Assembly: GCF_002159335.1 (NCBI RefSeq)
Contig: NZ_NFHP01000003.1
Span: 248,001-312,000, forward strand
DNA from: Collinsella sp. An7
GTDB taxonomy: Bacteria > Actinomycetota > Coriobacteriia > Coriobacteriales > Coriobacteriaceae
DNA: 64,000 nucleotides
Direction of reading: 5' to 3'
Part shown: positions 1-64,000 of the stretch, one piece after another
Numbering within the stretch: position 1 is the stretch's first letter
Layout: each line of letters opens with the position of its first letter
Notes under the pieces: generated by a model
Seen by the model: the letters and a program-made list of their open reading frames with translations, nothing else
What the model was told of the DNA's origin: nothing
The model's database searches: none
Position numbers and translations under genes: made by a program

Positions 1-761
1 TTGTCGCCGGACTTGCCCTTGCGCATCTCGCTACCCTTCGCGCGCGATATGGCGCTGATGGCCACCACCGCCACGCCCGCCCGGATGGCGGCGAGGTTGA
101 CGGCGCGCACGGAGTCGCGCAGCGCCTCGGTCTCGTCCTGCCCCGGAAGCGCGTCGATGCACTGAAGGTAGTCGAGGAAGAGCACGCGACCGCCGTGGGC
201 ACCGGTGCTCCGTATCTCCTCGCAGATGTACACGAGGTTGCTCGCGTTCCCGTCGCTGATGGCGTCCACGATGCGCAGGTTCGGGCAGCGGACCATCAGC
301 TCGATGTCCGCCGAGTACACCGGGTCGTTCGCCGGCTCGTACGTCCCGTCGGCTATCGCCGCCGCCTGCTTGCGCCCGAGCTCCTCGAAGTCCGCCCAGT
401 GCCACGGCTCCAGCCCGTCGAGCACGTAGGAGAGCCGCGAGCCCATGCGGGCGCGCACCTCGGGCATCCCGAGCTCCAGAGATACGTACGTCACGCCGGT
501 TGGCCGCCCCGTGTCCGGGTCCGTCGACTGGGCCATCCTTTCGGCGAGCCACAGGCAGAAGGCGCTCTTGCCAGCGCCCGTGGTCCCGCCGATGAAGTGC
601 ACGCCGGGGCGGAAGCCCCCGTGCAGCATGCGGTCCAGCTCGGGGATTGTCGACGGGACGGGCTGCTTCGAGCTGGTGTAGGCGCTGAGGTAGTCGCCCA
701 TCTTCTCGCCGACGTTCCAGAAGGCGGGCGCGGGACGCATCATCGACTCGTGCGCCTTCAC
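1..761 (-). CDS. DnaB-like replicative helicase (RecA-fold ATPase), 3' end beyond window
   Basis: This is a phage or prophage replication ATPase whose C-terminus lies outside the window. The GTG start at 759-761 overlaps the stop of the upstream gene by four bases (GTGA). A Walker A motif GGTTGAGKS sits near residues 58-66. It is followed by VTYVSLELGMPE, like the DnaB H1a region, and a Walker B/H3 motif FLDYLQ near residue 165 followed by a conserved AISAISRAKGSEM stretch. These match the DnaB C-terminal domain; the N-terminal DnaB domain is absent, as in many phage helicases. The winged-helix gene directly upstream probably supplies origin binding or helicase loading. A RadA-like or Gp4-type ATPase is a less likely alternative. 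Confidence 0.8.
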   Translation of the reverse strand, partial: MKAHESMMRPAPAFWNVGEKMGDYLSAYTSSKQPVPSTIPELDRMLHGGFRPGVHFIGGTTGAGKSAFCLWLAERMAQSTDPDTGRPTGVTYVSLELGMPEVRARMGSRLSYVLDGLEPWHWADFEELGRKQAAAIADGTYEPANDPVYSADIELMVRCPNLRIVDAISDGNASNLVYICEEIRSTGAHGGRVLFLDYLQCIDALPGQDETEALRDSVRAVNLAAIRAGVAVVAISAISRAKGSEMRKGKSGD

Positions 762-1270
762 ACTATCCTCCTTGCGATCTCGGCGCTCATCGCGCCGTAG
801 TCGAATCTCTCGGCGCTGGGCCGCCCCTCGCTAGAGGGGGCGGCACAAGCGCCCTCTAGTAATCTAGTGGGGTTGGCTGAGGCACTTACCCTTTGGGAGT
901 GCGAGACACTACCCTTTCTAAGTGCCTCAGCCGACCCTTTCTCATTAATGGGTTGTCTGGGCGGATACCCTTTACCGCGCGGCATCAAGATGTACTTCTG
1001 GGCCTTTCCGCGATGAGAGTAGCCCGATTTCACAATCATCCCTTTACGTCGTAGCGCTTGGATTGCGTCGCGCACGGTAAACTCGCTCACGCCCAATATC
1101 TCGGCCATCTCTGTGCGGGGCCGACACGACTCGAACTGGCCCTTGCTGTTGCGCTCCATGTTCGCCGCGAGGAGCAGCATGACGCGCTCCTGCGTGCCGG
1201 AGAGACCGGCCTCGGCCCACTCGGCTATCCACGGCTCGAACGCCCGCGCGAAGCGCGTCTGCCTGCTCAC
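758..1270 (-). CDS. Winged-helix phage replication protein (initiator/helicase-loader type)
   Basis: This 170-residue protein starts at a GTG that overlaps the nuclease stop codon by four bases. Residues about 5-100 read as a winged helix: SGTQERVMLLLAANMERNSK, then RPRTEMAEILGVSEFTVRDAI with a wing GMIVKSGYSHRGKAQKYIL. This layout is typical of phage replication proteins that recognise an origin and recruit a DnaB helicase, and the next gene encodes such a helicase. The C-terminal part is low in recognisable motifs and may be the helicase contact region. Start choice rests on the GTGA coupling. Origin binding is inferred from gene order. Confidence 0.7.
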   Translation of the reverse strand: MSRQTRFARAFEPWIAEWAEAGLSGTQERVMLLLAANMERNSKGQFESCRPRTEMAEILGVSEFTVRDAIQALRRKGMIVKSGYSHRGKAQKYILMPRGKGYPPRQPINEKGSAEALRKGSVSHSQRVSASANPTRLLEGACAAPSSEGRPSAERFDYGAMSAEIARRIV

Positions 1271-1728
1271 TGTTCGTATCTCACCCCCAGCAGGTCGCTC
1301 ACGATCCGGGCGGTCTCGCGCCGGTCGCAGAACATGAACCGCGCGCCGTGCCGCTCGTGCAGCGCGTCCAGAATCTTGCGGAGCTGCGGGCCGTTCATCG
1401 GCTTGCGGCGCTTGGCGCGGCACTCGTCGGTGAGCGGGTTGCAGCGCCGGCACCGGCGGCACACCCCGCTCACCCACGTCTCGATGAGCTCCGGCCGCTC
1501 GTACTCCGGGTGCTCCTCCACGAGGATGACCAGCACCTTGCCGTCCGCCGTGGCCCGGTCCAGCTCCCGCACGAACCGGTCGTGGTCGCGCCCGACGTTG
1601 CCCGCGAGCTCCTGCACGTCCCTCTTGGTGTCCACGAGGTAGCGCGAGCCCTCGGCCCAGTAGTCGCCCGTATCGAGCTTTCGCCGTTCCACCGCGACGC
1701 CGTGGGCGGCCCACCATGAGTGCTTCAC
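1267..1728 (-). CDS. ERCC4-type phage nuclease
   Basis: From the first canonical start (GTG at 1728) the protein has 153 residues. It carries the ERCC4/XPF nuclease core: ERRKLDTGDYW, then LVDTKRDVQEL, corresponding to the GDY...ERK...D active site. A cysteine cluster CRRCRRC...C near residue 90 may bind zinc. In the same frame immediately upstream of the GTG, without a stop, lie the codons for VIYEDTRQQ (1744-1770). That is the usual first strand of this fold, including the conserved D-x-R. The true start may therefore be a rare ATC or GTC near 1765-1770. The role is probably processing of branched DNA during phage replication or recombination. Confidence 0.8.
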   Translation of the reverse strand: MKHSWWAAHGVAVERRKLDTGDYWAEGSRYLVDTKRDVQELAGNVGRDHDRFVRELDRATADGKVLVILVEEHPEYERPELIETWVSGVCRRCRRCNPLTDECRAKRRKPMNGPQLRKILDALHERHGARFMFCDRRETARIVSDLLGVRYEQ

Positions 1729-1777
1729 GGCGTGCCGCCCGCGCTGCTGCCTCGTGTCTTCGTAGATGACCGCGCCG

Positions 1778-2341
1778 CTAGAAGGGGATGTCCTCGGAAT
1801 AGGTGGACAGCTCGGCGTCGGTGATGGGAGCGGCCTTGGCGTCTCGGTCGTCCTTGGTCTGTGGGGCGGGAAAGTCGCCCTCCTTGATGGCCTGCACCGT
1901 GCAGATGTGCTGCAAGTCGACGGCGGTGCGGTCCTTGCCCTTGGCGTTCCCGCGCTGCCCGGTGTAGAGCCGGTGGCGGAGGACCATGCCGACCCACTTG
2001 CCGGCGAGCGTCTGCTCGGCGCCGTCGCGGCTCGCGTCGTAGCGGAAGCCCGCGTTGCCCTCGCTCTGCTCGATGCACTCGACCAGCATCTTGTAGCGCT
2101 GCCAGCCGAAGTCGCTGGTCAGGTAGAGCTTGATGGTGCGCTGCCAGTCCTGCGCGTCGGGGCCGTAGAAGAACCGGCCCTCGTCTGCGAGGTAGGGGTT
2201 GTAGACGAGCGCGAGATACGGCTTCGCCTCGTCGGTGTGGTCCTCCACCGCGTCGATGCGCACGGCGTACCCGCCCTCCGGCAGGATGCCGCCGCCACCG
2301 TTCGACGCGGTGATGCTGTCCCAGTTAGCGTTTGCCTTCAT
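1778..2341 (-). CDS. DUF669-like phage protein, probable ssDNA-binding partner
   Basis: This 187-residue protein begins MKANANWDSI and has a mid-region with W-Q-R and G-K-W-V-G-M-V patterns resembling DUF669 phage proteins. The C-terminus is acidic and ends in YSEDIPF, very like the protein-docking tail of single-stranded DNA-binding proteins (DIPF). The start overlaps the end of the upstream ATPase by 17 bases. Context between an annealing-type ATPase and an ERCC4 nuclease fits an SSB function in phage recombination and replication. Family assignment is by resemblance only; ssDNA binding is inferred from the tail and neighbours. Confidence 0.7.
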   Translation of the reverse strand: MKANANWDSITASNGGGGILPEGGYAVRIDAVEDHTDEAKPYLALVYNPYLADEGRFFYGPDAQDWQRTIKLYLTSDFGWQRYKMLVECIEQSEGNAGFRYDASRDGAEQTLAGKWVGMVLRHRLYTGQRGNAKGKDRTAVDLQHICTVQAIKEGDFPAPQTKDDRDAKAAPITDAELSTYSEDIPF

Positions 2342-2996
2342 CCTTGCGTTCCTTCCCGCCGCGCTTCTTCGCGGCATCGTCGGTGAGGGGCGCCATGCCC
2401 CAGTACTCGCGAATGAGCCGGTCGACCTCCTTGAGGTCGTTGTCCATGGTCCCGGGGAGCATCCCCATCGGGGCCTTCGCCATGTTGGCGCCATCGTTCT
2501 CGGTGACGAAGACGTGCCTTCCGTCGCGCACCTCGCAGTCGATGAGGACGGGCACGGCGCCCTCGATGCCGAACTTCTCATCGAGCATGCGCCCAACGGT
2601 GCGAATCTTCTCGTGGCCGTTGGCGTCCAGCTCTGGGTGCATAAAGAGGTAGGTGATGCAGTCCTCCGGAGCGAGCACCGTGGCGCTCTTGATGAGCTCT
2701 TGGAAGTTGACGGCCATGTCCGTGAATTTTCCGTAGCCGGTCTCGCGGGCCCGAGCGAAGTTCTCGAGGCTCATGAGGTACCCGGCGTCGTCGACCACCC
2801 ACGCGCGGCGCTTTCCGCTCGTGATGCACGCCCTGATGGTGCGGTAGTCCTGCGTGTTGGTGGAGTCCAGCTTCTTGCGGAATGGCAGCGGCTTGCCCAT
2901 GACGTTCAGGATGCCGACCTCGCCCGGCTCGAAGTTGCGCAGCGACGTGCTCTTTCCGCTTCCAGATTTGCCGAGGACGATGACGCACACGCCCAT
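2325..2996 (-). CDS. AAA/RecA-like phage ATPase (Sak4-like recombination ATPase)
   Basis: This is a 223-residue P-loop protein with Walker A GKSGSGKST at residues 9-17 and a Walker B-like AWVVDD near 65-70. Residues following these (SLENFAR, ELIKSATVL, TYLFMHPE) match phage ATPases often annotated AAA_24, a group that includes Sak4-type single-strand annealing proteins. The lysine- and arginine-rich tail (KKRGGKERKDEGKR) may contact DNA. ATG at 2994-2996 overlaps the upstream stop by one base; a GTG one codon earlier is also possible. Pairing with the SSB-like gene downstream supports a recombination role, which is inferred. Confidence 0.72.
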   Translation of the reverse strand: MGVCVIVLGKSGSGKSTSLRNFEPGEVGILNVMGKPLPFRKKLDSTNTQDYRTIRACITSGKRRAWVVDDAGYLMSLENFARARETGYGKFTDMAVNFQELIKSATVLAPEDCITYLFMHPELDANGHEKIRTVGRMLDEKFGIEGAVPVLIDCEVRDGRHVFVTENDGANMAKAPMGMLPGTMDNDLKEVDRLIREYWGMAPLTDDAAKKRGGKERKDEGKR

Positions 2997-3217
2997 CACT
3001 CCACCCCCGCCCTGCTCATGACCTGCCCGACGAACTCCGCCGGGTCGATGCCATCCCCGTCGGCCACGATGGCGCGCAGCGACGCGGCGGCGCCCATGAG
3101 GTAGGTGGAGCCGCCCGGGTCTCCGTCCGTTATCTCCTTAGCGCGTATCTCCAGCGCCCCGGCGCACCGCTCGAGGGTGCCCCGGTCGCAGGAGAAGCGC
3201 CAGCCGCTATAGCCCAT
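2996..3217 (-). CDS. Small phage early protein, unknown function
   Basis: This 73-residue product begins MGYSGWRFSCDRG and ends GQVMSRAGVE. I do not recognise a family. It is predicted helical with no membrane segment. It overlaps the neighbouring genes on both sides (11 bases upstream, 1 base downstream), so it is embedded in the coupled early operon. Its third codon positions are almost all G or C like its neighbours, supporting coding. Confidence 0.6.
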   Translation of the reverse strand: MGYSGWRFSCDRGTLERCAGALEIRAKEITDGDPGGSTYLMGAAASLRAIVADGDGIDPAEFVGQVMSRAGVE

Positions 3218-3428
3218 CGTCGCCGTCCTCCCCGTCGCCGTCGGGCTCGTCCACGGGCGACAAGTCCATAACCCCCAGCACCTCGCGGAGGCTCGGCCCG
3301 GCGTCGAGCACGTCGATCTCGTCGACGGAGCCGTCGCACATCTTGCGCACCAGCTCGGCGCGCTCCGGGTCCTCGAAGGCCACCGCCGGGCGGTAGCTTG
3401 CCGAGGTCACCACGTACACCTTTTTCAT
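3207..3428 (-). CDS. Small acidic phage early protein, unknown function
   Basis: This 73-residue protein starts MKKVYVVTSASYRP and ends in a very acidic tail (DEPDGDGEDGDDGL). The N-terminus resembles a single beta-alpha unit. The acidic tail could mimic DNA or dock to a basic partner, but that is speculation. A GGAGAG Shine-Dalgarno precedes the ATG. It overlaps the following gene by 11 bases and the preceding one by 4. Confidence 0.6.
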   Translation of the reverse strand: MKKVYVVTSASYRPAVAFEDPERAELVRKMCDGSVDEIDVLDAGPSLREVLGVMDLSPVDEPDGDGEDGDDGL

Positions 3429-3607
3429 CTGCTCTCCTCTCCCGCCACCATGCGCCGGGCGGCCTCAACCGCCTCGCGGTAGGTGGCATCCGGCCCCACG
3501 GGGACCGGTATCCGTATCCTCACGCCGTGGGCGGCGTCGTACGTGCACCCCTCGACGGGCACGGGCAGCTCCCAGCGCCCGGTGGAGGGGTTGCGCTCCG
3601 GCGTCAC
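3425..3607 (-). CDS. Small phage early protein, unknown function
   Basis: This 60-residue product begins MTPERNPSTGRWELPVPVEG and ends REAVEAARRMVAGEESR. Its first part looks like a short beta hairpin and the second like one amphipathic helix. No known domain was recognised. ATGA overlaps at both ends tie it to the coupled operon and support the start. Confidence 0.6.
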   Translation of the reverse strand: MTPERNPSTGRWELPVPVEGCTYDAAHGVRIRIPVPVGPDATYREAVEAARRMVAGEESR

Positions 3608-3711
3608 CTCGTCACCGCCCAGAGTCCCCAGCTGAGCCAGATGCCGACCCGCCAGAGCGCGGCGGCGAGGAGGGCGAGGGCCGCGTAGCGCACGACCTTG
3701 CCCGCCTCCAC
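3604..3711 (-). CDS. Small membrane protein (single TM helix), phage early region
   Basis: This is a 35-residue reading frame starting at GTG 3709-3711. Most of it is one hydrophobic segment (ALALLAAALWRVGIWLSWGL). Its stop overlaps the next gene's ATG in an ATGA junction, the pattern used through this operon. Third codon positions here are nearly all G or C in this frame. The frame is open further upstream, and a good AAGGAGG lies before an ATG at about 3837, so a 78-residue form cannot be excluded. The overlapping gene at 3612-3809 has the better codon pattern upstream of 3712. Confidence 0.45.
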   Translation of the reverse strand: MEAGKVVRYAALALLAAALWRVGIWLSWGLWAVTR

Positions 3712-3809
3712 TCCACGTACTCCTTCATGAGCTCGGGGTCCGCCATCGCCTCCAGGCACGCCTCGTACAGCGCGTGCGAGACGGTCAAGGGCACCCTCGG
3801 CGACCCCAT
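3612..3809 (-). CDS. Small phage protein, unknown; reading frame shifts near 3712
   Basis: Starting at ATG 3807-3809 with a GGAG seven bases before it, this frame encodes MGSPRVPLTVSHALYEACLE and on to MADPELMKEYVEW with strongly GC-biased third positions. After about 3712 the composition becomes serine/proline/arginine-rich, typical of an out-of-frame stretch, and the coding signal moves to the frame of the overlapping membrane protein. Either two genes overlap, or a one-base shift has split or fuses one protein. Function is not recognised. Confidence 0.45.
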   Translation of the reverse strand: MGSPRVPLTVSHALYEACLEAMADPELMKEYVEWRRARSCATRPSPSSPPRSGGSASGSAGDSGR

Positions 3810-3941
3810 GGCAGCTCCATTCCTCTGCTGGTACAATCATCCATGACCTCCTTCTGGTCGGGCTCTCGCGGGCAGCTTGCAGGCATCCGCGAGGGCTTTT
3901 CTCTTGTAGATGCGACGGACCGCCCCTCCGGGCGCGCACGC

Positions 3942-4133
3942 TCAGCGCGGTGCGTGCGGGCCGTTGAAAGGAGAGGGCGCGGCCCTCCCGGCGGTGATGG
4001 GCTCCTGGTGATGCCTCGGTAAGCCATGGGCTAGCTCTTCTTCGCCCTTTACGTGTGCGCCCGGGGCGACGGTCCGTGTGATTTCGCCGGCCTCCCACCG
4101 GCCCGTGTCTGACGTGGATGTATCGGCTCTCAC
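3942..4133 (-). CDS. Possible small phage protein, weakly supported
   Basis: This is a GTG-initiated 63-codon frame beginning VRADTSTSDTGRWEAGEITR. Codon third positions are moderately GC-biased and the first 45 residues look protein-like. The ribosome site (GGTGAGG) is weak and no family is recognised. It would be the first gene of the coupled early operon. It could equally be leader RNA. Confidence 0.3.
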   Translation of the reverse strand: MRADTSTSDTGRWEAGEITRTVAPGAHVKGEEELAHGLPRHHQEPITAGRAAPSPFNGPHAPR

Positions 4134-4690
4134 GCCTCACCGCCGGACGTATCCGGTCGTTCCGCAGGCGGGCGCGTCGCCCGTCCACTCGCGCCCTCCT
4201 CGGGCGCTCATGCCGTCCGAACCGGCGCGCTTCCGCGCTACGGCGACGGCGTATTGCTCCGCCCGGCGGCGCGCCGTTCCTGCCGCGCCACGTGCCGGTG
4301 GATTGTCAAGGTGCCGTTCATCCAACCGGATACGCGATGGGGTGGCTTCGTGCCGTAGAATCAAGGCGTCCGATTGATTGCCGGAGATTGGAGGTCTCTT
4401 TTGAAGGCAGTTTTGAGGACGCGGTCCCTCCGTAACGGGTAGCGCCGCGCGAGCCCGGGCAGCTCGAAGGCGACTCACCGAAGGCCGCGTTGCGGAGCGG
4501 CGTCGAACCGGCTGCGCGGGAGCGCATCGGAGGCCGCACGGCCGAAGGGGGCGACCCGAACGGGACGCCCGCCGGCAAGTGCAGGTGGAGGGAGAAGGGC
4601 CCGGTGCCGGGGCGATGGCTGCCGCAACAGCCGGAGCCCCGGTGCCATCCCATCGCGTATCCGGTTGTCAAGGTGCTGAAAAGGATGTGC
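4134..4690. other. Non-coding, structured prophage intergenic region with inverted and direct repeats
   Basis: No convincing gene was found in these 557 bases. An 18-bp inverted repeat pairs 4324-4341 with 4649-4666. A 12-bp direct repeat TTGTCAAGGTGC occurs at 4303-4314 and 4665-4676. A strong hairpin lies at 4607-4642: CCGGGGC pairs with GCCCCGG around an inner GGCTG/CAGCC stem with a six-base loop. The region separates replication genes from the immunity module, where phages often place an origin, leader RNA or regulatory RNA. Function is unknown. Confidence 0.5.
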
Positions 4691-4846
4691 CTAACTCTCG
4701 CGCCTCAGCATGTTTCTGACGTCAACCAGGTACGAGAGGCAGAAGCACAGGAGCATCGCGCAATAGGTGACACTTTGTTCTTCACCGGTAACCGAGTGGA
4801 GAACAAATATCGCGATGCCCAGCAGAATCCAAAGCGTGCTTATCAA
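4691..4846 (-). CDS. Small two-helix membrane protein (TTG start)
   Basis: This 51-residue protein starts at TTG 4844-4846, seven bases after a strong AGGAGG site (about 4853-4858). It has two hydrophobic segments, about residues 4-19 (TLWILLGIAIFVLHSV) and 27-42 (TYCAMLLCFCLSYLVD), joined by a short polar turn GEEQ, and ends RNMLRRES. It follows the Cro-like gene on the same strand, so it should be an early lytic or exclusion-type product. No family is recognised. A holin-like or superinfection-exclusion role is only a possibility. Confidence 0.6.
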   Translation of the reverse strand: MISTLWILLGIAIFVLHSVTGEEQSVTYCAMLLCFCLSYLVDVRNMLRRES

Positions 4847-4876
4847 GCGTTTACCTCCTATCTCCCCGCTGCGGCG

Positions 4877-5212
4877 CTACTCGCCCTCCTCCACCTCCGC
4901 TCGCATCTCGGCGAGCGTCTTGTAGAACACCGGAGGAACGCCGACCTCGTCGAAAACGTCCTCGATCGCATTGAGGTTGGAAAGCCGTTCCTCGCGCTCA
5001 GTAGGCAGGTCGCCATCGGATTCGAGCAGGTATTCGAGGCTCGCGTCCGGGAAAAACGCATCCCGAATCTTCTTCGCTTCGCTGACCGTCAGCGGAATGC
5101 GCTCGTTCATCTTCAAGGAGACGTTGTTCACGGACATATCGAGCAACTCGGAAACCTTTGCATAGCTAACGCCGCACCTCTTGAGTTCGGCTTTGATGTT
5201 TTGATAGGCCAT
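4877..5212 (-). CDS. Cro-like HTH protein of the prophage switch
   Basis: This 111-residue protein starts at ATG 5210-5212 behind GGAGGTG. Residues about 5-50 (NIKAELKRCGVSYAKVSELL, then MSVNNVSLKMNERIPLTVSEAKKIRDAFF) form an XRE-type helix-turn-helix; the remainder is acidic and helical. It is divergent from the S24 repressor gene across a 132-bp region with palindromic operators. It is therefore the natural Cro counterpart that favours the early operon. Assignment is by position and fold; no specific family was recognised. Confidence 0.75.
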   Translation of the reverse strand: MAYQNIKAELKRCGVSYAKVSELLDMSVNNVSLKMNERIPLTVSEAKKIRDAFFPDASLEYLLESDGDLPTEREERLSNLNAIEDVFDEVGVPPVFYKTLAEMRAEVEEGE

Positions 5213-5344
5213 CTTCACCTCCAATCACGAAATATCGTGTTGTTGGGAACAATATATACGAGCTTTCGTAGTTTGTAAATACGATATTCACGAGAAATTA
5301 GAATTGGATAGAATGATTGTACGAAGCTTCGGAAGGAGGCCATC
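5213..5344. promoter_or_regulatory. Divergent promoter/operator region of the prophage genetic switch
   Basis: Three similar palindromes of the form YACGA-N4-TCGTR are visible: CACGAAATATCGTG at 5226-5239, TACGAGCTTTCGTA at 5257-5270 and TACGAAGCTTCGGA at 5320-5333 (last half-site imperfect). Further half-sites lie at 5280-5293. A minus-strand promoter fits TTTACA (5274-5279) and TATATT (5251-5256) with 17-bp spacing, and the second operator fills its spacer. A plus-strand promoter fits TTCACG (5287-5292) and TAGAAT (5309-5314) with 16 bp, the third operator lying just downstream. The arrangement resembles a lambda-type switch; regulation is inferred. Confidence 0.7.
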
Positions 5345-6001
5345 GTGGAGACACTCGAAGAAGCCGTTAGACGCCTAATCAAATCCAGCTACGGAAGCGT
5401 CTCTAAGTTCTCAGATGTAATTGGCATCCCTGCCACGTCTATTTACAGCGCCCTTGATCGCGGCCTTGCGAACACGCGCACAGAGCTGACCGACAAGATA
5501 TATCGAGAACTTAATATCGACTGGGAAACAGCAAGGCTTGACGATGACTTTCGCGAGTTAAAGCTCAAGAGCCAGACAGCCAACCAGTTCTTCGACTGCC
5601 CCCTCTACGGGTCCATCGCAGCAGGCACCCCGATAGAGATGATAGAGATCGAGGACACCTTCCCCATCCCCTCGGAGATGCACGCCCGGTACCCGAAGGC
5701 CTTCCTGCTCCGCATCAAGGGCGAGTCGATGAACCGCGTGCTCCCGAACGGCTGCATGGCGCTCGTCGACCCGTGCGAGACCATCGAGTACGACGGCGAG
5801 CCGTACGCCGTGTGCGTGAACGGGTACGACGCCACGGTGAAGCGCGTGAGAGCGCTCGCCAACGGGTTCAAGCTCGTCCCGGACTCGACCGACCCCACCT
5901 ACAAGCCGGTCGTGTACGACTACGGCGTTGAGGGGACCGAGGTCATCACGGTCATCGGCCGCGTGGTGTGGTACTGCGTGCCGTTCGATTGGAGCTTCTG
6001 A
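5345..6001 (+). CDS. CI/LexA-type prophage repressor with S24 self-cleavage domain
   Basis: This 218-residue repressor starts at GTG behind AAGGAGG. Residues 1-60 form an HTH domain (SKFSDVIGIPATSIYSALDR). Residues about 85-218 are an S24/LexA autoprotease with an Ala-Gly cleavage site at 93-94, catalytic Ser in KGESMN (about 128) and catalytic Lys in DATVKRV (about 166). DNA damage would trigger RecA-assisted self-cleavage and induction, as known for the family. The C-terminal strand ITVIGRVVWY recurs as leftover fragments at 6915-6959 and 7848-7883. The stop overlaps the next gene's ATG. Confidence 0.92.
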   Translation: METLEEAVRRLIKSSYGSVSKFSDVIGIPATSIYSALDRGLANTRTELTDKIYRELNIDWETARLDDDFRELKLKSQTANQFFDCPLYGSIAAGTPIEMIEIEDTFPIPSEMHARYPKAFLLRIKGESMNRVLPNGCMALVDPCETIEYDGEPYAVCVNGYDATVKRVRALANGFKLVPDSTDPTYKPVVYDYGVEGTEVITVIGRVVWYCVPFDWSF

Positions 6002-6909
6002 TGTGCGGGCCGGAGGATATCAAGGGGATCGTCGAGGCCGGCAGCCATGTCCTGTCAGGTTCGAGCAAGTTCATCGACTCGCTGTGCAGGATTCGACCGG
6101 GCCTTGCCATAGCGAGCGAGGCGCGCGGCATCGCGAGCGCGAACGATGTGCTTCTCGACGCGATGGAGGAGACAGTCAGGCGATGCAGAAAAATGGGCTT
6201 TTCAGAGAGCGCGACAACCGGCATGTGCATGAGGCTCGCAAACGAGTTCAGCAAGTCGGAAAACCTTTCAAGCTGCCTTTCATTTGCACAAGAGATGGTA
6301 GGCAGCGACTACGATGCGAGCGGGATTGACCACGGCTGGTTCATCAGATGGTCAGACGGCGCGGCTGAGCAGACGGATAACGAGATGTGCGTGATATGGG
6401 GAAAGCTACTCGCAGGTGAGCTGGACCAGCCCGGCTCGTACTCCAAGCGCACGATGTCAGTCCTCGCCGACATGAGCGCACACGAGGCATCGCTGTTCGC
6501 GAATCTGTGCTCCACATCGATTTATGTGAAATCGCGCGGAGTAAAGACGCTGTTTGCTGTTCTAGCAGACGACGTGTTGGGCGGTGACACCTTTAACGGC
6601 GAACTTCTTTCAATCACCGATTTAGACGACCTCGCCGCTATCGGACTCATCACAACTTCCACCTGGACGAGCCAGGGGCTTCCTGGAAAGACCTCATACA
6701 CATTGGAGCTTGACGATAGATCAGCTGTGATAACCAATCCCAATGAAGATTGCAAGGCATTTGTTTTCTCGCACATGAGGTACCTGCAGGAGGGAATGGA
6801 GCTTGCGTCGCTCTGCGAAATCGGTACGTTTAACAGACTCAAAGAAGCCATTGATAAGGTCGTTACCCGTGCAGGTCTCGCTATTGAGTGGACAGACCAT
6901 TCCCGTTAA
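6001..6909 (+). CDS. DUF2806-family protein, prophage accessory
   Basis: This 302-residue protein starts at ATG 6001, one base overlapping the repressor stop, behind TTGGAGC. The central motif MCVIWGKLLAGELDQPGS followed by SKRTMSVLADMSAHEASLF matches DUF2806 proteins, commonly found in phages and mobile islands. The N-terminus lacks a signal peptide and the rest looks soluble. Its position directly behind the repressor, cotranscribed in the lysogen, suggests an immunity or exclusion role, but no activity is known for the family. The sequence after it contains a leftover repressor 3' end. Confidence 0.75.
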   Translation: MCGPEDIKGIVEAGSHVLSGSSKFIDSLCRIRPGLAIASEARGIASANDVLLDAMEETVRRCRKMGFSESATTGMCMRLANEFSKSENLSSCLSFAQEMVGSDYDASGIDHGWFIRWSDGAAEQTDNEMCVIWGKLLAGELDQPGSYSKRTMSVLADMSAHEASLFANLCSTSIYVKSRGVKTLFAVLADDVLGGDTFNGELLSITDLDDLAAIGLITTSTWTSQGLPGKTSYTLELDDRSAVITNPNEDCKAFVFSHMRYLQEGMELASLCEIGTFNRLKEAIDKVVTRAGLAIEWTDHSR

Positions 6910-6959
6910 TCAATGGCGTCATCGTGTGGCACCAGGCGGAAAGTGATTTGGAGAGGTAG
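6903..6959 (+). pseudogene. Leftover 3' end of an S24 repressor gene (copy 1)
   Basis: In the frame ending at TAG 6957-6959 the DNA encodes PLINGVIVWHQAESDLER. This resembles the final strand and tail of S24 repressors (ITVIGRVVWY in the intact gene, VRTVGAVVWYQAGNEKE in copy 2). It shares with copy 2 the DNA stretch TCGTGTGGYACCAGGCGG. It has no start of its own. It marks a recombination junction behind the DUF2806 gene. Confidence 0.55.
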
Positions 6960-7036
6960 GGAATGGCGCCTACCTTGCGGATGAAAGGGAGCATCGGAAG
7001 CAAGATGGATACGGAGCTACTGGACGGAGGACGACG

Positions 7037-7723
7037 ATGAGCTTAAAGGGGCTTTTCGACTGGTTCAAAGAGCATTGGCTCGAGGCCGTGGGAGTCGTCT
7101 TCGGGTCCTGGGCCGCCATCCATGCCGGGGCAACCAAGATCGAAGCATTGTTCTCGACCGATCCGACTACCTTCATGCTCCTATTCTGCGCTGTGCTCCT
7201 TATCTCCTTCACGCTCGGATGGATCCTCAACCGCGAGGTCGGCAACGTCCAGCTGCGCAAGATAGAGCTCGAGCGCCGCCTCGACATGGAGGAAGAGGAT
7301 AGGCGCCACGAGCGCGAGCGTAGGAACGCAGAGGAGGACAGGGAAAGGGCACAGAGGAAGAAGGAGAAGGCCGCAAAGGCTAGGGAACTTAAGGAAAGGG
7401 AGGACCGCAGAAAATATCTTGAGGGCGAGGTGAGGCACCTTGATATCACCCAAAAAGCCGCGCTCTACCTCATTTTCACAGAGGGGTCGATGTCGTATGG
7501 TGCGCCAACCACAAGCAATTGGTATCCGGCGTCGATCTACGACGGGCACGCGGCCTTCATGGCTATGCGCTCTCTCGGTCTCGTCGACTACGAAACGACG
7601 CACGACGGATCCAACAGGTGGACGCTCACCGAAGAGGCCAGCCAGCTTTTCGACGAGAACCCAGACCTGTTGGAAGAGGGAAGGCTTTACCTCGAAGCTG
7701 ATGATGAGCCGTCAAACCACTAA
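7037..7723 (+). CDS. Membrane-anchored coiled-coil protein with C-terminal winged-helix-like domain
   Basis: This 228-residue protein starts at ATG behind GGAGG. One clear transmembrane segment lies at about residues 45-64 (TTFMLLFCAVLLISFTLGWI), with a weaker hydrophobic stretch at 16-30. Residues about 70-140 form a highly charged coiled coil (RRHERERRNAEEDRERAQRK). Residues about 140-220 resemble a small winged helix (QKAALYLIF...HAAFMAMRSLGLVDYE...RWTLTEEASQLF). It is cotranscribed with the repressor region and followed by a repressor-tail fragment. I do not recognise the family; a membrane sensor of superinfection is a guess. Confidence 0.7.
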   Translation: MSLKGLFDWFKEHWLEAVGVVFGSWAAIHAGATKIEALFSTDPTTFMLLFCAVLLISFTLGWILNREVGNVQLRKIELERRLDMEEEDRRHERERRNAEEDRERAQRKKEKAAKARELKEREDRRKYLEGEVRHLDITQKAALYLIFTEGSMSYGAPTTSNWYPASIYDGHAAFMAMRSLGLVDYETTHDGSNRWTLTEEASQLFDENPDLLEEGRLYLEADDEPSNH

Positions 7724-7766
7724 AGAAAGGGATAAACATGGAGTGCAGGAACCTGGCAGTCACCTC

Positions 7767-7883
7767 ATGCTCACGGCTGACAGCTTCTCTGAATACGAGG
7801 ACATCATCGTGACGCCCGACGACCCGCCCGTGCGGACGGTCGGCGCGGTCGTGTGGTACCAGGCGGGAAACGAGAAGGAGTGA
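7767..7883 (+). pseudogene. Leftover 3' end of an S24 repressor gene (copy 2), possibly expressed as a small ORF
   Basis: From ATG 7767 the frame encodes 38 residues ending PVRTVGAVVWYQAGNEKE, corresponding to the final beta strands of the S24 domain (EVITVIGRVVWY in the intact repressor). Only this end of the gene is present. Its TGA overlaps the ATG of a second truncated gene. The pair looks like the original junction between a repressor and its former downstream gene, later displaced by inserted genes. Confidence 0.6.
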
Positions 7884-7927
7884 TGGGCTTTTTCGACGCG
7901 TTCAAGGGAAACGAATTCAGGAGCTGA
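7883..7927 (+). pseudogene. Truncated N-terminus of a phage gene (MGFFDAFKGNEFRS), DUF4041-like
   Basis: A 14-codon frame starts at an ATG overlapping the preceding stop (TGATGG) and ends at TGA 7925-7927. Its peptide resembles the first residues of phage DUF4041/T5orf172-type proteins, which typically begin with a similar MGFFDxFK stretch. Everything after is missing and the lipoprotein gene follows. The family suggestion is from memory of the N-terminal pattern and is weak. Confidence 0.35.
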
Positions 7928-7955
7928 CTTGAAAAAACCTAGTGGAGGAAGACAC

Positions 7956-8576
7956 ATGAGAATCTATAACTTGATCGCCGTGGGAGCCGCGTTGGCAATC
8001 GTTCTGTCGGGTTGCTCCACCGCCCCCGTCGACAAGACCGAGCTACAGGACCTCTACGATGAAGCGGCCAGCATGAACATAGCTTATTCGTCTTCCGAGA
8101 GCATCGAGGAGCTTGAGGATGCGGCTGGAGACGCCAGCGACCTGCTCGATGACGAGGACGCCACCCAGGATGAGGTCACTGAGGCATCACAAAGACTTGA
8201 GGATGCGATTGAGCGCGCGGAGTCTGACACCAGCGTCGACGAGTTCACCGTGGTTGACGCGACCATGGGTCAAGACGATGGCTACGGATACGCCGAGATG
8301 TCCATCACCGTCAAGAACAACACGGATGATGACAAGGAGCTAACGGGGGTCGATGTCGCGGAGCTCGACGCGGACGGCAACATCATCAACTCGTACATGT
8401 CTTACAACAAGAACTACCAGCCGACCGTTCTCGAACCGGGGCAGACGATGGATATAAACCTCACCTGTGCGACCTCAGACGGTATAGCGGGCGTCAGGTG
8501 CACGAAATACGAGTACTCCTATTACGGGTCACCGATAATCGGCGAGCTGAGCGAACCATTCATCAAGATGTTCTAA
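7956..8576 (+). CDS. Prophage-encoded lipoprotein
   Basis: This 206-residue protein starts at ATG 7956 behind GGAGGAA. It has a lipoprotein signal peptide with lipobox VLSGC, cysteine at residue 20. Residues about 28-95 form acidic helices (ELQDLYDEAASM, then QDEVTEASQRLEDAIERAES). Residues about 100-205 form a beta domain resembling FxLYD-like extracellular modules (EMSITVKNNTDDDKELTGVD). It should sit on the outer face of the membrane. A lysogen-expressed surface lipoprotein can block superinfection, but that role is only inferred from position. Confidence 0.75.
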   Translation: MRIYNLIAVGAALAIVLSGCSTAPVDKTELQDLYDEAASMNIAYSSSESIEELEDAAGDASDLLDDEDATQDEVTEASQRLEDAIERAESDTSVDEFTVVDATMGQDDGYGYAEMSITVKNNTDDDKELTGVDVAELDADGNIINSYMSYNKNYQPTVLEPGQTMDINLTCATSDGIAGVRCTKYEYSYYGSPIIGELSEPFIKMF

Positions 8577-8694
8577 GGCGTCATGAAGGCCGTCAGTACG
8601 GACTCGGTCAAGGCATCTGAGTACGTGATGGAGCAACGCCATTCAATTGGCATAACTGGTCAAATGGCTTGCAGAAAGTGTAAGAAAGTTTGCG

Positions 8695-8822
8695 TATAGT
8701 ACAAAAAAAGTTGAGTATTCGCAGACTTATGGGTAAAGTAATGGCAGTGATACGGCCTTGGGTCTTCAAGTGAGTCCTTGGCCTGGAAAAGGGTCGCTGC
8801 CTTCGGGTTGGCGGCCCTTTTC
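8695..8822 (+). ncRNA. Structured RNA upstream of abiF-type gene (abiF RNA-like)
   Basis: A TATAGT -10 box (8695-8700) precedes about 115 bases with clear pairing potential. GGCAGTGA (8743-8750) pairs with TCGCTGCC (8794-8801), enclosing GGCC (8754-8757) with GGCC (8780-8783). A competing stem GGGTCGC (8791-8797) with GCGGCCC (8811-8817) is followed by TTTT, like an intrinsic terminator. Structured RNAs of this kind upstream of abiF genes are known from comparative genomics (abiF RNA motif). The -35 box is poor. Identity with the known motif was not tested. Confidence 0.55.
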
Positions 8823-8839
8823 CTTCTTTGGAGGCAAAT

Positions 8840-9769
8840 ATGCCCGATAGCAAGCCGTTCAAGACCATCGAAGAGCAAATCGCGATCCTGGAGTCTAGAG
8901 GGCTGATCATCGACAGCCGCGAAACGGCTCGACGGTTCCTCACGAGGAACAACTACTACTCCCTGGTCAACGGTTACAAGGAGTTCTTCCTCGATGCGAA
9001 CAAGACGAACAGGGACGTTGAGGTGTTTCGGGACGGCACGCGGTTCATCGACCTGATGACGCTCTATAACTTCGACGCGATCCTTAGGTTCTCGATGATG
9101 TACTGTCTCACGGTGGCAGAGAAGGCGCTGAAGACCGCGACCGTCCACGCCTTCTGCCAGAAGCACCGTGACCCGGAGGACTATCTGGACCCGGCGTCCT
9201 ACTGCTCAAAGAGAGACTACCGTGGCAAGAACTACACGGGCAACCTGATCAGACTACTCTCGATACTGCAGGGAATCCATGACGGGCGCGGGGAGCGAAG
9301 AGCGTACATCGAGCACTATCGCAAGAAGTACGGATTCGTACCCCTATGGGTGGCCGCAAATGCCCTGACCTTCGGCAACATGTCGCACTTCTACAGCCTT
9401 CAGAAGATATCAGTCCAGAACGAGACGTGCCATCTGATATGTCAGTCGATAGGCTCCGAGGTCATCAGCGCAAGGAAGCTCGGGGGCGTCTACTCCACGC
9501 TGACCGAATTCAGGAATACATGCGCGCACGGGGGAAGGCTCTTCTGCAAGAGGGCTGGACGACGGGAGGATAAGTCATTCGGCGACATGCTGCTTGATCT
9601 CTCCGTCATATCTGCGCCCTTCGAAATGGAGTTCGCCGTTAACAGCGTGAAAAGCGACCTCGGCGCGCTGGACAAGATCGACGGGCTCCGCTCCCTTGTC
9701 GAGAGAGAAATGGGGCTGGACAACCCCGACGTGAGAGAGCTTTTGGAATCGTACGGATTGTCTGAATAG
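8840..9769 (+). CDS. AbiF/AbiD-type abortive-infection protein (Abi_2, HEPN fold)
   Basis: This 309-residue protein starts at ATG 8840, five bases after GGAGG. The N-terminus (FKTIEEQIAILESRGLIID, then RNNYYSLVNGYKEFF) is characteristic of Abi_2 family proteins. The HEPN ribonuclease signature R-x4-H is present as RNTCAHG at residues 225-230, so an RNase mechanism is plausible. AbiF/AbiD proteins protect against phage infection by abortive infection. Being inside a prophage, it probably defends the lysogen against other phages. The structured RNA immediately upstream may regulate or inhibit it. A palindromic hairpin follows the stop. Confidence 0.85.
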   Translation: MPDSKPFKTIEEQIAILESRGLIIDSRETARRFLTRNNYYSLVNGYKEFFLDANKTNRDVEVFRDGTRFIDLMTLYNFDAILRFSMMYCLTVAEKALKTATVHAFCQKHRDPEDYLDPASYCSKRDYRGKNYTGNLIRLLSILQGIHDGRGERRAYIEHYRKKYGFVPLWVAANALTFGNMSHFYSLQKISVQNETCHLICQSIGSEVISARKLGGVYSTLTEFRNTCAHGGRLFCKRAGRREDKSFGDMLLDLSVISAPFEMEFAVNSVKSDLGALDKIDGLRSLVEREMGLDNPDVRELLESYGLSE

Positions 9770-9774
9770 CAAAA

Positions 9775-9815
9775 GCCCTCCCCTCTCATTGCTTAGCGGC
9801 GAACGAGGGGAGGGC
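9775..9815 (+). terminator. Hairpin after the abiF-type gene
   Basis: An 11-bp perfect stem pairs 9775-9785 (GCCCTCCCCTC) with 9805-9815. No T-run follows, so termination efficiency is uncertain. It separates the abortive-infection gene from the integrase pair. Confidence 0.4.
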
Positions 9816-9878
9816 GCAGAAGGGATGCGACCCCGTGGGGTACGCACCCATGACCACCTGAAAGGCGGTGGCTACATT

Positions 9879-10073
9879 ATGACACGGGATGAACTCCGCG
9901 ACGCGATCTCCTTCATGTGCGGTGCGCGCGACCTAGAGGAGTTCGCCGACCGCCTGTGGCAGGCGGTTGACATGGCGTCGGATGACCGGGACTCGATGCG
10001 CGAGGTCCTGACCGCCGCGCTCGACGCGTTGGGCGGCGTGCCGCAGGCCCTGACGGGAGGCGACGGCAGATGA
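9879..10073 (+). CDS. Small protein coupled to the integrase gene
   Basis: This 64-residue helical protein begins MTRDELRDAISFMCGARDLE and starts at ATG 9879. Its TGA overlaps the integrase ATG in an ATGA junction, so the two are translated together. The size, position and coupling would fit a recombination directionality factor or integrase accessory protein, but no motif supports this. A small hairpin, CCACC with GGTGG, covers the ribosome site. Confidence 0.6.
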   Translation: MTRDELRDAISFMCGARDLEEFADRLWQAVDMASDDRDSMREVLTAALDALGGVPQALTGGDGR

Positions 10074-11641
10074 CCCGCGCCGCGATCTACGCCCGCTTCT
10101 CCAGCGAGAAGCAGCGCGAGGAGTCCATCGAGGACCAGATCCGCGTGTGCCGGCAGTACGCCGAGCGCGAGGGCTACGAGATAGCCGCCGTCTACTCGGA
10201 CGAGGCGCGCAGCGGCACGAGCGCAGACAAGCGAGAGGGGTTCCAGCGAATGGTGCGCGACGCCCAGCGCACCGGATGGTCCGCGGTGATCGTCTACAAG
10301 ATGGACAGGTTCGCGCGCAACCGCTTCGACTCGGCGACGTACAAGGCCAAGCTGAGGCGCGCCGGTACCAAGGTGCTGAGCGCCACGGAGGGGATACCCG
10401 ACGGTCCCGAGGGCATCATCCTCGACAGCATGCTAGAGGGCCTCGCCGAGTACTACAGCGCCAACCTGTCTCAGAACGTCCTGCGCGGCATGGAGGGGAA
10501 TGCCCTGCGGTGCATGCACAACGGGGTCGCCCTCTTCGGCTATCGGAGGAACGACGACGGCACCTACTCGGTCAACGAGGACGAGGCACCCGCCGTGCGC
10601 AAGGCCTTCGCCATGGTCGCCGCCGGGGTGACGCGCGCCGAGGTCGCTGACAAGCTCAACGCCCGCGGGTACCGTACCATACGAGGGAAACTCTGGAAGC
10701 CCGATACGGTCGTGAGCCTCATACGGAACGAGAAGTACGTAGGCGTCTACAAGTGGGGCGACGTGAGGGTCGAGGGCGGCATGCCGGCGATAGTTGACTC
10801 CGCCACCTTCTCCCTGGCTAACGACGTGCTCGCACGGACCCCGAGGCGCCACAAGTCGGCATCTACCACCTACCTGCTGTCGGGCCTCATCTACGACGTA
10901 GACGGCAACCGCATGGAGCCGAACTGCGGCAGGTCGCACGGCGGGGAGTACCACTACTACTACCGCAGCCGCGCCTCCAAGCTCACCATACGCCGCGACG
11001 ACGTGGAGGGGCGCGTGCGCAGGGCCGTGGCATCGCTCATGAGCGACAGCGGCCTCATAGAGGAGATAGTCGGGCTCGTCATGGCCGAGCAGGAGCGCGA
11101 GATGGGCGTGGAGCTGTCCGAGATACAGGCCATGGAGTCCCGGATATCCGAGATCGGACGCGAGATGGACCGGCTCATCGACCTTGCCGCCAAGGGTGCC
11201 GCGCCCGACCTCATCTCATCGAAGATCGCGGAGCTCGGGCGCGAGGAGGAGTCGATTCGCTCCGAGCTTGACGACGTGCGCAAGGGTGCTCCCAAGATCG
11301 AGCCCGATTTCGTGCGCTTCATGCTCCACAGGGTCACGGAGTGCGAGGGACCGGACGCCGTCGTGCGCGGATGCGTGTCGCGCGTCGTGGTGGCACCCGA
11401 CCGTAGCGTATGGATAGGCTTCACGATCTCTCCAGACGGCACACCGCCCGACGGCACGAAGCTCATTCGCGTAAACGAGGATTTAGGACACCAGAGACTG
11501 ATAAGCCCGAACCGCATCGTCGGTCCGGGCTTTTTTCTATTACGTTCTGTCCCACCCCAGCCTTTTCGTTCGATTCCTTCTGCTGGGGCTGTACACATCC
11601 TTCTAGTAGAAAGAATCAGTCAAAATCTCCCCTCTTGTTGA
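10070..11641 (+). CDS. Large serine recombinase (prophage integrase)
   Basis: The N-terminal resolvase domain carries YARFSSEKQ with catalytic Ser at about residue 11, plus the conserved arginine and helix motifs VYKMDRFARNRFD. A recombinase domain (FGYRR...ADKLNARGYRTIRG...NEKYVGVYKWG) and a long coiled coil (about residues 350-410) follow. The usual zinc-ribbon CxxC pairs are degenerate (MEPNCGRSHGGEYHYYY). It integrates and excises the prophage by site-specific recombination. An intrinsic terminator lies inside the frame at 11503-11536. The last approximately 40 residues are read from flanking repeat DNA and are probably not part of the original protein. Confidence 0.9.
   Translation: MTRAAIYARFSSEKQREESIEDQIRVCRQYAEREGYEIAAVYSDEARSGTSADKREGFQRMVRDAQRTGWSAVIVYKMDRFARNRFDSATYKAKLRRAGTKVLSATEGIPDGPEGIILDSMLEGLAEYYSANLSQNVLRGMEGNALRCMHNGVALFGYRRNDDGTYSVNEDEAPAVRKAFAMVAAGVTRAEVADKLNARGYRTIRGKLWKPDTVVSLIRNEKYVGVYKWGDVRVEGGMPAIVDSATFSLANDVLARTPRRHKSASTTYLLSGLIYDVDGNRMEPNCGRSHGGEYHYYYRSRASKLTIRRDDVEGRVRRAVASLMSDSGLIEEIVGLVMAEQEREMGVELSEIQAMESRISEIGREMDRLIDLAAKGAAPDLISSKIAELGREEESIRSELDDVRKGAPKIEPDFVRFMLHRVTECEGPDAVVRGCVSRVVVAPDRSVWIGFTISPDGTPPDGTKLIRVNEDLGHQRLISPNRIVGPGFFLLRSVPPQPFRSIPSAGAVHILLVERISQNLPSC
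11503..11536 (+). terminator. Intrinsic terminator inside the 3' end of the integrase reading frame
   Basis: AAGCCCG (11503-11509) pairs with CGGGCTT (11526-11532) around an inner ACCG/CGGT stem, followed by a run of T. This is a textbook terminator, yet the integrase frame stays open for another 35 codons. It suggests the ancestral gene ended before this point and that the phage-host junction lies close by. Confidence 0.75.
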
Positions 11642-11769
11642 CCGATTCTTTCTACTAGATATCTTCAGACGACGTTCAGAGCCGCTTATGTCGGATTCCT
11701 TCTATTAGAAAGATTCAGACGAATTTCACCCTCATTTTGACTGATTCCTTCTACTAGATGAAATTAGAC
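11591..11769. repeat. 31-bp palindromic repeat cluster, left of AbiEi-type gene
   Basis: Four 31-bp units begin at 11591, 11640, 11690 and 11739, a 49-50-bp period with 18-19-bp spacers. The half-unit consensus is TCTAGTAGAAGGAATCRGTC, and a unit is two such halves head to head sharing the central TTCTAGTAGAA. Unit 3 is nearly a full palindrome; the others have one good and one decayed half. Adjacent units can also pair with each other. A further half-unit lies near 11568-11583. Confidence 0.85.
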
Positions 11770-11897
11770 GCCATCCCCATCGATTGTGGTGATTATTCCA
11801 AGCCCATCGGGGCACAAAGGCTCCAACGACCAAGCTGGGCAGCGCCCCGCCATGGCCTCCCATACGCCCTCGGGGCGCACCCTGTTCTAAGGAGACC

Positions 11898-12863
11898 ATG
11901 ATGGCGCTGGGCAGAGAACTGATGCAACATTTCGACCAAACCGAACAAGACTGCACCTGCCTTCACCCCACCGATAGCGCTCTGCAGCGACAGCTTGCGC
12001 GCCTTGCCATCAAAGGCGAGGTCACGCGTGTTGTTGACGGGCTCTACGCCCGCACCGTCTACTGGAGCTCTCTCCGACCAGACGAGCAGGCGTTCCATCT
12101 GATGCGAGCCCTTCAAGTCGTTCATCCCTCTTGGGTCTTCTGTCATGAATCAGCTGCTCTGGTCTATGGTTTGCCCGTCTCTTATCACCGCATGCTACCC
12201 GTCAAGGTATCTTGCGGACGGAGGGACTCCAGCGGGACGCGGCGCGGAGCTTACCATCATGCCGTTCCGATAGACGACGCAGAGGTGGTCCAAGGCCTAC
12301 GGGTAACCCCGCTTCCTCGAACGCTTTGCGATTGCATCGCCTCGGCTTCGTTTGCAGATGCGCTCGCCTATGCCGACGGCGCGATACGGGTGACCTCCCT
12401 GTCTGTCGAGAGGCTCGGAGACGCCGTCCGCGCGCTCAACCCGCGCCCACACCATGCGGAACGCGTCCTCGATGTCCTCACGCACGCCGACGGGCGGAGC
12501 GAAAGCTGGGCAGAGTCGGCCATGCGAGCCCTTGTTATCGAGCGGGGATTCGCCCTGCCCGATCTTCAAGTCGAGTTTCCACGGCCCCTCGATCCGAACC
12601 GTACGTTTCGGGCGGACATGGTCTTCACGAGACGCAACGGGACACGGGTCATTACCGAGATTGACGGCATCGAGAAATACGTCAACGAAAGGATGCTCGG
12701 AGGAAGAAGCACCGCGAGGACGCTCGCAGACGAGCAGCATCGCGAGGCGCAACTCACCCTCCTCGGCATGCCGATTATGCGCGTATCCGCAGAAGAGCTC
12801 AGACAGCCGGAGCGAGTGGTTCGCAAGCTCATCGCCTACGACATCCCCCGCCGCGCCGCCTAA
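11898..12863 (+). CDS. Solitary AbiEi-type winged-helix protein fused to PD-(D/E)XK (DUF559/Vsr-like) domain
   Basis: This 321-residue protein starts at ATG behind AAGGAG. Residues about 25-145 match the AbiEi antitoxin architecture: a winged helix (QRQLARLAIKGEVTRVVDGLY), then HPSWVFCHESAALVYGLPV and PLPRTLCDCI. Residues about 205-320 form a DUF559/Vsr-like nuclease fold with D240 in FRADMVF, E254-x-D256 in VITEIDG and K260. No AbiEii nucleotidyltransferase toxin is adjacent, so it is not a classical type IV toxin-antitoxin pair. Two clusters of palindromic repeats flank it and may be its binding sites. Nuclease activity is inferred from conserved residues only. Confidence 0.78.
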   Translation: MMALGRELMQHFDQTEQDCTCLHPTDSALQRQLARLAIKGEVTRVVDGLYARTVYWSSLRPDEQAFHLMRALQVVHPSWVFCHESAALVYGLPVSYHRMLPVKVSCGRRDSSGTRRGAYHHAVPIDDAEVVQGLRVTPLPRTLCDCIASASFADALAYADGAIRVTSLSVERLGDAVRALNPRPHHAERVLDVLTHADGRSESWAESAMRALVIERGFALPDLQVEFPRPLDPNRTFRADMVFTRRNGTRVITEIDGIEKYVNERMLGGRSTARTLADEQHREAQLTLLGMPIMRVSAEELRQPERVVRKLIAYDIPRRAA

Positions 12864-12915
12864 GTGGGATGTTGAGCACCTAAGCTCCGTATTGGCGCTC
12901 GAGCCAGCTCGTACT

Positions 12916-13183
12916 GTCGGATTTTCTCTCTTAGAAGGAATCAGTCGAATAATGGCTACTACCTGACTGATTCTTTCTAGTAGAAGGAATGCGACAGACT
13001 GAAGTCCGCAAAGTAGAAGAAATCGGACACAGGGGACGTCGACGTCTTATCTGAATCTTTCTACTGCCCTGTCGGATTAATTCTAGTAGAAGGAATTGAT
13101 CAAATAGCAGCCGTAATTTGACTGATTCCTTCTAGTAGAAGGGTGTGGACAGGACGACTTTCTCAAAGCAGAAGGAATCGGAC
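12916..13183. repeat. 31-bp palindromic repeat cluster, right of AbiEi-type gene
   Basis: Units begin at 12916, 12965 and 12998, and again at 13071, 13120 and 13153. Each trio has the same 49 and 33-bp spacing, and the trios are offset by exactly 155 bp. A minus-oriented half-unit lies near 13049-13065 between them. The half-unit consensus is the same as in the left cluster. With the left cluster these sequences account for most of the non-coding DNA around the AbiEi-type gene. No gene was found from 12864 to 13384. Confidence 0.85.
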
Positions 13184-13320
13184 GTGGGGCACGCCTCTTT
13201 CTGACGACGTGCACACGGCGGGCACCCCACCGACGCGCCGAAGCCTCCGGTCGTCCACGGCGGCCGAGACGTATACGGCACAGCCAACTGCAACGGGCTC
13301 GTTACATGGTTGGTCATTCT

Positions 13321-13348
13321 TTGCAGGGTCCGCGCGCGGCGGTATGAT
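13321..13348 (+). promoter_or_regulatory. Promoter of the aromatic amino acid operon
   Basis: TTGCAG (13321-13326) and TATGAT (13343-13348) are separated by 16 bp, about 36 bases upstream of the aroF ATG. The leader is short, with no room for a T-box or peptide attenuator, so control by aromatic amino acids is more likely at enzyme level or by a repressor. Confidence 0.6.
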
Positions 13349-13384
13349 GTGACAATTGCACCAGACGAACCCCAAGGAGACCGC

Positions 13385-14422
13385 ATGATTGCGATACTCA
13401 AGAAGAACGCCGACGAGAACGCCGTTGCCCACCTTGTCTCGTGGATCGAGAAGAAGGGCCTCACGGCGCACGTCAGCCACGGCGAGAACGAGACGATCAT
13501 CGGCCTTGTGGGCGATACGACCAAGATCGACCCCTTCCTGCTCGAATCGATGGACATCGTCCAGCGCGTGCAGCGCGTCTCGGAACCCTTTAAGAAAGCC
13601 AACCGCAAGTTCCACCCGGCCGACACGGTAGTGGACTGCGGCGGCGTTTCCATCGGCGGCGGCAACTTTCAGGTGATCGCCGGACCCTGCTCGGTTGAGG
13701 GCGAGAACCTCATCCGCATCGCCCGGAGCGTCAAGGCGGCGGGTGCCACGATGCTCCGCGGCGGCGCCTACAAGCCCCGCACCTCGCCCTACGCCTACCA
13801 GGGCATGGGCGAGCGCGGGCTCGACCTCCTCTGCGAGGCGCGGGCCGAGACGGGCCTTCCCATCGTGACCGAGATCATGGACCCGCGCGACGTTGAGGCG
13901 TTCCTCAACCGCAAGATCGACGTGATGCAGATCGGCGCGCGCAATGCGCAGAACTTCCCCCTGCTCAAAGAGGTCGGCCGCACCCGCACGCCGGTGCTTC
14001 TCAAGCGCGGACTCGCCGGCACCATCGACGAGCTCCTCATGGCCGCCGAGTACATCATGAGCGAGGGGAACGACAACGTGATCCTCTGCGAGCGCGGTAT
14101 CCGCACCTTTGAGACCCGCACGCGCAACACCTTTGACCTCAACGCCGTACCCGTCCTCCACGACCTCTCGCACCTGCCCGTCGTGGCCGACCCGAGCCAC
14201 GCCACGGGCTACACCCGCTACGTTGCCCCCATGGCGCTCGCGGCGGTTGCCGCCGGTGCCGACGGCCTCGAAATCGAGGTCCACGACGCGCCCGAGAAAG
14301 CCTGGTCAGATGGAGCCCAAGCGCTCACCCCTGAGCAATTTAGCGAGCTCATGGAGCGCATTCGCGTCATCCGCGCCGCAATTGCACCCGCGGGCGATGT
14401 AACGGGGAGCACGGAGGCATAA
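13385..14422 (+). CDS. aroF: 3-deoxy-7-phosphoheptulonate (DAHP) synthase, type I-beta
   Basis: It condenses phosphoenolpyruvate and erythrose 4-phosphate, the first step of the shikimate pathway. The 345-residue protein starts at ATG 13385 behind AAGGAG. Residues 1-70 are a ferredoxin-like regulatory domain (MIAILKKNADENAVAHLVSW) as in the Thermotoga-type enzymes, which confers feedback control. The catalytic barrel carries GPCSVEGEN (about 100-108), RGGAYKPRTSPYAYQG, QIGARNAQNF, LLKRG and VADPSHATGY. It is the first gene of the operon. Confidence 0.95.
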   Translation: MIAILKKNADENAVAHLVSWIEKKGLTAHVSHGENETIIGLVGDTTKIDPFLLESMDIVQRVQRVSEPFKKANRKFHPADTVVDCGGVSIGGGNFQVIAGPCSVEGENLIRIARSVKAAGATMLRGGAYKPRTSPYAYQGMGERGLDLLCEARAETGLPIVTEIMDPRDVEAFLNRKIDVMQIGARNAQNFPLLKEVGRTRTPVLLKRGLAGTIDELLMAAEYIMSEGNDNVILCERGIRTFETRTRNTFDLNAVPVLHDLSHLPVVADPSHATGYTRYVAPMALAAVAAGADGLEIEVHDAPEKAWSDGAQALTPEQFSELMERIRVIRAAIAPAGDVTGSTEA

Positions 14423-14485
14423 CACAAGCAGCGCAAGCGCGGCCGAGCTCAGCCGGTCGCATGACGCAGAGAGCAGGGAGGCTAC

Positions 14486-15421
14486 ATGGAGCACATCGAG
14501 AAGGGCAATGCGGGCGAGGCGCAACCGCTCACCGTGGGTGTGCTCGGTCTCGGGCTCATCGGTGGGAGCTTTGCCAAGGCCTACGCTCGTGCCGGGGCAC
14601 GCGTGATAGCCTTTGACCCCGACGAGGACACCATGGACGCCGCCCGTGTCGAGACGGTCTCCGGCGTGCTCAACGCAGGCTCCCTTACAGCATGCGACCT
14701 CATCGTGCTCGCCGCCTACCCCGAGGCATGCGTCGCCTGGCTCGAGAAAAACGCCGAAGCTCTCGGGCGAGCCACCGCCGAGCGAGCCGCGAGCCAAGAC
14801 AGCGAGACATCCGCCGGGCCCATCGTGATCGATACCGCAGGTGTTAAGAGCGCCGTCTGCGAGCGTGCCTTTGCCTTGGCGTGTGAGTACAACTTCTCGT
14901 TTGTGGGCACCCATCCCATGGCGGGCACCGAGCACTCCGGGTTTGCGCATGCCCGCGCCGACCTCTTCCGGGGCGCCCCGATGGTCCTCGTGCCGCCCGA
15001 GCTCGACGACATCAGCCGCCTCACGCTCCTCGACCGCGTCCACACGCTCCTCGGCCCCGTGGGGTTCGGCTCGTTCAGCGTCACCACACCCGAAGCGCAC
15101 GACCGCACCATCGCCTTTACGAGTCAGCTAGCGCACGTGGTCTCCAACGCGTACGTCAAGAGTCCCACCGCGCAGGAGCATCACGGCTTCTCGGCCGGAA
15201 GCTACCGTGACCTCACGCGCGTGGCGCACCTCAACCCGCGCATGTGGTCGGAGCTCATGGTTGAGAACGCCGACAACCTAAGCTATGAGGTCACAACCAT
15301 AATCGACGCACTCACCGCCTATCGCGACGCACTCGACGCACGAGACACCGAGCGGCTCCGCATGCTCCTTGCCGAGGGCGACCGCATCAAGCGCTCGCTC
15401 GATGACGAACGGGAGGTCTAG
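14486..15421 (+). CDS. tyrA: Prephenate dehydrogenase
   Basis: It oxidatively decarboxylates prephenate to 4-hydroxyphenylpyruvate, the committed tyrosine step. The 311-residue protein has the NAD-binding motif GLGLIGGS (21-28), the catalytic-region motif THPMAGTEHSG, and helical dimer-domain motifs FTSQLAHVVSNAYV and GGS-like FSAGSYRDLTRVA. No ACT domain is evident at the C-terminus. GGGAGG precedes the ATG. It is 63 bp downstream of aroF in the same operon. Confidence 0.93.
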   Translation: MEHIEKGNAGEAQPLTVGVLGLGLIGGSFAKAYARAGARVIAFDPDEDTMDAARVETVSGVLNAGSLTACDLIVLAAYPEACVAWLEKNAEALGRATAERAASQDSETSAGPIVIDTAGVKSAVCERAFALACEYNFSFVGTHPMAGTEHSGFAHARADLFRGAPMVLVPPELDDISRLTLLDRVHTLLGPVGFGSFSVTTPEAHDRTIAFTSQLAHVVSNAYVKSPTAQEHHGFSAGSYRDLTRVAHLNPRMWSELMVENADNLSYEVTTIIDALTAYRDALDARDTERLRMLLAEGDRIKRSLDDEREV

Positions 15422-15427
15422 ATACCC

Positions 15428-16630
15428 ATGGCAGCCATCCAGATCGACGTCAACGTTTCCACCCCCTATCGAGTCCACATCGGAACACGGCTCCTCGAGG
15501 AGGTCGGGCAGATTGTACGGCCGCTCATCAACGGCAAGAAGTGCGCGATCGTAACCGACTCCAACGTGGGTCCGCTCTATGCGCACATCGTGCGGCAGAG
15601 TCTCGAAGGCGCAGGCTTCTCGGTGGCGACGTTTACCTTTGAGGCCGGCGAGGAGCGCAAGACGCTTGCGACCTACGGAGAGATTCTTGAATTCCTCGCT
15701 GTGCATGAGCTCGACCGCGGCGATGCCGTCATTGCACTCGGCGGCGGCGTGGTGGGCGACATGGCGGGATTTGCCGCTGCAACCTACCTGCGCGGCATCG
15801 CCTACGTGCAGGTTCCCACGAGCCTGCTCGCCATGGTCGACTCGTCGGTGGGTGGCAAGTGCGCCGTCGACCTCTCGGAGGGAAAGAACCTCGCCGGCGC
15901 CTTTTGGCAGCCGCGCGCCGTCATCGCCGACGTGGGCTGCCTCGGCACCCTCACGCCCGAGCGGCTCGCCGACGGCTGCGGCGAGGTGATCAAGCACGCG
16001 GTCATCGCCGACCCTGCGCTCTTTGCCGCGCTGGAGGAGGCACCGCTCACTTTTGACCTTCTCACCTCGAACCTCGGACTCGTTGCCGCCATCGTGGCAC
16101 GCAACGTAGAGATTAAGCGCGACGTGGTCGCAGCCGACGAGCGCGAGCTCGGACTCCGCAAGATGCTCAACTTTGGCCACAGCATCGGCCACGCCATCGA
16201 GGCGCACTCCGACTACACGCTCGGCCACGGCACCTGCGTGGCTATGGGCATGGTCGCTATCTCGCGAGCCCAGGCAGCTCGCGTGGAGGCGGATCGTCAG
16301 ATCGAGTTCGACCCGGCACTCCCCGAGCGCATCGCATCGCTCTGCCAGGCGCACGGCCTTGCGACCACCTGCCCCTATCCCGCCGACGACCTCCTCGACG
16401 CAGCCCTGCACGACAAAAAGCGCCACGGGTCCACGATCGACCTCGTGATGCCGCACGGCATTGGCTCGTGCTCCATCGAGACCCACAGCATCGCCGAGTT
16501 CTTTGAGCTCATCGAGCTCGGTCTTGCGGGTGAATCGGCGAGCGAGCGTACCACAGAGGTTGCCCCTGAGAGCGCTCGCGCTGCCGAGCAGACCGCAGAA
16601 ACCATCCACGAAGGGGAGGCGCGCGCATGA
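15428..16630 (+). CDS. aroB: 3-dehydroquinate synthase
   Basis: It converts DAHP to 3-dehydroquinate, the second shikimate step, using NAD and a divalent metal. The 400-residue protein shows GGGVVGD (105-111), VPTSLLAMVDSSVGGK, metal-site GCGEVIKHAV and NFGHSIGHAIEA, and HGTCVAMGM. GGAGG precedes ATG 15428. The last approximately 40 residues (after IELGLAGES) are an acidic Ala/Glu-rich extension not needed for the fold. It overlaps aroA by ATGA. A second, degenerate homologue lies at 31737-32840. Confidence 0.95.
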   Translation: MAAIQIDVNVSTPYRVHIGTRLLEEVGQIVRPLINGKKCAIVTDSNVGPLYAHIVRQSLEGAGFSVATFTFEAGEERKTLATYGEILEFLAVHELDRGDAVIALGGGVVGDMAGFAAATYLRGIAYVQVPTSLLAMVDSSVGGKCAVDLSEGKNLAGAFWQPRAVIADVGCLGTLTPERLADGCGEVIKHAVIADPALFAALEEAPLTFDLLTSNLGLVAAIVARNVEIKRDVVAADERELGLRKMLNFGHSIGHAIEAHSDYTLGHGTCVAMGMVAISRAQAARVEADRQIEFDPALPERIASLCQAHGLATTCPYPADDLLDAALHDKKRHGSTIDLVMPHGIGSCSIETHSIAEFFELIELGLAGESASERTTEVAPESARAAEQTAETIHEGEARA

Positions 16631-17946
16631 TCGCCCAGATTACCCCCAAGCCGCTTGCGGGTATCGTCCCCGCCATCTCGTCCAAGTCGATGGCGCACCG
16701 CCTTATCATCGCGGCTGCCCTTGCCAACGGACACACCCAGATCGCGTGCTCGACCACCTGCGCCGACATCGACGCCACAGTCCGCTGCCTCACCGCGCTC
16801 GGTGCGCATATCGACCGCACGCCCGAAGGCTATGAAGTTTCCCCCATTCCCAAGAGCCGTGAGATGGGCATCCTCGCAGCACTCAAGGGAGCAACGCTCG
16901 ACTGCGGAGAGTCCGGCTCAACCCTGCGCTTTATGCTGCCCGTTGCCTGCGCGCTTGGGGCCGACGCGACCTTTACCGGGGCGGAGCGTCTGGGCGAGCG
17001 CCCGCTTGGGGACCTCGCTTCGGAACTCCTCGCCGGCGGTTGCGACCTCACCGGGCTCGGCTCCTTCCCCCTCAAGACCACGGGCCGTCTGCGCCCGGGG
17101 CGCTTTGTGCTGCCCGGTGATGTGAGCTCGCAGTACATCTCGGGCTTGCTCCTTGCAGCTCCCGTCCTCCCGGGGCGCGTTGAGGTCCTCGTGCGGGGAC
17201 GCATCGAGAGCAAGCCCTATGTAAACCTCACCATCCAAGCGCTCCACACCTTTGGTGTCGCCGTTGAGACCAAACGGCTCGTCGGCCCCACCCCCGAGGA
17301 GCCCCAGACCCTCTTCATCGTTGAGGGAGAAGGCTACCGTACCCCGGGCGCCGTCTCGGTGGAGGGTGACTGGTCCAACGCCGCCTTCTGGCTCTGCGCC
17401 GGAGCGCTCAGCCGCTACGCCGTTACCGTGCGCGGCATCTCGCTCAACTCCGTCCAGGGTGACCGCACCATCATGGCCGCGCTCGTACGCTTTGGGGCCA
17501 AGGTCACGCGCGGCACCGACGCCGCGACCGTGCGCCCAGACCGGCTGCACGGCTTTGAGCTCTCAGCCCGCGACATCCCCGACCTTGTTCCCATCGTCTC
17601 TGCGGTGGCCGCCTGCGCCGAGGGCAAAACCGTCATCCGCGACTGCGCTCGCCTGCGCATCAAGGAGTCCGACCGCCTGCTCACCACCACCGAAACGCTC
17701 CAGGCGCTCGGTGCGGACATTCGCATTGAGGGTGACAGCCTCGTCATCGAGGGCCGAGAGACACTCGACGGAGGCACCATCGAGGCGCATAACGATCATC
17801 GCATCGCCATGACCGCGGCCATCGCCGCGAGCCGCTGCGAGAGGCCCGTCACCATCGTGGGGGCGGAGGCCGTTGCCAAGTCGTACCCCTCATTCTTTGA
17901 GCACTACCGTCTGCTCGGCGGCAACGTGACGCTCAAGGAGGCATAG
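16627..17946 (+). CDS. aroA: 5-enolpyruvylshikimate-3-phosphate synthase
   Basis: It joins phosphoenolpyruvate to shikimate 3-phosphate. The 439-residue protein carries SKSMAHR (19-25), CGESGSTLRFMLP, SSQYISGLLLAAP, a catalytic-region DWSNAAFWL, RIKESDRL and NDHRIAMTAA. The GESGSTLRF form, rather than the GNAGTAMR of the E. coli class, indicates a variant close to clostridial and coriobacterial enzymes. It is translationally coupled to aroB through ATGA and followed four bases later by aroC. Confidence 0.95.
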   Translation: MIAQITPKPLAGIVPAISSKSMAHRLIIAAALANGHTQIACSTTCADIDATVRCLTALGAHIDRTPEGYEVSPIPKSREMGILAALKGATLDCGESGSTLRFMLPVACALGADATFTGAERLGERPLGDLASELLAGGCDLTGLGSFPLKTTGRLRPGRFVLPGDVSSQYISGLLLAAPVLPGRVEVLVRGRIESKPYVNLTIQALHTFGVAVETKRLVGPTPEEPQTLFIVEGEGYRTPGAVSVEGDWSNAAFWLCAGALSRYAVTVRGISLNSVQGDRTIMAALVRFGAKVTRGTDAATVRPDRLHGFELSARDIPDLVPIVSAVAACAEGKTVIRDCARLRIKESDRLLTTTETLQALGADIRIEGDSLVIEGRETLDGGTIEAHNDHRIAMTAAIAASRCERPVTIVGAEAVAKSYPSFFEHYRLLGGNVTLKEA

Positions 17947-17949
17947 ACC

Positions 17950-19143
17950 ATGAGCTCCTGTATCGGCAACGTGCTCAGGCTCTCGATCTTTGGCCAGTCG
18001 CACTCCCCCGCCATCGGCTGCACGCTCGACGGTCTGCCCGCGGGCATTCCCGTCGACCTTGCCAAGCTGCAGCGCTTTCTCGATCGACGTGCCCCAGGAC
18101 GCTCCGCCACCGCCACCTCCCGCCGCGAGGCGGACGCACCGGAGGTGCTCTCGGGCATCACCGATGGCCACACCAACGGCGCCCCTTTTGCCGCCATCAT
18201 CCGCAACACCAACACGCGCAGCCAGGACTACGCGGGGCTCCGCCGCGTGCCACGCCCCGGCCATGCCGACTATCCCGCCCGCGTAAAGTACGGCAACTGG
18301 CACGACGTTGCCGGTGGCGGGCACTTCTCGGGCCGGCTCACCGCCCCCCTGTGCATCGCAGGCGGAATCGCCCTGCAGGCGCTTGAGGGCATGGGCGTGC
18401 ACATCGCCGCCCATATCGCGAGCCTGGGACCGGAGGGCATCGAGGATGAGCCGCTTAACCCGCTGGAACTGGATGAGGAGCAACTTGGGGCCATCCTTGC
18501 AAACGAGCTTCCCTGCATCTCCGCCGCGACGGCTGCGCGCATGCAGGAGGCGATCCTCACCGCCAAGCGCGAGCTCGACAGCGTAGGCGGCGTTATCGAG
18601 TGCGCCGCCTACGGCATGCCCGTAGGTGTCGGAGACCCGATGTTTGAGGGAATCGAGAACCGCATCGCCCGCATCGCCTTCGGCATCCCCGCGGTGAAGG
18701 GCGTCGAGTTTGGTGCCGGCTTCTCCGCCGCCAACCTCACGGGCAGCGAGAACAACGATCCCTACCGCATGGTTGCCGGGCACCCGCAGCCTATCTTCAA
18801 CCGCGCAGGCGGCATCCTCGGCGGCATCTCCACCGGCATGCCCATCATCTGGCGCATGGCCGTAAAGCCCACACCCTCCATCGGCCGCACGCAGCAGAGT
18901 GTCGACCTCGATACCGGTGAGGACACCGAGCTCATCGTCCGCGGGCGGCACGACCCGTGCATCGTCCCGCGCGCCGTACCCGTGGCCGAGGCGGCCTGCG
19001 CCCTCGCTCTTCTGGATGCGCTCATTGAGGACGGGCGCTTCCCCGAGCCGGCACCGCGCGGATCGGAGCCTTGCCTCGTGGACGACCCTGCAGATGCGGG
19101 TGCCCTTTGCCCAACCTCCTCAACTCGAGCCGAGCGCATCTAG
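17950..19143 (+). CDS. aroC: Chorismate synthase
   Basis: It eliminates phosphate from EPSP to give chorismate, using reduced FMN. The 397-residue protein shows GNVLRLSIFGQSHSPAIG at the N-terminus, RPGHADYPARVKYG, GGGHFSGRLTAPLCIAGGI, and C-terminal motifs AGGILGGISTGMPI and RHDPCIVPRAVPVAEA. Its length is slightly above average because of a short C-terminal tail. It completes the shared pathway within this operon. Confidence 0.95.
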   Translation: MSSCIGNVLRLSIFGQSHSPAIGCTLDGLPAGIPVDLAKLQRFLDRRAPGRSATATSRREADAPEVLSGITDGHTNGAPFAAIIRNTNTRSQDYAGLRRVPRPGHADYPARVKYGNWHDVAGGGHFSGRLTAPLCIAGGIALQALEGMGVHIAAHIASLGPEGIEDEPLNPLELDEEQLGAILANELPCISAATAARMQEAILTAKRELDSVGGVIECAAYGMPVGVGDPMFEGIENRIARIAFGIPAVKGVEFGAGFSAANLTGSENNDPYRMVAGHPQPIFNRAGGILGGISTGMPIIWRMAVKPTPSIGRTQQSVDLDTGEDTELIVRGRHDPCIVPRAVPVAEAACALALLDALIEDGRFPEPAPRGSEPCLVDDPADAGALCPTSSTRAERI

Positions 19144-19205
19144 CCGTCAACGCTTGCCAACGCCCTAGCCCTCGACCCAACTACCCATGATGGGAGAATC
19201 CACAG

Positions 19206-20351
19206 ATGGACCTTACCGCCGTTCGCGCGCGCCTCGACCAGATCGACACGCAGCTCCTCGACCTCTTTTGCGAGCGCCTGCGTCTTGCGGGCGATGTCGC
19301 CGCCGCCAAGGCGGAGACGGGCAAGGCGATCTTTGACCCCGCTCGCGAGCGCGAGAAGCTCTTCGGCGTGGCCAAGCGCACTCCCGAGGAGTACCGACCT
19401 CAGGCTACGGCTCTATTCTCGCTCCTTATGAGCATGAACAAGGCCGAGCAGCAGCGCATCCTCGCCGCCGGCAAGCCGGACAGCATCTCTGCCCAAGCGC
19501 GCGCCTCGCTCCAGCCCGTCGATGAGCCCTTCCCCGCCACGGCGACCGTCGCCTGCCAAGGTGTGGAGGGCGCCTACAGCCAGATTGCCGCGACGCGCCT
19601 TTTCCGCACGCCGGGCATCACCTACTTTGGCACCTTTGAGGGGGTCTGCCGTGCCGTGCGCGACGGCCTCTGCCAGTACGGGGTCCTGCCCATCGAGAAC
19701 TCCACCGCGGGCTCGGTGAATGCGGTCTACGACCTCATCGCCGCCTACCGCTTCCACATCGTGCGCTCCATCCGCGTCAAGATCGATCACAACCTGCTCG
19801 CCAAACCGGGCACCGACCTTGCGAGCATCCGCGAGGTCTGGTCACACGAGCAGGCGCTCGCCCAGTGCGCCGATTACCTTGACAGCCTTGGTGTGCGCGT
19901 GCACGTGTGCGAGAACACCGCCCAAGCAGCCTCGGCCGTGGCCCAGAGCGAGCGTACTGACGTTGCCGCCCTCTCGTCGCGCGCCTGCGCCGCCCTCTAC
20001 GGGCTCGACGTCCTCGCCTCCGACGTGCAGGATTCCGACGCCAACTACACGCGCTTCGTGGTCATCTCCGCCGAGCCGCAGATCTTCCCCGGGGCGACCC
20101 GCACCTCGCTCATGCTCACCGTCTCGCACGAGCCGGGTGCCCTCTACCGCGTGCTCGAGCGGTTCTTTGCGCTCGACATCAACATCGTCAAACTCGAGAG
20201 CCGGCCCATCCCTGGACGCGACTTTGAGTTTATCTTCTACTTCGATCTCGATTGCCCGGTGGGGAGCGCGAGCCTGGCCACGCTTCTCGACGCACTTGAC
20301 GACGTGTGTGAGCGCTACTGGTACTTTGGCAGCTATACGGAGGTGCTCTAG
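19206..20351 (+). CDS. pheA: Bifunctional chorismate mutase / prephenate dehydratase
   Basis: It makes phenylpyruvate from chorismate by way of prephenate. The 381-residue protein has an AroQ-type chorismate mutase domain at about residues 1-90 (DLTAVRARLDQIDTQLLDLF). A dehydratase domain follows at about 110-285 (VACQGVEGAYSQIAA, LPIENSTAGSVNAVYD, NYTRFVVIS). A C-terminal ACT domain at about 300-375 carries GALYRVLERF and the phenylalanine-site motif ESRP, implying feedback inhibition. The stop codon directly abuts the next ATG. Confidence 0.95.
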   Translation: MDLTAVRARLDQIDTQLLDLFCERLRLAGDVAAAKAETGKAIFDPAREREKLFGVAKRTPEEYRPQATALFSLLMSMNKAEQQRILAAGKPDSISAQARASLQPVDEPFPATATVACQGVEGAYSQIAATRLFRTPGITYFGTFEGVCRAVRDGLCQYGVLPIENSTAGSVNAVYDLIAAYRFHIVRSIRVKIDHNLLAKPGTDLASIREVWSHEQALAQCADYLDSLGVRVHVCENTAQAASAVAQSERTDVAALSSRACAALYGLDVLASDVQDSDANYTRFVVISAEPQIFPGATRTSLMLTVSHEPGALYRVLERFFALDINIVKLESRPIPGRDFEFIFYFDLDCPVGSASLATLLDALDDVCERYWYFGSYTEVL

Positions 20352-21653
20352 ATGGCAGAGCTGAACGAGAACACGTTGACGCCCGGCGCGGGCGGGAGAC
20401 CCTACGGCGTGCTCGGGCGGGTGCTCGGACACAGCTACACACCGGTGATCTATCGCGAGCTTGCCGGACTTGACTACCGGCGCTTTGAACGTGAGCCCGA
20501 TGAGGTCGAAGCGTTCCTGCGCGGCGAGGAGTGGGAAGGCGTGAACGTCACCATCCCCTATAAAAAGGTTGCCGCCCAGATCGTGGACGAGCTCACCCCC
20601 GCCGCCGAGCGACTTGGCAACGTCAACACGGTAACGCGCACCGCCGACGGGCGCCTCGTGGGGGACAACACCGACTACTACGGGTTTGAGACGCTCGTAC
20701 GCTCTCTCGGCCTCGAGCTTGCCGGCAAGCGGGCGCTTGTGCTCGGCGGCCATGGCGGTGCAGGCTCAACGTGCATGACCGTTCTTGCCGACCTTGGCAT
20801 GAAAGCCATCGCAGTGACGCGTGAGCCCGACGGGGGCGACGGCATCACCTACGCGGAGCTTCCCGATTACGCCGACACGGCGCTTCTGGTCAACGCCACG
20901 CCTGTGGGAATGTTCCCCCACTGCCCCAAGGCGCCCTGCACGCTCGATGCGCTTCCCGCGCTTGAGGCCGTGATCGATATCGTCTACAACCCCGCGCGCA
21001 CCGCGCTCATGATGGAGGCCGAGCGGCGCGGCATCCCCACAGTCGGTGGGCTCCTCATGCTCGTGGCGCAGGCGGCCGGTGCCGTAAAGCGCTATACGGG
21101 CGAGGATGTCTCTATGGAGCGCATACGCCAGGTCACGCGTACGCTCGATGCGACGGAGGAGAGCATCGCCCTCATTGGCATGCCGGGAGCGGGCAAGACC
21201 CGCGTGGGCGCCGCGCTCGCCGAGATGCTGGGCCGGACGCACGTGGACGCCGACGACGCGCTCGAAGAGCGCCTTGGCACGAGCTGTGAGGCGTACATTC
21301 TCGAACATGGCGAGGACGCCTTCCGCCGTGAGGAGACCGCGATGTTGCGCGAGGTGGCGGCAAAGAGCCAGCTCGTGATCTCGTGCGGCGGCGGTGTTGT
21401 CACGCGCGACGAGAACTACCCGCTCCTTCACCAGAACAGCCGCATCGTGATGCTGGACCGCCCGCTCGAGGAACTCTCGAGCGCTGGGAGACCCATCACA
21501 GCGCGCGATGGCGTTGAACGCTTGGCGGCCGAACGCATGGAGCGCTACCGCACGTGGGCAGACGCGATCGTTGCCTCGCGCGACACACCCGCAGAGACCG
21601 CTCAGGTCGTGGCGGCAGCGCTCAAAAAACTCGAGGAGGCTGATGCGCGATGA
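20352..21653 (+). CDS. aroEK: Shikimate dehydrogenase - shikimate kinase fusion
   Basis: One 433-residue polypeptide carries two consecutive pathway activities. Residues about 15-270 are shikimate dehydrogenase: GRVLGHSYTP, VNVTIPYKK, LGNVNTV, DNTDYYGF, and the Rossmann segment VLGGHGGAGST. Residues about 275-430 are shikimate kinase: Walker A GMPGAGKTRVG, DADDALEE, FRREE, CGGGVV and GRP in the lid. The fusion could favour substrate channelling, but that is not shown. A separate shikimate kinase is encoded at 32837-33406. Confidence 0.93.
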   Translation: MAELNENTLTPGAGGRPYGVLGRVLGHSYTPVIYRELAGLDYRRFEREPDEVEAFLRGEEWEGVNVTIPYKKVAAQIVDELTPAAERLGNVNTVTRTADGRLVGDNTDYYGFETLVRSLGLELAGKRALVLGGHGGAGSTCMTVLADLGMKAIAVTREPDGGDGITYAELPDYADTALLVNATPVGMFPHCPKAPCTLDALPALEAVIDIVYNPARTALMMEAERRGIPTVGGLLMLVAQAAGAVKRYTGEDVSMERIRQVTRTLDATEESIALIGMPGAGKTRVGAALAEMLGRTHVDADDALEERLGTSCEAYILEHGEDAFRREETAMLREVAAKSQLVISCGGGVVTRDENYPLLHQNSRIVMLDRPLEELSSAGRPITARDGVERLAAERMERYRTWADAIVASRDTPAETAQVVAAALKKLEEADAR

Positions 21654-22087
21654 AGGCTCTTGTGATCAACGGCCCCAATCTCAACATGCTCGGCACCCGT
21701 GAGCCGGGCATCTACGGCACCGAGACGTACGAGACTCTCGTCGCGCTTTGCAAAGACTCGGGTCGCGAACTCGGGTTTGAAGTGGTCGAGGTCTATCAGT
21801 CCAACCACGAGGGCGCAATCATCGACAAGATCCAAGAAGCCTACGGAAGTATGGACGGCATCGTCATCAACCCGGCAGCCTACACGCACACGAGCGTGGG
21901 CATCCTCGACGCCCTCAAGGCCGTGACGCTGCCCGCGGTTGAGGTTCACATCTCGGACGTGGACGCTCGCGAGCCGTTCCGCCAGGTCTCCTATGCCGGC
22001 ATGGCCTGCTTTGCCCGCGTGACGGGCGAAGGACTTGCCGGCTACCGTCACGCACTGGAGCTGCTGCGCGACCGGCTACAGGGATAG
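21650..22087 (+). CDS. aroQ: Type II 3-dehydroquinate dehydratase
   Basis: It dehydrates 3-dehydroquinate to 3-dehydroshikimate. The 145-residue protein has NGPNLNMLGTREPGIYG with the catalytic Tyr, YQSNHEGAIIDKI, INPAAYTHTSV and VEVHISD, all typical of the dodecameric type II enzyme. It overlaps the preceding gene by ATGA and is the last gene of the operon, which thus encodes every step from DAHP to chorismate. Confidence 0.95.
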   Translation: MKALVINGPNLNMLGTREPGIYGTETYETLVALCKDSGRELGFEVVEVYQSNHEGAIIDKIQEAYGSMDGIVINPAAYTHTSVGILDALKAVTLPAVEVHISDVDAREPFRQVSYAGMACFARVTGEGLAGYRHALELLRDRLQG

Positions 22088-22088
22088 A

Positions 22089-22159
22089 TGACTCAAAATA
22101 GCCCCGTCCCCAAATGAGTCAAAAAGGGTCCGCAAGCGTAGCTGCTTGCGGACCCTTTT
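22089..22159. terminator. Bidirectional terminator between aroQ and pnp
   Basis: A 16-bp perfect stem pairs 22122-22137 with 22144-22159, with A-run and T-run flanks so it can stop transcription from both convergent genes. Just before it, TGACTCA (22089-22095) and TGAGTCA (22115-22121) flank a CCCCGTCCCC segment like the intergenic hairpins at 24977 and 30264. Confidence 0.85.
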
Positions 22160-22180
22160 CGTAAACGGCTATATCAGCGC

Positions 22181-24436
22181 TTACGCCTCGTGGTGACGGC
22201 GCGGGACGCGGCCGTTGCCCCCGTTGTCGCCCGGACGACGGGTACGGCGCTCGCGATCCTTGGAATCGCGGCGCGGACGCCCGCCAAAGCCGCGGCCGTC
22301 GTCGTGCGAGGCACCGTGACCGCCGTGCGACGCTCCGGCCGGAGCCTCGGGCTTATCAAGACGGTCGAGCGAGATCTTGCCCTTTTCGTCGATCTCGATG
22401 ATCTTAACCTTGACCTCGTCGCCGACGTTGAGCACGTCCTCCACGCGCTCGACGCGGCCGGTGGCCACGCGCGAGATGTGGAGCAGGCCGTCCTTGTTGC
22501 CAAAGAGGCGGACGAACGCGCCGAAGGGCTGGATGGTCACCACGCGACCATCGTAGACCTCGCCCACCTCGGGCTCCTTGACGATGAGGTTGATGCGCTC
22601 GATGGCCTCCTCAACCGAGGTGCCCACACCGCCCACGTAGACGGTACCGTCCTCGTGGATGTCCACAGAAGCGCCGGTCTCGTCCTGGATGCCGCGGATG
22701 GTCTCGCCACCCTTGCCGATGACCTCACGGATCTTGTCAACGGGGACCTCGATCGTGGAGATGCGCGGCGCGGTGGGACGGGTCTCCTCAGCCGGGCCGG
22801 GTACGGCCTCGAGCATCTTGGAGAGGATGAACGCGCGGCCCTGCTTGGCCTGCTCGAGAGCGGTCTTGAGGATCTCGAAGGTGAGGCCGGTGGCCTTGTT
22901 GTCCATCTGAAGCGCCGTGATGCCGCGCTCAGTGCCCGTCACCTTGAAGTCCATGTCGCCGAGGAAGTCCTCGATGCCCTGGATGTCGGAGAGGACGACC
23001 GTCTTGCCCTCCTCCTGGATGAGGCCCATGGCGATGCCGGAGACCGGGCGCTTGAGCGGCACGCCACCGTCCATGAGCGCCAGGCAGCTCGCGCAGGTGG
23101 ACGCCATCGACGAGGAGCCGTTGGACTCCATGACCTCGGAGACCACGCGGATCGCGTAGGGGAACTCCTTCTCGTCGGGCAGCACCGGCAGAAGGGCGCG
23201 CTCGGCAAGGTTGCCGTGGCCGATCTCGCGACGCTTGGGCGCGCCGATGCGGCCGGTCTCGCCCGTGCAGAAGGGCGGGAAGTTGTACTGGTGCATGTAG
23301 CGCTTGCTGTCGACGGGCTCGATCGTGTCGAGGCGCTGGCCCTCGTTGAGCATGCCGAGCGTAAGGACCGAGAGCACCTGAGTCTGGCCGCGCTGGAAGA
23401 GGCCCGAACCGTGAACGAGCGGCAGGTAATAGCCCTTGATCATGAGCGGGCGGATCTCGTCGGCGGCGCGACCGTCGACGCGCTCACCGGTCTCGACGAC
23501 CATCGAGCGCATGGCCTTCTTCTCGAGCTTTTTGAGGTTGACCGGGATCTCGCGCTCCCAAGCGAGCTGCTCGTCCTCGGTAAACTCGGCGCGGATGCGG
23601 TCCTTGAGCTCCTCCACGTGCGAGATGCGACTGAGCTTGTCGGCGTCGGAGAGGGCGGCGTACATCTCGTCGTAGTGGGCGAAGATGCGCTCCTCAACCT
23701 CGGGCACAGGCTCGTCGAGAATGTACTCCTTGGGCTCGATTGCGCCGTTGACGCGCTCCCACTCCGCCACAAACTCGAGCTGCGCGTCGCAGAAGGCGCC
23801 GATGGCCTCCTGGCCAAACTGCATCGCGGCGAGCATGTCCTCCTCGGTCACCTCGTCGGCACCGGCCTCGACCATCGAGATAAAGTCGCGGGTGCCCGCA
23901 AGCTCAAGATCGAGGTCGGACGACTCGCGCTCCTCGTAGGTGGGGTTGACGATGAACTCGCCCGTCTCGGTGTTACGGCCGATGCGCACGCACGCGAGCG
24001 GCCCCTCAAAGGGCACGCCGCCGAGCGTGAGGGCAAGGCTAGCGCCCATGGTGCAAATGACGTCGAAGGGGTTCTTCTGGTCGGTCACGAGCGAGGTCGC
24101 GACGATCTGCACTTCGTTGCGGAAGCCATCCGGGAAGCTCGGACGGATGGGACGGTCGATCATGCGCGCGGTGAGCGTAGCCTTCTCGGTGGGACGACCC
24201 TCGCGCTTGAGGTAGCCGCCCGGAATGCGGCCGGCCGAGTAGAGCTTCTCGTTGAAGTCGACCGTGAGCGGGAAGAAGTCGTAGTTCTTGCGTTCCTTGG
24301 AGACCACCACCGTCATGAGCATGGTGGTGTCGCCCTGCTTGACCAGCACGGCGCCGGTGGCCTGCTTGGCGAGCTCGCCGGCCTCGAGCGTGTAGGTCTT
24401 ACCGTAGAGCTCGAATGTCTTGGTTACCTTTTCCAT
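22181..24436 (-). CDS. pnp: Polynucleotide phosphorylase
   Basis: This 3'-to-5' phosphorolytic exoribonuclease acts in RNA turnover. The 751-residue protein has two RNase PH domains. The second contains FQRGQTQVLSVLTLG and SGIAMGL, and the linking region an all-helical domain. A KH domain (IREVIGKGGETIRGIQDETG, about 590-650) and an S1 domain (GEVYDGRVVTIQPFGAFVRL, about 665-735) follow. A Gly/Arg/His-rich tail (GGHGASHDDGRGFGGRP) is unusual in length and may add RNA affinity. It lies directly downstream of rpsO, the classic arrangement. Confidence 0.95.
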   Translation of the reverse strand: MEKVTKTFELYGKTYTLEAGELAKQATGAVLVKQGDTTMLMTVVVSKERKNYDFFPLTVDFNEKLYSAGRIPGGYLKREGRPTEKATLTARMIDRPIRPSFPDGFRNEVQIVATSLVTDQKNPFDVICTMGASLALTLGGVPFEGPLACVRIGRNTETGEFIVNPTYEERESSDLDLELAGTRDFISMVEAGADEVTEEDMLAAMQFGQEAIGAFCDAQLEFVAEWERVNGAIEPKEYILDEPVPEVEERIFAHYDEMYAALSDADKLSRISHVEELKDRIRAEFTEDEQLAWEREIPVNLKKLEKKAMRSMVVETGERVDGRAADEIRPLMIKGYYLPLVHGSGLFQRGQTQVLSVLTLGMLNEGQRLDTIEPVDSKRYMHQYNFPPFCTGETGRIGAPKRREIGHGNLAERALLPVLPDEKEFPYAIRVVSEVMESNGSSSMASTCASCLALMDGGVPLKRPVSGIAMGLIQEEGKTVVLSDIQGIEDFLGDMDFKVTGTERGITALQMDNKATGLTFEILKTALEQAKQGRAFILSKMLEAVPGPAEETRPTAPRISTIEVPVDKIREVIGKGGETIRGIQDETGASVDIHEDGTVYVGGVGTSVEEAIERINLIVKEPEVGEVYDGRVVTIQPFGAFVRLFGNKDGLLHISRVATGRVERVEDVLNVGDEVKVKIIEIDEKGKISLDRLDKPEAPAGASHGGHGASHDDGRGFGGRPRRDSKDRERRTRRPGDNGGNGRVPRRHHEA

Positions 24437-24569
24437 ATCTCCTCGTATCCCTCCCTGCGGCCCTTCCGCAGGGACCTCTCGGGCCGGGCGCAGTCGCCCG
24501 GCGATGTGGAGCCGAGTTTTCGGCTCCTACATGAAAGGAGCCCCCGCAGGGGCTCCGCATGTACCGCTG
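24437..24569 (-). promoter_or_regulatory. rpsO-pnp intercistronic hairpins
   Basis: Reading from rpsO toward pnp, GGAGCCCC pairs with GGGGCTCC and is followed by TTTC (about 24538-24559), a likely leaky terminator. A second hairpin, AGGAGCCG with CGGCTCC, lies at about 24511-24529. A third, CCGGGCG with CGCCCGG, lies close by. In other bacteria this interval controls pnp expression through RNase III processing and autoregulation, and the same may hold here. Confidence 0.55.
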
Positions 24570-24848
24570 TTACTGGATGTTGTCGCGGATGCCGAGCTTC
24601 GCGATGAGCTCGCGGTACTCAACGATGTCGTTCTTCTTGATGTAGGAAAGAAGACGACGACGGCGACCGACGATCATGAGCAGACCGCGGCGGGTGTGGA
24701 AGTCCTTGGGGTGGGACTTCATGTGCTCGGTGAGCTCGCGGATGCGCTCGGTGGCGATGGCCACCTGCACGCGGGGGTTGCCCGTATCGTGCTCGTTCTC
24801 GCCGAACTCGCGGACGAGCTCCGCCTTGCGCTCCTTGGAAACAGTCAT
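24570..24848 (-). CDS. rpsO: 30S ribosomal protein S15
   Basis: This 92-residue protein binds the central domain of 16S rRNA. It has the expected TGNPRVQVAIATERI, HMKSHPKDFHTRRGLL and GRRRRLLSYIKKND stretches. The length is slightly above the usual 88-89. AAAGGTG precedes the ATG. It is the first gene of the rpsO-pnp unit. Confidence 0.96.
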   Translation of the reverse strand: MTVSKERKAELVREFGENEHDTGNPRVQVAIATERIRELTEHMKSHPKDFHTRRGLLMIVGRRRRLLSYIKKNDIVEYRELIAKLGIRDNIQ

Positions 24849-24976
24849 GGTTTCACCTTTCGTTCGAATTCGCCCGAACCGGGAGGCCGCCGGTGCAGCG
24901 CGCCGCTAGGTACGGGTACCAACAGCTCGATATACTACCACATGCAGGGGCGATGCATAGAACCCACACGTCAGGA

Positions 24977-25044
24977 CTGAGAATATGGGGACGGGTGCGT
25001 TTTTCTCAAAAGTGAGAAAAACGCACCCGTCCCCATATTCTCAG
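24977..25044. repeat. Perfect 32-bp-stem hairpin with GGGGACGGGTGCG core
   Basis: Bases 24977-25008 are perfectly complementary to 25013-25044 with a four-base loop. The core GGGGACGGGTGCGTTTTTC recurs in the hairpin at 30264-30366. It lies between rpsO and recN and includes the recN stop codon. It may act as a terminator in both directions, but its perfection and recurrence suggest a mobile intergenic repeat. Confidence 0.8.
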
Positions 25045-26672
25045 AGGGTGCCGGCGTCGACGAGCATCTGCCGCGCATGGTTGAGCGAGGCCTCGGACGC
25101 ATCGCCCGAGAGCATGCGCGCGATCTCGCGCACGCGGTCGTCCCCCGCAACTTTGGTGATACGCGTCTCGGGCAGATTGTCGTCGGTCTTGCTCACCACG
25201 TAGTGCTCCCCGGCAACGACCGCAACCTGAGCAACGTGCGTGACCACGATCACCTGGTGCGTACGGGCAAGGTCGGCGAGCACCGCGGCGAGGGAGCGCG
25301 CCACGGCACCACCCACGCCCGCGTCGACCTCATCGAAGACGAGCGTGTCCACGCCATCGGCCTCACCGAGCACGACCATGCAGGCGAGCATCACCCGCGA
25401 GAGCTCACCGCCCGAAGCGATGCGCTTGAGCGGGCGCGGCGTGAGCCCCGGACCACTCCGATAGAGAAGCTCGCAGGCATCGGGGCCCGCCTCGCTCCAG
25501 CGCTCACGCGGGAGCTTCTTGGCGTCCCAGATGAGCTCAGCGCGCCCCATCTCGAGACGGGCCATCTGGCGGCCGACCTCACGGCAGAAACGCGGGCCGG
25601 CGGCGTTGCGCACCCGACGGAGCTCGCGGGCCGCCTCGGCGAGCGCAGCCTCGGCCTCGTCGCGCGCCTTGCGTGCGCGGGCGATCCGGGCCTCGCCATC
25701 CGAGACAAGCGAAAGCAGCTCACCTGCCTCCTCACGGCGCCGAAACACGTCCTCCATATGGGGGCCGAACTGCCTGAGGAGCCCCTTAAGGGCAGCATAG
25801 CGCTCCTGTGCGCGCGAGAGCTCCTCCGGGTCAAAGTCCACGCTGTCACGGTATCGCCTGAGGTCCGCTGCAACATCCTCGAGCGTGATGGCGGCACCGG
25901 CGAGCGTATCGGCAAACTCCGCGAGCTTGGCATCAACCCCGCCCATACGCGAGAGCTCGGCAATAGAGGCGTTGAGCGGGTCGAGCGCGCCGCCCTCCCC
26001 CGAGATGGCCTCGCTCGCCTCGTGGGCACAGGCGGCGAGCGCCTCAGCGTGCTCAGCGCGCGGCAGGGTCTCCTCGAGCTCCTCGAGCTCACCCTCGCGG
26101 GGATCGACCTCGTCGATGCGGTCGGCGGTAAAGCGCGCCTCCTCAAGGCGCGAGCCCTCCGTCCGGGCCGCTTCCTCCACGCGCTCAAGCTCGCGAGCCG
26201 CCTCACGCGCCGAGGCGAGCGCCGCACGATATGCCTCGAGAGCGCGCGTCACGGTATCGCCCGCCCACGCGTCGAGCATGTCCACATGCGTGGCGGCGTT
26301 GAGTAGCCGCTGGTGCTCATGCTGACCGCACAGGTCCATGAGCGGCGCCACGCGCGTGCCGAGTTCACGCACGCTCGCCAACTCGCCATCGATCTTGACG
26401 CGGCTGCGCCCGCGCGCATCCACACGGCGCGTCACGCAGAACCCTTCCGCATCGTGCACACCGGCAAAGAACCGCGCATCAACCTGCGCGGCCTGCTCTC
26501 CCTCGCGCACCATGGCGGCATCTGCACGCTCGCCCATGAGGAGCTTGAGCGCCGAGAGGAGCGCCGTCTTGCCGGCACCCGTCTCGCCCGTCAGCACGGT
26601 AAGGCCGCTTGCAAGCGAAAGATCGGCCTCGTGGATGAGCGCAAGATCGCGCACGCGCATCTCGTCAATCAT
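25041..26672 (-). CDS. recN: DNA repair protein RecN
   Basis: This SMC-like ATPase takes part in double-strand break repair. The 543-residue protein has N-terminal MIDEMRVRDLALI and Walker A GETGAGKTALL, and a long central coiled coil (about 150-370). The C-terminal ABC signature is GGELSRVMLA, with Walker B TLVFDEVDAGVGG and the H-loop region VTHVAQVAV. Its start overlaps the nadK stop by eight bases, so it is coupled to nadK upstream. Confidence 0.94.
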   Translation of the reverse strand: MIDEMRVRDLALIHEADLSLASGLTVLTGETGAGKTALLSALKLLMGERADAAMVREGEQAAQVDARFFAGVHDAEGFCVTRRVDARGRSRVKIDGELASVRELGTRVAPLMDLCGQHEHQRLLNAATHVDMLDAWAGDTVTRALEAYRAALASAREAARELERVEEAARTEGSRLEEARFTADRIDEVDPREGELEELEETLPRAEHAEALAACAHEASEAISGEGGALDPLNASIAELSRMGGVDAKLAEFADTLAGAAITLEDVAADLRRYRDSVDFDPEELSRAQERYAALKGLLRQFGPHMEDVFRRREEAGELLSLVSDGEARIARARKARDEAEAALAEAARELRRVRNAAGPRFCREVGRQMARLEMGRAELIWDAKKLPRERWSEAGPDACELLYRSGPGLTPRPLKRIASGGELSRVMLACMVVLGEADGVDTLVFDEVDAGVGGAVARSLAAVLADLARTHQVIVVTHVAQVAVVAGEHYVVSKTDDNLPETRITKVAGDDRVREIARMLSGDASEASLNHARQMLVDAGTL

Positions 26673-27522
26673 GGCGCACCCCGTAGAAGACGCGGCTCAC
26701 CGAGTTGTAGAAGCTCTCGGGGCCATAGTCGAGCAAGAGCACGTCTCCGGGTCCTCGGCTCACCTCAACGCGCTCGATGGGCTCCTCGCCCCGGTAGAAC
26801 TGCCCGTCGATGGCGACGGCGGGCACCGAGGGGCGGTCATGCGACATCGAGATGTCGATCACATCGGAGGGAGAGGTAAGAAACGCACGCGCCTGGATGG
26901 TATGCGGGGCGATGGGCACGCAGACCATTCCCGCATAGTCGGGACTCACGATGGGCCCACCGGCCGAGAGCGCGTAGCCCGTGGACCCGGTGGCGGTGGA
27001 GACGACTACGCCATCGCCGCGCAGGCGGTCGATGTGATGACCGGAGACCGTGATAGTAAACGAGACCATATCCGAGAGTGGTCCGCGGGTGAGCGCAACG
27101 TCGTTGAGGGCAAAGGACTCCTGAACCGGCTCGTCGTCCGGCGCGTCCGCCGTGAAGAGTCGGCAGGCGAGCGTTGCGCGGCGGCTCACGTGGAGCTCGC
27201 CGGCGAGCGCATCGCCCACCACCTTGAGGATGTCCGTGTCGTCGGGACTCGCGGCCGTGAGAAAGCCGACATGCCCGTAGGAGAGACCGAGGATGGGAAT
27301 CTCGCGCCACCCAACGATGCGCGCAGTGCGCAGGAGCGTACCGTCCCCGCCGAGCGAGATGGCAAGGTCCGCCTCCTCGATATCGGGGAGCTCGCGCACA
27401 CCGGAGCGCTGGTCGGGTGCCCAGACGACCTCAAAGCCCTGGCGCGAGAGCCAAAGCTCGAGCATAAGGCCGCTCTCGACGGCCTCGGTCTTGTGGTAGT
27501 TGGGCACTAGCAGGATCTTCAT
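26665..27522 (-). CDS. nadK: NAD kinase
   Basis: It phosphorylates NAD to NADP. The 285-residue protein has the GGDGT motif (SLGGDGTLLRTA, near residue 60), YGHVGFL, LNDVALTRG for NAD contact and TATGSTGYALSAGGPIV. Its order tlyA-nadK-recN is widespread in Firmicutes and Actinobacteria. It overlaps tlyA by four bases and recN by eight. Confidence 0.95.
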   Translation of the reverse strand: MKILLVPNYHKTEAVESGLMLELWLSRQGFEVVWAPDQRSGVRELPDIEEADLAISLGGDGTLLRTARIVGWREIPILGLSYGHVGFLTAASPDDTDILKVVGDALAGELHVSRRATLACRLFTADAPDDEPVQESFALNDVALTRGPLSDMVSFTITVSGHHIDRLRGDGVVVSTATGSTGYALSAGGPIVSPDYAGMVCVPIAPHTIQARAFLTSPSDVIDISMSHDRPSVPAVAIDGQFYRGEEPIERVEVSRGPGDVLLLDYGPESFYNSVSRVFYGVRHD

Positions 27523-28331
27523 AGCGTGCTCGCTTTCTCAAGAACCCGGGCAAGGTGCCCGTCCTCCTCGACGGCACCCGCGCCGTCTAGGATACCCCGC
27601 TTGCCCAACAAGAAGAACTCCACGTTGCCCTTGGCGCCCGTAATGGGCGAGCGGCAGACATCAAGCGGGGCGAGGCCGCTCGCGGCAAAGAGCCGCACGG
27701 CATCACAGAGCGTACGGCGACGCACAGCGAGGTCGCGAACGATACCGCCCTCCCCCACCTCATCGGGCGCCGCCTCAAACTGCGGCTTGACGAGGGTGAG
27801 AAAGGCGCCCGTAGGTTTGAGGACCTCAAGCACCGCCGGGAGCACGTGGGCGATGCTCGTAAAGGAGACGTCACAGACGGCAAGGTCAGCAGCGCCGCGA
27901 TAGCCAAACGCGGGAAGGTCCACGATGTTCGTCCGCTCGAGAAGCGTCACGCGCGCGTCGTTGCGCAGCGACCAGTCAAACTGAGCCCGCCCCACGTCGA
28001 CGGAGAGCACGCTCGCCGCGCCCCGCTTGAGGAGGCAATCGGTAAACCCACCTGTGGAGCAACCCACATCGAGACAGGCAAGGCCTGTCGGGTCCACCCC
28101 AAAGGCGTCGAGCGCGCCCGCGAGCTTGAGACCCCCGCGGCCCACGTAGGGCAGGCGCCCCTTAACGTGGAGCTCGGCCCCTGGTACCACGAGCATGCCG
28201 GGCGAGGTGAGCCGCTCGCCATGGGCGGAGACAAGACCGGCCATCAACGTGCGCAGGGCATCCGCGCGATCGGCGCAGATGCCCTGGGCAACAAGTTCGT
28301 CATCGAGGCGGACCTTCTTGACCTTCTTCAT
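27519..28331 (-). CDS. tlyA: TlyA family rRNA 2'-O-methyltransferase
   Basis: The 270-residue protein has an S4 RNA-binding domain at residues about 5-65 (VRLDDELVAQGICADRADA) and a Rossmann methyltransferase domain (LDVGCSTGGFTDCLL, DVGRAQFDWSLR, DVSFTSI, LVKPQFEA). Characterised members methylate 16S and 23S rRNA and influence capreomycin sensitivity. ATG at 28329-28331 is chosen because the S4 domain begins there; the ribosome site is weak. Confidence 0.92.
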   Translation of the reverse strand: MKKVKKVRLDDELVAQGICADRADALRTLMAGLVSAHGERLTSPGMLVVPGAELHVKGRLPYVGRGGLKLAGALDAFGVDPTGLACLDVGCSTGGFTDCLLKRGAASVLSVDVGRAQFDWSLRNDARVTLLERTNIVDLPAFGYRGAADLAVCDVSFTSIAHVLPAVLEVLKPTGAFLTLVKPQFEAAPDEVGEGGIVRDLAVRRRTLCDAVRLFAASGLAPLDVCRSPITGAKGNVEFFLLGKRGILDGAGAVEEDGHLARVLEKASTL

Positions 28332-28341
28332 GGGCGCCGCA

Positions 28342-28632
28342 TCAATCCGAGTCGGCCTTCGTGGCGGGCGCACCGCCAGCCGCGACATCCATCGCGCCCG
28401 ACTCAGAGCCCGACGCAGCATCTGACTCCTGCGCCTCCTCGAGCATGGCGGCCTCAGTGGGGCTCATGTCAAAGCTGTCGACAAGTTCAACCGCCTTGGA
28501 GCCGAGCTTGATGGCCTCGTCAAAGAGGTCGAGACTCCGCTCAAGCGACGTGTCCTTGGAGCGGACGGTGGTGATGATCTCGTCCAGACGCGCAGTGATG
28601 TCCTCAAAGGTATGCACGGTCGACTCGGCCAT
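28342..28632 (-). CDS. xseB: Exodeoxyribonuclease VII small subunit
   Basis: The 96-residue protein has the XseB core TFEDITARLDEIITTVRSKDTSLERSL followed by LFDEAIKL at residues 8-45. The last 40 residues are an acidic, Ala/Ser-rich extension. The catalytic large subunit XseA is not encoded in this window and must lie elsewhere. It sits 4 bp downstream of nusB. Confidence 0.88.
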   Translation of the reverse strand: MAESTVHTFEDITARLDEIITTVRSKDTSLERSLDLFDEAIKLGSKAVELVDSFDMSPTEAAMLEEAQESDAASGSESGAMDVAAGGAPATKADSD

Positions 28633-28635
28633 GAC

Positions 28636-29187
28636 CTACGCCTCCAAGCCTTCTGCGGCAACAACCTCAGCGGGAGCTTCCACAGTCTCGGACTCAACGG
28701 GCGCTTCTTCGGCCACGGGGACCTCCAGTGCGTTGGCGTCAGCCGTATAGGCTGCAGGCTCGGCAAAGAGCGACTCGTCGCTGCGAGCCACGCGCCCGAG
28801 CACGCCGTTCACAAAGCGGGACGACTCATCCGTACCATAGGCCTTGGCGATCTCGACCGCCTCGTCGATAACGACGGCGTCCTCGATTCGCTCATCGGCA
28901 AAGCGCATCTCATAGACGGCGATGCGCAGCAGGTTGCGGTCGGTACCGGGCAGGCGCGGCAAGCTCCAGTTCTCGAGCACCTGCGCAAGCGCGCGGTCGA
29001 TTACATCGAGGCACTCGTACGTTCCGCGGGCGAGCACACCGGCGTACTCCTCGAGTGGCCCCTTAGAGAGAAGGTAATCGCCCTCAAGAACCTCATCGAG
29101 CGGCACGTCGCGCGCCTCGGCCTGAAAAAGCAGCTGCACGGCCTGGCTGCGGGCACGGGTGCGCCCGCGATCGACTTTAAGACTCAC
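28636..29187 (-). CDS. nusB: Transcription antitermination protein NusB
   Basis: The 183-residue RNA-binding factor functions with S10 in rRNA antitermination. The core at residues 8-135 (RTRARSQAVQLLFQAEARD, LPGTDRNLLRIAVYEMRF, VVIDEAVEIAKAYGTDESSRFVNGVLG) is canonical. A further approximately 45-residue Glu/Ala/Val-rich tail is unusual and probably disordered. Confidence 0.93.
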   Translation of the reverse strand: MSLKVDRGRTRARSQAVQLLFQAEARDVPLDEVLEGDYLLSKGPLEEYAGVLARGTYECLDVIDRALAQVLENWSLPRLPGTDRNLLRIAVYEMRFADERIEDAVVIDEAVEIAKAYGTDESSRFVNGVLGRVARSDESLFAEPAAYTADANALEVPVAEEAPVESETVEAPAEVVAAEGLEA

Positions 29188-29190
29188 GCG

Positions 29191-29553
29191 CTACTCCTTG
29201 GGAAAAACCAGGCCATCGATGCACACGTCAACGCGGGCAACGCCAACGCCCACCTGAGCATCGATAGCGTGCACAACCGCGGTGCGAACGGCCTCGGCGA
29301 GCTTCTTGAAGGGGTACCCAAAGAACACGGTGAGGCGCACCGTGAGACAGAGCCGATCGTCGTCGGTGACCGCGGCCTCAACGGCAGGTGCCGTGGTGGT
29401 GCTGCGCGTGGAGAACATGGAGACGAGGTTGGTGGCAAGGTTCTTGTCCCCCACCGACGCAACGCCCTCGACCTCCTCGGCAGCGCGCGACACCACGGTC
29501 GCGAGCACCTCGGGTGCGATGCCGATGCCGGAAACGATGATCTCGTGTGACAT
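29191..29553 (-). CDS. Asp23/Gls24 family envelope-stress protein
   Basis: The 120-residue protein has the family pattern: IAPEVLATVVSRAAEEVEGVASVG at the N-terminus, a variable middle, and VRTAVVHAIDAQVGVGVARVDVCIDGLVF at the end. Members associate with the membrane and respond to envelope stress in Firmicutes. ATG 29551-29553 follows GGGAG. The position between efp and nusB is common in Gram-positive genomes. Confidence 0.85.
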   Translation of the reverse strand: MSHEIIVSGIGIAPEVLATVVSRAAEEVEGVASVGDKNLATNLVSMFSTRSTTTAPAVEAAVTDDDRLCLTVRLTVFFGYPFKKLAEAVRTAVVHAIDAQVGVGVARVDVCIDGLVFPKE

Positions 29554-29595
29554 GGACTCCCTCATTCCTCGCGTGAGTTGGATACGGGGGCGATG

Positions 29596-30159
29596 CTAGA
29601 CGCGGGAGACGAACTTGCCGTCGCGCGTGTCGACCTTGATGATATCACCCTGGTTGAGGTACATCGGCACCTGGATGACGGCGCCGGTCTCGATGGTGGC
29701 GGGCTTGGTGGAACCCTGAACAGTGTCGCCCTTAAAGCCAGGATCGGTCTCGGTGATCTCGACCTCGATGAACATCGGCGGGTTGACGCCCATGAGCTCA
29801 TCGTCGGCATAGAGGAGCTGGCAGATGTCATTCTCCTTGAGCCACTTAGCGTTGTCGCCGATAAAGTCCACCGGCACGGGCACCTGGTCGTAGGTCTCCA
29901 TGTTCATGAAGTAGTAGTGGTCACCGTCGTTATAGAGGTACTGCATCTCGGTGGTGGTGAGGGTGACGCTCTCAAACTTGGTGCCGGCGTTGCAGGTCTG
30001 CTCGACCACGCGACCAGTCTTGATGTCCTTGGTCTTGTAGCGAACGAACGCGCCTCCCTTGCCGGGCTTGACGTGCTGGAACTCGACGATGGTGCACACC
30101 TTGTCCTTGATGCGCAGGCCGAGACCGTTCTTAAAGTCAGCAGTGGTAATGCTTGCCAT
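29596..30159 (-). CDS. efp: Elongation factor P
   Basis: It relieves ribosome stalling at proline runs. The 187-residue protein begins MASITTADFKNGLGLRI and contains the modification-loop motif VKPGKGGAFVR, with Lys at the loop tip. Three OB-like domains follow, with QYLYNDGDHYYFMN and C-terminal IKVDTRDGKFVSRV. ATG 30157-30159 lies behind GAAAGG. No modification enzyme gene is adjacent. Confidence 0.95.
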   Translation of the reverse strand: MASITTADFKNGLGLRIKDKVCTIVEFQHVKPGKGGAFVRYKTKDIKTGRVVEQTCNAGTKFESVTLTTTEMQYLYNDGDHYYFMNMETYDQVPVPVDFIGDNAKWLKENDICQLLYADDELMGVNPPMFIEVEITETDPGFKGDTVQGSTKPATIETGAVIQVPMYLNQGDIIKVDTRDGKFVSRV

Positions 30160-30263
30160 GTGGTGCCTTTCTTGGTTGACGTGCCCACGTAGGGGCAACG
30201 GTACAGCAATCCTAAAAAGTATACTCTTTTGGTTTCATCGACGCGCGCTGCAGCTAAAACACC

Positions 30264-30366
30264 ATGAGAAAATGGGGACGGGTGCGTTTTTCTCGCCTTT
30301 GGGAATTAGGGGCCTGTCCCCAAATTCCCAAAGGCGAGAAAAACGCACCCGTCCCCATTTTCTCAT
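30264..30366. repeat. Long perfect hairpin with GGGGACGGGTGCG core
   Basis: Arms of 44 bases (30264-30307 and 30323-30366) are perfectly complementary around a 15-base loop that itself can pair (GGG/CCC). The outer part shares GGGGACGGGTGCGTTTTTC with the hairpin at 24977. It ends two bases from the Xaa-Pro peptidase stop codon and sits upstream of efp. Confidence 0.8.
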
Positions 30367-30368
30367 AC

Positions 30369-31499
30369 TTAGCAGTCGATGATCTGAAGCTCGTGCGGTG
30401 AGGTGGTAAAGGGCTCGTAGCCGTCGGCCGTCACGACGCCGTAGTCCTCGAGGCGCACGCCGCCCACGCCGGGCAGGTACACTCCGGGCTCGACGGTAAT
30501 GACGGCGCCCTCCTCGACCGTGTTGCTCTTGCGGCCAAAGACGGGCAACTCGTGGATGTCGATGCCCACGCCGTGACCAAGGCCGTGGCCGTAGTAGTCG
30601 CCATAGCCCGCATCGGAGATGATCTTGACGGAAAGCTCGTGGATGGCGCGGCCGTCAACACCGGCGTGGATCGCGCGCACGCACTCCTCGTGGGTACGGC
30701 GCACGAGGTCGTAGATCTTGCGCTGCTCCTCAGAGGGCTCGCCCACCACAACGGTACGCGTCATATCGGAGTTGTAGTCGTTCAGGCGCGCACCGTAATC
30801 CATAAGGACAAAGTCGCCCTTTTCGACCACGCGATCGGACGAGATGGCGTGCGGGTTGGCCGTGTTGGGGCCGGAGGCAACGATGGAGCCAAAGGCGAGG
30901 CCATCGGCACCCTGCTCGTACATAAAGTTCTCGAGCTCGAGCTTAATCTGCTTCTCGGTGAGGCCGGGCTTGATAAAGCCGAGCATGTGCTCAAAGGCGG
31001 CGTCGGTGATCGCCTGGGCGCGACGCATGAGCTCAATCTCCTCGGCGTCCTTGACGGCGCGCATGAGGCGCAGGTCGCCATGCATCTGCGCGATACCGCA
31101 TGCGATACCCGCGTCATCAAGACCGCGCTCGAGCCCCGTGTAGAACGCAAGCTCCATCGTGTCCTCGACGGCGATGACGCGGCAGCGCGCATCGCGGGCG
31201 CGCTGGGCAGCCCAGACGGGGATGTCGATGACCTCCATGTCGAGTTTCCAGGGAGAGTCCTCGGGGAGCTTCTCCTCAAAGCTGTTGAAATACCGCGAGT
31301 CGGTATGAAGGAGCGTCTCGTCGGCAGTGATGAAGGCGCAGTGCGGGAGCTCGCCCGTAAAGTCAAAGACTCCCTGGGCGCCCGTCAACCAGCGGAGGTT
31401 GGCCTCATCGCGGATGATAACAGCGTCGTAGCCGCGCTCGGCCATGAGCGCACGCACGCGGGCGATGCGCCCAGCCGGACCGGAAACAAACTCAGACAT
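30369..31499 (-). CDS. pepP: Xaa-Pro aminopeptidase (M24 metallopeptidase)
   Basis: The 376-residue cytosolic peptidase cleaves N-terminal residues preceding proline. A creatinase-like N-terminal domain is followed by the M24 pita-bread fold. Metal ligands are seen in [19 protein letters not shown] (two Asp), [14 protein letters not shown] (His), and VEPGVYLPG (Glu). ATG 31497-31499 follows AAAGGAC. Pairing with efp downstream, both proline-related, is common. The exact specificity (PepP or PepQ) cannot be told. Confidence 0.9.
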
Positions 31500-31736
31500 G
31501 CCTGTCCTTTCTCTTGACGATAATCCCCTGTGAGAATAGACCACCCGCGCCGGGGATTCAACGTACCGGCAGCGCTTGGGAAACGCCGACGAAACGCAAT
31601 CGAGCGGCAGGCGGGCTCAGAAGCCAGTCAGGGCAAAACGGGGCAACGCGCCGGGGCCGCCAAGCATGAATCGTGTGCCTACGCCCGGCACGAAGTTGGT
31701 GAACGGTACTGCGGTACGCGTGTCTCTCAGCGTGTC
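31500..31736 (-). other. Intergenic region, no supported gene
   Basis: The minus frame following the DHQS-like stop (TAG 31737-31739) remains open for 39 more codons to a TGA near 31620, and reads protein-like (VPFTNFVPGVGTRFMLGG). No start or ribosome site supports a separate gene. The rest shows no recognisable feature beyond a probable promoter region for the peptidase. Confidence 0.4.
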
Positions 31737-32840
31737 CTACGAGACGAGCTCCGCACGCGAAGCGAGATAGGCCTCGGCATGGCGCGCGAGCACCTCTTCG
31801 TCGACGTTGGAAAGACGGATCGAGCCAAACGCCTTGGGGAGGGCAAACAAGAGCCGGTTTGCCCACCGCGCGTTCTCCGCGGTGAGTGCCGTGAGGAAGG
31901 CGTCGCGATCGAGCGCAAAGGCGAGCTCGGGGATACCGAGGTCCTCAAAGCAATCGTCGAGCGTAAAGACCTCGTCAACCGGGAACGCGCCCACCTCGGT
32001 GGCAAGCCGCGCCTCAAAGCGCATGCCCTCGGCAAGAAGCTGCCACCAGGGAGCCTCTCCCCCCTGCTTGCCGGAGAGGCAGGAACGCAGCGCCCGAGCA
32101 GTGGTGACACCAAAAGAAAGGGCATGGCGTGCCGAGGGATTCACCGCCGAGACCACCATGCGGCGGGCGGTTTGGGCATTGCAGATCGCGTCGACCAGCG
32201 CTGCGGCCTCGCCACGCCCCAGGCGCGGGGCAGCCTCCTTGAGGCGCTCCCAGGCGCGTCTGCTCTCGGTGATCGCAGCACCTACGAGATAGACGCTTCC
32301 CGCCGGGTCGGCAGGCCCATCGATAAGGTCGATGTCGCAAAAGACCATATTCGGCTCAGGAGCGAGGAGCACGCGCCCGTCAGTCCCCGCAATCGCGAGC
32401 GGGTCGGCTACCGTTGCCGCCGTGACCATACCCTCAAGGCAAGTAGGCACCAGCACGCACGCCGTGCCACCGCACCAGAACTTTCCGGCAAAAGCGGCAA
32501 GCGACGTGACTTGGGTACGCCCCACGCCAACAATCACGTCGTCTGCAGTAATACCCGCCCGGGCGAGCTCGCCAAAGAGCGTCTCGCACGCAGCAGAGGC
32601 GAGTGCCTCCTCCTCTATAGGAGCGGTCCACGACGCCAAGCAAAACTCCGCATCGATGAGCTGGCGCTCGATGCGCGTCTTAAGCTCGTCCTCAACCGAA
32701 GAATCCCAGATGAGGAAAGCGCGCTGGGGACGGCCCACCACCACGCGGGCAATCCGGCCAAATTCTCCAAGCGCATCGGCTCCGATGCGAAAATCCACGC
32801 TCCGCGAACCAAAGTTCAGTAGCAAACGCTTAACCGTCAT
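31737..32840 (-). CDS. Dehydroquinate-synthase-like protein lacking catalytic residues
   Basis: This 367-residue protein aligns along its length with 3-dehydroquinate synthase but the active site is altered. The NAD motif GGGVVGD is replaced by GVGRTQVTSLAAF, and PTSLLAMVDSSVGGK by PTCLEGMVTAATVAD. The metal ligand segments GEVIKHA and NFGHSIGHAIE become AAITESRRA and LSFGVTTARALR, without the histidines. A true aroB is at 15428-16630. The start overlaps the upstream shikimate kinase stop by ATGA. It may be a non-catalytic regulatory paralogue. Function is unknown. Confidence 0.75.
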   Translation of the reverse strand: MTVKRLLLNFGSRSVDFRIGADALGEFGRIARVVVGRPQRAFLIWDSSVEDELKTRIERQLIDAEFCLASWTAPIEEEALASAACETLFGELARAGITADDVIVGVGRTQVTSLAAFAGKFWCGGTACVLVPTCLEGMVTAATVADPLAIAGTDGRVLLAPEPNMVFCDIDLIDGPADPAGSVYLVGAAITESRRAWERLKEAAPRLGRGEAAALVDAICNAQTARRMVVSAVNPSARHALSFGVTTARALRSCLSGKQGGEAPWWQLLAEGMRFEARLATEVGAFPVDEVFTLDDCFEDLGIPELAFALDRDAFLTALTAENARWANRLLFALPKAFGSIRLSNVDEEVLARHAEAYLASRAELVS

Positions 32841-33406
32841 ATCAGACCACGCTCCAACAGCATCTCGGCACAACGATAGGACACATCTTCAAAGGACTTT
32901 CCGCGGATGTCGAGGGTGAGGTCGGCCGCCTCCACATAGAGCGGACGCCGATGCTCAAAAAGGCGCTCGGCATGGGCACGCGACTTAAAGTCGGGGCGTG
33001 CCGCAACTGAGCGAATCTGGCGGAGCGAATCGGCAAAGTCCCCCTCGAGGTAGACCACCGTGCCCATCTCGCGCATGAGGCGGATGTTCTCGGGCGTCTC
33101 GACCACGCCGCCCCCGCACGAGACCAGAAGGCTCTGCTCGTTCTTAAGACTCCGGAGCACCTCGGTCTCAAGCTTGCGAAAGCCCGCCTCACCGCGCGAA
33201 CGAAAGACGCGCGCAACCGAGGCGCCCGCACGGCGCTCGACCATGCGGTCGGTGTCCACAAAGGGTCGATGGAACATCTTACCGAGATTGCGGGCGAGCG
33301 TCGACTTGCCCGCTCCGAGAAACCCGATAAAGAAGATATGGTCGCAGCCGTGCTTAACCGACGGTCCCGCGACGTGCTCCCGCCCCCCGGGCGATCGGCC
33401 GCCCAT
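32837..33406 (-). CDS. aroK: Shikimate kinase (stand-alone, second copy)
   Basis: The 189-residue P-loop kinase phosphorylates shikimate at O3. It shows FIGFLGAGKSTLARNL (Walker A), DTDRMVERRAG, a shikimate-binding FRSRGEAGFRKLE, and CGGGVVETPEN. The first approximately 20 residues are Gly/Arg-rich and the true start may be a later codon. It duplicates the kinase domain fused to AroE, and pairs by overlap with the DHQS-like protein, so it may serve another substrate or regulation. Confidence 0.85.
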   Translation of the reverse strand: MGGRSPGGREHVAGPSVKHGCDHIFFIGFLGAGKSTLARNLGKMFHRPFVDTDRMVERRAGASVARVFRSRGEAGFRKLETEVLRSLKNEQSLLVSCGGGVVETPENIRLMREMGTVVYLEGDFADSLRQIRSVAARPDFKSRAHAERLFEHRRPLYVEAADLTLDIRGKSFEDVSYRCAEMLLERGLI

Positions 33407-33409
33407 GTC

Positions 33410-33907
33410 CTACTCCTCGCAGGGAACGTGCCGGAGGGCGCGCCGTTCAAAGATTCGGAAGATCTGGGTGTACCACAGATCAACCGTGGTCTGCGGGCGA
33501 ACGAGGATAGTGGAGATACCGGCAAAGTTCCCCGCCCAAACATCCGTGTAGAGTTGGTCTCCCACCATCACGGCCTCGCCCTTGGGAACACCGAGGTGCT
33601 TGAGCGCCCGGGTCAGCGCAAAGGGCAGCGGTTTGCAGGCAAAGCAGATGGCGCCGAGCCCCAGCTCGCGAGCAGAGCGCTCCACCTGGTCGCGATGCCA
33701 GTTGTTGGAGACCATGTAGAGCTTAAAACCTCGGTCGCGCGCCGCATCGAGCCATGCCGCAACCGATGCTGGCGCTGTGGTGCGGTCGCGCGGCACGAGG
33801 GTGTTATCGCGATCGAGCAGGATGGCTCGGGTGCCGCGACGCCAGAGGTCGTCGAGGTCGATCCGATCAACGGAAGCAACGTAGCGGTCGGGAGCGAGCA
33901 GGCTCAT
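33410..33907 (-). CDS. YqeG-family HAD phosphatase
   Basis: The 165-residue HAD IIIA phosphatase has LLDRDNTLV (DxDxT nucleophile motif), YMVSNN as motif II, CKPLPFAL with the motif III lysine, and VMVGDQLYTDVWAGNFAGI as motif IV. YqeG/GEP4-like proteins include phosphatidylglycerophosphate phosphatases. The physiological substrate here is not known. ATG 33905-33907 is one base after the mltG stop, implying coupling. Confidence 0.85.
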   Translation of the reverse strand: MSLLAPDRYVASVDRIDLDDLWRRGTRAILLDRDNTLVPRDRTTAPASVAAWLDAARDRGFKLYMVSNNWHRDQVERSARELGLGAICFACKPLPFALTRALKHLGVPKGEAVMVGDQLYTDVWAGNFAGISTILVRPQTTVDLWYTQIFRIFERRALRHVPCEE

Positions 33908-33908
33908 C

Positions 33909-35168
33909 TCAGCGGTTCTCCTCAATGGCAGCGAGATGCTGGTCGTAGGTCTCGGAGAAGTACTCGTCATCGGTGGTGATGAAGAAGTACAGGTAGTCGG
34001 TGTCAGCCGGAGCAAGCGCCGCATTGATGGACGCGAGCGACGGCGAGCAGATGGGCGTGGGCGGAAGCCCCTGGTTGAGGTAGGTGTTGTAGGGGCTCTC
34101 GCGCTTGAGGTCCTCCGAGGTAACGGCACCACCGGTGACGTACATCATGGTGGCGTCGCTCTGGAGGGGCATCCCCGCCTCAAGACGATTATAGAAGGTC
34201 GAGGAGACGTTGTAACGCTGATCCTCGGTCAGGGCCTCGCGCTCGATCACCGAGGCCATGATGAGCAGATCGTAATCGGAGAGCTCCACACCATAGCGCG
34301 ACTTGATGGTCGCACGGGCGCCATCAAAATCGAGCGAGTCGACCTCCACCTGGTACTGGTCGAGCATAGCACGGATGATATCGTCGGCCGTGGGGGTACC
34401 TGCAAAGGAGTAGGTCTTGGGATAAAGGAAGCCTTCGAGCGAATCGTCGGCAACATCGGCGAGGAAGTCATAGTCCGCCGCGTAGTTGGACGCCTTGGCC
34501 TGCGCCATAAAATCGTCGGCCGAGATACCGTAAACATCCTCAACGCGCTTCGCAGTCTGCTTAACGGTCAGGCCCTCGGCGATGGTAAGGGTAACGCCCT
34601 GGACGTTTGGCCCGGCCACGAGCTGAGCCACCACGTCGGCGGGATCCTGAAGCGTGGTAAAGCGGTAATCGCCGGGTTTGAGCGACATGTCGGCGTTCTG
34701 TGCCTTGACCTCGGCGTAGTAATCCTGTGGGTCGGGGATGATGTTGTTCTCGGAGAGGATCGATGCGATCTGGTCACCTGTCGCGCCCTGAGGAATGTTG
34801 ACCTCGACCTCAACGCCCGCCTCGACGGCCTGGTCGGCCGACACGGAGGTAAAGAGCCCGGTGATGGCGGGAAGCGCCACAATGATAAAGAACACGAGCA
34901 CCGCAACGGCGCAGATGATAGCGGCGATAACGGGGACGTGCGAGCGACGCGCCGGTTGCGCAGAGCGACGAGTGCAAACCGGCTGAACATGGCCGTGTAC
35001 GCCGTGCGGGATATGGTGGCCACGGGTCCCCGCCGAGGTTTTGGCCGCGTGACGTGCGGGACCAGAGGCCGCAGGGGTCTTAAAGCGCGTGCCCGCCGGG
35101 CGGGTCGCCTGGGATCGGGACGTTGCAGCGCGACCGGTGCGCGGGCTGGGCTTGTTCTCAGTTAGCAC
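33909..35168 (-). CDS. mltG: Endolytic murein transglycosylase MltG
   Basis: It cleaves nascent glycan strands and so terminates peptidoglycan polymerisation. The 419-residue protein has a approximately 75-residue basic cytosolic N-terminus and one TM helix at about 79-102 (VIAAIICAVAVLVFFIIVAL). A LysM-like domain (VNIPQGATGDQIASILSE) and the YceG catalytic domain with Glu in LIMASVIEREA follow. The closing motif is NTYLNQGLPPTPICSPSLASI. The genes mltG-yqeG-aroK-aroB form a Gram-positive-type cluster. Confidence 0.93.
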   Translation of the reverse strand: MLTENKPSPRTGRAATSRSQATRPAGTRFKTPAASGPARHAAKTSAGTRGHHIPHGVHGHVQPVCTRRSAQPARRSHVPVIAAIICAVAVLVFFIIVALPAITGLFTSVSADQAVEAGVEVEVNIPQGATGDQIASILSENNIIPDPQDYYAEVKAQNADMSLKPGDYRFTTLQDPADVVAQLVAGPNVQGVTLTIAEGLTVKQTAKRVEDVYGISADDFMAQAKASNYAADYDFLADVADDSLEGFLYPKTYSFAGTPTADDIIRAMLDQYQVEVDSLDFDGARATIKSRYGVELSDYDLLIMASVIEREALTEDQRYNVSSTFYNRLEAGMPLQSDATMMYVTGGAVTSEDLKRESPYNTYLNQGLPPTPICSPSLASINAALAPADTDYLYFFITTDDEYFSETYDQHLAAIEENR

Positions 35169-35228
35169 GGGGCCCCCTTACGTTGCAGCGGGTAGACGGG
35201 GCGCAATGGCCCGGCACCAGTCTAGCGC

Positions 35229-35264
35229 AAGGTTATGAAAACCTTAAAGTTTTCATCGAACCTT
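35229..35264. promoter_or_regulatory. Inverted repeat upstream of mltG
   Basis: AAGGTT (35229-35234) plus ATGAAAAC pair with GTTTTCAT plus AACCTT (35259-35264) around CTTAAA. It lies about 60 bases upstream of the mltG start, so it could be an operator or the terminator of the DUF956 transcript. The rest of 35169-35394 shows nothing recognisable. Confidence 0.4.
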
Positions 35265-35394
35265 GAAGGATGCAACGCATTAACGCTTCCAGTCGCCTCG
35301 GATGAGCTGCCAACCGCTTGGAGCTTCGAAGTGCTATCGAGAAATTGGGGTGCCAGAATCCCAAATGGTCCCCTCTTCATCGACAGCCCCTCCC

Positions 35395-35769
35395 CTATCT
35401 GCGGTGGAACAACCCCAAGATCCCCGCTTTGACCACGTCGAGAAAGCTCAACGAACGCACGATGCGATCTGCGGGCACATGCTCGCGAACGGCGCGAAGC
35501 GTGGCCTTGTTATCTTTGGACGAGAACGCAAAGTGACCGTTCTGCTTGGTAAACAAGGCAAACCGCGGGATCCACCTTCCGCCAAACATGACGGAGGCCG
35601 CCACGTAGTCGACCTCATCCCAAGGAATCTGAATATAGTCCTCGGGGTTGCGTTCGTTATAGAACTCAAAGGCCTTATCACCGATCAAGATGTTGCCGTA
35701 CGTGGAGAGGCCGGCAAATGACGTACCCCGCGAAGTGAACTCAACCGTGGTGTTTTGGGACTGCGCCAT
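35395..35769 (-). CDS. manO: DUF956 family protein (ManO-like) of mannose PTS locus
   Basis: The 124-residue protein starts at ATG 35767-35769. The motifs FTSRGTSFAGLSTYGNILIGDKAFEF and PWDEVDYVAASVMFGGRWIPRF fit DUF956, which accompanies mannose-family PTS operons. In lactic acid bacteria ManO is implicated in regulating the operon. A 13-bp-stem hairpin separates it from the IID gene, so its expression is probably lower than that of the PTS genes. Confidence 0.85.
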   Translation of the reverse strand: MAQSQNTTVEFTSRGTSFAGLSTYGNILIGDKAFEFYNERNPEDYIQIPWDEVDYVAASVMFGGRWIPRFALFTKQNGHFAFSSKDNKATLRAVREHVPADRIVRSLSFLDVVKAGILGLFHRR

Positions 35770-35806
35770 AAGAGGTCGCTCCTTACATGAGAACAACTGC
35801 TCGAAC

Positions 35807-35869
35807 GCGGGGTCGCGTCCGCGAGGGCGCTGCCATTATGGCACGCTCCCCCGCGCGACGCGACCCCGC
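35807..35869 (-). terminator. Hairpin between IID and DUF956 genes
   Basis: GCGGGGTCGCGTC (35807-35819) pairs perfectly with GACGCGACCCCGC (35857-35869), with further pairing inside (GGGCG/CGCTCCC region). No T-run follows on the minus strand, so it may be a partial terminator or an mRNA-stabilising 3' structure for the PTS transcript. Confidence 0.5.
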
Positions 35870-35913
35870 GCACAAGTACCGCAAGCGCTCGAGGCGCGCG
35901 ATAGATAGGGCTC

Positions 35914-36858
35914 TTAGAGCAGGCCCACCAGATGACCGATGATGCCAACGGCGAACATGCCGATGATAATGACGATCGGGGAGACCTTCTTCTTCAGGAG
36001 CCAGCAGCACAGCAGCGTGACAGCCATAGCGGCAAGGCCAGGAATGAGCTGGTCGAGGTTCTGCTGCAGCGTGGTGACCTTCTCGATCTCGAGGCCCGTG
36101 GCGCCGAGCGAGGAGTACTGCGTAAGCGCGCTATGAATGGCGTCAGCAACGCCCTGGCCGCCCTGGTTCGCCGTGTCGGCGATGGCGTTCCAGTCAATGT
36201 AGGCACCCTCGGACTGAGTGACCGTGGAGACGGTCGGTGCGAAGGAGATGGAGACCCAGCGCTCGACCAGACCGCCGATGACGAACATACCAAGAATGGA
36301 AGCACCCTCGGTGATCTTGCCCATGAGGCCGCCGGAGAGGTCCTGGGTGATGGAGGTGCCCAGCTTGTAGCCGAACTCCTGCGTGTACCACTCGAAGGCC
36401 AGACGGATGACGTTCCAGAGCACGAAGAACAGGATCGGGCCCATGATGGAGCCGCCCATGGCAAGCGAGGCACCAAGGGCGCCCAGCAGCGGGCGAAGGG
36501 TGAACCAGAAGACGGGGTCGCCGACGCCGGCGAGCGGGCCCATCATACCAACCTTGACGCCCTGGATAGCGGCATCCTCAACGGGCGCGCCGTTGGCACG
36601 GTCCTCCTCAAGGGCGAGGGTGACGCCAATGACGGGAGACGACACATAGGGGTGCGTGTTGTAGAACTCCATGTGGCGCTTGAGCGCGGCAATCTGGTCA
36701 TCCTTGTTGGTGTAGAGCTTCTTGATTGCGGGGATCATCGAGAAGCACCAACCGCCGTTCTGCATACGCTCGTAATTCCAGGAGCCCTGGAGATACTGGT
36801 GACGGAACCAAACCTTGAGACGATCGCTCTTGGAAAGCGTGATTTTTTTCTCTGCCAT
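35914..36858 (-). CDS. manZ: PTS mannose/fructose/sorbose family IID component
   Basis: The 314-residue membrane component forms the sugar channel with IIC. It has the IID signature FRHQYLQGSWNYERMQNGGW at the N-terminus and FYNTHPYVSSPVIGVTLALEE, GPLAGVGDPVFW and several TM helices, ending VIIIGMFAVGIIGHLVGLL. Gene order IIAB-IIC-IID is standard. The sugar could be mannose, glucose or glucosamine. Confidence 0.93.
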   Translation of the reverse strand: MAEKKITLSKSDRLKVWFRHQYLQGSWNYERMQNGGWCFSMIPAIKKLYTNKDDQIAALKRHMEFYNTHPYVSSPVIGVTLALEEDRANGAPVEDAAIQGVKVGMMGPLAGVGDPVFWFTLRPLLGALGASLAMGGSIMGPILFFVLWNVIRLAFEWYTQEFGYKLGTSITQDLSGGLMGKITEGASILGMFVIGGLVERWVSISFAPTVSTVTQSEGAYIDWNAIADTANQGGQGVADAIHSALTQYSSLGATGLEIEKVTTLQQNLDQLIPGLAAMAVTLLCCWLLKKKVSPIVIIIGMFAVGIIGHLVGLL

Positions 36859-36875
36859 TACAATCTCCCCCCTTC

Positions 36876-37688
36876 CTACTCGTAGTCGTCCAGAATGTCG
36901 CCCAGAGGATCGCCGGAGCCGGCGGCGGCGCCGCCCTGCTTAGCAAGATCCTTGAGGCCCAGGTAGATGAGGGCCAGGCAGACACCAATGACACCAAGGG
37001 CAATGAGCGTGAGCTCGGAGATGGCGGCGAGGCAGAAGCCCAGCGCGAAGAACGGCCAGACCTCGCGGGTCGCCATCATGTTGATGACCATGGCGTAACC
37101 GACGGCAGCAACCATGCCGCCACCGATCGTCATACCCTCGTTGAGCCACGCGGGCATCATGTTGAGGGCGCCCATGACGGCATCGGAAGGAATGAAGCAC
37201 AGGGCCGCCGCCGGAATGGCGATGCGGATGCCCTGCAGGCAGATGGCCACGATGGACCACACGTCGATGCCGAAGAAGTCACCGCGAGCAGCCGCAGCGT
37301 CCATGAAGTGGACGATAGGGATAGCAATGGTACGGACGATCATCGTGAGGAAGAGGCCAGCCACGGAAAGCGGCACGGCCACGGCGATAGCCGTGGTGAT
37401 GGCCTGGCTCTGGTCAGCGCCCGAGTTGAGGGCGAGGACCATCAGAATGGCCGATGCGACCGAGGCAAGTGCCGCGTCGGGAGCGACGGCAGCGCCGACG
37501 TTCGCCCAACCGAGGGCCATCATCTGGAGCGTGCCGCCCAGGATGATGCCCGCCTCGAGGTGGCCGCTCACCAAGCCGATGAGCGTGCACGCGACGAGCG
37601 GCTGATGGAACTGCCACTGGTCAAGAATGCCTTCCATACCGGCGAGGAAGGCAACGATGACAATCAGGATGATTGTGAAAACCGACAT
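36876..37688 (-). CDS. manY: PTS mannose/fructose/sorbose family IIC component
   Basis: The 270-residue polytopic protein begins MSVFTIILIVIVAFLAGMEG and contains the IIC motifs GLVSGHLEAGIILGGTLQMMALGWANVGAA and PDAALASVASAIL. It has about eight hydrophobic segments and a short charged C-terminus (DPLGDILDDYE). Spacing to IID is 17 bp. It provides the transport path for the substrate with IID. Confidence 0.93.
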   Translation of the reverse strand: MSVFTIILIVIVAFLAGMEGILDQWQFHQPLVACTLIGLVSGHLEAGIILGGTLQMMALGWANVGAAVAPDAALASVASAILMVLALNSGADQSQAITTAIAVAVPLSVAGLFLTMIVRTIAIPIVHFMDAAAARGDFFGIDVWSIVAICLQGIRIAIPAAALCFIPSDAVMGALNMMPAWLNEGMTIGGGMVAAVGYAMVINMMATREVWPFFALGFCLAAISELTLIALGVIGVCLALIYLGLKDLAKQGGAAAGSGDPLGDILDDYE

Positions 37689-37701
37689 GTTTCCCTCCTT
37701 C

Positions 37702-38694
37702 TTATGCCTGTGCGGCCAGCTCGGACTTGGCCTTCTTCATCATGCCGTCGAACGACTCGGGCGAGTCGGCAGGGACCTTGCGGACGTCGAACTCGATGCC
37801 CTTGGCCGCGAGGGCCTCAAGGCAATCGACGTCAGCCTGATCCATGGCGATGGCGTTGGTGACGACGACCTTGCCCACCGAGTGAGCCATGGAACCAAGG
37901 TTGACCTTCTTGATATCCACGCCGCCCTCGATGCACTTGAGCAGGTCCTGGGGCGTCTCGAAGAGAAGCATCGCCTTCGTGGCGCCGAAACGAGGGTCAT
38001 GGGCGACGTCGATCATCTTCTGGATCGGGATGACGTGAGCCTTGACTCCCGGAGGCGCAGCCTGTTGAATCATAGTCTTGCGGAGCTCGTCGTGCGCGAC
38101 GGCGTCGGAGACCACGATGATGCGGTCGGGGTTGGTCATCTTGGTCCATGTGGTCGCGACCTGACCGTGCAGCAGACGGGTGTCCACGCGGCACAGCACG
38201 AACTTGATGTGACCATCGCCCAGCACTGTGCCCTCGGGGATCGCGCCAGCGGCAGCGGCGGGAGCCGCAGCTGCCGGTGCGGGCGCGTTGGGCTCAAGGT
38301 CCTCGGGCTTGACGCGCACGCCGTCACGGGACTCGGTGATGAGGCCGGAGGCGATCTCGTGCGCGGTCGCTTCCGGGTTCATGCGCAGCGTGTACGCGGT
38401 GATGACCATGGGAAGGTTCATGCCGGTAACCGCCACCCACGTGGGATGCGAGTCCAAAAGCCCGTTGATCTGGTTGAACGGCGTGCCGCCCCACAGATCG
38501 ACCAGGAACAGCACCTGTTCGGGATCTGAAAGTGTTGCCACCTCCTTCTCGATCTCGGCCCTCAGGTCATCCGGTCCCATGCTGGGCTGCAAGCTGACGG
38601 TCACGACGTCCGGCTGGTCGCCAAAGACCATCGAGGCCGTTTGCTTGATGCCCGAAGCAAGGTCGCCATGACTTGCAAGGACAATACCTACCAT
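37702..38694 (-). CDS. manX: PTS mannose family IIAB component
   Basis: The 330-residue cytosolic protein accepts phosphate from HPr. The IIA domain (1-130) has the phospho-His in ASHGDLASG (His 9), and the IIB domain (about 162-325) has phospho-His in RVDTRLLHGQV (His 176). They are joined by an Ala/Pro linker (about 138-152). ATG 38692-38694 lies just behind a strong GGAGG. It is the first gene of the PTS operon. Confidence 0.94.
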   Translation of the reverse strand: MVGIVLASHGDLASGIKQTASMVFGDQPDVVTVSLQPSMGPDDLRAEIEKEVATLSDPEQVLFLVDLWGGTPFNQINGLLDSHPTWVAVTGMNLPMVITAYTLRMNPEATAHEIASGLITESRDGVRVKPEDLEPNAPAPAAAAPAAAAGAIPEGTVLGDGHIKFVLCRVDTRLLHGQVATTWTKMTNPDRIIVVSDAVAHDELRKTMIQQAAPPGVKAHVIPIQKMIDVAHDPRFGATKAMLLFETPQDLLKCIEGGVDIKKVNLGSMAHSVGKVVVTNAIAMDQADVDCLEALAAKGIEFDVRKVPADSPESFDGMMKKAKSELAAQA

Positions 38695-38942
38695 ACCTAC
38701 CTCCTTTTCTAGAGAGGTTACAAACTGGTTCAGCACCGCGAGGAAAAGCTTCCTTACGCGCAGTCGTATTTATTGTATAGAAACGGTGAGTACGAAGCGC
38801 CAAGCATCCGTAAACGGTCGTTTTCGCAGGTAGAGACGATTCGGTAAATGGTCTTTACCGTGCGATAGAGACGTGCAATCTTGCTGCTGAAAGCCTCAGG
38901 CAAACCGATCCGCACGGGGGCGACAACCCGAGGGCGGTCACG
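38695..38942 (-). promoter_or_regulatory. Upstream region of the mannose PTS operon with operator-like palindrome
   Basis: CGGTAAA (38842-38848) and TTTACCG (38854-38860) form a perfect palindrome about 150 bases upstream of the IIAB start, with a similar CCGTAAACGG nearby (about 38810). A TACAAT box lies at about 38774-38779 on the minus strand, without a clear -35. These could bind a sugar-responsive regulator; which one is unknown. Confidence 0.4.
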
Positions 38943-39356
38943 TTAGCTTTGCTGTCGGTCGAGCCACGTCTGCAGAAAGAGGCTCGCGGCGACCATGTCG
39001 ACCTTACCGCGCATCGATTTCTCGTTGAGCCCCTGTTCGCGGAGGATGCGCTTGGCCTCGGCCGACGAGAGTCGCTCGTCTTCAAAATCCACCGGCAGCC
39101 CGAGCATCCGTCCAATGGCTTGTGCCTGCTCCTCGATGCGCTCCGCCTGAGGGCCTCGCTCCCCCGCGAGCGTCATAGGACGACCGCAGACGAGCACCTC
39201 AGGTTCATAGTCCTCCACGAGGTAGCAAAAGCTCCGTGCGCCCGCAAGCACCTCGGCGGCGGGGAGTACCTTGACCGGCGAGGCGATACGCCCCGAGGCA
39301 TCGGAGACCGCAATGCCGACGCGCTTCTCGCCGATATCGAGTGCCATGGCGACCAT
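38943..39356 (-). CDS. ruvX: RuvX/YqgF family RNase H-fold nuclease
   Basis: The 137-residue protein has the YqgF motifs ALDIGEKRVGIAVSD (catalytic Asp), EVLVCGRPMTLAGERGPQA and FEDERLSSAEAKRIL, plus a late Asp in KVDMVAASLFLQ. Members act in Holliday junction resolution or 16S rRNA 5'-end processing. GGAGGAG precedes the ATG. The alaS-ruvX order is common in Gram-positive bacteria. Confidence 0.92.
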   Translation of the reverse strand: MVAMALDIGEKRVGIAVSDASGRIASPVKVLPAAEVLAGARSFCYLVEDYEPEVLVCGRPMTLAGERGPQAERIEEQAQAIGRMLGLPVDFEDERLSSAEAKRILREQGLNEKSMRGKVDMVAASLFLQTWLDRQQS

Positions 39357-39380
39357 GTGCTCTCCTCCCCATAACGCAAC

Positions 39381-39418
39381 GCACCCAGAGAGGCTAACAG
39401 CAGGACCTCTCTGGGTGC
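39381..39418 (-). terminator. Hairpin between alaS and ruvX
   Basis: A 13-bp perfect stem pairs 39381-39393 with 39406-39418 around a 12-base loop. No T-run follows on the minus strand, so it may be a weak terminator that lowers ruvX expression relative to alaS. Confidence 0.55.
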
Positions 39419-39436
39419 ACCAAAAACGTACCTTGG

Positions 39437-42097
39437 TTACGCACCAAGCTCCGTACGGGCCTGTGCAAGGGCGTCGGCAATGCCCGCCGCGTTCTTGCCG
39501 CCGGCCTGGGCCATGGTCGGACGCCCGCCGCCGCCACCGCCCACGAGCGGCGCGATCTTCTTGATGATGTCCCCTGCCTTAAAGCCGGCCGCAACCGCCT
39601 CGTCAGTCGCCCCGGCAAGAAGCGCCGGTTGACCCTTGGAGGTCACCGTGGCGAGCACGCAGGCAACGGGGCCTTGGACCTTCTGGCGAATGGTGTCCCA
39701 GACGTTGCGGAGGTCGGCCGCCTCGAGCCCCTTGAGCTCGGCAATGACGAGCTTGTAGGCACCGAGGTCGGTCGCGCCCTCAATCGCCTGGGCGATTGCA
39801 TCGGACGAGCCACCGGTCAGCGCCGCCTTGAGCTTCTGTTCGCTGGCGTGCAGGTCGGCCTGAAGTCCCGCCACGCGCGCGGGGACCTCGTCGACGCGGC
39901 ACTTGAGGACCTGTGCCGCCTCCTCGAGCAGACGTGTGCGCTCCTGCCACCAGGCAACGGCGCCCTCGCTCGTCACGGCCTCGATGCGGCGCACGTTGGA
40001 GCCCGTGGAGGACTCAGAGGTGATGTGGAAGAAGCCGATCTCGGCGGTGTTGCGGGCGTGCGTGCCGCCGCAGAGCTCGCGCGAGATGGGACGGTCCTCC
40101 GTGCCCACCGAGACCACGCGCACCACGTCGCCGTACTTCTCGCCAAAGAGCGCCACCGCGCCGGCGGCCTTGGCCTCGTCGATGCCCATAACGGCCGTCA
40201 CAACGGGCTTAGCGGCGAAGATCTGTGCGTTGACGAGGTCCTCGATAGCGCGAAGCTGCTCGCCCGAGAGCGCCTCGAAGTGTGTGAAGTCAAAGCGCAG
40301 GTGATCGGGCGTCACGAGCGAACCCGCCTGGTTAACGTGGTCGCCGAGGACCTCCTTGAGTGCGGCGTCGAGCAAGTGCGTGGCGGTATGGTTGCGACGC
40401 AGGAGCTCGCGACGGTGATGGTCGACGATCGCCGTAACGAGTCCACCCTCGGCAAGCTCACCCTCCTCGACCGTGGCCACATGGGCATGGAGGCCGTTGT
40501 GCGACTTGGTATCAGAAACCGCCACGCGCACGCCGCCACCGGCGAGCAGGCCGGTGTCGCCCACCTGACCGCCCATCTCGGCGTAGAAGGGCGTGCGGTC
40601 GAGCACGACCTCTACCTCATCGCCCGCCTTCGCGCGCTCGACGCGCGCGCCGTCGCGCACGATGGCGAGCACGCGGGCGCCCTCAAGCGCATCGTCATCG
40701 TACCCGCAGAACTCCGTCGCGGAGAGGCTGTCGGAAAGCTCAGTCCACACGTCGTTGAACGTGCCCCAGGCATCGCCCTTGACGTTGGCACGGGCGCGCT
40801 CGCGCTGACGCTCCATCGCCTGGTTAAAGCCCTCGATATCAACACCGTGCCCCGCACCCTGGGCGATCTCGACCGTAAGGTCGATCGGGAAGCCAAAGGT
40901 GTCGTGCAGCATAAAGGCCGCCTCGCCGTCGAGCGTCTCGCCCTCACCGAGCTTGCCGAGCGCCTCATCGAGGTAGACGCGGCCGTTGTCGAGCGTGGTG
41001 GAGAAGCGCTCCTCCTCGGCGGAGACGATACCCTTTACGAGGGCGGCGTTCTTGATAAGCTCGGGATAGGCATCGCCCATAAGCTCATTCACCCGGTCGA
41101 TGAAGCGGCCGAGGAAGGCCCCCTCGACGCCGAGCAGGCGCCCATGGAAGACCGCGCGGCGCAGCAGGCGGCGCAGCACATAGCCGCGGCCCTCGTTGCC
41201 CGGCAGGATACCGTCGGAGATCATGAAGTCGACGGAACGTGCATGATCGGCGATGATGCGCAGGCTCCGGCTCGGACCCTCGTAGTCGTCGCCCACATAG
41301 GTCACGCCCGAGACCTCCTCGCCAAGGCGGATGAGCCCCTGCATGATGTCGCTGTCGTAGAACGAGCTCTTGTGCTGCATGATGGCGCTCATGCGCTCGA
41401 GGCCCATGCCCGTATCGAGGTTGCGGTGCGGGAGCTCCGGCATCGAGCCGTCTTCCTGGCGGTCGAATTGCGTAAAGACGAGGTTCCAGTACTCGAGGAA
41501 GCGGTCGCAGTCGCAGCCGGGAGCGCAGTCGGCCCGGCCGCAGCCCACGTCCTCACCCTGATCGTAGTAGATCTCGGAGCAGGGACCGCAGGGGCCCGTA
41601 GGGCCAGCCGCCCAGAAGTTATCGTCGGCACCGAGGCGCGAGATGTGGTTCTCCTCGATCCCGAGGCTCCGCCAGATGTCGTAGGTCTCATCGTCTTCGG
41701 TAAAGACGGTAAAGTAAAGTCGCTCAATCGGCAGCTTAAAGACCTTGGTGGAGAGCTCGAGCGCCCAGGCGCAGGCCTGCTCCTTAGAGACGCCGCCAAA
41801 CGAAAAGTTGCCGAGCATCTCAAAGAAGCTCGCGTGACGGCCGTCGGAACCGATGATGTCGATATCGTTGGTACGCACGCACTTCTGGCACGAGGTAGCG
41901 CCGATCTCGTGCATGGTCTTCTTGCCCTGGTAATAGGGCTTGAACTGGTTCATGCCGGCGTTGGCGAGTAGAAGCGAGGGGTCATCGGGCACGAGCGACG
42001 AGCTGGGGAAGAGCTTGCAACCCCGCTCCTCAAAGAAGCTCAGGAACGCGGAGCGAATCTCCGCAGTGGTCATCGTGGGAAAATCGGCTGCTGCCAT
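39437..42097 (-). CDS. alaS: Alanyl-tRNA synthetase
   Basis: The 886-residue class II synthetase charges tRNA-Ala. It has the N-terminal catalytic core (RSAFLSFFEERGC, NAGMNQFKPYYQG, GFPIDLTVEIAQ) and the editing domain with HTATHLLDAAL and CGGTHARN for zinc. The C-terminal C-Ala region ends in a Gly-rich GGGGGGRPTMAQAGGKN. Length is normal for the family. Its mRNA may continue into ruvX. Confidence 0.96.
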   Translation of the reverse strand: MAAADFPTMTTAEIRSAFLSFFEERGCKLFPSSSLVPDDPSLLLANAGMNQFKPYYQGKKTMHEIGATSCQKCVRTNDIDIIGSDGRHASFFEMLGNFSFGGVSKEQACAWALELSTKVFKLPIERLYFTVFTEDDETYDIWRSLGIEENHISRLGADDNFWAAGPTGPCGPCSEIYYDQGEDVGCGRADCAPGCDCDRFLEYWNLVFTQFDRQEDGSMPELPHRNLDTGMGLERMSAIMQHKSSFYDSDIMQGLIRLGEEVSGVTYVGDDYEGPSRSLRIIADHARSVDFMISDGILPGNEGRGYVLRRLLRRAVFHGRLLGVEGAFLGRFIDRVNELMGDAYPELIKNAALVKGIVSAEEERFSTTLDNGRVYLDEALGKLGEGETLDGEAAFMLHDTFGFPIDLTVEIAQGAGHGVDIEGFNQAMERQRERARANVKGDAWGTFNDVWTELSDSLSATEFCGYDDDALEGARVLAIVRDGARVERAKAGDEVEVVLDRTPFYAEMGGQVGDTGLLAGGGVRVAVSDTKSHNGLHAHVATVEEGELAEGGLVTAIVDHHRRELLRRNHTATHLLDAALKEVLGDHVNQAGSLVTPDHLRFDFTHFEALSGEQLRAIEDLVNAQIFAAKPVVTAVMGIDEAKAAGAVALFGEKYGDVVRVVSVGTEDRPISRELCGGTHARNTAEIGFFHITSESSTGSNVRRIEAVTSEGAVAWWQERTRLLEEAAQVLKCRVDEVPARVAGLQADLHASEQKLKAALTGGSSDAIAQAIEGATDLGAYKLVIAELKGLEAADLRNVWDTIRQKVQGPVACVLATVTSKGQPALLAGATDEAVAAGFKAGDIIKKIAPLVGGGGGGRPTMAQAGGKNAAGIADALAQARTELGA

Positions 42098-42169
42098 AAG
42101 GGCGCCTCTCCCTTCGTGTGGATCGGTCGGTTCGTCAAACGTATAGAGTATAGCGAAACCCCTCGATGG

Positions 42170-43639
42170 CTAGGAAGTTTTTCCCTTGCCGCGGCCCGCG
42201 GAGTGTTTGGCACTGCCATGATCCTTGCCGGTTTGACGCGCCCCCGCGCCCCCGCCCGAGGAGTCGTCGGAGGCAAACGGGTTGCGGAAGACCCCGGTGC
42301 CACCTGCCTGAAGGTTGTTGTTGAGCGCCGCGAGCTTGGCCCACGGGTTGTCGAGCTCATACGGGCGCGGCTCCGCCTCAGCAGAGGGGGCGGCCTCATC
42401 GGGAATGAGTTGCGAGTCGCTCACAAAGGTATCGTCGCCGAGCGCATCGTAGGCAGGAACGGGATGTCCCTCGTCGTCGTGGAACGGTTGACCCTGGAAG
42501 ACCGCGCCGTCCCACGAGACGATCTGTCGCCCAGTCTGTTTCTCAAAGTAGAAGATAAAGAGCCCCTTGAGCGCGGCGCAGAGCGGGATGGCGATCACCA
42601 TGCCGAGCGGCCCCATCAGGGCAGACCCGATCACGATGGCCGTAAGACTCATAGCCGGGTGAACCGAGACCGTCGACTGCATGATGCGCGGCGAGAGAAC
42701 GTTATCGGTTATGTTCTGCGCGACGACGCACACCACAAGCGTCCAGAACGCGAGCGCGGGGCTGTAGAACAGGGCCACCAGCACGGCAAGTCCCGACGAG
42801 ATGACAGGTCCCACCACGGGCACCAGGTGAAAGAGCGCCGTGAGCACGCCCATGAGCAGCGCATACGGGTGCCCCGCCACCAGAAAACCGAGGTACGAGA
42901 GGACGCCGTCGATCAGAGAGGTTATGACCATACCGCGCATGTAGCCACCAACCGACCGCGCCAGAATCGCGACCATGAAGCGGTAGCTCGACTCGTGGCC
43001 CTCGCCCAGAATCTGACCGATCTCGCGGTGCATGCGCGGATAGTCACAGGCAAGCCAGAATGCAAGCACAAACCCCAAAAAGATGGCAAAGAGCTGGGAG
43101 CCCACCGTGGAGATGAAGGGGAACACGCCCCGTCCGAGGTCACCAGCCACCTGCGCGGCATAGCCCGCCGCAGCGTCGGCCACGTTGTCCACGATGGAGC
43201 CAAAGTTCTGACCAAACGAGGACTCACGCAAGAACTTGAAGTTCCCCGAGATGTCGACGATCCAATCGCCGAGGTCGCGCAGCTGTGCCGGAACGCGCGA
43301 GAAGAGCTCGATAAGCTGCTCAACGATGAGCGGTGCCACCACCATGAGCACGCAGATGAGGACGGCGATCACCACAACGAGCCCTATGAGGGCGGCGGCC
43401 CCGCGCGGGACCCCCTTTGAGGAGAGCCCGTTGACGATGGGTGCCGCCACAAAGGCCACGAGCGACCCGACGGCAAAGAACTCAATAACGGGAGCGAGGA
43501 CATCGAGCACGTTGAGGATCGCCGACCCGATGACGATCGCGCCCACCACGATCCAGACGCGGAGCGCCGCCCCAAACACCGCTTCGTTTCGACCTGCGAA
43601 CATACCCTGGCGCGGGGTGCGACCCTCGTCGCGCGTCAT
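42170..43639 (-). CDS. AI-2E family transporter (PerM-type)
   Basis: The 489-residue membrane protein has paired N-terminal helices (AIVIGSAILNVLDVLAPVIEFF), a central amphipathic region, and the family stretch LARSVGGYMRGMVITSLIDGVLSYLGF followed by HLVPVVGPVISS and AQNITDNVLSPRIMQSTVSVHP. The C-terminal approximately 110 residues are hydrophilic and Gly/Ser-rich. Members export small molecules or exchange ions; the substrate cannot be stated. It overlaps the sigma gene by four bases. Confidence 0.88.
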   Translation of the reverse strand: MTRDEGRTPRQGMFAGRNEAVFGAALRVWIVVGAIVIGSAILNVLDVLAPVIEFFAVGSLVAFVAAPIVNGLSSKGVPRGAAALIGLVVVIAVLICVLMVVAPLIVEQLIELFSRVPAQLRDLGDWIVDISGNFKFLRESSFGQNFGSIVDNVADAAAGYAAQVAGDLGRGVFPFISTVGSQLFAIFLGFVLAFWLACDYPRMHREIGQILGEGHESSYRFMVAILARSVGGYMRGMVITSLIDGVLSYLGFLVAGHPYALLMGVLTALFHLVPVVGPVISSGLAVLVALFYSPALAFWTLVVCVVAQNITDNVLSPRIMQSTVSVHPAMSLTAIVIGSALMGPLGMVIAIPLCAALKGLFIFYFEKQTGRQIVSWDGAVFQGQPFHDDEGHPVPAYDALGDDTFVSDSQLIPDEAAPSAEAEPRPYELDNPWAKLAALNNNLQAGGTGVFRNPFASDDSSGGGAGARQTGKDHGSAKHSAGRGKGKTS

Positions 43640-44436
43640 GAGCGCACCAGCGAACCAGTCGGGTCGATGCGGTCCTGGATCTTCTTGAGCGTGCGCCTCA
43701 GAAGGCGCGAGACCTGAACCTGGGAGATGCCCAGGCGCTCCGCCATCTCGATCTGCGTGAGCCCCTCGCGGAACCTGAGCTCGATGACCTCACGCTCGCG
43801 CGGAGAGAGCTCGCTCAGAGCCTCCTCGATCATGAGACGGTCGTCGGTGTGCTCAAGATCCTTGTCGTCGGTCGCATACCGGTCGATGATCGAGGGCGCG
43901 TCTTCGTTCTCGGCCGAACCGGTGCCCTCAAGCGGCACGGAGCTATAGGCAGAAGAAGACTCCATGGCCTCGAGCACCTCGTCTACCGAGGCCCCTAGGT
44001 AATCGGCAACTTCCTCGATCTTAGGCGAGCGCTGCATTTGCGTGGTGAGCACGTCCGTTGCCTGGTTGACCTTGGCCGAGAGCTCCTGAAGCCGGCGCGG
44101 CACGCGAACGCTCCAGCCCTTGTCGCGGAAGTGACGCTTGATCTCGCCCAAGATGGTAGGCGTGGCGTACGTGGTGAACTCGAGCCCGCGCGAGGGATCG
44201 AACCCGTCGATCGCCTTGAGGAGGCCGAGATAGCCCACCTGCATGAGGTCGTCGATGGGCTCACCGCGGTTCTTGAACTTGTTGGCAAGAAAGCGCACGA
44301 GGTTGAGGTGGGACATGACGAGCTTCTCGCGGGCGTCGCGATCGCCCTCCTCCTTGTAGCGGCGGAAGAGCTCGTGGGTCTTCTCCTTATCCCATGCGGT
44401 CTTGCCGGAAGCGCTTTTCTGGGGCATATCAGACAT
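43636..44436 (-). CDS. SigB/SigF/SigG-type RNA polymerase sigma factor
   Basis: The 266-residue sigma factor has region 2 (HLNLVRFLANKFKNRGEPIDDLMQVGYLGLLKAIDGFDP), region 3 (ELSAKVNQATDVLTTQMQRSPKIEEVADYLG) and region 4 (ELSPREREVIELRFREGLTQIEMAERLGISQVQVSRLLRR). This architecture is that of general stress or sporulation sigma factors. The start overlaps the anti-sigma-like gene by eight bases. Activity is presumably controlled by that partner. Confidence 0.92.
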   Translation of the reverse strand: MSDMPQKSASGKTAWDKEKTHELFRRYKEEGDRDAREKLVMSHLNLVRFLANKFKNRGEPIDDLMQVGYLGLLKAIDGFDPSRGLEFTTYATPTILGEIKRHFRDKGWSVRVPRRLQELSAKVNQATDVLTTQMQRSPKIEEVADYLGASVDEVLEAMESSSAYSSVPLEGTGSAENEDAPSIIDRYATDDKDLEHTDDRLMIEEALSELSPREREVIELRFREGLTQIEMAERLGISQVQVSRLLRRTLKKIQDRIDPTGSLVRS

Positions 44437-44806
44437 CCGCCTTGAGGTTGAGCGTGAGGGCCGCCGGCGACGCCGTCTTCTGATACGCGTCACACACAGC
44501 GGAGAGAATGAGGTCGGCATAGGCCGCAGGGTCGCCGTCGTCGAGCTCGGGGAAGTCCTCGAGCTCGGTAGCAAAGGTGAGTGAGACATGCTCAGCGTCG
44601 ACCTCGAAGGTGACCGTGAGCGCACCCGCCGGGCTGATGGACGAGACGTAGATAAACGCCTCCTCGGCGGCCATGCGGATGTCCTCGATGCGGTCGACGG
44701 ACATGCTCGAGAGGGCGGCAACATTGGCGGCCGTCATGCGGACGAGCCGGGCAAGTTGCGGGTCGGCAGCGATGGTAAGGGTGATGGGGGAAATCGCGCT
44801 ACTCAT
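44429..44806 (-). CDS. RsbW-like anti-sigma factor (GHKL fold, degenerate ATP site)
   Basis: The 125-residue protein has the RsbW layout: TLTIAADPQLARLVRMTAANVAAL, then DRIEDIRMAAEEAFIYV corresponding to the N-box. I do not see the usual DxGxGF and lid motifs, so ATP binding may be lost or altered. Position upstream of and overlapping the sigma gene supports an anti-sigma role. No RsbV anti-anti-sigma gene is adjacent. Confidence 0.75.
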   Translation of the reverse strand: MSSAISPITLTIAADPQLARLVRMTAANVAALSSMSVDRIEDIRMAAEEAFIYVSSISPAGALTVTFEVDAEHVSLTFATELEDFPELDDGDPAAYADLILSAVCDAYQKTASPAALTLNLKADV

Positions 44807-45407
44807 GGTCGGCCTCCCCCGCCTCAGTCGTGGCCGGCTGGGACGCGGCATCGCCCTGTACAGCGGTGCTGGCCGCGGGCTCGTCGTCGTAGGTGTAGTA
44901 GCGGTGCTCGATTGGCTCGGGTGCCTCATCGGCCCCTTCGGCGGGGGCGGGTGCCTCGCCCGCAGCGCTGGTCTCGATAAGCGCACGGTCGGTGTCCGTC
45001 GCGGCCGGATGCTTTTTCTTGCCAAAGAGCCGCTGAACGGCGCCCGAGGCGGAATCGGCCATATCGCGGGCGGCGTTCTTAGCGCTCACCGCGGTATCGG
45101 TAAAGGACGCGACATCGCGCACCACCGCCTCTACCTCCACGAGGTTGGCCGACAGCGCGTCGACCGCAACGTTGGCGCTTACCAAGAGCGGTTCGACCCG
45201 CTGGACGGCGGGCTGCAGCTCCTCGAGGGCGTCGTCGAGCTTGGCGATCACAGGCTTAGCCTCGGCAAGCGTCTCGTTGATCTCGCCCACGGTGCTATCG
45301 AGGTTCTGCACGGTCTCACGCCCGCGACGCGCAAGAAGCGCAAGCTCCACGAGCAACCATACGGCTGCGATCGCGACCACAATCAATACGATCTGGAGAG
45401 GGTCCAT
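44799..45407 (-). CDS. Membrane-anchored coiled-coil protein of sigma operon (DUF948-like)
   Basis: The 202-residue protein starts at ATG 45405-45407 behind GGGAGG. A TM helix at residues 4-24 (LQIVLIVVAIAAVWLLVELAL) is followed by a long coiled coil (about 35-110) and a low-complexity acidic tail. This resembles DUF948 membrane proteins found with stress sigma factors. It overlaps the anti-sigma-like gene by eight bases and could tether or sense envelope stress, which is inferred. Confidence 0.7.
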   Translation of the reverse strand: MDPLQIVLIVVAIAAVWLLVELALLARRGRETVQNLDSTVGEINETLAEAKPVIAKLDDALEELQPAVQRVEPLLVSANVAVDALSANLVEVEAVVRDVASFTDTAVSAKNAARDMADSASGAVQRLFGKKKHPAATDTDRALIETSAAGEAPAPAEGADEAPEPIEHRYYTYDDEPAASTAVQGDAASQPATTEAGEADHE

Positions 45408-45572
45408 TACTGCCTCCCGGCTCATCGGCGGCAAGCTGCCGCGCTTATATACAGATTTCTATAGTACCCGTTTGCCCGGATATCTTGCCCGCTCAACAGA
45501 ATGGGCAGCGGTCTTGACACATGGTTTCGTGCTACCATGCCGCCCGGCACATCAAGACGAGGGGGTTTAGTA

Positions 45573-47003
45573 ATGGGCACGGCCAACCGCAAAAGGACGA
45601 ATGCGACCGAGACCGGCGCAACGAAGGATATGACTGTCGGCTCCCCCATCCGACTTATCGTCTCGTTTGCGACGCCGATGCTCATCGGCAACATCTTTCA
45701 ACAGATCTACACCATGATCGACACCATGGAGATGGGCTACTTCGTCGGGGACAGCGCCATCTCTGCCATCGGTGCGGCTTCCGCCCTCTACAACCTGCTG
45801 CTGAGTCTCACCATCAGCATGAATAACGGCTATGCGATCATCGTCACGCAGGCGTTTGGCGCACACGACGCCACGCGCATGCGCCGCGCCGTCGGCGGCA
45901 CGCTCGTGCTCAACGCGAGCATGACGGTCATCGTCACCCTAGGCTCGCTCCTCTTTATGGTGCCGCTCCTTACCTTTATGAACACCCCGGCCGAGATCTT
46001 CGACCAGTCCTACATCTACATGATGATCCTCTGCGCCGGGCTTTGCACCACCGTGTGCTACAACATGTGCGCCGGTGTGCTCCAGGCGGTCGGCAACAGC
46101 AAGACGCCACTCTACATCCTCATCGTGTCGAGCATCGTGAACATCGCGCTCGACCTCTTCCTTATCATCGGGCTCGGGCTCGGGGTCGTGGGCACGGCGC
46201 TCGGCACCGTAATCGCACAGGGGCTCTCCGCCGTGCTCTGCGCGAGCGTGCTTCTGCGCAAGTACCGCACGCTCCTCCCCCGTCACGGCGATATCGCGGC
46301 CTCGCGGGCGCTGTGGCCGAGCCTTCTCTCCTCCGGAATGGCGATGGCGCTCATGATGTGCGTCGTCAATCTTGGCACGATCATCTTCCAGCGCGCCAAC
46401 AACGTCCTCGGCCAGAACGTGATCGCCGCGCACACGGCCTCGCGCAAGATCATCGAGGCTTTTATGCAGCCGCTCGGCGTGCTCGCCACCGCCAACGCCA
46501 CCTTTGTCTCGCAGAACTGGGGCGCGGGCAAGTTTGAGCGCATCCAGAAGACGCTGCGACGCGTGCTCGGCCTTGAGGTGCTTTGGGGTGTTCTTGCCTG
46601 TGTCATCGTTTACCTCCTGTCCGACCCCCTCATGCGACTGATCACCGGCACGCAGAACGCCCAGATTATCGCCAACGGCGTTATGTCCATGCGGATCCAT
46701 CTGCCGTTCTTCCCCGTCTTGGGTGTGCTTCTGTGCCTCCGGACCGCCATGCAGTCGATGGGCTACAAGGCGGCGCCCGTTGCCTCGAGCTGCGTAGAGC
46801 TCGCGATGAAGGCCGTGGGCGCAACGATCTTTATCCCTATGCTCGGCTATGTGGGGACCTGCATCACCGAGCCGGTGACCTGGGTGCTCATGACTATCTT
46901 CTTGGGTGTGGTCTACCTGCTCCGCCGTCAGAAGATCTACGGGTCGGCCCGGCGTGAGGAGTCGCTCGAGGAAGGTCAGCTCGAGCCCGCGATTGCCGAG
47001 TAG
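45573..47003 (+). CDS. MATE family efflux transporter
   Basis: The 476-residue polytopic protein has two homologous bundles of about six TM helices. Typical segments are SPIRLIVSFATPMLIGNIFQ and MIDTMEMGYFVGDSAISAIGAA in the first half, and FERIQKTLRRVLGLEVLWGV and GYKAAPVASSCVELAMKA in the second. It exports cationic compounds by sodium or proton antiport in known members. ATG 45573 follows GAGGGGG. It is the only plus-strand gene between 22 and 64 kb. A TTGACA lies at 45514-45519 upstream. Confidence 0.9.
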   Translation: MGTANRKRTNATETGATKDMTVGSPIRLIVSFATPMLIGNIFQQIYTMIDTMEMGYFVGDSAISAIGAASALYNLLLSLTISMNNGYAIIVTQAFGAHDATRMRRAVGGTLVLNASMTVIVTLGSLLFMVPLLTFMNTPAEIFDQSYIYMMILCAGLCTTVCYNMCAGVLQAVGNSKTPLYILIVSSIVNIALDLFLIIGLGLGVVGTALGTVIAQGLSAVLCASVLLRKYRTLLPRHGDIAASRALWPSLLSSGMAMALMMCVVNLGTIIFQRANNVLGQNVIAAHTASRKIIEAFMQPLGVLATANATFVSQNWGAGKFERIQKTLRRVLGLEVLWGVLACVIVYLLSDPLMRLITGTQNAQIIANGVMSMRIHLPFFPVLGVLLCLRTAMQSMGYKAAPVASSCVELAMKAVGATIFIPMLGYVGTCITEPVTWVLMTIFLGVVYLLRRQKIYGSARREESLEEGQLEPAIAE

Positions 47004-47365
47004 CTGGAGACCCGTGCCCCAACAGCCCTCAGCTGAGACACTGGTCCGTTCGAGGCACGTTGTCCCGTGAAAATCCAGCGCCACCCGCGCTTCAGTCCGC
47101 GCTAAGAACACCGCACGTTGCATCCAAGGCGGTCCGGTTTGCCGTTCACTCAGCTTTTGTACATTTTCACGTTGTCGTTCACTCACCTTTTGTGCGTTCG
47201 AGAACTGAAAAACGCCCAATAGGTGGGTGAAGCGCGTTTTAGGTCTGAGCGCGCGAGACACGCCGTCATGGGCCGTAGCGCCACCTTAGACTGCAGCGCC
47301 ACCCTGACCCGTGTCTGAGCACCGCAGGTCTAAGACGCCTGCCTCTGTGGTCGCGCGTTCCGAAC
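47004..47365. other. Intergenic region with a 20-bp direct repeat
   Basis: No gene is supported in these 362 bases between the convergent MATE and rarA genes. A near-perfect direct repeat occurs at 47143-47162 and 47176-47195, of the form CGTTCACTCASCTTTTGTRC, 33 bases apart. CAGCGCCACC also recurs (about 47078 and 47293). No strong terminator was seen. Confidence 0.5.
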
Positions 47366-48748
47366 TTATTCGTCATTGGTCTGCGGAGCTCGGCCGCTGC
47401 GGTCGCGAACGCTCTGCTCCACGCGCCATTCCTCCCAACCACGGCCAGCGGGCTTCCAAAAGGCGCCGCGCTCCAGGCCGTCAGGAAGATACTGCTGGTC
47501 CACCCAACCCTCGGGATAATCGTGCGGATAGCGATACGGGCCGTACTCGTCTGAACCTGGACGATGCCGGTCGCGCAGGTGGTTGGGCACCTCGCGCTGG
47601 CCGCTCGTCCGGACGTCGGCGAGCGCGGCATCGATCGCCGCCTCACAGGCATTGGACTTGGGCGCAAGGGCGTTATAGATCGCTGCTTGGGCGAGGTTGA
47701 TGCGACACTCGGGGTAACCGATCACCTCAGCGGCCTTAAAGGCAGCCTCCGCCACCAGAATCGCCTGCGGGTCGGCATTGCCGATATCCTCCGAGGCGGC
47801 GATGAGGATACGCCGTGCGATGAACTTGGGGTCCTCACCCGCATCGATCATGCGCGCCAGCCAGTACACCGCGGCATCGGGATCGCTGCCGCGCATCGAC
47901 TTGATGAACGCGGAGATGATGTCGTAGTGCATGTCGCCCGATTTGTCGTACGAGAGACCGCGTCGGGGGTTTGCCATTTTAACGTCCTCGAGGGTGATGA
48001 CGATTGGCCCATCATCGCCATCCCCCGCAACCGCTTCCGTTTCTGCGTGCGTATTCTCTGACGCAGGACGTGTAAGGGCAATCTCACTCGCAAGCTCAAG
48101 CGTGGTCAGCGCCGAGCGCGCATCGCCCGCCGCGAGCATGCAGATGGCGTTTACCACCTCATCCTCAGCAGTGAACTTGCCATTGAGCCCCTGCGGCGCC
48201 TTGAGTGCTCGGCGCACCAGAACCGCCACATCGTCGTTAGAGAGATGCTCGAGCTCAACTACCCGCGAGCGCGAGAGCAAGGCCGAGTTGACCTCAAAGT
48301 ACGGGTTCTCCGTCGTAGCACCGATCATAACCACCGTGCGGTTCTCGACCGCATGGAGCAGCGCATCTTGCTGTGAGCGACTGAACCGGTGAATCTCGTC
48401 GATAAAGAGGATGGTCCGGCGGTCGTACGCCATGAGCCGTCGTTTGGCTTCGTCTATCTCGCGCCTGAGATCCTTGACCGTACCGGTTACGGCCGACACC
48501 TCGACAAACTCACTCCTTGTATGCGCGGCGATGATGCGCGCGAGCGTGGTCTTTCCCGTGCCAGCCGGCCCGTAGAGAATCATGCTCGAGAGCACGTCGT
48601 GCTCAATGGCCGAACGGAGCCACGAGCCCGGACCGACCGCTTTCTGCTGGCCCACGTACTCATCGAGCGTGGTGGGGCGCATACGGACGGCAAGCGGTGC
48701 GTTTTTGAGCGTGCGCTCGGTTTCTCCCTGGCTGAACAAGGTTTCCAT
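47366..48748 (-). CDS. rarA: Replication-associated recombination protein A (MgsA/RarA)
   Basis: The 460-residue AAA+ ATPase acts at stalled replication forks. Residues about 20-60 (NAPLAVRMRPTTLDEYVGQ) precede Walker A GPAGTGKTTLAR. Walker B is LFIDEIHRFSRSQQ, sensor 1 GATTENPYFE, and the C-terminal tetramerisation domain contains HYDIISAFIKSMRGSDPDAAVYWLARM and PHDYPEGWVDQQYLPDGL. It is preceded by a possible 6S RNA. Confidence 0.95.
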   Translation of the reverse strand: METLFSQGETERTLKNAPLAVRMRPTTLDEYVGQQKAVGPGSWLRSAIEHDVLSSMILYGPAGTGKTTLARIIAAHTRSEFVEVSAVTGTVKDLRREIDEAKRRLMAYDRRTILFIDEIHRFSRSQQDALLHAVENRTVVMIGATTENPYFEVNSALLSRSRVVELEHLSNDDVAVLVRRALKAPQGLNGKFTAEDEVVNAICMLAAGDARSALTTLELASEIALTRPASENTHAETEAVAGDGDDGPIVITLEDVKMANPRRGLSYDKSGDMHYDIISAFIKSMRGSDPDAAVYWLARMIDAGEDPKFIARRILIAASEDIGNADPQAILVAEAAFKAAEVIGYPECRINLAQAAIYNALAPKSNACEAAIDAALADVRTSGQREVPNHLRDRHRPGSDEYGPYRYPHDYPEGWVDQQYLPDGLERGAFWKPAGRGWEEWRVEQSVRDRSGRAPQTNDE

Positions 48749-49052
48749 GGCGTCCCTTCCCCGCGCGGCTCCGCGTGAACCGCGGTTGCGAAAGAGCTGG
48801 TATGCGTGCAGAATGAACTCGGCGATAGCCCACGGTGGAACTTGGGCAGCGCCGTTGGTTTTAGTTAGGGAAGTCGCCGCTTAGCGCCGACGCTTTCCCT
48901 TTGTATGCCTGCGAGCGACACCCTACGCAATGGGCACGAGGGCACTGCCGAGCCCGCTTCCATCATAGCATGGAGACGGGCTCTATCGTGTCAGAAACAA
49001 ACATCTGTTCGCAATTTCCAGAGTCCAGCCGAGAGGACGAGCTTCAACCCAC
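48749..49052 (-). ncRNA. ssrS: Candidate 6S RNA (about 48845-48957) upstream of rarA
   Basis: No protein gene fits these 304 bases. On the minus strand, after a TATGAT -10 box (48964-48969), the sequence can fold as one long rod. GGCAGTGCC (48941-48949) pairs with GGCGCTGCC (48845-48853), leaving about 90 bases between with unpaired central parts. An apical stem, GGGAA...GTCG with CGAC...TTCCC, lies around 48867-48898. A closed end, open middle and apical hairpin is the 6S layout, and 6S genes often lie near rarA. Sequence identity was not tested. Confidence 0.4.
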
Positions 49053-50306
49053 CTACTCGTTGATGTACGTCCGCCGTGGGAACTGAATCTCGGGGAACCA
49101 CCGCGAAGCGAGCTCGGTAAAGTACCCATCGGTCATGCTTGCGATGTAATCAACCACCGTCTGATTGAGGTCGCGCTGCCAATCGTACGTGCGCCCATAG
49201 TAGGCCAGCGCCCGCTCGATACGGAAGATATGGTGCCGGAAGATGTAGCTCGACTCGTCGCGCAACCGCAGATCGGCCAGGCAGCGCTCGTACATAAGAC
49301 TGAATGCCCGCGCAAGCTCCTCGGCCCGTTCTCCCTCGATGCCGCTCGACCGATAGATCTTTGCATAGTTTTCGGCCTTGGCGCGTCGAATCTCGGCAAA
49401 AAGGTCGCTGCTCATCTCGATATGGTCCTTGCCGTAGCTGTGCTCGATGATATCGGCCGAGGCATGCTCCAAGATCCAGGAGTTGTATGCGCCACCAAGC
49501 CCATCCTCAAAGGCATCTTCATCCAGAAGACCGGCCGCAATGGCATCCTGCCGATCGCGCCCGACGTAGGCGATGATGTCCGAGATGCGCACCACACAGC
49601 CCTCGAGCGTCATAGGGCGCAGATGCCCCACCGCGACGCCACCATCGGTGTAACAGCGCTCGACCGTCTCGTCGAACTCCGCAAAGCCGCTGAGACCCGA
49701 CAGATAGAAGACCTGCTGCTCGTACTCCCCATTGTGCGTGAGGCACCCGTCGAGCGTCTGGAGAGTGAGGTTTCGCCCATAGAGCCGATCGAGTACGCGC
49801 ACGGAGTGAACGTTATGGAAGAACCACCGGCCCGTGTGCTCACGGAACACCTCGTTGAGGCAGCGCTCACCGGCGTGGCCAAAGGGTGTATGGCCCAGGT
49901 CGTGCCCAAGGCCGATGGCCTCGATGAGGTCGCCGTTAAGCCCGAGTGCGTAGCCGATGTCGCGCGCGATGCGGGCTACGAGCTGCACATGGAGCCCGCG
50001 GCGCGAAAGATCGTCGTTGCTGCGGAAGCTGAATACCTGCGTCTTGCCGGCATAGCGGTTATAGGCCGGTGTGTGGATAATCTTCTCCACGTCACGCACA
50101 AAGGCCGGGCGCCAGATGCTCGCCGCATCCCCGGGGCGGTCCTCGCGGCGCAGGGCTGCAGCGTCAGGTGTGCGGAAAGGGTTTTGCCAACCGCGAGCGC
50201 GGTCATCGGTCATGCGCTCAATCAGCTCAGGAGAAAGGCTTCCCTGAATACGGCCCATGCGCTCCCGAACCTGCGCGCACGTCGTCTCTCGATCTGCGGC
50301 AGCCAT
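49053..50306 (-). CDS. dgt: Deoxyguanosinetriphosphate triphosphohydrolase-like protein
   Basis: The 417-residue HD-domain enzyme releases triphosphate from dNTPs in known members. It has TPAYNRYAGKTQVFSFRSNDDLSRRGLHVQ at the N-terminal domain, HD motif GLGHDLGHTPFGHAGE, and TLDGCLTHNGEYE. A C-terminal region VRISDIIAYVGRDRQDAI supplies the second metal-site Asp. Transcribed separately from rarA across the putative 6S RNA. Confidence 0.9.
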   Translation of the reverse strand: MAAADRETTCAQVRERMGRIQGSLSPELIERMTDDRARGWQNPFRTPDAAALRREDRPGDAASIWRPAFVRDVEKIIHTPAYNRYAGKTQVFSFRSNDDLSRRGLHVQLVARIARDIGYALGLNGDLIEAIGLGHDLGHTPFGHAGERCLNEVFREHTGRWFFHNVHSVRVLDRLYGRNLTLQTLDGCLTHNGEYEQQVFYLSGLSGFAEFDETVERCYTDGGVAVGHLRPMTLEGCVVRISDIIAYVGRDRQDAIAAGLLDEDAFEDGLGGAYNSWILEHASADIIEHSYGKDHIEMSSDLFAEIRRAKAENYAKIYRSSGIEGERAEELARAFSLMYERCLADLRLRDESSYIFRHHIFRIERALAYYGRTYDWQRDLNQTVVDYIASMTDGYFTELASRWFPEIQFPRRTYINE

Positions 50307-50579
50307 GATTTGCTCCTCTCGGAATCGGTCACTCCATCATCGCACATCGGGCGGACAGAGCGCACGACAGCCGTATGTTTGAGCTCGAGAAGCGTATTGC
50401 CGAGCGGACGGGCATGTGTTGCAACGCGCAGTGCAGGTTCTTTAGATTACAATCTGCGACAACTACGGAGAAGCGAGTTCGCTGTTGCCGCAGATAGGCA
50501 CTTAAACTCTCACTGGAGCCGCCTTGCACAACAACGTGTGTCAACCGCGTAGGTCGCCTTCCACGGTTGACGCGTTAGA

Positions 50580-51026
50580 TTACACCCAGATAGTCAAGCT
50601 AAGAAGAAAGACGGGAACAAGAAACGGCAGCAAGGGCAACGAGGACTTTTTGCAGACAAGGCACCCGAGCGCCAGCACAAGGAGCGCTGTGGCGTAAGAG
50701 GCAACCGCGCGGATAGGACTCACCAGACAGAGCGCAAAAAGCGCCTTGAGGTCGCCCATCCCCTGCCCTGCCGTATGGCGCACACGGCGCCAGACCATCT
50801 CAAATGCTAGCAGTGCGCCGACCACTACGATCGCGGCAACACCGTGCATAAGCAGCCTCGAGAATCTGTCTCGCGCCGCACACAGGAGCGCCGCCGTTAT
50901 CGCAAGGAGCAGGGCAAGGCCGTTAGGCAGCCGACGTTCACGCGCGTCGAACACCGCCGCGCAGATAAGTTCCACCGTCATCGCCACGTCGAAAACCGTA
51001 CCTAGCGTCTCACCCATCTGGACCAC
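50580..51026 (-). CDS. A24-type prepilin peptidase-like membrane protein
   Basis: The 148-residue protein has about five TM helices and two Asp motifs of the A24 family: FDARERRLPN near residue 26 and GMGDLK near residue 90. It is a minimal form without the cysteine-rich methyltransferase domain of PilD. Members cleave type IV or Tad prepilin leaders. No pilus genes lie in the window, so its substrate must be encoded elsewhere. The start could be the ATG at the second Met. The preceding 50307-50579 shows no gene. Confidence 0.7.
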   Translation of the reverse strand: MVQMGETLGTVFDVAMTVELICAAVFDARERRLPNGLALLLAITAALLCAARDRFSRLLMHGVAAIVVVGALLAFEMVWRRVRHTAGQGMGDLKALFALCLVSPIRAVASYATALLVLALGCLVCKKSSLPLLPFLVPVFLLSLTIWV

Positions 51027-51175
51027 CCCCGCTCTCTGGGAAGGCCATTATAGGGCCGGATCGTCCGAAACGAACACAACGGCACGAGTGCCGTTCTGCC
51101 GCCGTGGGGCCGTCGACTGCCGACCTCTATCCCGATATTACGTGCGACGCATGGGGCAAAGCTTCTAGACAGCAA

Positions 51176-51208
51176 AGCGGGGACGAAGGCTCAACCCTCG
51201 TCCCCGCT
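51176..51208 (-). terminator. Terminator-like hairpin downstream of rpoD
   Basis: AGCGGGGACGA (51176-51186) pairs perfectly with TCGTCCCCGCT (51198-51208) around an 11-base loop. On the minus strand it is followed by TTTGCTG. It probably ends the long rimP-to-rpoD transcript. Confidence 0.65.
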
Positions 51209-51246
51209 CAGAAGCGTTCCTATTGAGAAGCGCTTACCGCGCAGCG

Positions 51247-52572
51247 CTAGTCCTCCACGTAATCGCGCAGGCGCGTGGAGCGCGAGGGATGACGCAGCTT
51301 GGCAAGTGTCTTGGACTCGATCTGACGGATGCGCTCGCGCGTGACGCCAAACTCGCGGCCAACCTCCTCGAGGGTGCGCGGATGCCCGTCCACAAGGCCA
51401 AAGCGAAGCTCGATAACCTTGCGCTCACGGTCGGCAAGGGTATCGAGCACCTGCTGGAGTTGCTCCTGCAGCATGGAGAACGTCGCGGCATCGGGCGGAA
51501 CGACGGCCTGATGGTCCTCGATGAAGTCTCCGAGCTGGGAGTCCTCCTCCTCGCCGATAGGCGTCTCGAGCGAGACCGGCTCCTGGCTGATCTTCTGGAT
51601 CTCGCGCACACGGTCGGCCGACATGTCCATCTCGGCGCCGATCTCCTCGGGAGTCGGGTCGCGCCCAAGGTCCTGCAGGAGCTGGCGCTGCACACGGATG
51701 AGCTTGTTGATGGTCTCAACCATGTGCACGGGAATGCGAATGGTACGGGCCTGATCGGCGATGGCGCGCGTGATGGCCTGACGAATCCACCACGTGGCGT
51801 ACGTGGAGAACTTGAAGCCCTTCTCGTAGTCGAACTTCTCGACCGCGCGGATCAGACCGAGATTGCCCTCCTGGATGAGGTCGAGGAAGAGCATGCCGCG
51901 GCCAACGTAGCGTTTGGCGATGGAGACCACCAGGCGAAGGTTCGCCGAGATCAGGGCCTGCTTGGCGTCGAGACCCACCTGCTCCACGCGCGTGAGGCGG
52001 CGCATCTCGGCACGGGTGAGCTCGAGCTCGCCGCGCTCGTGCGCCTCGAGCTTGTCGGTGGCGGCAAGACCGGCCTCGATCTTCATGGCGAGGTCGACCT
52101 CGTCCTCGGCGGTCAGAAGGTCGACCTTGCCGATCTCTTTGAGGTACATGCGCACGGGGTCGCCCGTGAGCATAACGGTCGAGGCGTCGATGCCGCGCGC
52201 GCGGGAGCGGGAGCGCGAGGTGCGCAGCGTGGACTTGCGCTTGGGCTTGGCAACGGAGGCCATCTCGGCGTCAGCGTTCTTAGCGGCGCGGACGTCCTCG
52301 TCCTCAAACTCGTCGTCATCGAGGTCGTCGCGAAGCACGCCCGCGTCGTCGCCGCCGAGCGAGGAGTCGTCATCGCCCTGCGAGACAATCTCGACGCCCT
52401 GCTCGCGGAGCGACCGGTAGAGACCGTTGAGCTCCGCATCGGAGACCTCGACGTCCTTGAGAACGATCTGGATGTCGTCCTCAGAAACCGAGCCCGTCCC
52501 AGACGCGCGCTCGAGGAGCTTGTCGACGTACGAATCGAGCTCGGCCGCGGTATTCTCATTCGCTTGAGGCAC
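51247..52572 (-). CDS. rpoD: Primary RNA polymerase sigma factor (sigma-70/SigA)
   Basis: The 441-residue protein has region 1.2 ([25 protein letters not shown]), region 2 ([39 protein letters not shown]), region 3 and region 4 ([32 protein letters not shown]), ending LRDYVED as primary sigma factors do. GTG 52570-52572 follows AAGGGAGA; a TTG five codons earlier is also in frame. It follows dnaG as in the macromolecular synthesis operon. Confidence 0.95.
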
Positions 52573-52676
52573 AGAGTCTCCCTTCAAGAGTCATAGGGTT
52601 CATTACTTTATCACACCTGTGTATACCCAGCAGGCTTTTGGTCGAAAACCCCCACGTTTCAATCATCACGACCCCG

Positions 52677-54719
52677 TCAAGCACTCGCCGCAGATCCGCC
52701 CGTGGGCACCAACCCCTCGGCAAATGGGTCGGCAACGCCCTCGAGCTCGCGTTCGAGCTCGCGCATGCGCGCGGCTCCCTGCGATGCCTGTATCGTGAGC
52801 TCACGGCGCTCCTCGCGCGTGAGGCCGCTCCCCTGCCGGAGCTTGCCCTGGGCGCTCCGCAAACGCCGCCGCACGGTAAAGAGCTCGAGCGTATCGAGGA
52901 GGAATTTGATGTTGACGTCGGTGGGATGCGCGCTCGTGGACGAGATACGGCCCGACGAGACGAGGGTTGCCGCCTCGGGACACACGGCGCGAGCGGCATC
53001 CATAGCCTCAACGGGCGTGGCGCCCTCCGGCGTGGCGAGCACCGCCCAGGCGATGGCCTCATGCCGGGGATCGACCCAATCGATGTCCACGATGCGCTCC
53101 GCATAGGCGCGGAAGGCGTCCGGATGCGCCGTGAGAAGCGTAAGGAGCTCGCGCTCGCTCGTGAGGGAGCGGCGCTCGAGCTCGGTCAGAACTACCGGGG
53201 CCGCGGCACCCGCACCGGTGGCCGAGGCGGGCACGTCGCCCGTCGTGCGCCACGGGTCATCCTCCGGCGCCGGCGGCACGGGGGCGACTCCATAGGCGTC
53301 GAGCGGCACCTCGTCATAGGGCTCCCTCGACGCCGGTGCAACCTGCGCGGTCGGAGTACGGTCGCGCCCTAGGGCCTGTGATGCCTGGTAGCGCTCGCGT
53401 GCGCCCGCCCGGCGCTCACGCTCGGCCTCCTCGCGTTCCACCTCGCGGAACACCCGCGGCGCGGCACTCCGTACGTTCTCGACATCGAGCCCCACACGGT
53501 CGGCAATCTTGAGGTAGTACGAATCGATCATGTAGCTCACACGAAGCGGATAGATGAGCCGCAGTGCCTCCTCGAGCGCGCGCGTGCGTCCGCCCGGCGT
53601 GGAGACATCCGAGCGCTCCTCGAGCTTGCGGAAGACAAACTCCATGAGGGGCTCGGAGGCGTCAAGACGTTCGCGCAGCGCGTCCCCGCCGTGCGCGGTG
53701 ATGAACTCCATGGGGTCGTTGCCGTCGGGCAGCACGACGCAGCGCAGGTCAATGGCATCGCTCTCGATAAACTGGATAGCCCGCTCAGCCGCCTTCTGAC
53801 CGGCAGCGTCCCCGTCAAAAAGGTAGATGATCTTCTTGGCAAAGCGGGTGAGCGTCTTTACGTGATGCTCGGTGAGGGCAGTGCCGAGCGTTGCCACGAC
53901 GTTGCCGATCCCCGCCTCGTAGCAGGCGATGGCATCGGTGTAGCCCTCGACCACCACGGCCTCGGCCCGCGCGACGATCTGGTCTTTTGCCCAGTTAAAG
54001 CCGTAGAGGTTGCGCTTCTTGTGAAAGAGCGCTGTCTCGGCCGTGTTGAGGTACTTGGGCTGGCCGTCGCCCATAATGCGCCCGCCAAAAGCGATGCAGC
54101 GCCCAAGCTCGTCAAAGATGGGGAACATCACCCGGTCGTAGAAGCGGTCGGCAAGGTTGCCGCGGTCGCGCCGGATGGCAACGTTGGCGTCGATCATCTC
54201 CTGCGTCGTAAAGCCCTTGGAGGAGAGATGCGCCACAAGGCTCCCCCGCCCCGGTGCAAACCCCAGGCGGTAGCGCTTGCAGACGGCACCGCCCATCCCG
54301 CGCGAGGCAAAGTAGGCACGCGGACGGTTGTCCTTGCCGCGCATGAGCATGGTGTGGAAGAACTGCGAGGACTCCTCGCACACCTCGATGATGCGCGAAC
54401 GCTTGGAACCGCGAGGGCGACCATCGTAATCGTCGTGGATTTCGATGCCCGCGCGGTCGGCCAGATAGCGGATCGACTCGGGGAACGAGAGGTTCTCGCG
54501 CTTCATGACGTAGGTAAAGCAGTCCCCGCCCTCACCGCAGCCAAAGCAATGCCATACCTGCGTGGCAGGGATGATGTGAAACGACGGTGTCTTCTCGCCG
54601 TGAAAGGGGCAGCAGCCCCAGAACTCCTTGTTGCGCGGTTGAAGCGGCACGGTCTCCTGCACAAGCGCCACGAGGTCGGTGGCGGCGCGGACCCGCTCGC
54701 GATCCTCGTCAGAGATCAT
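52677..54719 (-). CDS. dnaG: DNA primase
   Basis: It synthesises RNA primers at the fork. The 680-residue protein has the zinc-binding CPFHGEKTPSFHI and CFGCGEGGDCF (about 37-67). The RNA polymerase core carries LGFAPGRG and a TOPRIM domain (VVVEGYTDAIACYEAGIGNVVATLGTAL, with FDGDAAG). A C-terminal helicase-binding domain follows a linker rich in Pro and Ala. It overlaps ribF by 11 bases and precedes rpoD. Confidence 0.95.
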   Translation of the reverse strand: MISDEDRERVRAATDLVALVQETVPLQPRNKEFWGCCPFHGEKTPSFHIIPATQVWHCFGCGEGGDCFTYVMKRENLSFPESIRYLADRAGIEIHDDYDGRPRGSKRSRIIEVCEESSQFFHTMLMRGKDNRPRAYFASRGMGGAVCKRYRLGFAPGRGSLVAHLSSKGFTTQEMIDANVAIRRDRGNLADRFYDRVMFPIFDELGRCIAFGGRIMGDGQPKYLNTAETALFHKKRNLYGFNWAKDQIVARAEAVVVEGYTDAIACYEAGIGNVVATLGTALTEHHVKTLTRFAKKIIYLFDGDAAGQKAAERAIQFIESDAIDLRCVVLPDGNDPMEFITAHGGDALRERLDASEPLMEFVFRKLEERSDVSTPGGRTRALEEALRLIYPLRVSYMIDSYYLKIADRVGLDVENVRSAAPRVFREVEREEAERERRAGARERYQASQALGRDRTPTAQVAPASREPYDEVPLDAYGVAPVPPAPEDDPWRTTGDVPASATGAGAAAPVVLTELERRSLTSERELLTLLTAHPDAFRAYAERIVDIDWVDPRHEAIAWAVLATPEGATPVEAMDAARAVCPEAATLVSSGRISSTSAHPTDVNIKFLLDTLELFTVRRRLRSAQGKLRQGSGLTREERRELTIQASQGAARMRELERELEGVADPFAEGLVPTGGSAASA

Positions 54720-55722
54720 CGCCGAGCTTCACCCCGCCCTCGCCAAACTCGGCACGCACCTCGGCGATGTTACCCAGAACCGCGGAAATGAGCTCCTCGG
54801 TGGAGTCAAAGACCCGCGAGGGACGCAGGCGGCGGTCAAAGGCAAGGGCACAGGTTGTACCGTAGAGCTCGCCGGAAAATCCAATGAGGTTGGCCTCGAG
54901 CGCGGCGGCACCGGGACGGTCGGCAAAGGTCGGGGGAACGCCGACGTTGATGGCGGCGGGCCACACCCACCCCTCGGTGAGCGCAAGCCCGGCGTAAACG
55001 CCGTCTGCGGGCATCTGAAGGCCAGCAGGCACGACGATGTTTGCCGTGGGAAAGCCCATATCGGACCCCTCGTGGCGGCCCTTGGAGACGATGCCGCGCA
55101 CGGCAAAGCGACGTCCGAGCTCGTGAGCAGCGGCCACCACATCGCCCGCAGCAAGAAGGCCGCGGATGCGCGTGGCGGAGATGGGGACTCCATCGTCGCG
55201 CACAAGCTCGTGACCCGTCACGTCGATGCCGCGCGGGGCGCACCAGGCGCGGATGACCTCGACGGTGGAGGCCCCGCCCGCGCCGAGCCTAAAATCGCTC
55301 CCCACATGGATGGAGCACACACGGCAGACCGGGAAGAGCACCCGCTCAAAGAAGGCAGCGTGGTCGAGCGCCGCAAGCTCGCGGGTAAAGGGGACGACGA
55401 TGACCCCGTCCACCCCCGTGGCGGCCAGCGCGCGCAGGCGCTCGGCCATGGGGAGCAGATGTGCCACCGGATCGCCCCCGAGCACGACGTCCGGATCGGG
55501 GTCAAAGGTCACGGCATAGGCGGCGCAACCCCGGTCGCGCGCGTCGGCAACCGTCCGGGCGATGAGCTCGCGGTGACCGGTGTGCAGGCCGTCAAAGGCG
55601 CCGATGGCGATGGCGGCGGGCCCTAAGGGCTCCGCCGCGTTGAGGTTGGGGATGCGGTAGATGGGTGCGGACTCGCGCGTGAGGAGGAAGTCGCGCGCAA
55701 GCTCCGAGCGGTCGGGCATCAT
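54709..55722 (-). CDS. ribF: Bifunctional riboflavin kinase / FAD synthetase
   Basis: It makes FMN and FAD. The 337-residue protein has the FAD synthetase motif GAFDGLHTGHRELI (near residue 42), FTRELAALDHAAFFERVL, and SATRIRGLLAAGDV. The C-terminal riboflavin kinase domain shows GRRFAVRGIVSKGRHEGSDMGFPTANI. It overlaps truB by four bases at its start. Confidence 0.93.
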   Translation of the reverse strand: MMPDRSELARDFLLTRESAPIYRIPNLNAAEPLGPAAIAIGAFDGLHTGHRELIARTVADARDRGCAAYAVTFDPDPDVVLGGDPVAHLLPMAERLRALAATGVDGVIVVPFTRELAALDHAAFFERVLFPVCRVCSIHVGSDFRLGAGGASTVEVIRAWCAPRGIDVTGHELVRDDGVPISATRIRGLLAAGDVVAAAHELGRRFAVRGIVSKGRHEGSDMGFPTANIVVPAGLQMPADGVYAGLALTEGWVWPAAINVGVPPTFADRPGAAALEANLIGFSGELYGTTCALAFDRRLRPSRVFDSTEELISAVLGNIAEVRAEFGEGGVKLGDDL

Positions 55723-56672
55723 AGGCGAACACCTCCAATAGGTTGCGGAAAGACCTGGTCCATCACGATAGAGCTGGCGTCCACGTGGGCGAGTGCCACG
55801 AGCTCACCGGCAATCGAGAGCCCAAGGCTCGCCGATCGCTCGGGCACGGTACCTTCGCCGAGCACGCGACCGGGCAGCGCCTCAAAGGGCAGGCGACGAC
55901 CGCAGAGGACGTCACTTCGCCAGCGCTCGGCGAGCGCAACCCCCTGCACGCCCAGAGCAGCAACAGGATCGATTGCGCGGGCGCGCGCCTCGCGCACCGT
56001 GAGGCCGTCGAGCGCCAGGCATGAGCCGATGCCGATGCCACCCGAGGCCGTGCGACGGAGCTCGGCGAGATGCGCCGCACTACCGAGTGCGCGGCCGAGG
56101 TCGCGCGCAAGCGCCCGGATGTAGGTGCCCTTGCTCACCGTGAAGGCGACCGTCCAGAGCGGGCGGCCGTCTTTTTCCTCGATACCCAAAAGAAGGGCAT
56201 CGAATACCTCGATGGGGCGTGCGGGAAGCTCAACCGCCTCGCCCGCACGGGCGCGCTTGTAAGAGCGCACACCGTCAACCGAGATGGCCGAGAACGCCGG
56301 CGGCACCTGCTCCTGGGGACCTAAGGTGCGGGCCAGCGCCTCAACGGCAAACGCGGGGTCGAAGAGCTCCGCGGGGATGTCGGCCGTGCGGGTGACTTCG
56401 CCCTCGGCGTCGTCGGTATTGGTCTCGGCACCAAAGAGAATCTGCGCCACGTAGGCCTTGGTGTTGAGCGTGAGGAGTCCCAAGAGGCGCGTGGCTTGCC
56501 CCACGCCCACCACCATGACGCCCGTGGCGAGCGGGTCGAGCGTGCCGGCATGCCCCACGCGCCGCTCGTTGAGGGCGCGTCGCACGCGCGCGACAACGTC
56601 GTGCGAGGTCATACCGGCAGGCTTGTCGATGCCGATAAGCAGATTGAGGGTGCTCGGGGTACGTTTTGCCAT
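55719..56672 (-). CDS. truB: tRNA pseudouridine-55 synthase
   Basis: It makes pseudouridine 55 in the tRNA T-loop. The 317-residue protein has IDKPAGMTSHDVVARVRR and the catalytic motif RVGHAGTLDPLATGVM (Asp), followed by KAYVAQILFG, PPAFSAISVDG and a C-terminal GTYIRALARDLGRALG stretch. It lies between nrnA and ribF in the superoperon. Confidence 0.94.
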   Translation of the reverse strand: MAKRTPSTLNLLIGIDKPAGMTSHDVVARVRRALNERRVGHAGTLDPLATGVMVVGVGQATRLLGLLTLNTKAYVAQILFGAETNTDDAEGEVTRTADIPAELFDPAFAVEALARTLGPQEQVPPAFSAISVDGVRSYKRARAGEAVELPARPIEVFDALLLGIEEKDGRPLWTVAFTVSKGTYIRALARDLGRALGSAAHLAELRRTASGGIGIGSCLALDGLTVREARARAIDPVAALGVQGVALAERWRSDVLCGRRLPFEALPGRVLGEGTVPERSASLGLSIAGELVALAHVDASSIVMDQVFPQPIGGVRL

Positions 56673-56681
56673 GCGCGACCC

Positions 56682-57725
56682 CTAGAGCGTTACGCAGATG
56701 CTTGCGGGGTCGGCCCCCACGAGCTCGGCGAGTTGCGGCAGGGCGCGCTCAAGCGCCTCCTCGATCGTTCCCTTATAGGTAAAGCCAGCTGCGGCGGCGT
56801 GCCCACCCCCTCCAAAGGAGGCGGCAACGCCCGACACGTCGAGCGCGCCCTTGGAGCGCAGGTTGCCCCGGATGCATCCTGGCTGGGACTCCTTGAGAAA
56901 GAGGCACACCTCCACCCCCTGCACCGAGCGCACCACGTCAACTAGGCCATCGCACTCGTCCTGGCTCACATGACGGCGCTCGAGGTCGGCCGCGCGGGCA
57001 AAGCTATAGGCCACGCGGCCATCGGCCACGGTCTTGATGCGGCCCATGACGAGCGACTCGAGTCTGAGGTACTCGATACGCTGGCTCTGGTAGACCTCAA
57101 GCGCGATGCGCGCGGGGTCGGCACCGTGAGAGACCAGGTGCGCAGCCACGGCAAAGGCGGCAGGGTCGGCGTTTTGATACTGGAAACGCCCGGTATCGGT
57201 AACGATGCCACAGAGCAGCGCCGTGGCAAGCCCGGGGGTGAGCTCATAGCCCGTCACCGCAAGGTACTTGTCGATGAGCACGGCCGTCGCCGCGCAGTTA
57301 ACGCGGCGAACCGCCACCTCGGCAAACTCCTGGCGGCAGGGGTGATGGTCAAAGGTCACCACGTGGGACGCGCGGCGCGCGATCTCGGCGGAATCCGCCA
57401 AGCGCTCGAGCACGGGGCAGTCTACAGCGATAAAGAGGTCGGGCGAGAGCGCATACCGACATGCAGGCGCGAGCTCCTCCGCACCCTCAAGGAAACGGTA
57501 GATGCGCGGCACGGGCGCGTCATCGGCCAGAAGGAAGGCGATGTCCTTCTGCGGATACCGCGCACGCAGGGCGAGCCCGAGCCCCAAGACGGAGCCGAGC
57601 GCATCGCCATCCGGGGAGGTGTGCCCCGAGATGGCGATGGTATCGGCGCCCTCGATGAGCTCGGTGATGCGCTGGAACGCCTCGGCAAACTCGCAGGCGT
57701 CCTCTCGAGGAGGCTCCTTATGCAC
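56682..57725 (-). CDS. nrnA: DHH-family bifunctional oligoribonuclease / pAp phosphatase (NrnA)
   Basis: The 347-residue protein starts at GTG 57723-57725, which overlaps the rbfA stop. The DHH domain has GHTSPDGDALGSVLGLG, AVDCP and TFDHHPCRQEFA. The DHHA1 domain ends with FGGGGHAAAAGFTYKG. Known members degrade short RNA and 3',5'-pAp. Position after rbfA is the usual one in Gram-positive bacteria. Confidence 0.92.
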   Translation of the reverse strand: MHKEPPREDACEFAEAFQRITELIEGADTIAISGHTSPDGDALGSVLGLGLALRARYPQKDIAFLLADDAPVPRIYRFLEGAEELAPACRYALSPDLFIAVDCPVLERLADSAEIARRASHVVTFDHHPCRQEFAEVAVRRVNCAATAVLIDKYLAVTGYELTPGLATALLCGIVTDTGRFQYQNADPAAFAVAAHLVSHGADPARIALEVYQSQRIEYLRLESLVMGRIKTVADGRVAYSFARAADLERRHVSQDECDGLVDVVRSVQGVEVCLFLKESQPGCIRGNLRSKGALDVSGVAASFGGGGHAAAAGFTYKGTIEEALERALPQLAELVGADPASICVTL

Positions 57726-58197
57726 GGGCCCCCTCCTCGTCGTCGGCAGCATAGGCCTCGTCGGCCAGAGCCTCATCGGCATCAGCCGAGAGGTCGTCCG
57801 CGTTGGCAGTCTCGTCGTCCACCAGCGGGTAGCCCTCGTCGTCCTTGGCGACGGAAAGGGTCTCGGGGACGTTCTCGAGCGCGCGGGCGATCCGCTCGGC
57901 CTCGTCGGTCGACCGGTCGATCCTAAACTCGAGCTCCGGCGTCACGCGCCAGTCGAGCGCGCGGGCGAGCAGGCTCCGGATACGGCCCTTGGCGCTGTTG
58001 AGCGCTTCGAGCACCTCCTCATAGCGATCGCCCTCGCACGACACAAAGATCCGCGCGAAGGAGCGGTCCTGCGTGACCTCGACGCCGGTGAGCGTCACGA
58101 GGTCGAGACGCGGGTCCGCGATCTCAAAAAGCAGGATATAGCCGAGCTTCTCGCGCAGCTGTGCGGAGAGGCGGCGCGTCACGCTGTTCTGCTTCAC
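57718..58197 (-). CDS. rbfA: 30S ribosome-binding factor A
   Basis: The 159-residue cold-shock 30S maturation factor has the RbfA core (RLSAQLREKLGYILLFEIADPRLDLVTLTGVEVTQD, RSLLARALDWRVTPELEFRID) at residues 8-110. A approximately 45-residue acidic C-terminal tail (DEALADEAYAADDEEGARA) is longer than usual. It lies 15 bp from infB. Confidence 0.93.
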   Translation of the reverse strand: MKQNSVTRRLSAQLREKLGYILLFEIADPRLDLVTLTGVEVTQDRSFARIFVSCEGDRYEEVLEALNSAKGRIRSLLARALDWRVTPELEFRIDRSTDEAERIARALENVPETLSVAKDDEGYPLVDDETANADDLSADADEALADEAYAADDEEGARA

Positions 58198-58212
58198 GGC
58201 AAGAACCCTCCC

Positions 58213-60885
58213 CTACTCGGTGCGGGCGACCTCGACGACCTTGTACGCCTCGAGAATGTCGCCCACCTTGATGTCCTGGAACTTCTCGATGCCCAGACCG
58301 CACTCGTAGCCGGCCTTGACGCTCTTGACGTCATCCTTAAAGCGGCGCATCGAGCCGAAGTTGCCATCGAACACCACAACGCCGTCGCGCACGACGCGGA
58401 CCTTGTCGGTGCGCTCGATCTCGCCCTCGGTGACCATGCAGCCCGCGATGAGGCCGGCCTTGGGCACGCGGAAGGTCTCGCGGACCTCGGCGGTACCGGT
58501 CTGGACCTCCTCCTCGGTGGGCTTGAGCATACCGATGCGCGCGGCATCGATGTCCTCGATCGCCTTGTAGATGATCGAGTAGGTCTTGATCTGCACGTTC
58601 TCGCGCTCGGCGAGGTCGCGGGCCTTAGCCTGCGGACGCACGCCAAAGCCGACGATGATGGCGTTGGAGGCGGCGGCGAGAATCACGTCGGTCTCGGAAA
58701 TGGCACCAACCGCAGAGTGGATGATGTTGATGCGCACCTCGGACTGGTCCATCTTGCCGAGCGCATCGGCGAGCGCCTCGATGGAGCCCTGAACGTCTGC
58801 CTTGACGACGAGGTTGAGCTCCTTGAGCTCGTTTTCGTTCATCTCGTCGAAGAGCGTCTCGAGCGTGACGTGCTTGACCTTGGACTGCTCCTCGATGCGG
58901 GCCTTGAGCGCACGCTCGTCAGCGAGCTTCTTGGCGTCACGCTCGTCCTCAAAGACGCGGAACTCGTCACCGGCAACGGGCACGGCGTCGAGGCCGAGAA
59001 TCTCGGCGGCATCGGAGGGACGGGCAGCATCCTTGGGCCGGCCGTGCTGGTCGAGCATGGCGCGCACGCGGCCAAAGCAGGTACCGGCCACCACAGCGTC
59101 GCCCACATGGAGCGTACCGCGGTTGACGATCACCGTGGCCACCGGGCCGCGGCCGCGATCGAGCTTGCCCTCGAGGATGTAGCCCGAGGCAAAGGTGTCG
59201 GGGTTGGCCTTGAGCTCGAGGACGTCGGCCTGGAGTAGGATCGTCTCGAGCAGGTCGTCGATGCCGTCGCGCGTCTTGGCCGACACGTTGACGAACATGT
59301 TCTGGCCGCCCCACTCCTCGGGGATGACGCCGTACTCCACGAGCTCCTGACGGACGCGGTCAGGATTGGCATCGGGCTTATCGCACTTGTTGACGGCCAC
59401 GACGATGGGCACGCCGGCTGCCTTGGAGTGGTTGATGGCCTCGATGGTCTGCGGCATGACACCGTCATCGGCAGCAACGACGAGGACGACGACGTCGGTG
59501 ACCTTGGCTCCGCGGGCACGCATGGCGGTGAACGCCTCGTGACCCGGGGTGTCGACGAAGGTGATCTGACGGCCGTTGATCATGATCTCAGACGCACCGA
59601 TGTGCTGGGTGATGCCGCCGGCCTCGTGCGCGGCCACGCCGGTGTGGCGGATCGCGTCGAGGAGCGACGTCTTACCGTGGTCGACGTGGCCCATAACGGT
59701 AACCACCGGCGGACGCGGCTTGAGGGAGGCGGGATCGTCGTAGAACGTGAAGGAGTTCTCCTCCTCGGGGGAGATGATCTTGATCTGGCGACCAAGGTCG
59801 TCTGCCACGAGCTCCACGAGGTCGGTGGACATCGACTGCGTCATGGTGAGCGGCGTGCCCAGCAGGAAGAGGCGCTTGATGATGTCGTTGGCGGGCACGT
59901 CGAGGGCCTCGGCAAGCTCGGCCACGGTCACACCCTCGGAGACGCGCACGGCGTCGAGTTCCTCCACGGAGATGCCCTGGGCCTTGGCCTCCTCGAGCTT
60001 CTTCTCCTGGCGTGCGGCCTCGGCCTCGCGCTCGCGCTTCTCCTTGCGCTTCTTGCGGCGGCCCGTGGACTCACGGCTCGCCTCCTCAACGGCGGCACGG
60101 GCCTCCTCGAGCACCTTCTCGCGGCTGTACTCCTCGGCCTCGCGCGCCATGCGGCTGTAGCGGTCTTCCTCGGCTGCGTGTCCACCACGGCGGCGCTTAC
60201 CCTTGCCAGCCTTCTCGGGCGCGGGCATGTCCATACCGGCGGGGACTGCCGGTGCGGAGGCGTTGCGACGATGGCTCGGGGCGGCATCGCGACCCGCGGA
60301 GGCACGACCGCCGCGGCGATCGCCCTTACGGGCGGCGCGCTCCGTCGCCTGCTGCTTCTTGGCGACCTCCTCGTGCTCCTTCTTCTCCTTGAGCACGACC
60401 TCCTGCTGGGCGATCTGGTCGAGCAGCGACCGGAAGCGCTGGCCGGAGTCGGTTGCCGGCACGGCGCGGCGCTTGGCCTCGAGCTCAGCCTCGCGAGCCT
60501 CGCGCTCGGCGCGGTCGCGGGCCTCCTGCTCGGCAGCGGCCTGGGCGGCACGCGCGCACTCCTCGGCGGCGGCAGCAGCGAGCGAGAGCCTGCGCTCCTC
60601 CTCGCGGCGCGCCTCGGCGGCAAGACGGGCCTCCTCCTCGGCCTGGGCCTTCGCGGCCTCCTCGGCGGCGGCGGCCTCCTCCTCGGCCTTACGGGCGGCC
60701 TCGATCTCGGCGGCGCGGGCCTCGAGCACCGGCGCGAGCTTCTTGCGCACCATGGACACGTAGGCGTCCTCAAGCGCCGAGGACGGGGTCTTGGCGGGGA
60801 TCTTCATTTCTTCAAGGTGCCCCAAGAGCTCCTTGGAGGTCATACCGAATTCTTTGGCAAGGCTCGAGACGCGAATCTTAGCCAT
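58213..60885 (-). CDS. infB: Translation initiation factor IF-2
   Basis: The 890-residue GTPase delivers fMet-tRNA. It begins [20 protein letters not shown], an IF2_N domain. A long charged Ala/Glu/Arg coiled-coil linker (about 50-330) and a second IF2_N ([20 protein letters not shown]) precede the G domain with [20 protein letters not shown] and [10 protein letters not shown]. Domains II-IV follow. ATG 60883-60885 is chosen by its AGGTGAAAGG site. Confidence 0.95.
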
Positions 60886-60982
60886 ACCTTTCACCTACCT
60901 CTCGGGCACGCGAGCGTGCACCAGACGAACGACGGATCGAGCGCGGGGCCGGCGGACGGCTGAGCCGGAGCCGCTCCGAGCG

Positions 60983-62242
60983 CTAGATCAGGTCCTCCGC
61001 AGCGTCGATGGCATCCTGCTCGTGCACGCCGCAGAAGCGCGAACCCGGGCGGGCCTGGTTGCGGCACTGGACACCGTCCTCGCTCACATACTGGCAGCGC
61101 GCCGGCTCTTCGCCCTCATCGATGAGGCTCTCCTCGGGCTCCGGACGCGCGGGGATGTTGCGCAGGATGTCCGCGGCGAGCGACTCGCTCTTGATGTCGA
61201 TGTGCCAGCCGGTGAGGCGGGCGGCGAGGCGGGCGTTCTGCCCCTCCTTGCCGATGGCGAGCGAGAGCTGGTCGTCGGGCACGATCACGCCGGCGTAGTT
61301 CTTCTCCTCGTCGATGAGCACGCGGGTGACCTTGGCCGGCGAGAGGGCGTTGGCCACGTAGCGCGACGGGTCGGCGTCCCAGAGGATAACGTCAACGCGC
61401 TCACCGCGGAGCTCCGAGACAACGGTACGCACACGGCTGCCCTTGGGACCCACGCAGGCGCCCACCGGGTCGAGGCGCGGGTCGAGCGAGCGCACGGCCA
61501 CCTTAGAGCGCTGACCGGGCTCGCGGGCAACGCTCATGACCTCGACGGTGCCCTCGTAGACCTCAGGAACCTCGAGCTCAAAGAGGCGACGGATGAGCAT
61601 GGGGTGCGTACGACTGATGACAATGGGCGGACGCGAGTGCTCGCCGCGCACCGGCTGCACGGTGCTGTTGGGGTCGCGCACGTCGATGATAACGGCCTTG
61701 ATACGCTGGTTGTGCAGGTAGCGCTCGCCCGCCGGGCGCTCGTTGCGCTCGGTGGGGTTGCCGTCCTCGTCGTGATGACGGCGCAGGTCAAAGTGCGGAA
61801 GCTCGGCCTCGACGCCCTCGCGGATCTTGACGATCGTAAAGTCGGGGGTCGACTGCAGAACGGTACCGGTGATGATGTCGCCGATGCGGTCGGAGAACTC
61901 CTCAAAGATCTGCTGACGCGCGGAGTTGCGCACGATGGCGTTGATCTCCTCCTTGGCATGCTTTGCCGCGATGCGGCTCGTGTCCTTGGGAGTCACATCG
62001 CGCTTGGTGAACTCGGCGTACTCGTCGGTCTCCTCGTTGTAGGACTCCTCGACGGGCACGAGCTCATAGACGTAGACCTTGCCCGTGGCGCGGTCGATGG
62101 TGACCTCGGCGCCAAAGGGCAGGTGCAGGATGTCGGTGTAGCTCTTGGCGAGCGACTCCTCCAGGCGATCGATCAGGTAGAGCTGGTCGATGTGCTTCTC
62201 CTGGCAGAGCTCCATGAGCGCTTCCATCATCTGGGATGCCAT
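60983..62242 (-). CDS. nusA: Transcription termination/antitermination factor NusA with C-terminal zinc-finger-like tail
   Basis: The 419-residue factor has an N-terminal RNAP-binding domain, S1 ([20 protein letters not shown]) and two KH domains ([42 protein letters not shown]). After ILRNIP it has an added approximately 45-residue tail with C-x8-C-x11-C-x2-H spacing ([11 protein letters not shown] and FCGVH), resembling small RCxxxxxxGxxC zinc modules. The separate ylxR gene usually found between nusA and infB is absent, only 97 bp lying between them. Confidence 0.92.
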
Positions 62243-62244
62243 GT

Positions 62245-62739
62245 CTACTTCCCTTCCTTCTTGCCCTTGAAGTCGTAGACCGGCTTCAGGGTACACTTCT
62301 TAACCTCGTCAAAGGAGATGGTCACCTGCTCGTCGCCCTCGAGCACAAGCGTGACGGCGGCGTCGTCCGCCGACTCGATACGCCCCTTGTAACGGCGGCG
62401 ACCCTCGGTGGCGGTGGTGGTGAGCTCGACATCCTCGCCGACAAAACGGGCGAAGTCGCGCGGGCGGCGGAGCGGGCGCGCCATGCCGGCGCTAGACACC
62501 TCGAGGGTGTAGGAACCGCTCACGGGGTCGAGCGCCTCGATGGCGTCGGAGACCCAGCCGGTCTCGGCCGTGATCTGGTCGAGCGTAAAGGCCGAACCGT
62601 CGGCCCCCTCGATGCGCACCCGCACGCAGGGCGCCTTGGTAGCGCCGGTGAGCTCGACGTCGACGATGTCGACCCCGTGCTCTGCGGCGAGCTCCTCGAG
62701 CGCGTCAATGATGCGCTGCTCGGTCGGGCTCTTGACCAT
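62245..62739 (-). CDS. rimP: Ribosome maturation factor RimP
   Basis: The 164-residue 30S maturation factor has LEELAAEHGVDIVDVELTGA, RVRIEGADGSAFTLDQITA and YTLEVSSAGMARPLRRPRDFARFVGEDVELTT, the canonical RimP patterns. ATG 62737-62739 follows GGAGGGG. It is the first gene of the nusA-infB superoperon and is preceded by a leader hairpin. Confidence 0.94.
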   Translation of the reverse strand: MVKSPTEQRIIDALEELAAEHGVDIVDVELTGATKAPCVRVRIEGADGSAFTLDQITAETGWVSDAIEALDPVSGSYTLEVSSAGMARPLRRPRDFARFVGEDVELTTTATEGRRRYKGRIESADDAAVTLVLEGDEQVTISFDEVKKCTLKPVYDFKGKKEGK

Positions 62740-62760
62740 CAACCCCTCCTTCTCAAACAA

Positions 62761-62792
62761 GAAGGGAACAGGGCAAATGCCCCGCTCCCTTC
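62761..62792 (-). promoter_or_regulatory. Leader hairpin upstream of rimP-nusA operon
   Basis: GAAGGGA (62761-62767) and GGGC (62771-62774) pair with GCCC (62779-62782) and TCCCTTC (62786-62792). On the minus strand it is followed by TTGTTTG, so it resembles an attenuator in the operon leader, just upstream of the rimP ribosome site. NusA-responsive attenuation is a possibility. Confidence 0.5.
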
Positions 62793-62908
62793 TCTACAAC
62801 AACGTCAATTACCAGCTACAGAGCTTAGCACAAGCGCAAATGGGTGTGAAGTGCGCCGATTCTCCACACTTCGTCCACGAACAGGCACGTGGTTAACTAG
62901 AGAAGCGA

Positions 62909-63304
62909 TCAGCTCCACCAGGTCGGCAGGAGGTCGGCCAGCCGAACGGTACAAAAGGTGTTGGCGTCGGCAAGAATCTCGATAGCGGCCGCATCTCCCC
63001 CGAGCTGCATCATGAGCTCGCGGCAGGCGCCACATGGCATGCCGACGCTGCCATCGGGCATGAGGACCACTAACCGCACGATATGGCCCTCCCCCTCAGT
63101 GACCATGTGGGCTATGGCATTGCGCTCGGCACACATGCCAAGCGAGCAGGCAGTGTCGATGCAAACGCCCGAGAAGATGCTCCCCGACGACGTCTGCAGC
63201 GCAGCCGCGACGTCTCCCGCTTCGACAAGCTCTGACACCGCGCGTGGGTTCTGCACCCGTCTCGCTGCGCTGATAAGCTCGTCCCAAATTGTTGAAGTTT
63301 TCAT
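62909..63304 (-). CDS. cdd: Cytidine deaminase family protein
   Basis: The 131-residue zinc hydrolase has the deaminase motifs MCAERNAIAHMV (Cys-Ala-Glu) and PDGSVGMPCGACRELM (PCGxC) at about residues 50-95. The first approximately 40 residues are helical and the protein ends LADLLPTWWS. It would salvage cytidine to uridine. Blasticidin-type deaminases share these motifs, so substrate is not certain. ATG 63302-63304 is chosen; an in-frame ATG four codons earlier is possible. Confidence 0.85.
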   Translation of the reverse strand: MKTSTIWDELISAARRVQNPRAVSELVEAGDVAAALQTSSGSIFSGVCIDTACSLGMCAERNAIAHMVTEGEGHIVRLVVLMPDGSVGMPCGACRELMMQLGGDAAAIEILADANTFCTVRLADLLPTWWS

Positions 63305-63443
63305 CGTTGTGACCATCCCCATGAGGCTCGAGCGCAGCGCGGCGCAAGGGTTTATCGAAACCTGAATATATCGACTGCAGTATGCGCGCTTTTGCATGCG
63401 GCATCAAACGAGGATTCTCAGAGCAAAGCTAAAACACCTAACG

Positions 63444-63598
63444 CTGGTCAAAATCTGGAGAAATCAACGATTCCCACAGCCCACGCGAGGCATGCTGGGG
63501 GCACGAAAGCCAATGGCCAACAAGAAACCGCAGGTCGGCACGCATGCATCCAAGCTAAACCCACAGACAATCGTTGATTTCTCCGGATTTTGACCAGC
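63444..63598. repeat. 155-bp element with 30-bp terminal inverted repeats
   Basis: Bases 63444-63473 match the reverse complement of 63569-63598 with one mismatch in 30. The 95-bp interior begins and ends near CCCACAG copies and encodes nothing convincing. Such a layout fits a MITE-like element or a long RNA hairpin. No target duplication is obvious. It lies in the 438-bp gap between cdd and leuS. Confidence 0.7.
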
Positions 63599-63670
63599 AA
63601 GCGGTCCAGCCTGAGAAAAGCAGCCCCAATGCCCGCAATGATCAACCGTGTGGGCAACCGTAAACATGAA

Positions 63671-63710
63671 AAGGGGCGAAGGATGACCATCCGGCCGTCC
63701 TTCGCCCCTT
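63671..63710 (-). terminator. Intrinsic terminator of leuS
   Basis: A 13-bp perfect stem pairs 63671-63683 (AAGGGGCGAAGGA) with 63698-63710 around a 14-base loop. On the minus strand it is followed by TTTTC. It lies 33 bases after the leuS stop. Confidence 0.85.
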
Positions 63711-63743
63711 AAGCAACAAGGTTGCGGCTCAAGCGCGCAAGCG

Positions 63744-64000
63744 CTACTTGGCAACGATGTTGACGAGCTTGCCGGGCACGACGATGACCTTCATGACCGT
63801 CTTGCCCTCAACCCACTTGGACGCGCTCTCGAGTGCCGCGCGCTCAACCTCGTCTTTGGTGGCGTTGACCGAGACGTTGATGCGGCAGCGCACCTTGCCG
63901 AGCACCTGAACGGCAATCTCGACCGTGTCGCTCGCGGCCTCGGCAACGTCAAACTCCGGCCAGGGGGCGGTGTACGCGCTGCCCTCGTTGCCGAGCGCCT
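63744..64000 (-). CDS. leuS: Leucyl-tRNA synthetase, C-terminal 85 residues (5' part beyond window)
   Basis: The frame ending at TAG 63744-63746 reads NEGSAYTAPWPEFDVAEAAS, then EIAVQVLGKVRCRINVSVNA and EGKTVMKVIVVPGKLVNIVAK. This matches the end of the anticodon-binding and C-terminal domains of LeuRS, whose final VIVVPGKLVNIV is highly characteristic. The catalytic core lies outside the window. Confidence 0.93.
   Translation of the reverse strand, partial: ALGNEGSAYTAPWPEFDVAEAASDTVEIAVQVLGKVRCRINVSVNATKDEVERAALESASKWVEGKTVMKVIVVPGKLVNIVAK

Follow-up and report, generated by a model that had tools for sequence, protein, structure and literature searches.

We report that the AbiF gene of a Collinsella prophage is preceded by a structured RNA, composed of a covarying hairpin and an intrinsic terminator, and that control region, RNA and gene travel jointly as a 1.2 kb cassette between prophages. 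The cassette lies on the forward strand of a 64,000-nucleotide stretch of Collinsella sp. An7 (contig NZ_NFHP01000003.1, positions 248,001–312,000), which is referred to throughout as the window and supplies all coordinates. Based on its likeness to characterized relatives, we consider it likely that the cassette is a prophage-borne unit combining a type III-like toxin-antitoxin system with abortive infection. The original prediction left open whether the RNA acts as a switch, an attenuator or an RNA antitoxin; by close analogy with the RCd22/AbiF pair of C. difficile, an RNA antitoxin is most likely. AbiF antitoxin RNAs are already known, as are type III operons that contain an internal terminator, from the available texts of PMC12373285, PMC12737573 and PMC5086642. 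Hence, the arrangement is known, and it is this version of the RNA that goes unrecognised by Rfam. Computed here were the protein's family and fold, the covarying hairpin and its location downstream of the promoter and upstream of the gene, the terminator and the joint transfer.

The gene (8840–9769, + strand) encodes a 309-residue AbiF/AbiD-type HEPN protein, and the prediction of such a gene with an Abi_2 domain and an R-x4-H motif is borne out by family matches, a sequence match in the PDB and the fold. The protein matches Abi_2 (PF07751) in Pfam with 125.8 bits (E 3.2e-36; curated cut-off 25.6), the PADLOC AbiD model (E 5e-47) and phrog_2158, annotated as ‘abortive infection resistance protein’ (E 1.2e-66). 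The R-x4-H catalytic motif of HEPN proteins is present as RNTCAH at residues 225–230, and its R, N, C, A and H are invariant in all 16 aligned sequences, that is, the window protein and 15 relatives. An AlphaFold2 model made from the 16-sequence alignment (pLDDT 93.8, pTM 0.88) has a helical fold of the AbiF type, in which the beta core of ToxN-like toxins was not found. When the model was compared with the PDB using Foldseek at E values up to 0.001, the sole match was 8vz6_A (E 3.6e-9, TM 0.67, 19% identity), deposited as ‘PbAbiF dimer bound to ncRNA’. The same PbAbiF chain is also the only credible sequence match in the PDB (phmmer E 2e-10), with the HEPN end aligned. PbAbiF (PDB 8VZ6; Zilberzwige-Tal et al., as cited in the available parts of PMC12373285 and PMC12737573) is thus a relative of the window AbiF in fold, a likeness seen at the protein level. 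The program-listed open reading frame begins at TTG 8828, and the start is best placed at ATG 8840, ahead of which lies the ribosome-binding site GGAGG (8830–8834, + strand).

The second element of the original prediction, a structured RNA upstream of this gene, is corroborated by covariation and by recurrence of the RNA upstream of related genes. The upstream region folds with an energy of -47.7 kcal/mol compared with -36.4 kcal/mol (sd 3.4) for shuffled sequences (z -3.3; 1 of 200 as good). AbiF relatives were collected from order-level genomes, of which 81 of 297 gave a match, and from 33 loci on viral contigs; after four short regions had been dropped, we compared 104 distinct regions upstream of these relatives. 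The AbiF-linked RNA forms sort into classes, named here A (the form in the window), B, B' and C, the last being abiF-like. Many copies in Coriobacteriia follow a common plan, in which a -10 box is followed by an invariant A, a short single strand (AGUGAU-), a hairpin termed P2, a linker, a terminator, the ribosome-binding site and the gene. Two more, distant Abi_2 genes are present in the genome of the window (G000:C13:101042-101605, L001, and G000:C1:241699-242397, L003), and a shorter abiF-like class-C hairpin upstream of L001 seemingly also serves as its terminator. The terminator hairpin of the class-B relative L068, GGAGCGGCTGCC...GTCGCTCCA, occurs as a tandem duplicate ahead of the gene.

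In the window, the class-A RNA extends on the + strand between its probable start at A8746 and position 8828, where the terminator tail ends, and contains P2 (8754–8783), the probable protein-binding element. The outer stem of P2 maintains its pairing through many different base pairs and the inner loop is near-invariant. In 21 distinct class-A sequences with hand-paired strands, from which L103, L045 and L048 were left out as repeating the same hairpin strands, 137 of 147 cells of the outer stem are paired compared with 109.2 (sd 3.7) after strand swapping, with none of 2000 swaps as high. P2 is followed by the intrinsic terminator (8785–8823), seen in the fold and kept in the alignment, whose arms 8785–8798 and 8810–8823 are followed by a T-rich tail directly 5' of the ribosome-binding site. 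A terminator-like stem had been predicted at 8791–8797 with 8811–8817; these strands are complementary, and the actual stem extends further on both sides. Since an intrinsic terminator lies between the RNA and the gene, the proposal that the region acts as an attenuator is supported. Eleven class-A RNAs, not including that of the window, were used to train a covariance model, R1, which was then searched against 99 of 145 loci plus the window. R1 recovers the held-out window RNA at 8743–8822 (29.4 bits, E 2.4e-5 in 358 kb), together with the held-out loci L006, L007, L008, L021, L036, L063, L075, L100, L106 and L138, and across the window's own genome this RNA is the sole match under E 0.05. 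A second, weaker match in the window (22077–22159, 23.3 bits) is a hairpin between converging genes and was discarded as a chance match to a terminator. An exact-pattern search of viral contigs for the RNA core returned two contigs only, both already among the known loci.

The original prediction proposed scoring the upstream RNA with the abiF model of Rfam, and on this point it failed: no Rfam family was found across the whole window at the gathering cut-off or in 8560–8900 at E values up to 10, and a search of the window's genome with RF03085 up to E 1 gave no match at any site; the window RNA is thereby ruled out as a member of that family. RF03085 reportedly originates from Weinberg 2017. 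The lack of a match does not refute the idea of a structured RNA, because the form seen here falls outside the coverage of the Rfam model. Within the same order, the regions immediately ahead of more distant AbiF genes match RF03085 weakly and below threshold (for instance in G343, G402, G289, G054, G464 and G026). That the model misses class A and yet weakly marks these distant genes indicates that class A is a different AbiF-linked form and not an overlooked copy of RF03085. Both are short hairpins with asymmetric bulges ahead of Abi_2 genes, whereas the window RNA differs by its CUCUACGUGAG-type inner loop and its separate terminator. In the part of the literature covered, no prior reports were found of the class-A form, of its variants within one order, of toxin-less copies or of AbiF RNAs in Collinsella or Eggerthella. 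Additional AbiF RNA models by Zilberzwige-Tal et al., ‘AbiF5_iter3.CM’ and ‘diverse_rna_xinsi.CM’, are named in the available text of PMC12804078 and might already include the class-A form.

Of the promoter elements, the predicted -10 box in the 120 bases before the gene does exist. There are, however, two candidates, TATAGT at 8695–8700 and TAAAGT at 8734–8739, the latter being favoured when relatives are compared. An invariant A is the seventh base past the -10 box in 19 of 25 class-A copies; in the window, A8746 is the seventh base past TAAAGT, and TTGAGT (8711–8716) lies 17 nt upstream of that box. Given the spacing in relatives, TATAGT was dropped, and the promoter is probably TTGAGT-17-TAAAGT (8711–8739, + strand) with the start near A8746; a simple consensus scan gave no promoter above its cut-off in this region of the window. 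The -35 region is spanned by an inverted repeat, AAGTTTGCG ... CGCAGACTT (8686–8729), which is possibly an operator. Its arms (AAGTTTGCG/CGCAAACTT) are perfect over 9 nt in L103 and extend to 12 nt at 92% in L054, the window copy being one base off a perfect arm. Among the 64 family genomes searched, only four, all from one genus, carry the pattern, and its four occurrences all lie at AbiF promoters. Moreover, the control region 8663–8740 is shared with two class-B modules from the same genus (L054 and L102), behind which the RNA and protein differ. The presence of one control region before two different RNA and toxin pairs in one genus suggests that RNA and toxin are swapped jointly, and their apparent exchange as one unit, with the control region staying fixed, fits a cognate RNA–protein pair.

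The location of the cassette within a prophage is evident from its surroundings. Positions 1–11641 of the window match the final part of IMG/VR record IMGVR_UViG_2788500616_000002 with 100% identity; this record terminates exactly where the serine integrase gene at 10070–11641 (+ strand; PF00239, PF07508; phrog_95 integrase, E 2.8e-97) ends, and a CI-like repressor is encoded at 5345–6001 according to Pfam and PHROG matches. Positions 8643–9824 are 97.7% identical to locus L034, on a contig of an uncultured Collinsella, over exactly that span, with diverged flanks, and the two integrases are only 60% identical at the protein level. The sharp limits of this identity define a cassette of about 1.2 kb (8643–9824, + strand) located beside integrases and comprising the control region, the RNA, the AbiF gene and a 3' terminator-like repeat. 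The last is a strong inverted repeat at 9776–9816, GCCCTCCCCTC...GAGGGGAGGGC, which is probably abiF's own terminator as well as the right edge of the cassette. No near relatives were found in plasmid and phage DNA, and protein relatives occur in 73 phage records, each with less than 60% identity.

The closest parallel is the AbiF/RCd22 system of C. difficile. As described in the accessible portion of PMC12373285, a single promoter there yields a small RNA ending at a Rho-independent terminator, with read-through into abiF; RCd22 binds the AbiF toxin and so neutralises it, both in cis and in trans, and toxicity requires R202 and H207 of the RNQCAH motif. As far as that portion describes it, the C. 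difficile system of the phi027 prophage shares with the window the prophage site, the order of promoter, RNA, terminator, ribosome-binding site and abiF, and the RNxCAH motif. In contrast, RCd22 contains two RF03085 abiF motifs and is located in a lysis module, whereas the window RNA contains a single hairpin of different form, unmatched by RF03085, and the cassette adjoins an integrase. Type III systems also have the antitoxin RNA, a terminator and the toxin gene in that order, according to the accessible text of PMC5086642. The window resembles ToxIN, CptIN and TenpIN in that a putative RNA antitoxin, a Rho-independent terminator and a toxin gene follow one promoter; however, the toxins of these systems have the beta-core ToxN fold and that of the window is a helical HEPN protein. 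No tandem RNA repeats, a criterion for type III antitoxins, were found in 8560–8860 at a minimum score of 30.

As the layout is the same as that of RCd22/AbiF and of type III systems, its best reading is an RNA antitoxin followed by a leaky terminator. According to this model, the promoter at 8711–8739 alone would produce a short RNA from near A8746, most transcripts would end at the terminator 8785–8823 and build up as RNA antitoxin, and some would read through the leaky terminator into abiF, keeping the RNA in excess of the toxin. The RNA, chiefly through P2, would bind the AbiF dimer and block the HEPN RNase site. Phage infection or another stress may then disturb the supply of RNA, so that free AbiF would cut RNA and growth would stop. 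RNA binding, neutralisation, toxicity, RNase activity and phage defence are properties that we infer for the cassette from its relatives.

A different use of the same elements was implied by the original prediction, which described a nested stem (8743–8750 with 8794–8801) competing with the terminator. As a two-state switch, the 5' end would pair with the 5' arm of the terminator and thereby allow read-through, unless a protein or ligand holds the 5' end. The two stems are exclusive on paper and the eight pairs are complementary, but with a start at A8746 three of them lie outside the RNA and only five are transcribed. In alignment A2, which holds 24 of 28 class-A candidates (L113, L109, L110 and L117 were left out), 85.9% of the cells of the full 8-pair stem are paired compared with 82.4% (sd 1.3) in shuffles, 5 of 500 being as high. 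This signal does not come from the five transcribed pairs, which are almost invariant and show no covariation (114 compared with 113.9); a modest signal comes from the three outer pairs, which precede the likely start, with 90 of 10,000 shuffles as high for 24 rows and 274 of 10,000 for 21 rows. In favour of a switch, complementarity between the 5' region and the terminator arm is greater within an RNA than across copies, with a mean of -9.68 compared with -7.71 kcal/mol (sd 0.29) and 0 of 5000 trials as strong over 51 pooled RNAs, although this test mixes classes and sequence relatedness may inflate its result. By set, the corresponding counts are 0 of 5000 for 33 dereplicated RNAs, 3 of 5000 for class A, 318 for class B and 166 for class B', and the preference is thus weak within B and B'. 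Also, 23 of 24 copies retain a U.G wobble in the terminator, as expected for a strand common to two helices. For a transcript beginning at 8743, the alternative stem would prevail until the terminator is finished; for one beginning at A8746, this stem is weak. The terminator beats a forced alternative stem by 10 kcal/mol with the former start and by 20 kcal/mol with the latter, and as modelled the alternative stem is at most transient. The covariation split and the energies led us to downgrade the 8-pair stem as an established helix. Given the likely start at A8746, a transcribed stem portion that does not covary and a far more stable terminator, support for the two-state switch is weak; it may be wrong, and we regard it as unlikely.

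Also improbable, in our view, is that the RNA is solely a cis-acting attenuator, a terminator leader that limits abiF expression and is not bound by the protein. A strong intrinsic terminator directly before the ribosome-binding site is what such a leader would present, and in the available text of PMC12373285 the C. difficile RNA reduced expression in cis via transcription termination. However, a plain terminator would need no covarying P2 with a near-invariant inner loop, and the whole RNA persists in toxin-less copies. That the cassette is a decayed, functionless prophage relic is highly improbable: some related loci are clearly broken (L159 and L170 are remnants, L171 is split and L173 is short), but the window gene is a full 309-residue frame with every family-invariant residue, and its cassette recurs at 97.7% identity at a second locus with different flanks.

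Returning to the RNA antitoxin, it is opposed by the missing match to RF03085, the family of the tested RNA, by class-A matches that have no AbiF frame and by AbiF relatives that have no clear RNA. In 294 genomes of the order, R1 gave 37 matches of at least 29.4 bits, 21 of which lie directly before an AbiF frame, two of these frames being broken or short; this linkage speaks for the antitoxin reading. The other 16 have no AbiF frame alongside; two precede AbiF remnants (L159 and L170) and 14 show no trace of the gene by tblastn, one of which, L162, may by eye retain the first residues of an AbiF frame downstream. Another of the 14, in L120, is located approximately 240 bases upstream of a different AbiF module with its own class B' RNA. 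Among the 20 matches of at least 60 bits, 12 are linked to AbiF, one precedes a remnant and seven have no AbiF, bearing in mind that the AbiF-linked matches over 60 bits are nearly all training sequences or near copies of them. The toxin-less class-A copies with 60–92 bits are L155, L160, L161, L163, L178 (G364:C34:84695-84779), L162 and L120:76-155. As read by eye, P2 is fully paired in the toxin-less L160 and L163, and L161 and L172 look decayed. L155 is flanked by genes labelled by eye as a HigA/ImmA-type-like regulator on one side and AAA-ATPase-like on the other. Conversely, 13 AbiF relatives (L116 and L122–L133) have a promoter-like box near the gene and scant sign of a folded RNA upstream, with fold z scores mostly near chance (-3.1 to 1.2) compared with -6.8 to -2.5 for class A. 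The AbiF family does therefore not always need this RNA upstream, and any RNA of these 13 relatives must be located elsewhere.

The toxin-less copies are the only unexpected outcome, and loss of the toxin before the antitoxin explains them simply. A more speculative and rather doubtful possibility is that the class-A RNA is a transferable antitoxin, with solitary copies retained in cells or on mobile elements to act as RNA decoys against prophage AbiF, and with a 5' end that may, through competition with the terminator, detect free toxin. If this were true, solitary class-A RNAs would be the RNA counterpart of solitary ‘anti-addiction’ antitoxins. In either case, the toxin-less copies raise the question of whether such RNAs also serve as stand-alone protectors.

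Within one bacterial order, related AbiF proteins are accompanied by visibly different RNA forms (A, B, B' and the abiF-like C). Together with the two RNA and toxin pairs found behind one control region, this allows cognate recognition to be tested directly. According to the available parts of PMC12737573 and PMC12373285, it has been proposed that Cas13 descends from AbiF, and the range of RNAs recognised by AbiF proteins hence bears on how a fixed antitoxin RNA turned into a guide RNA.
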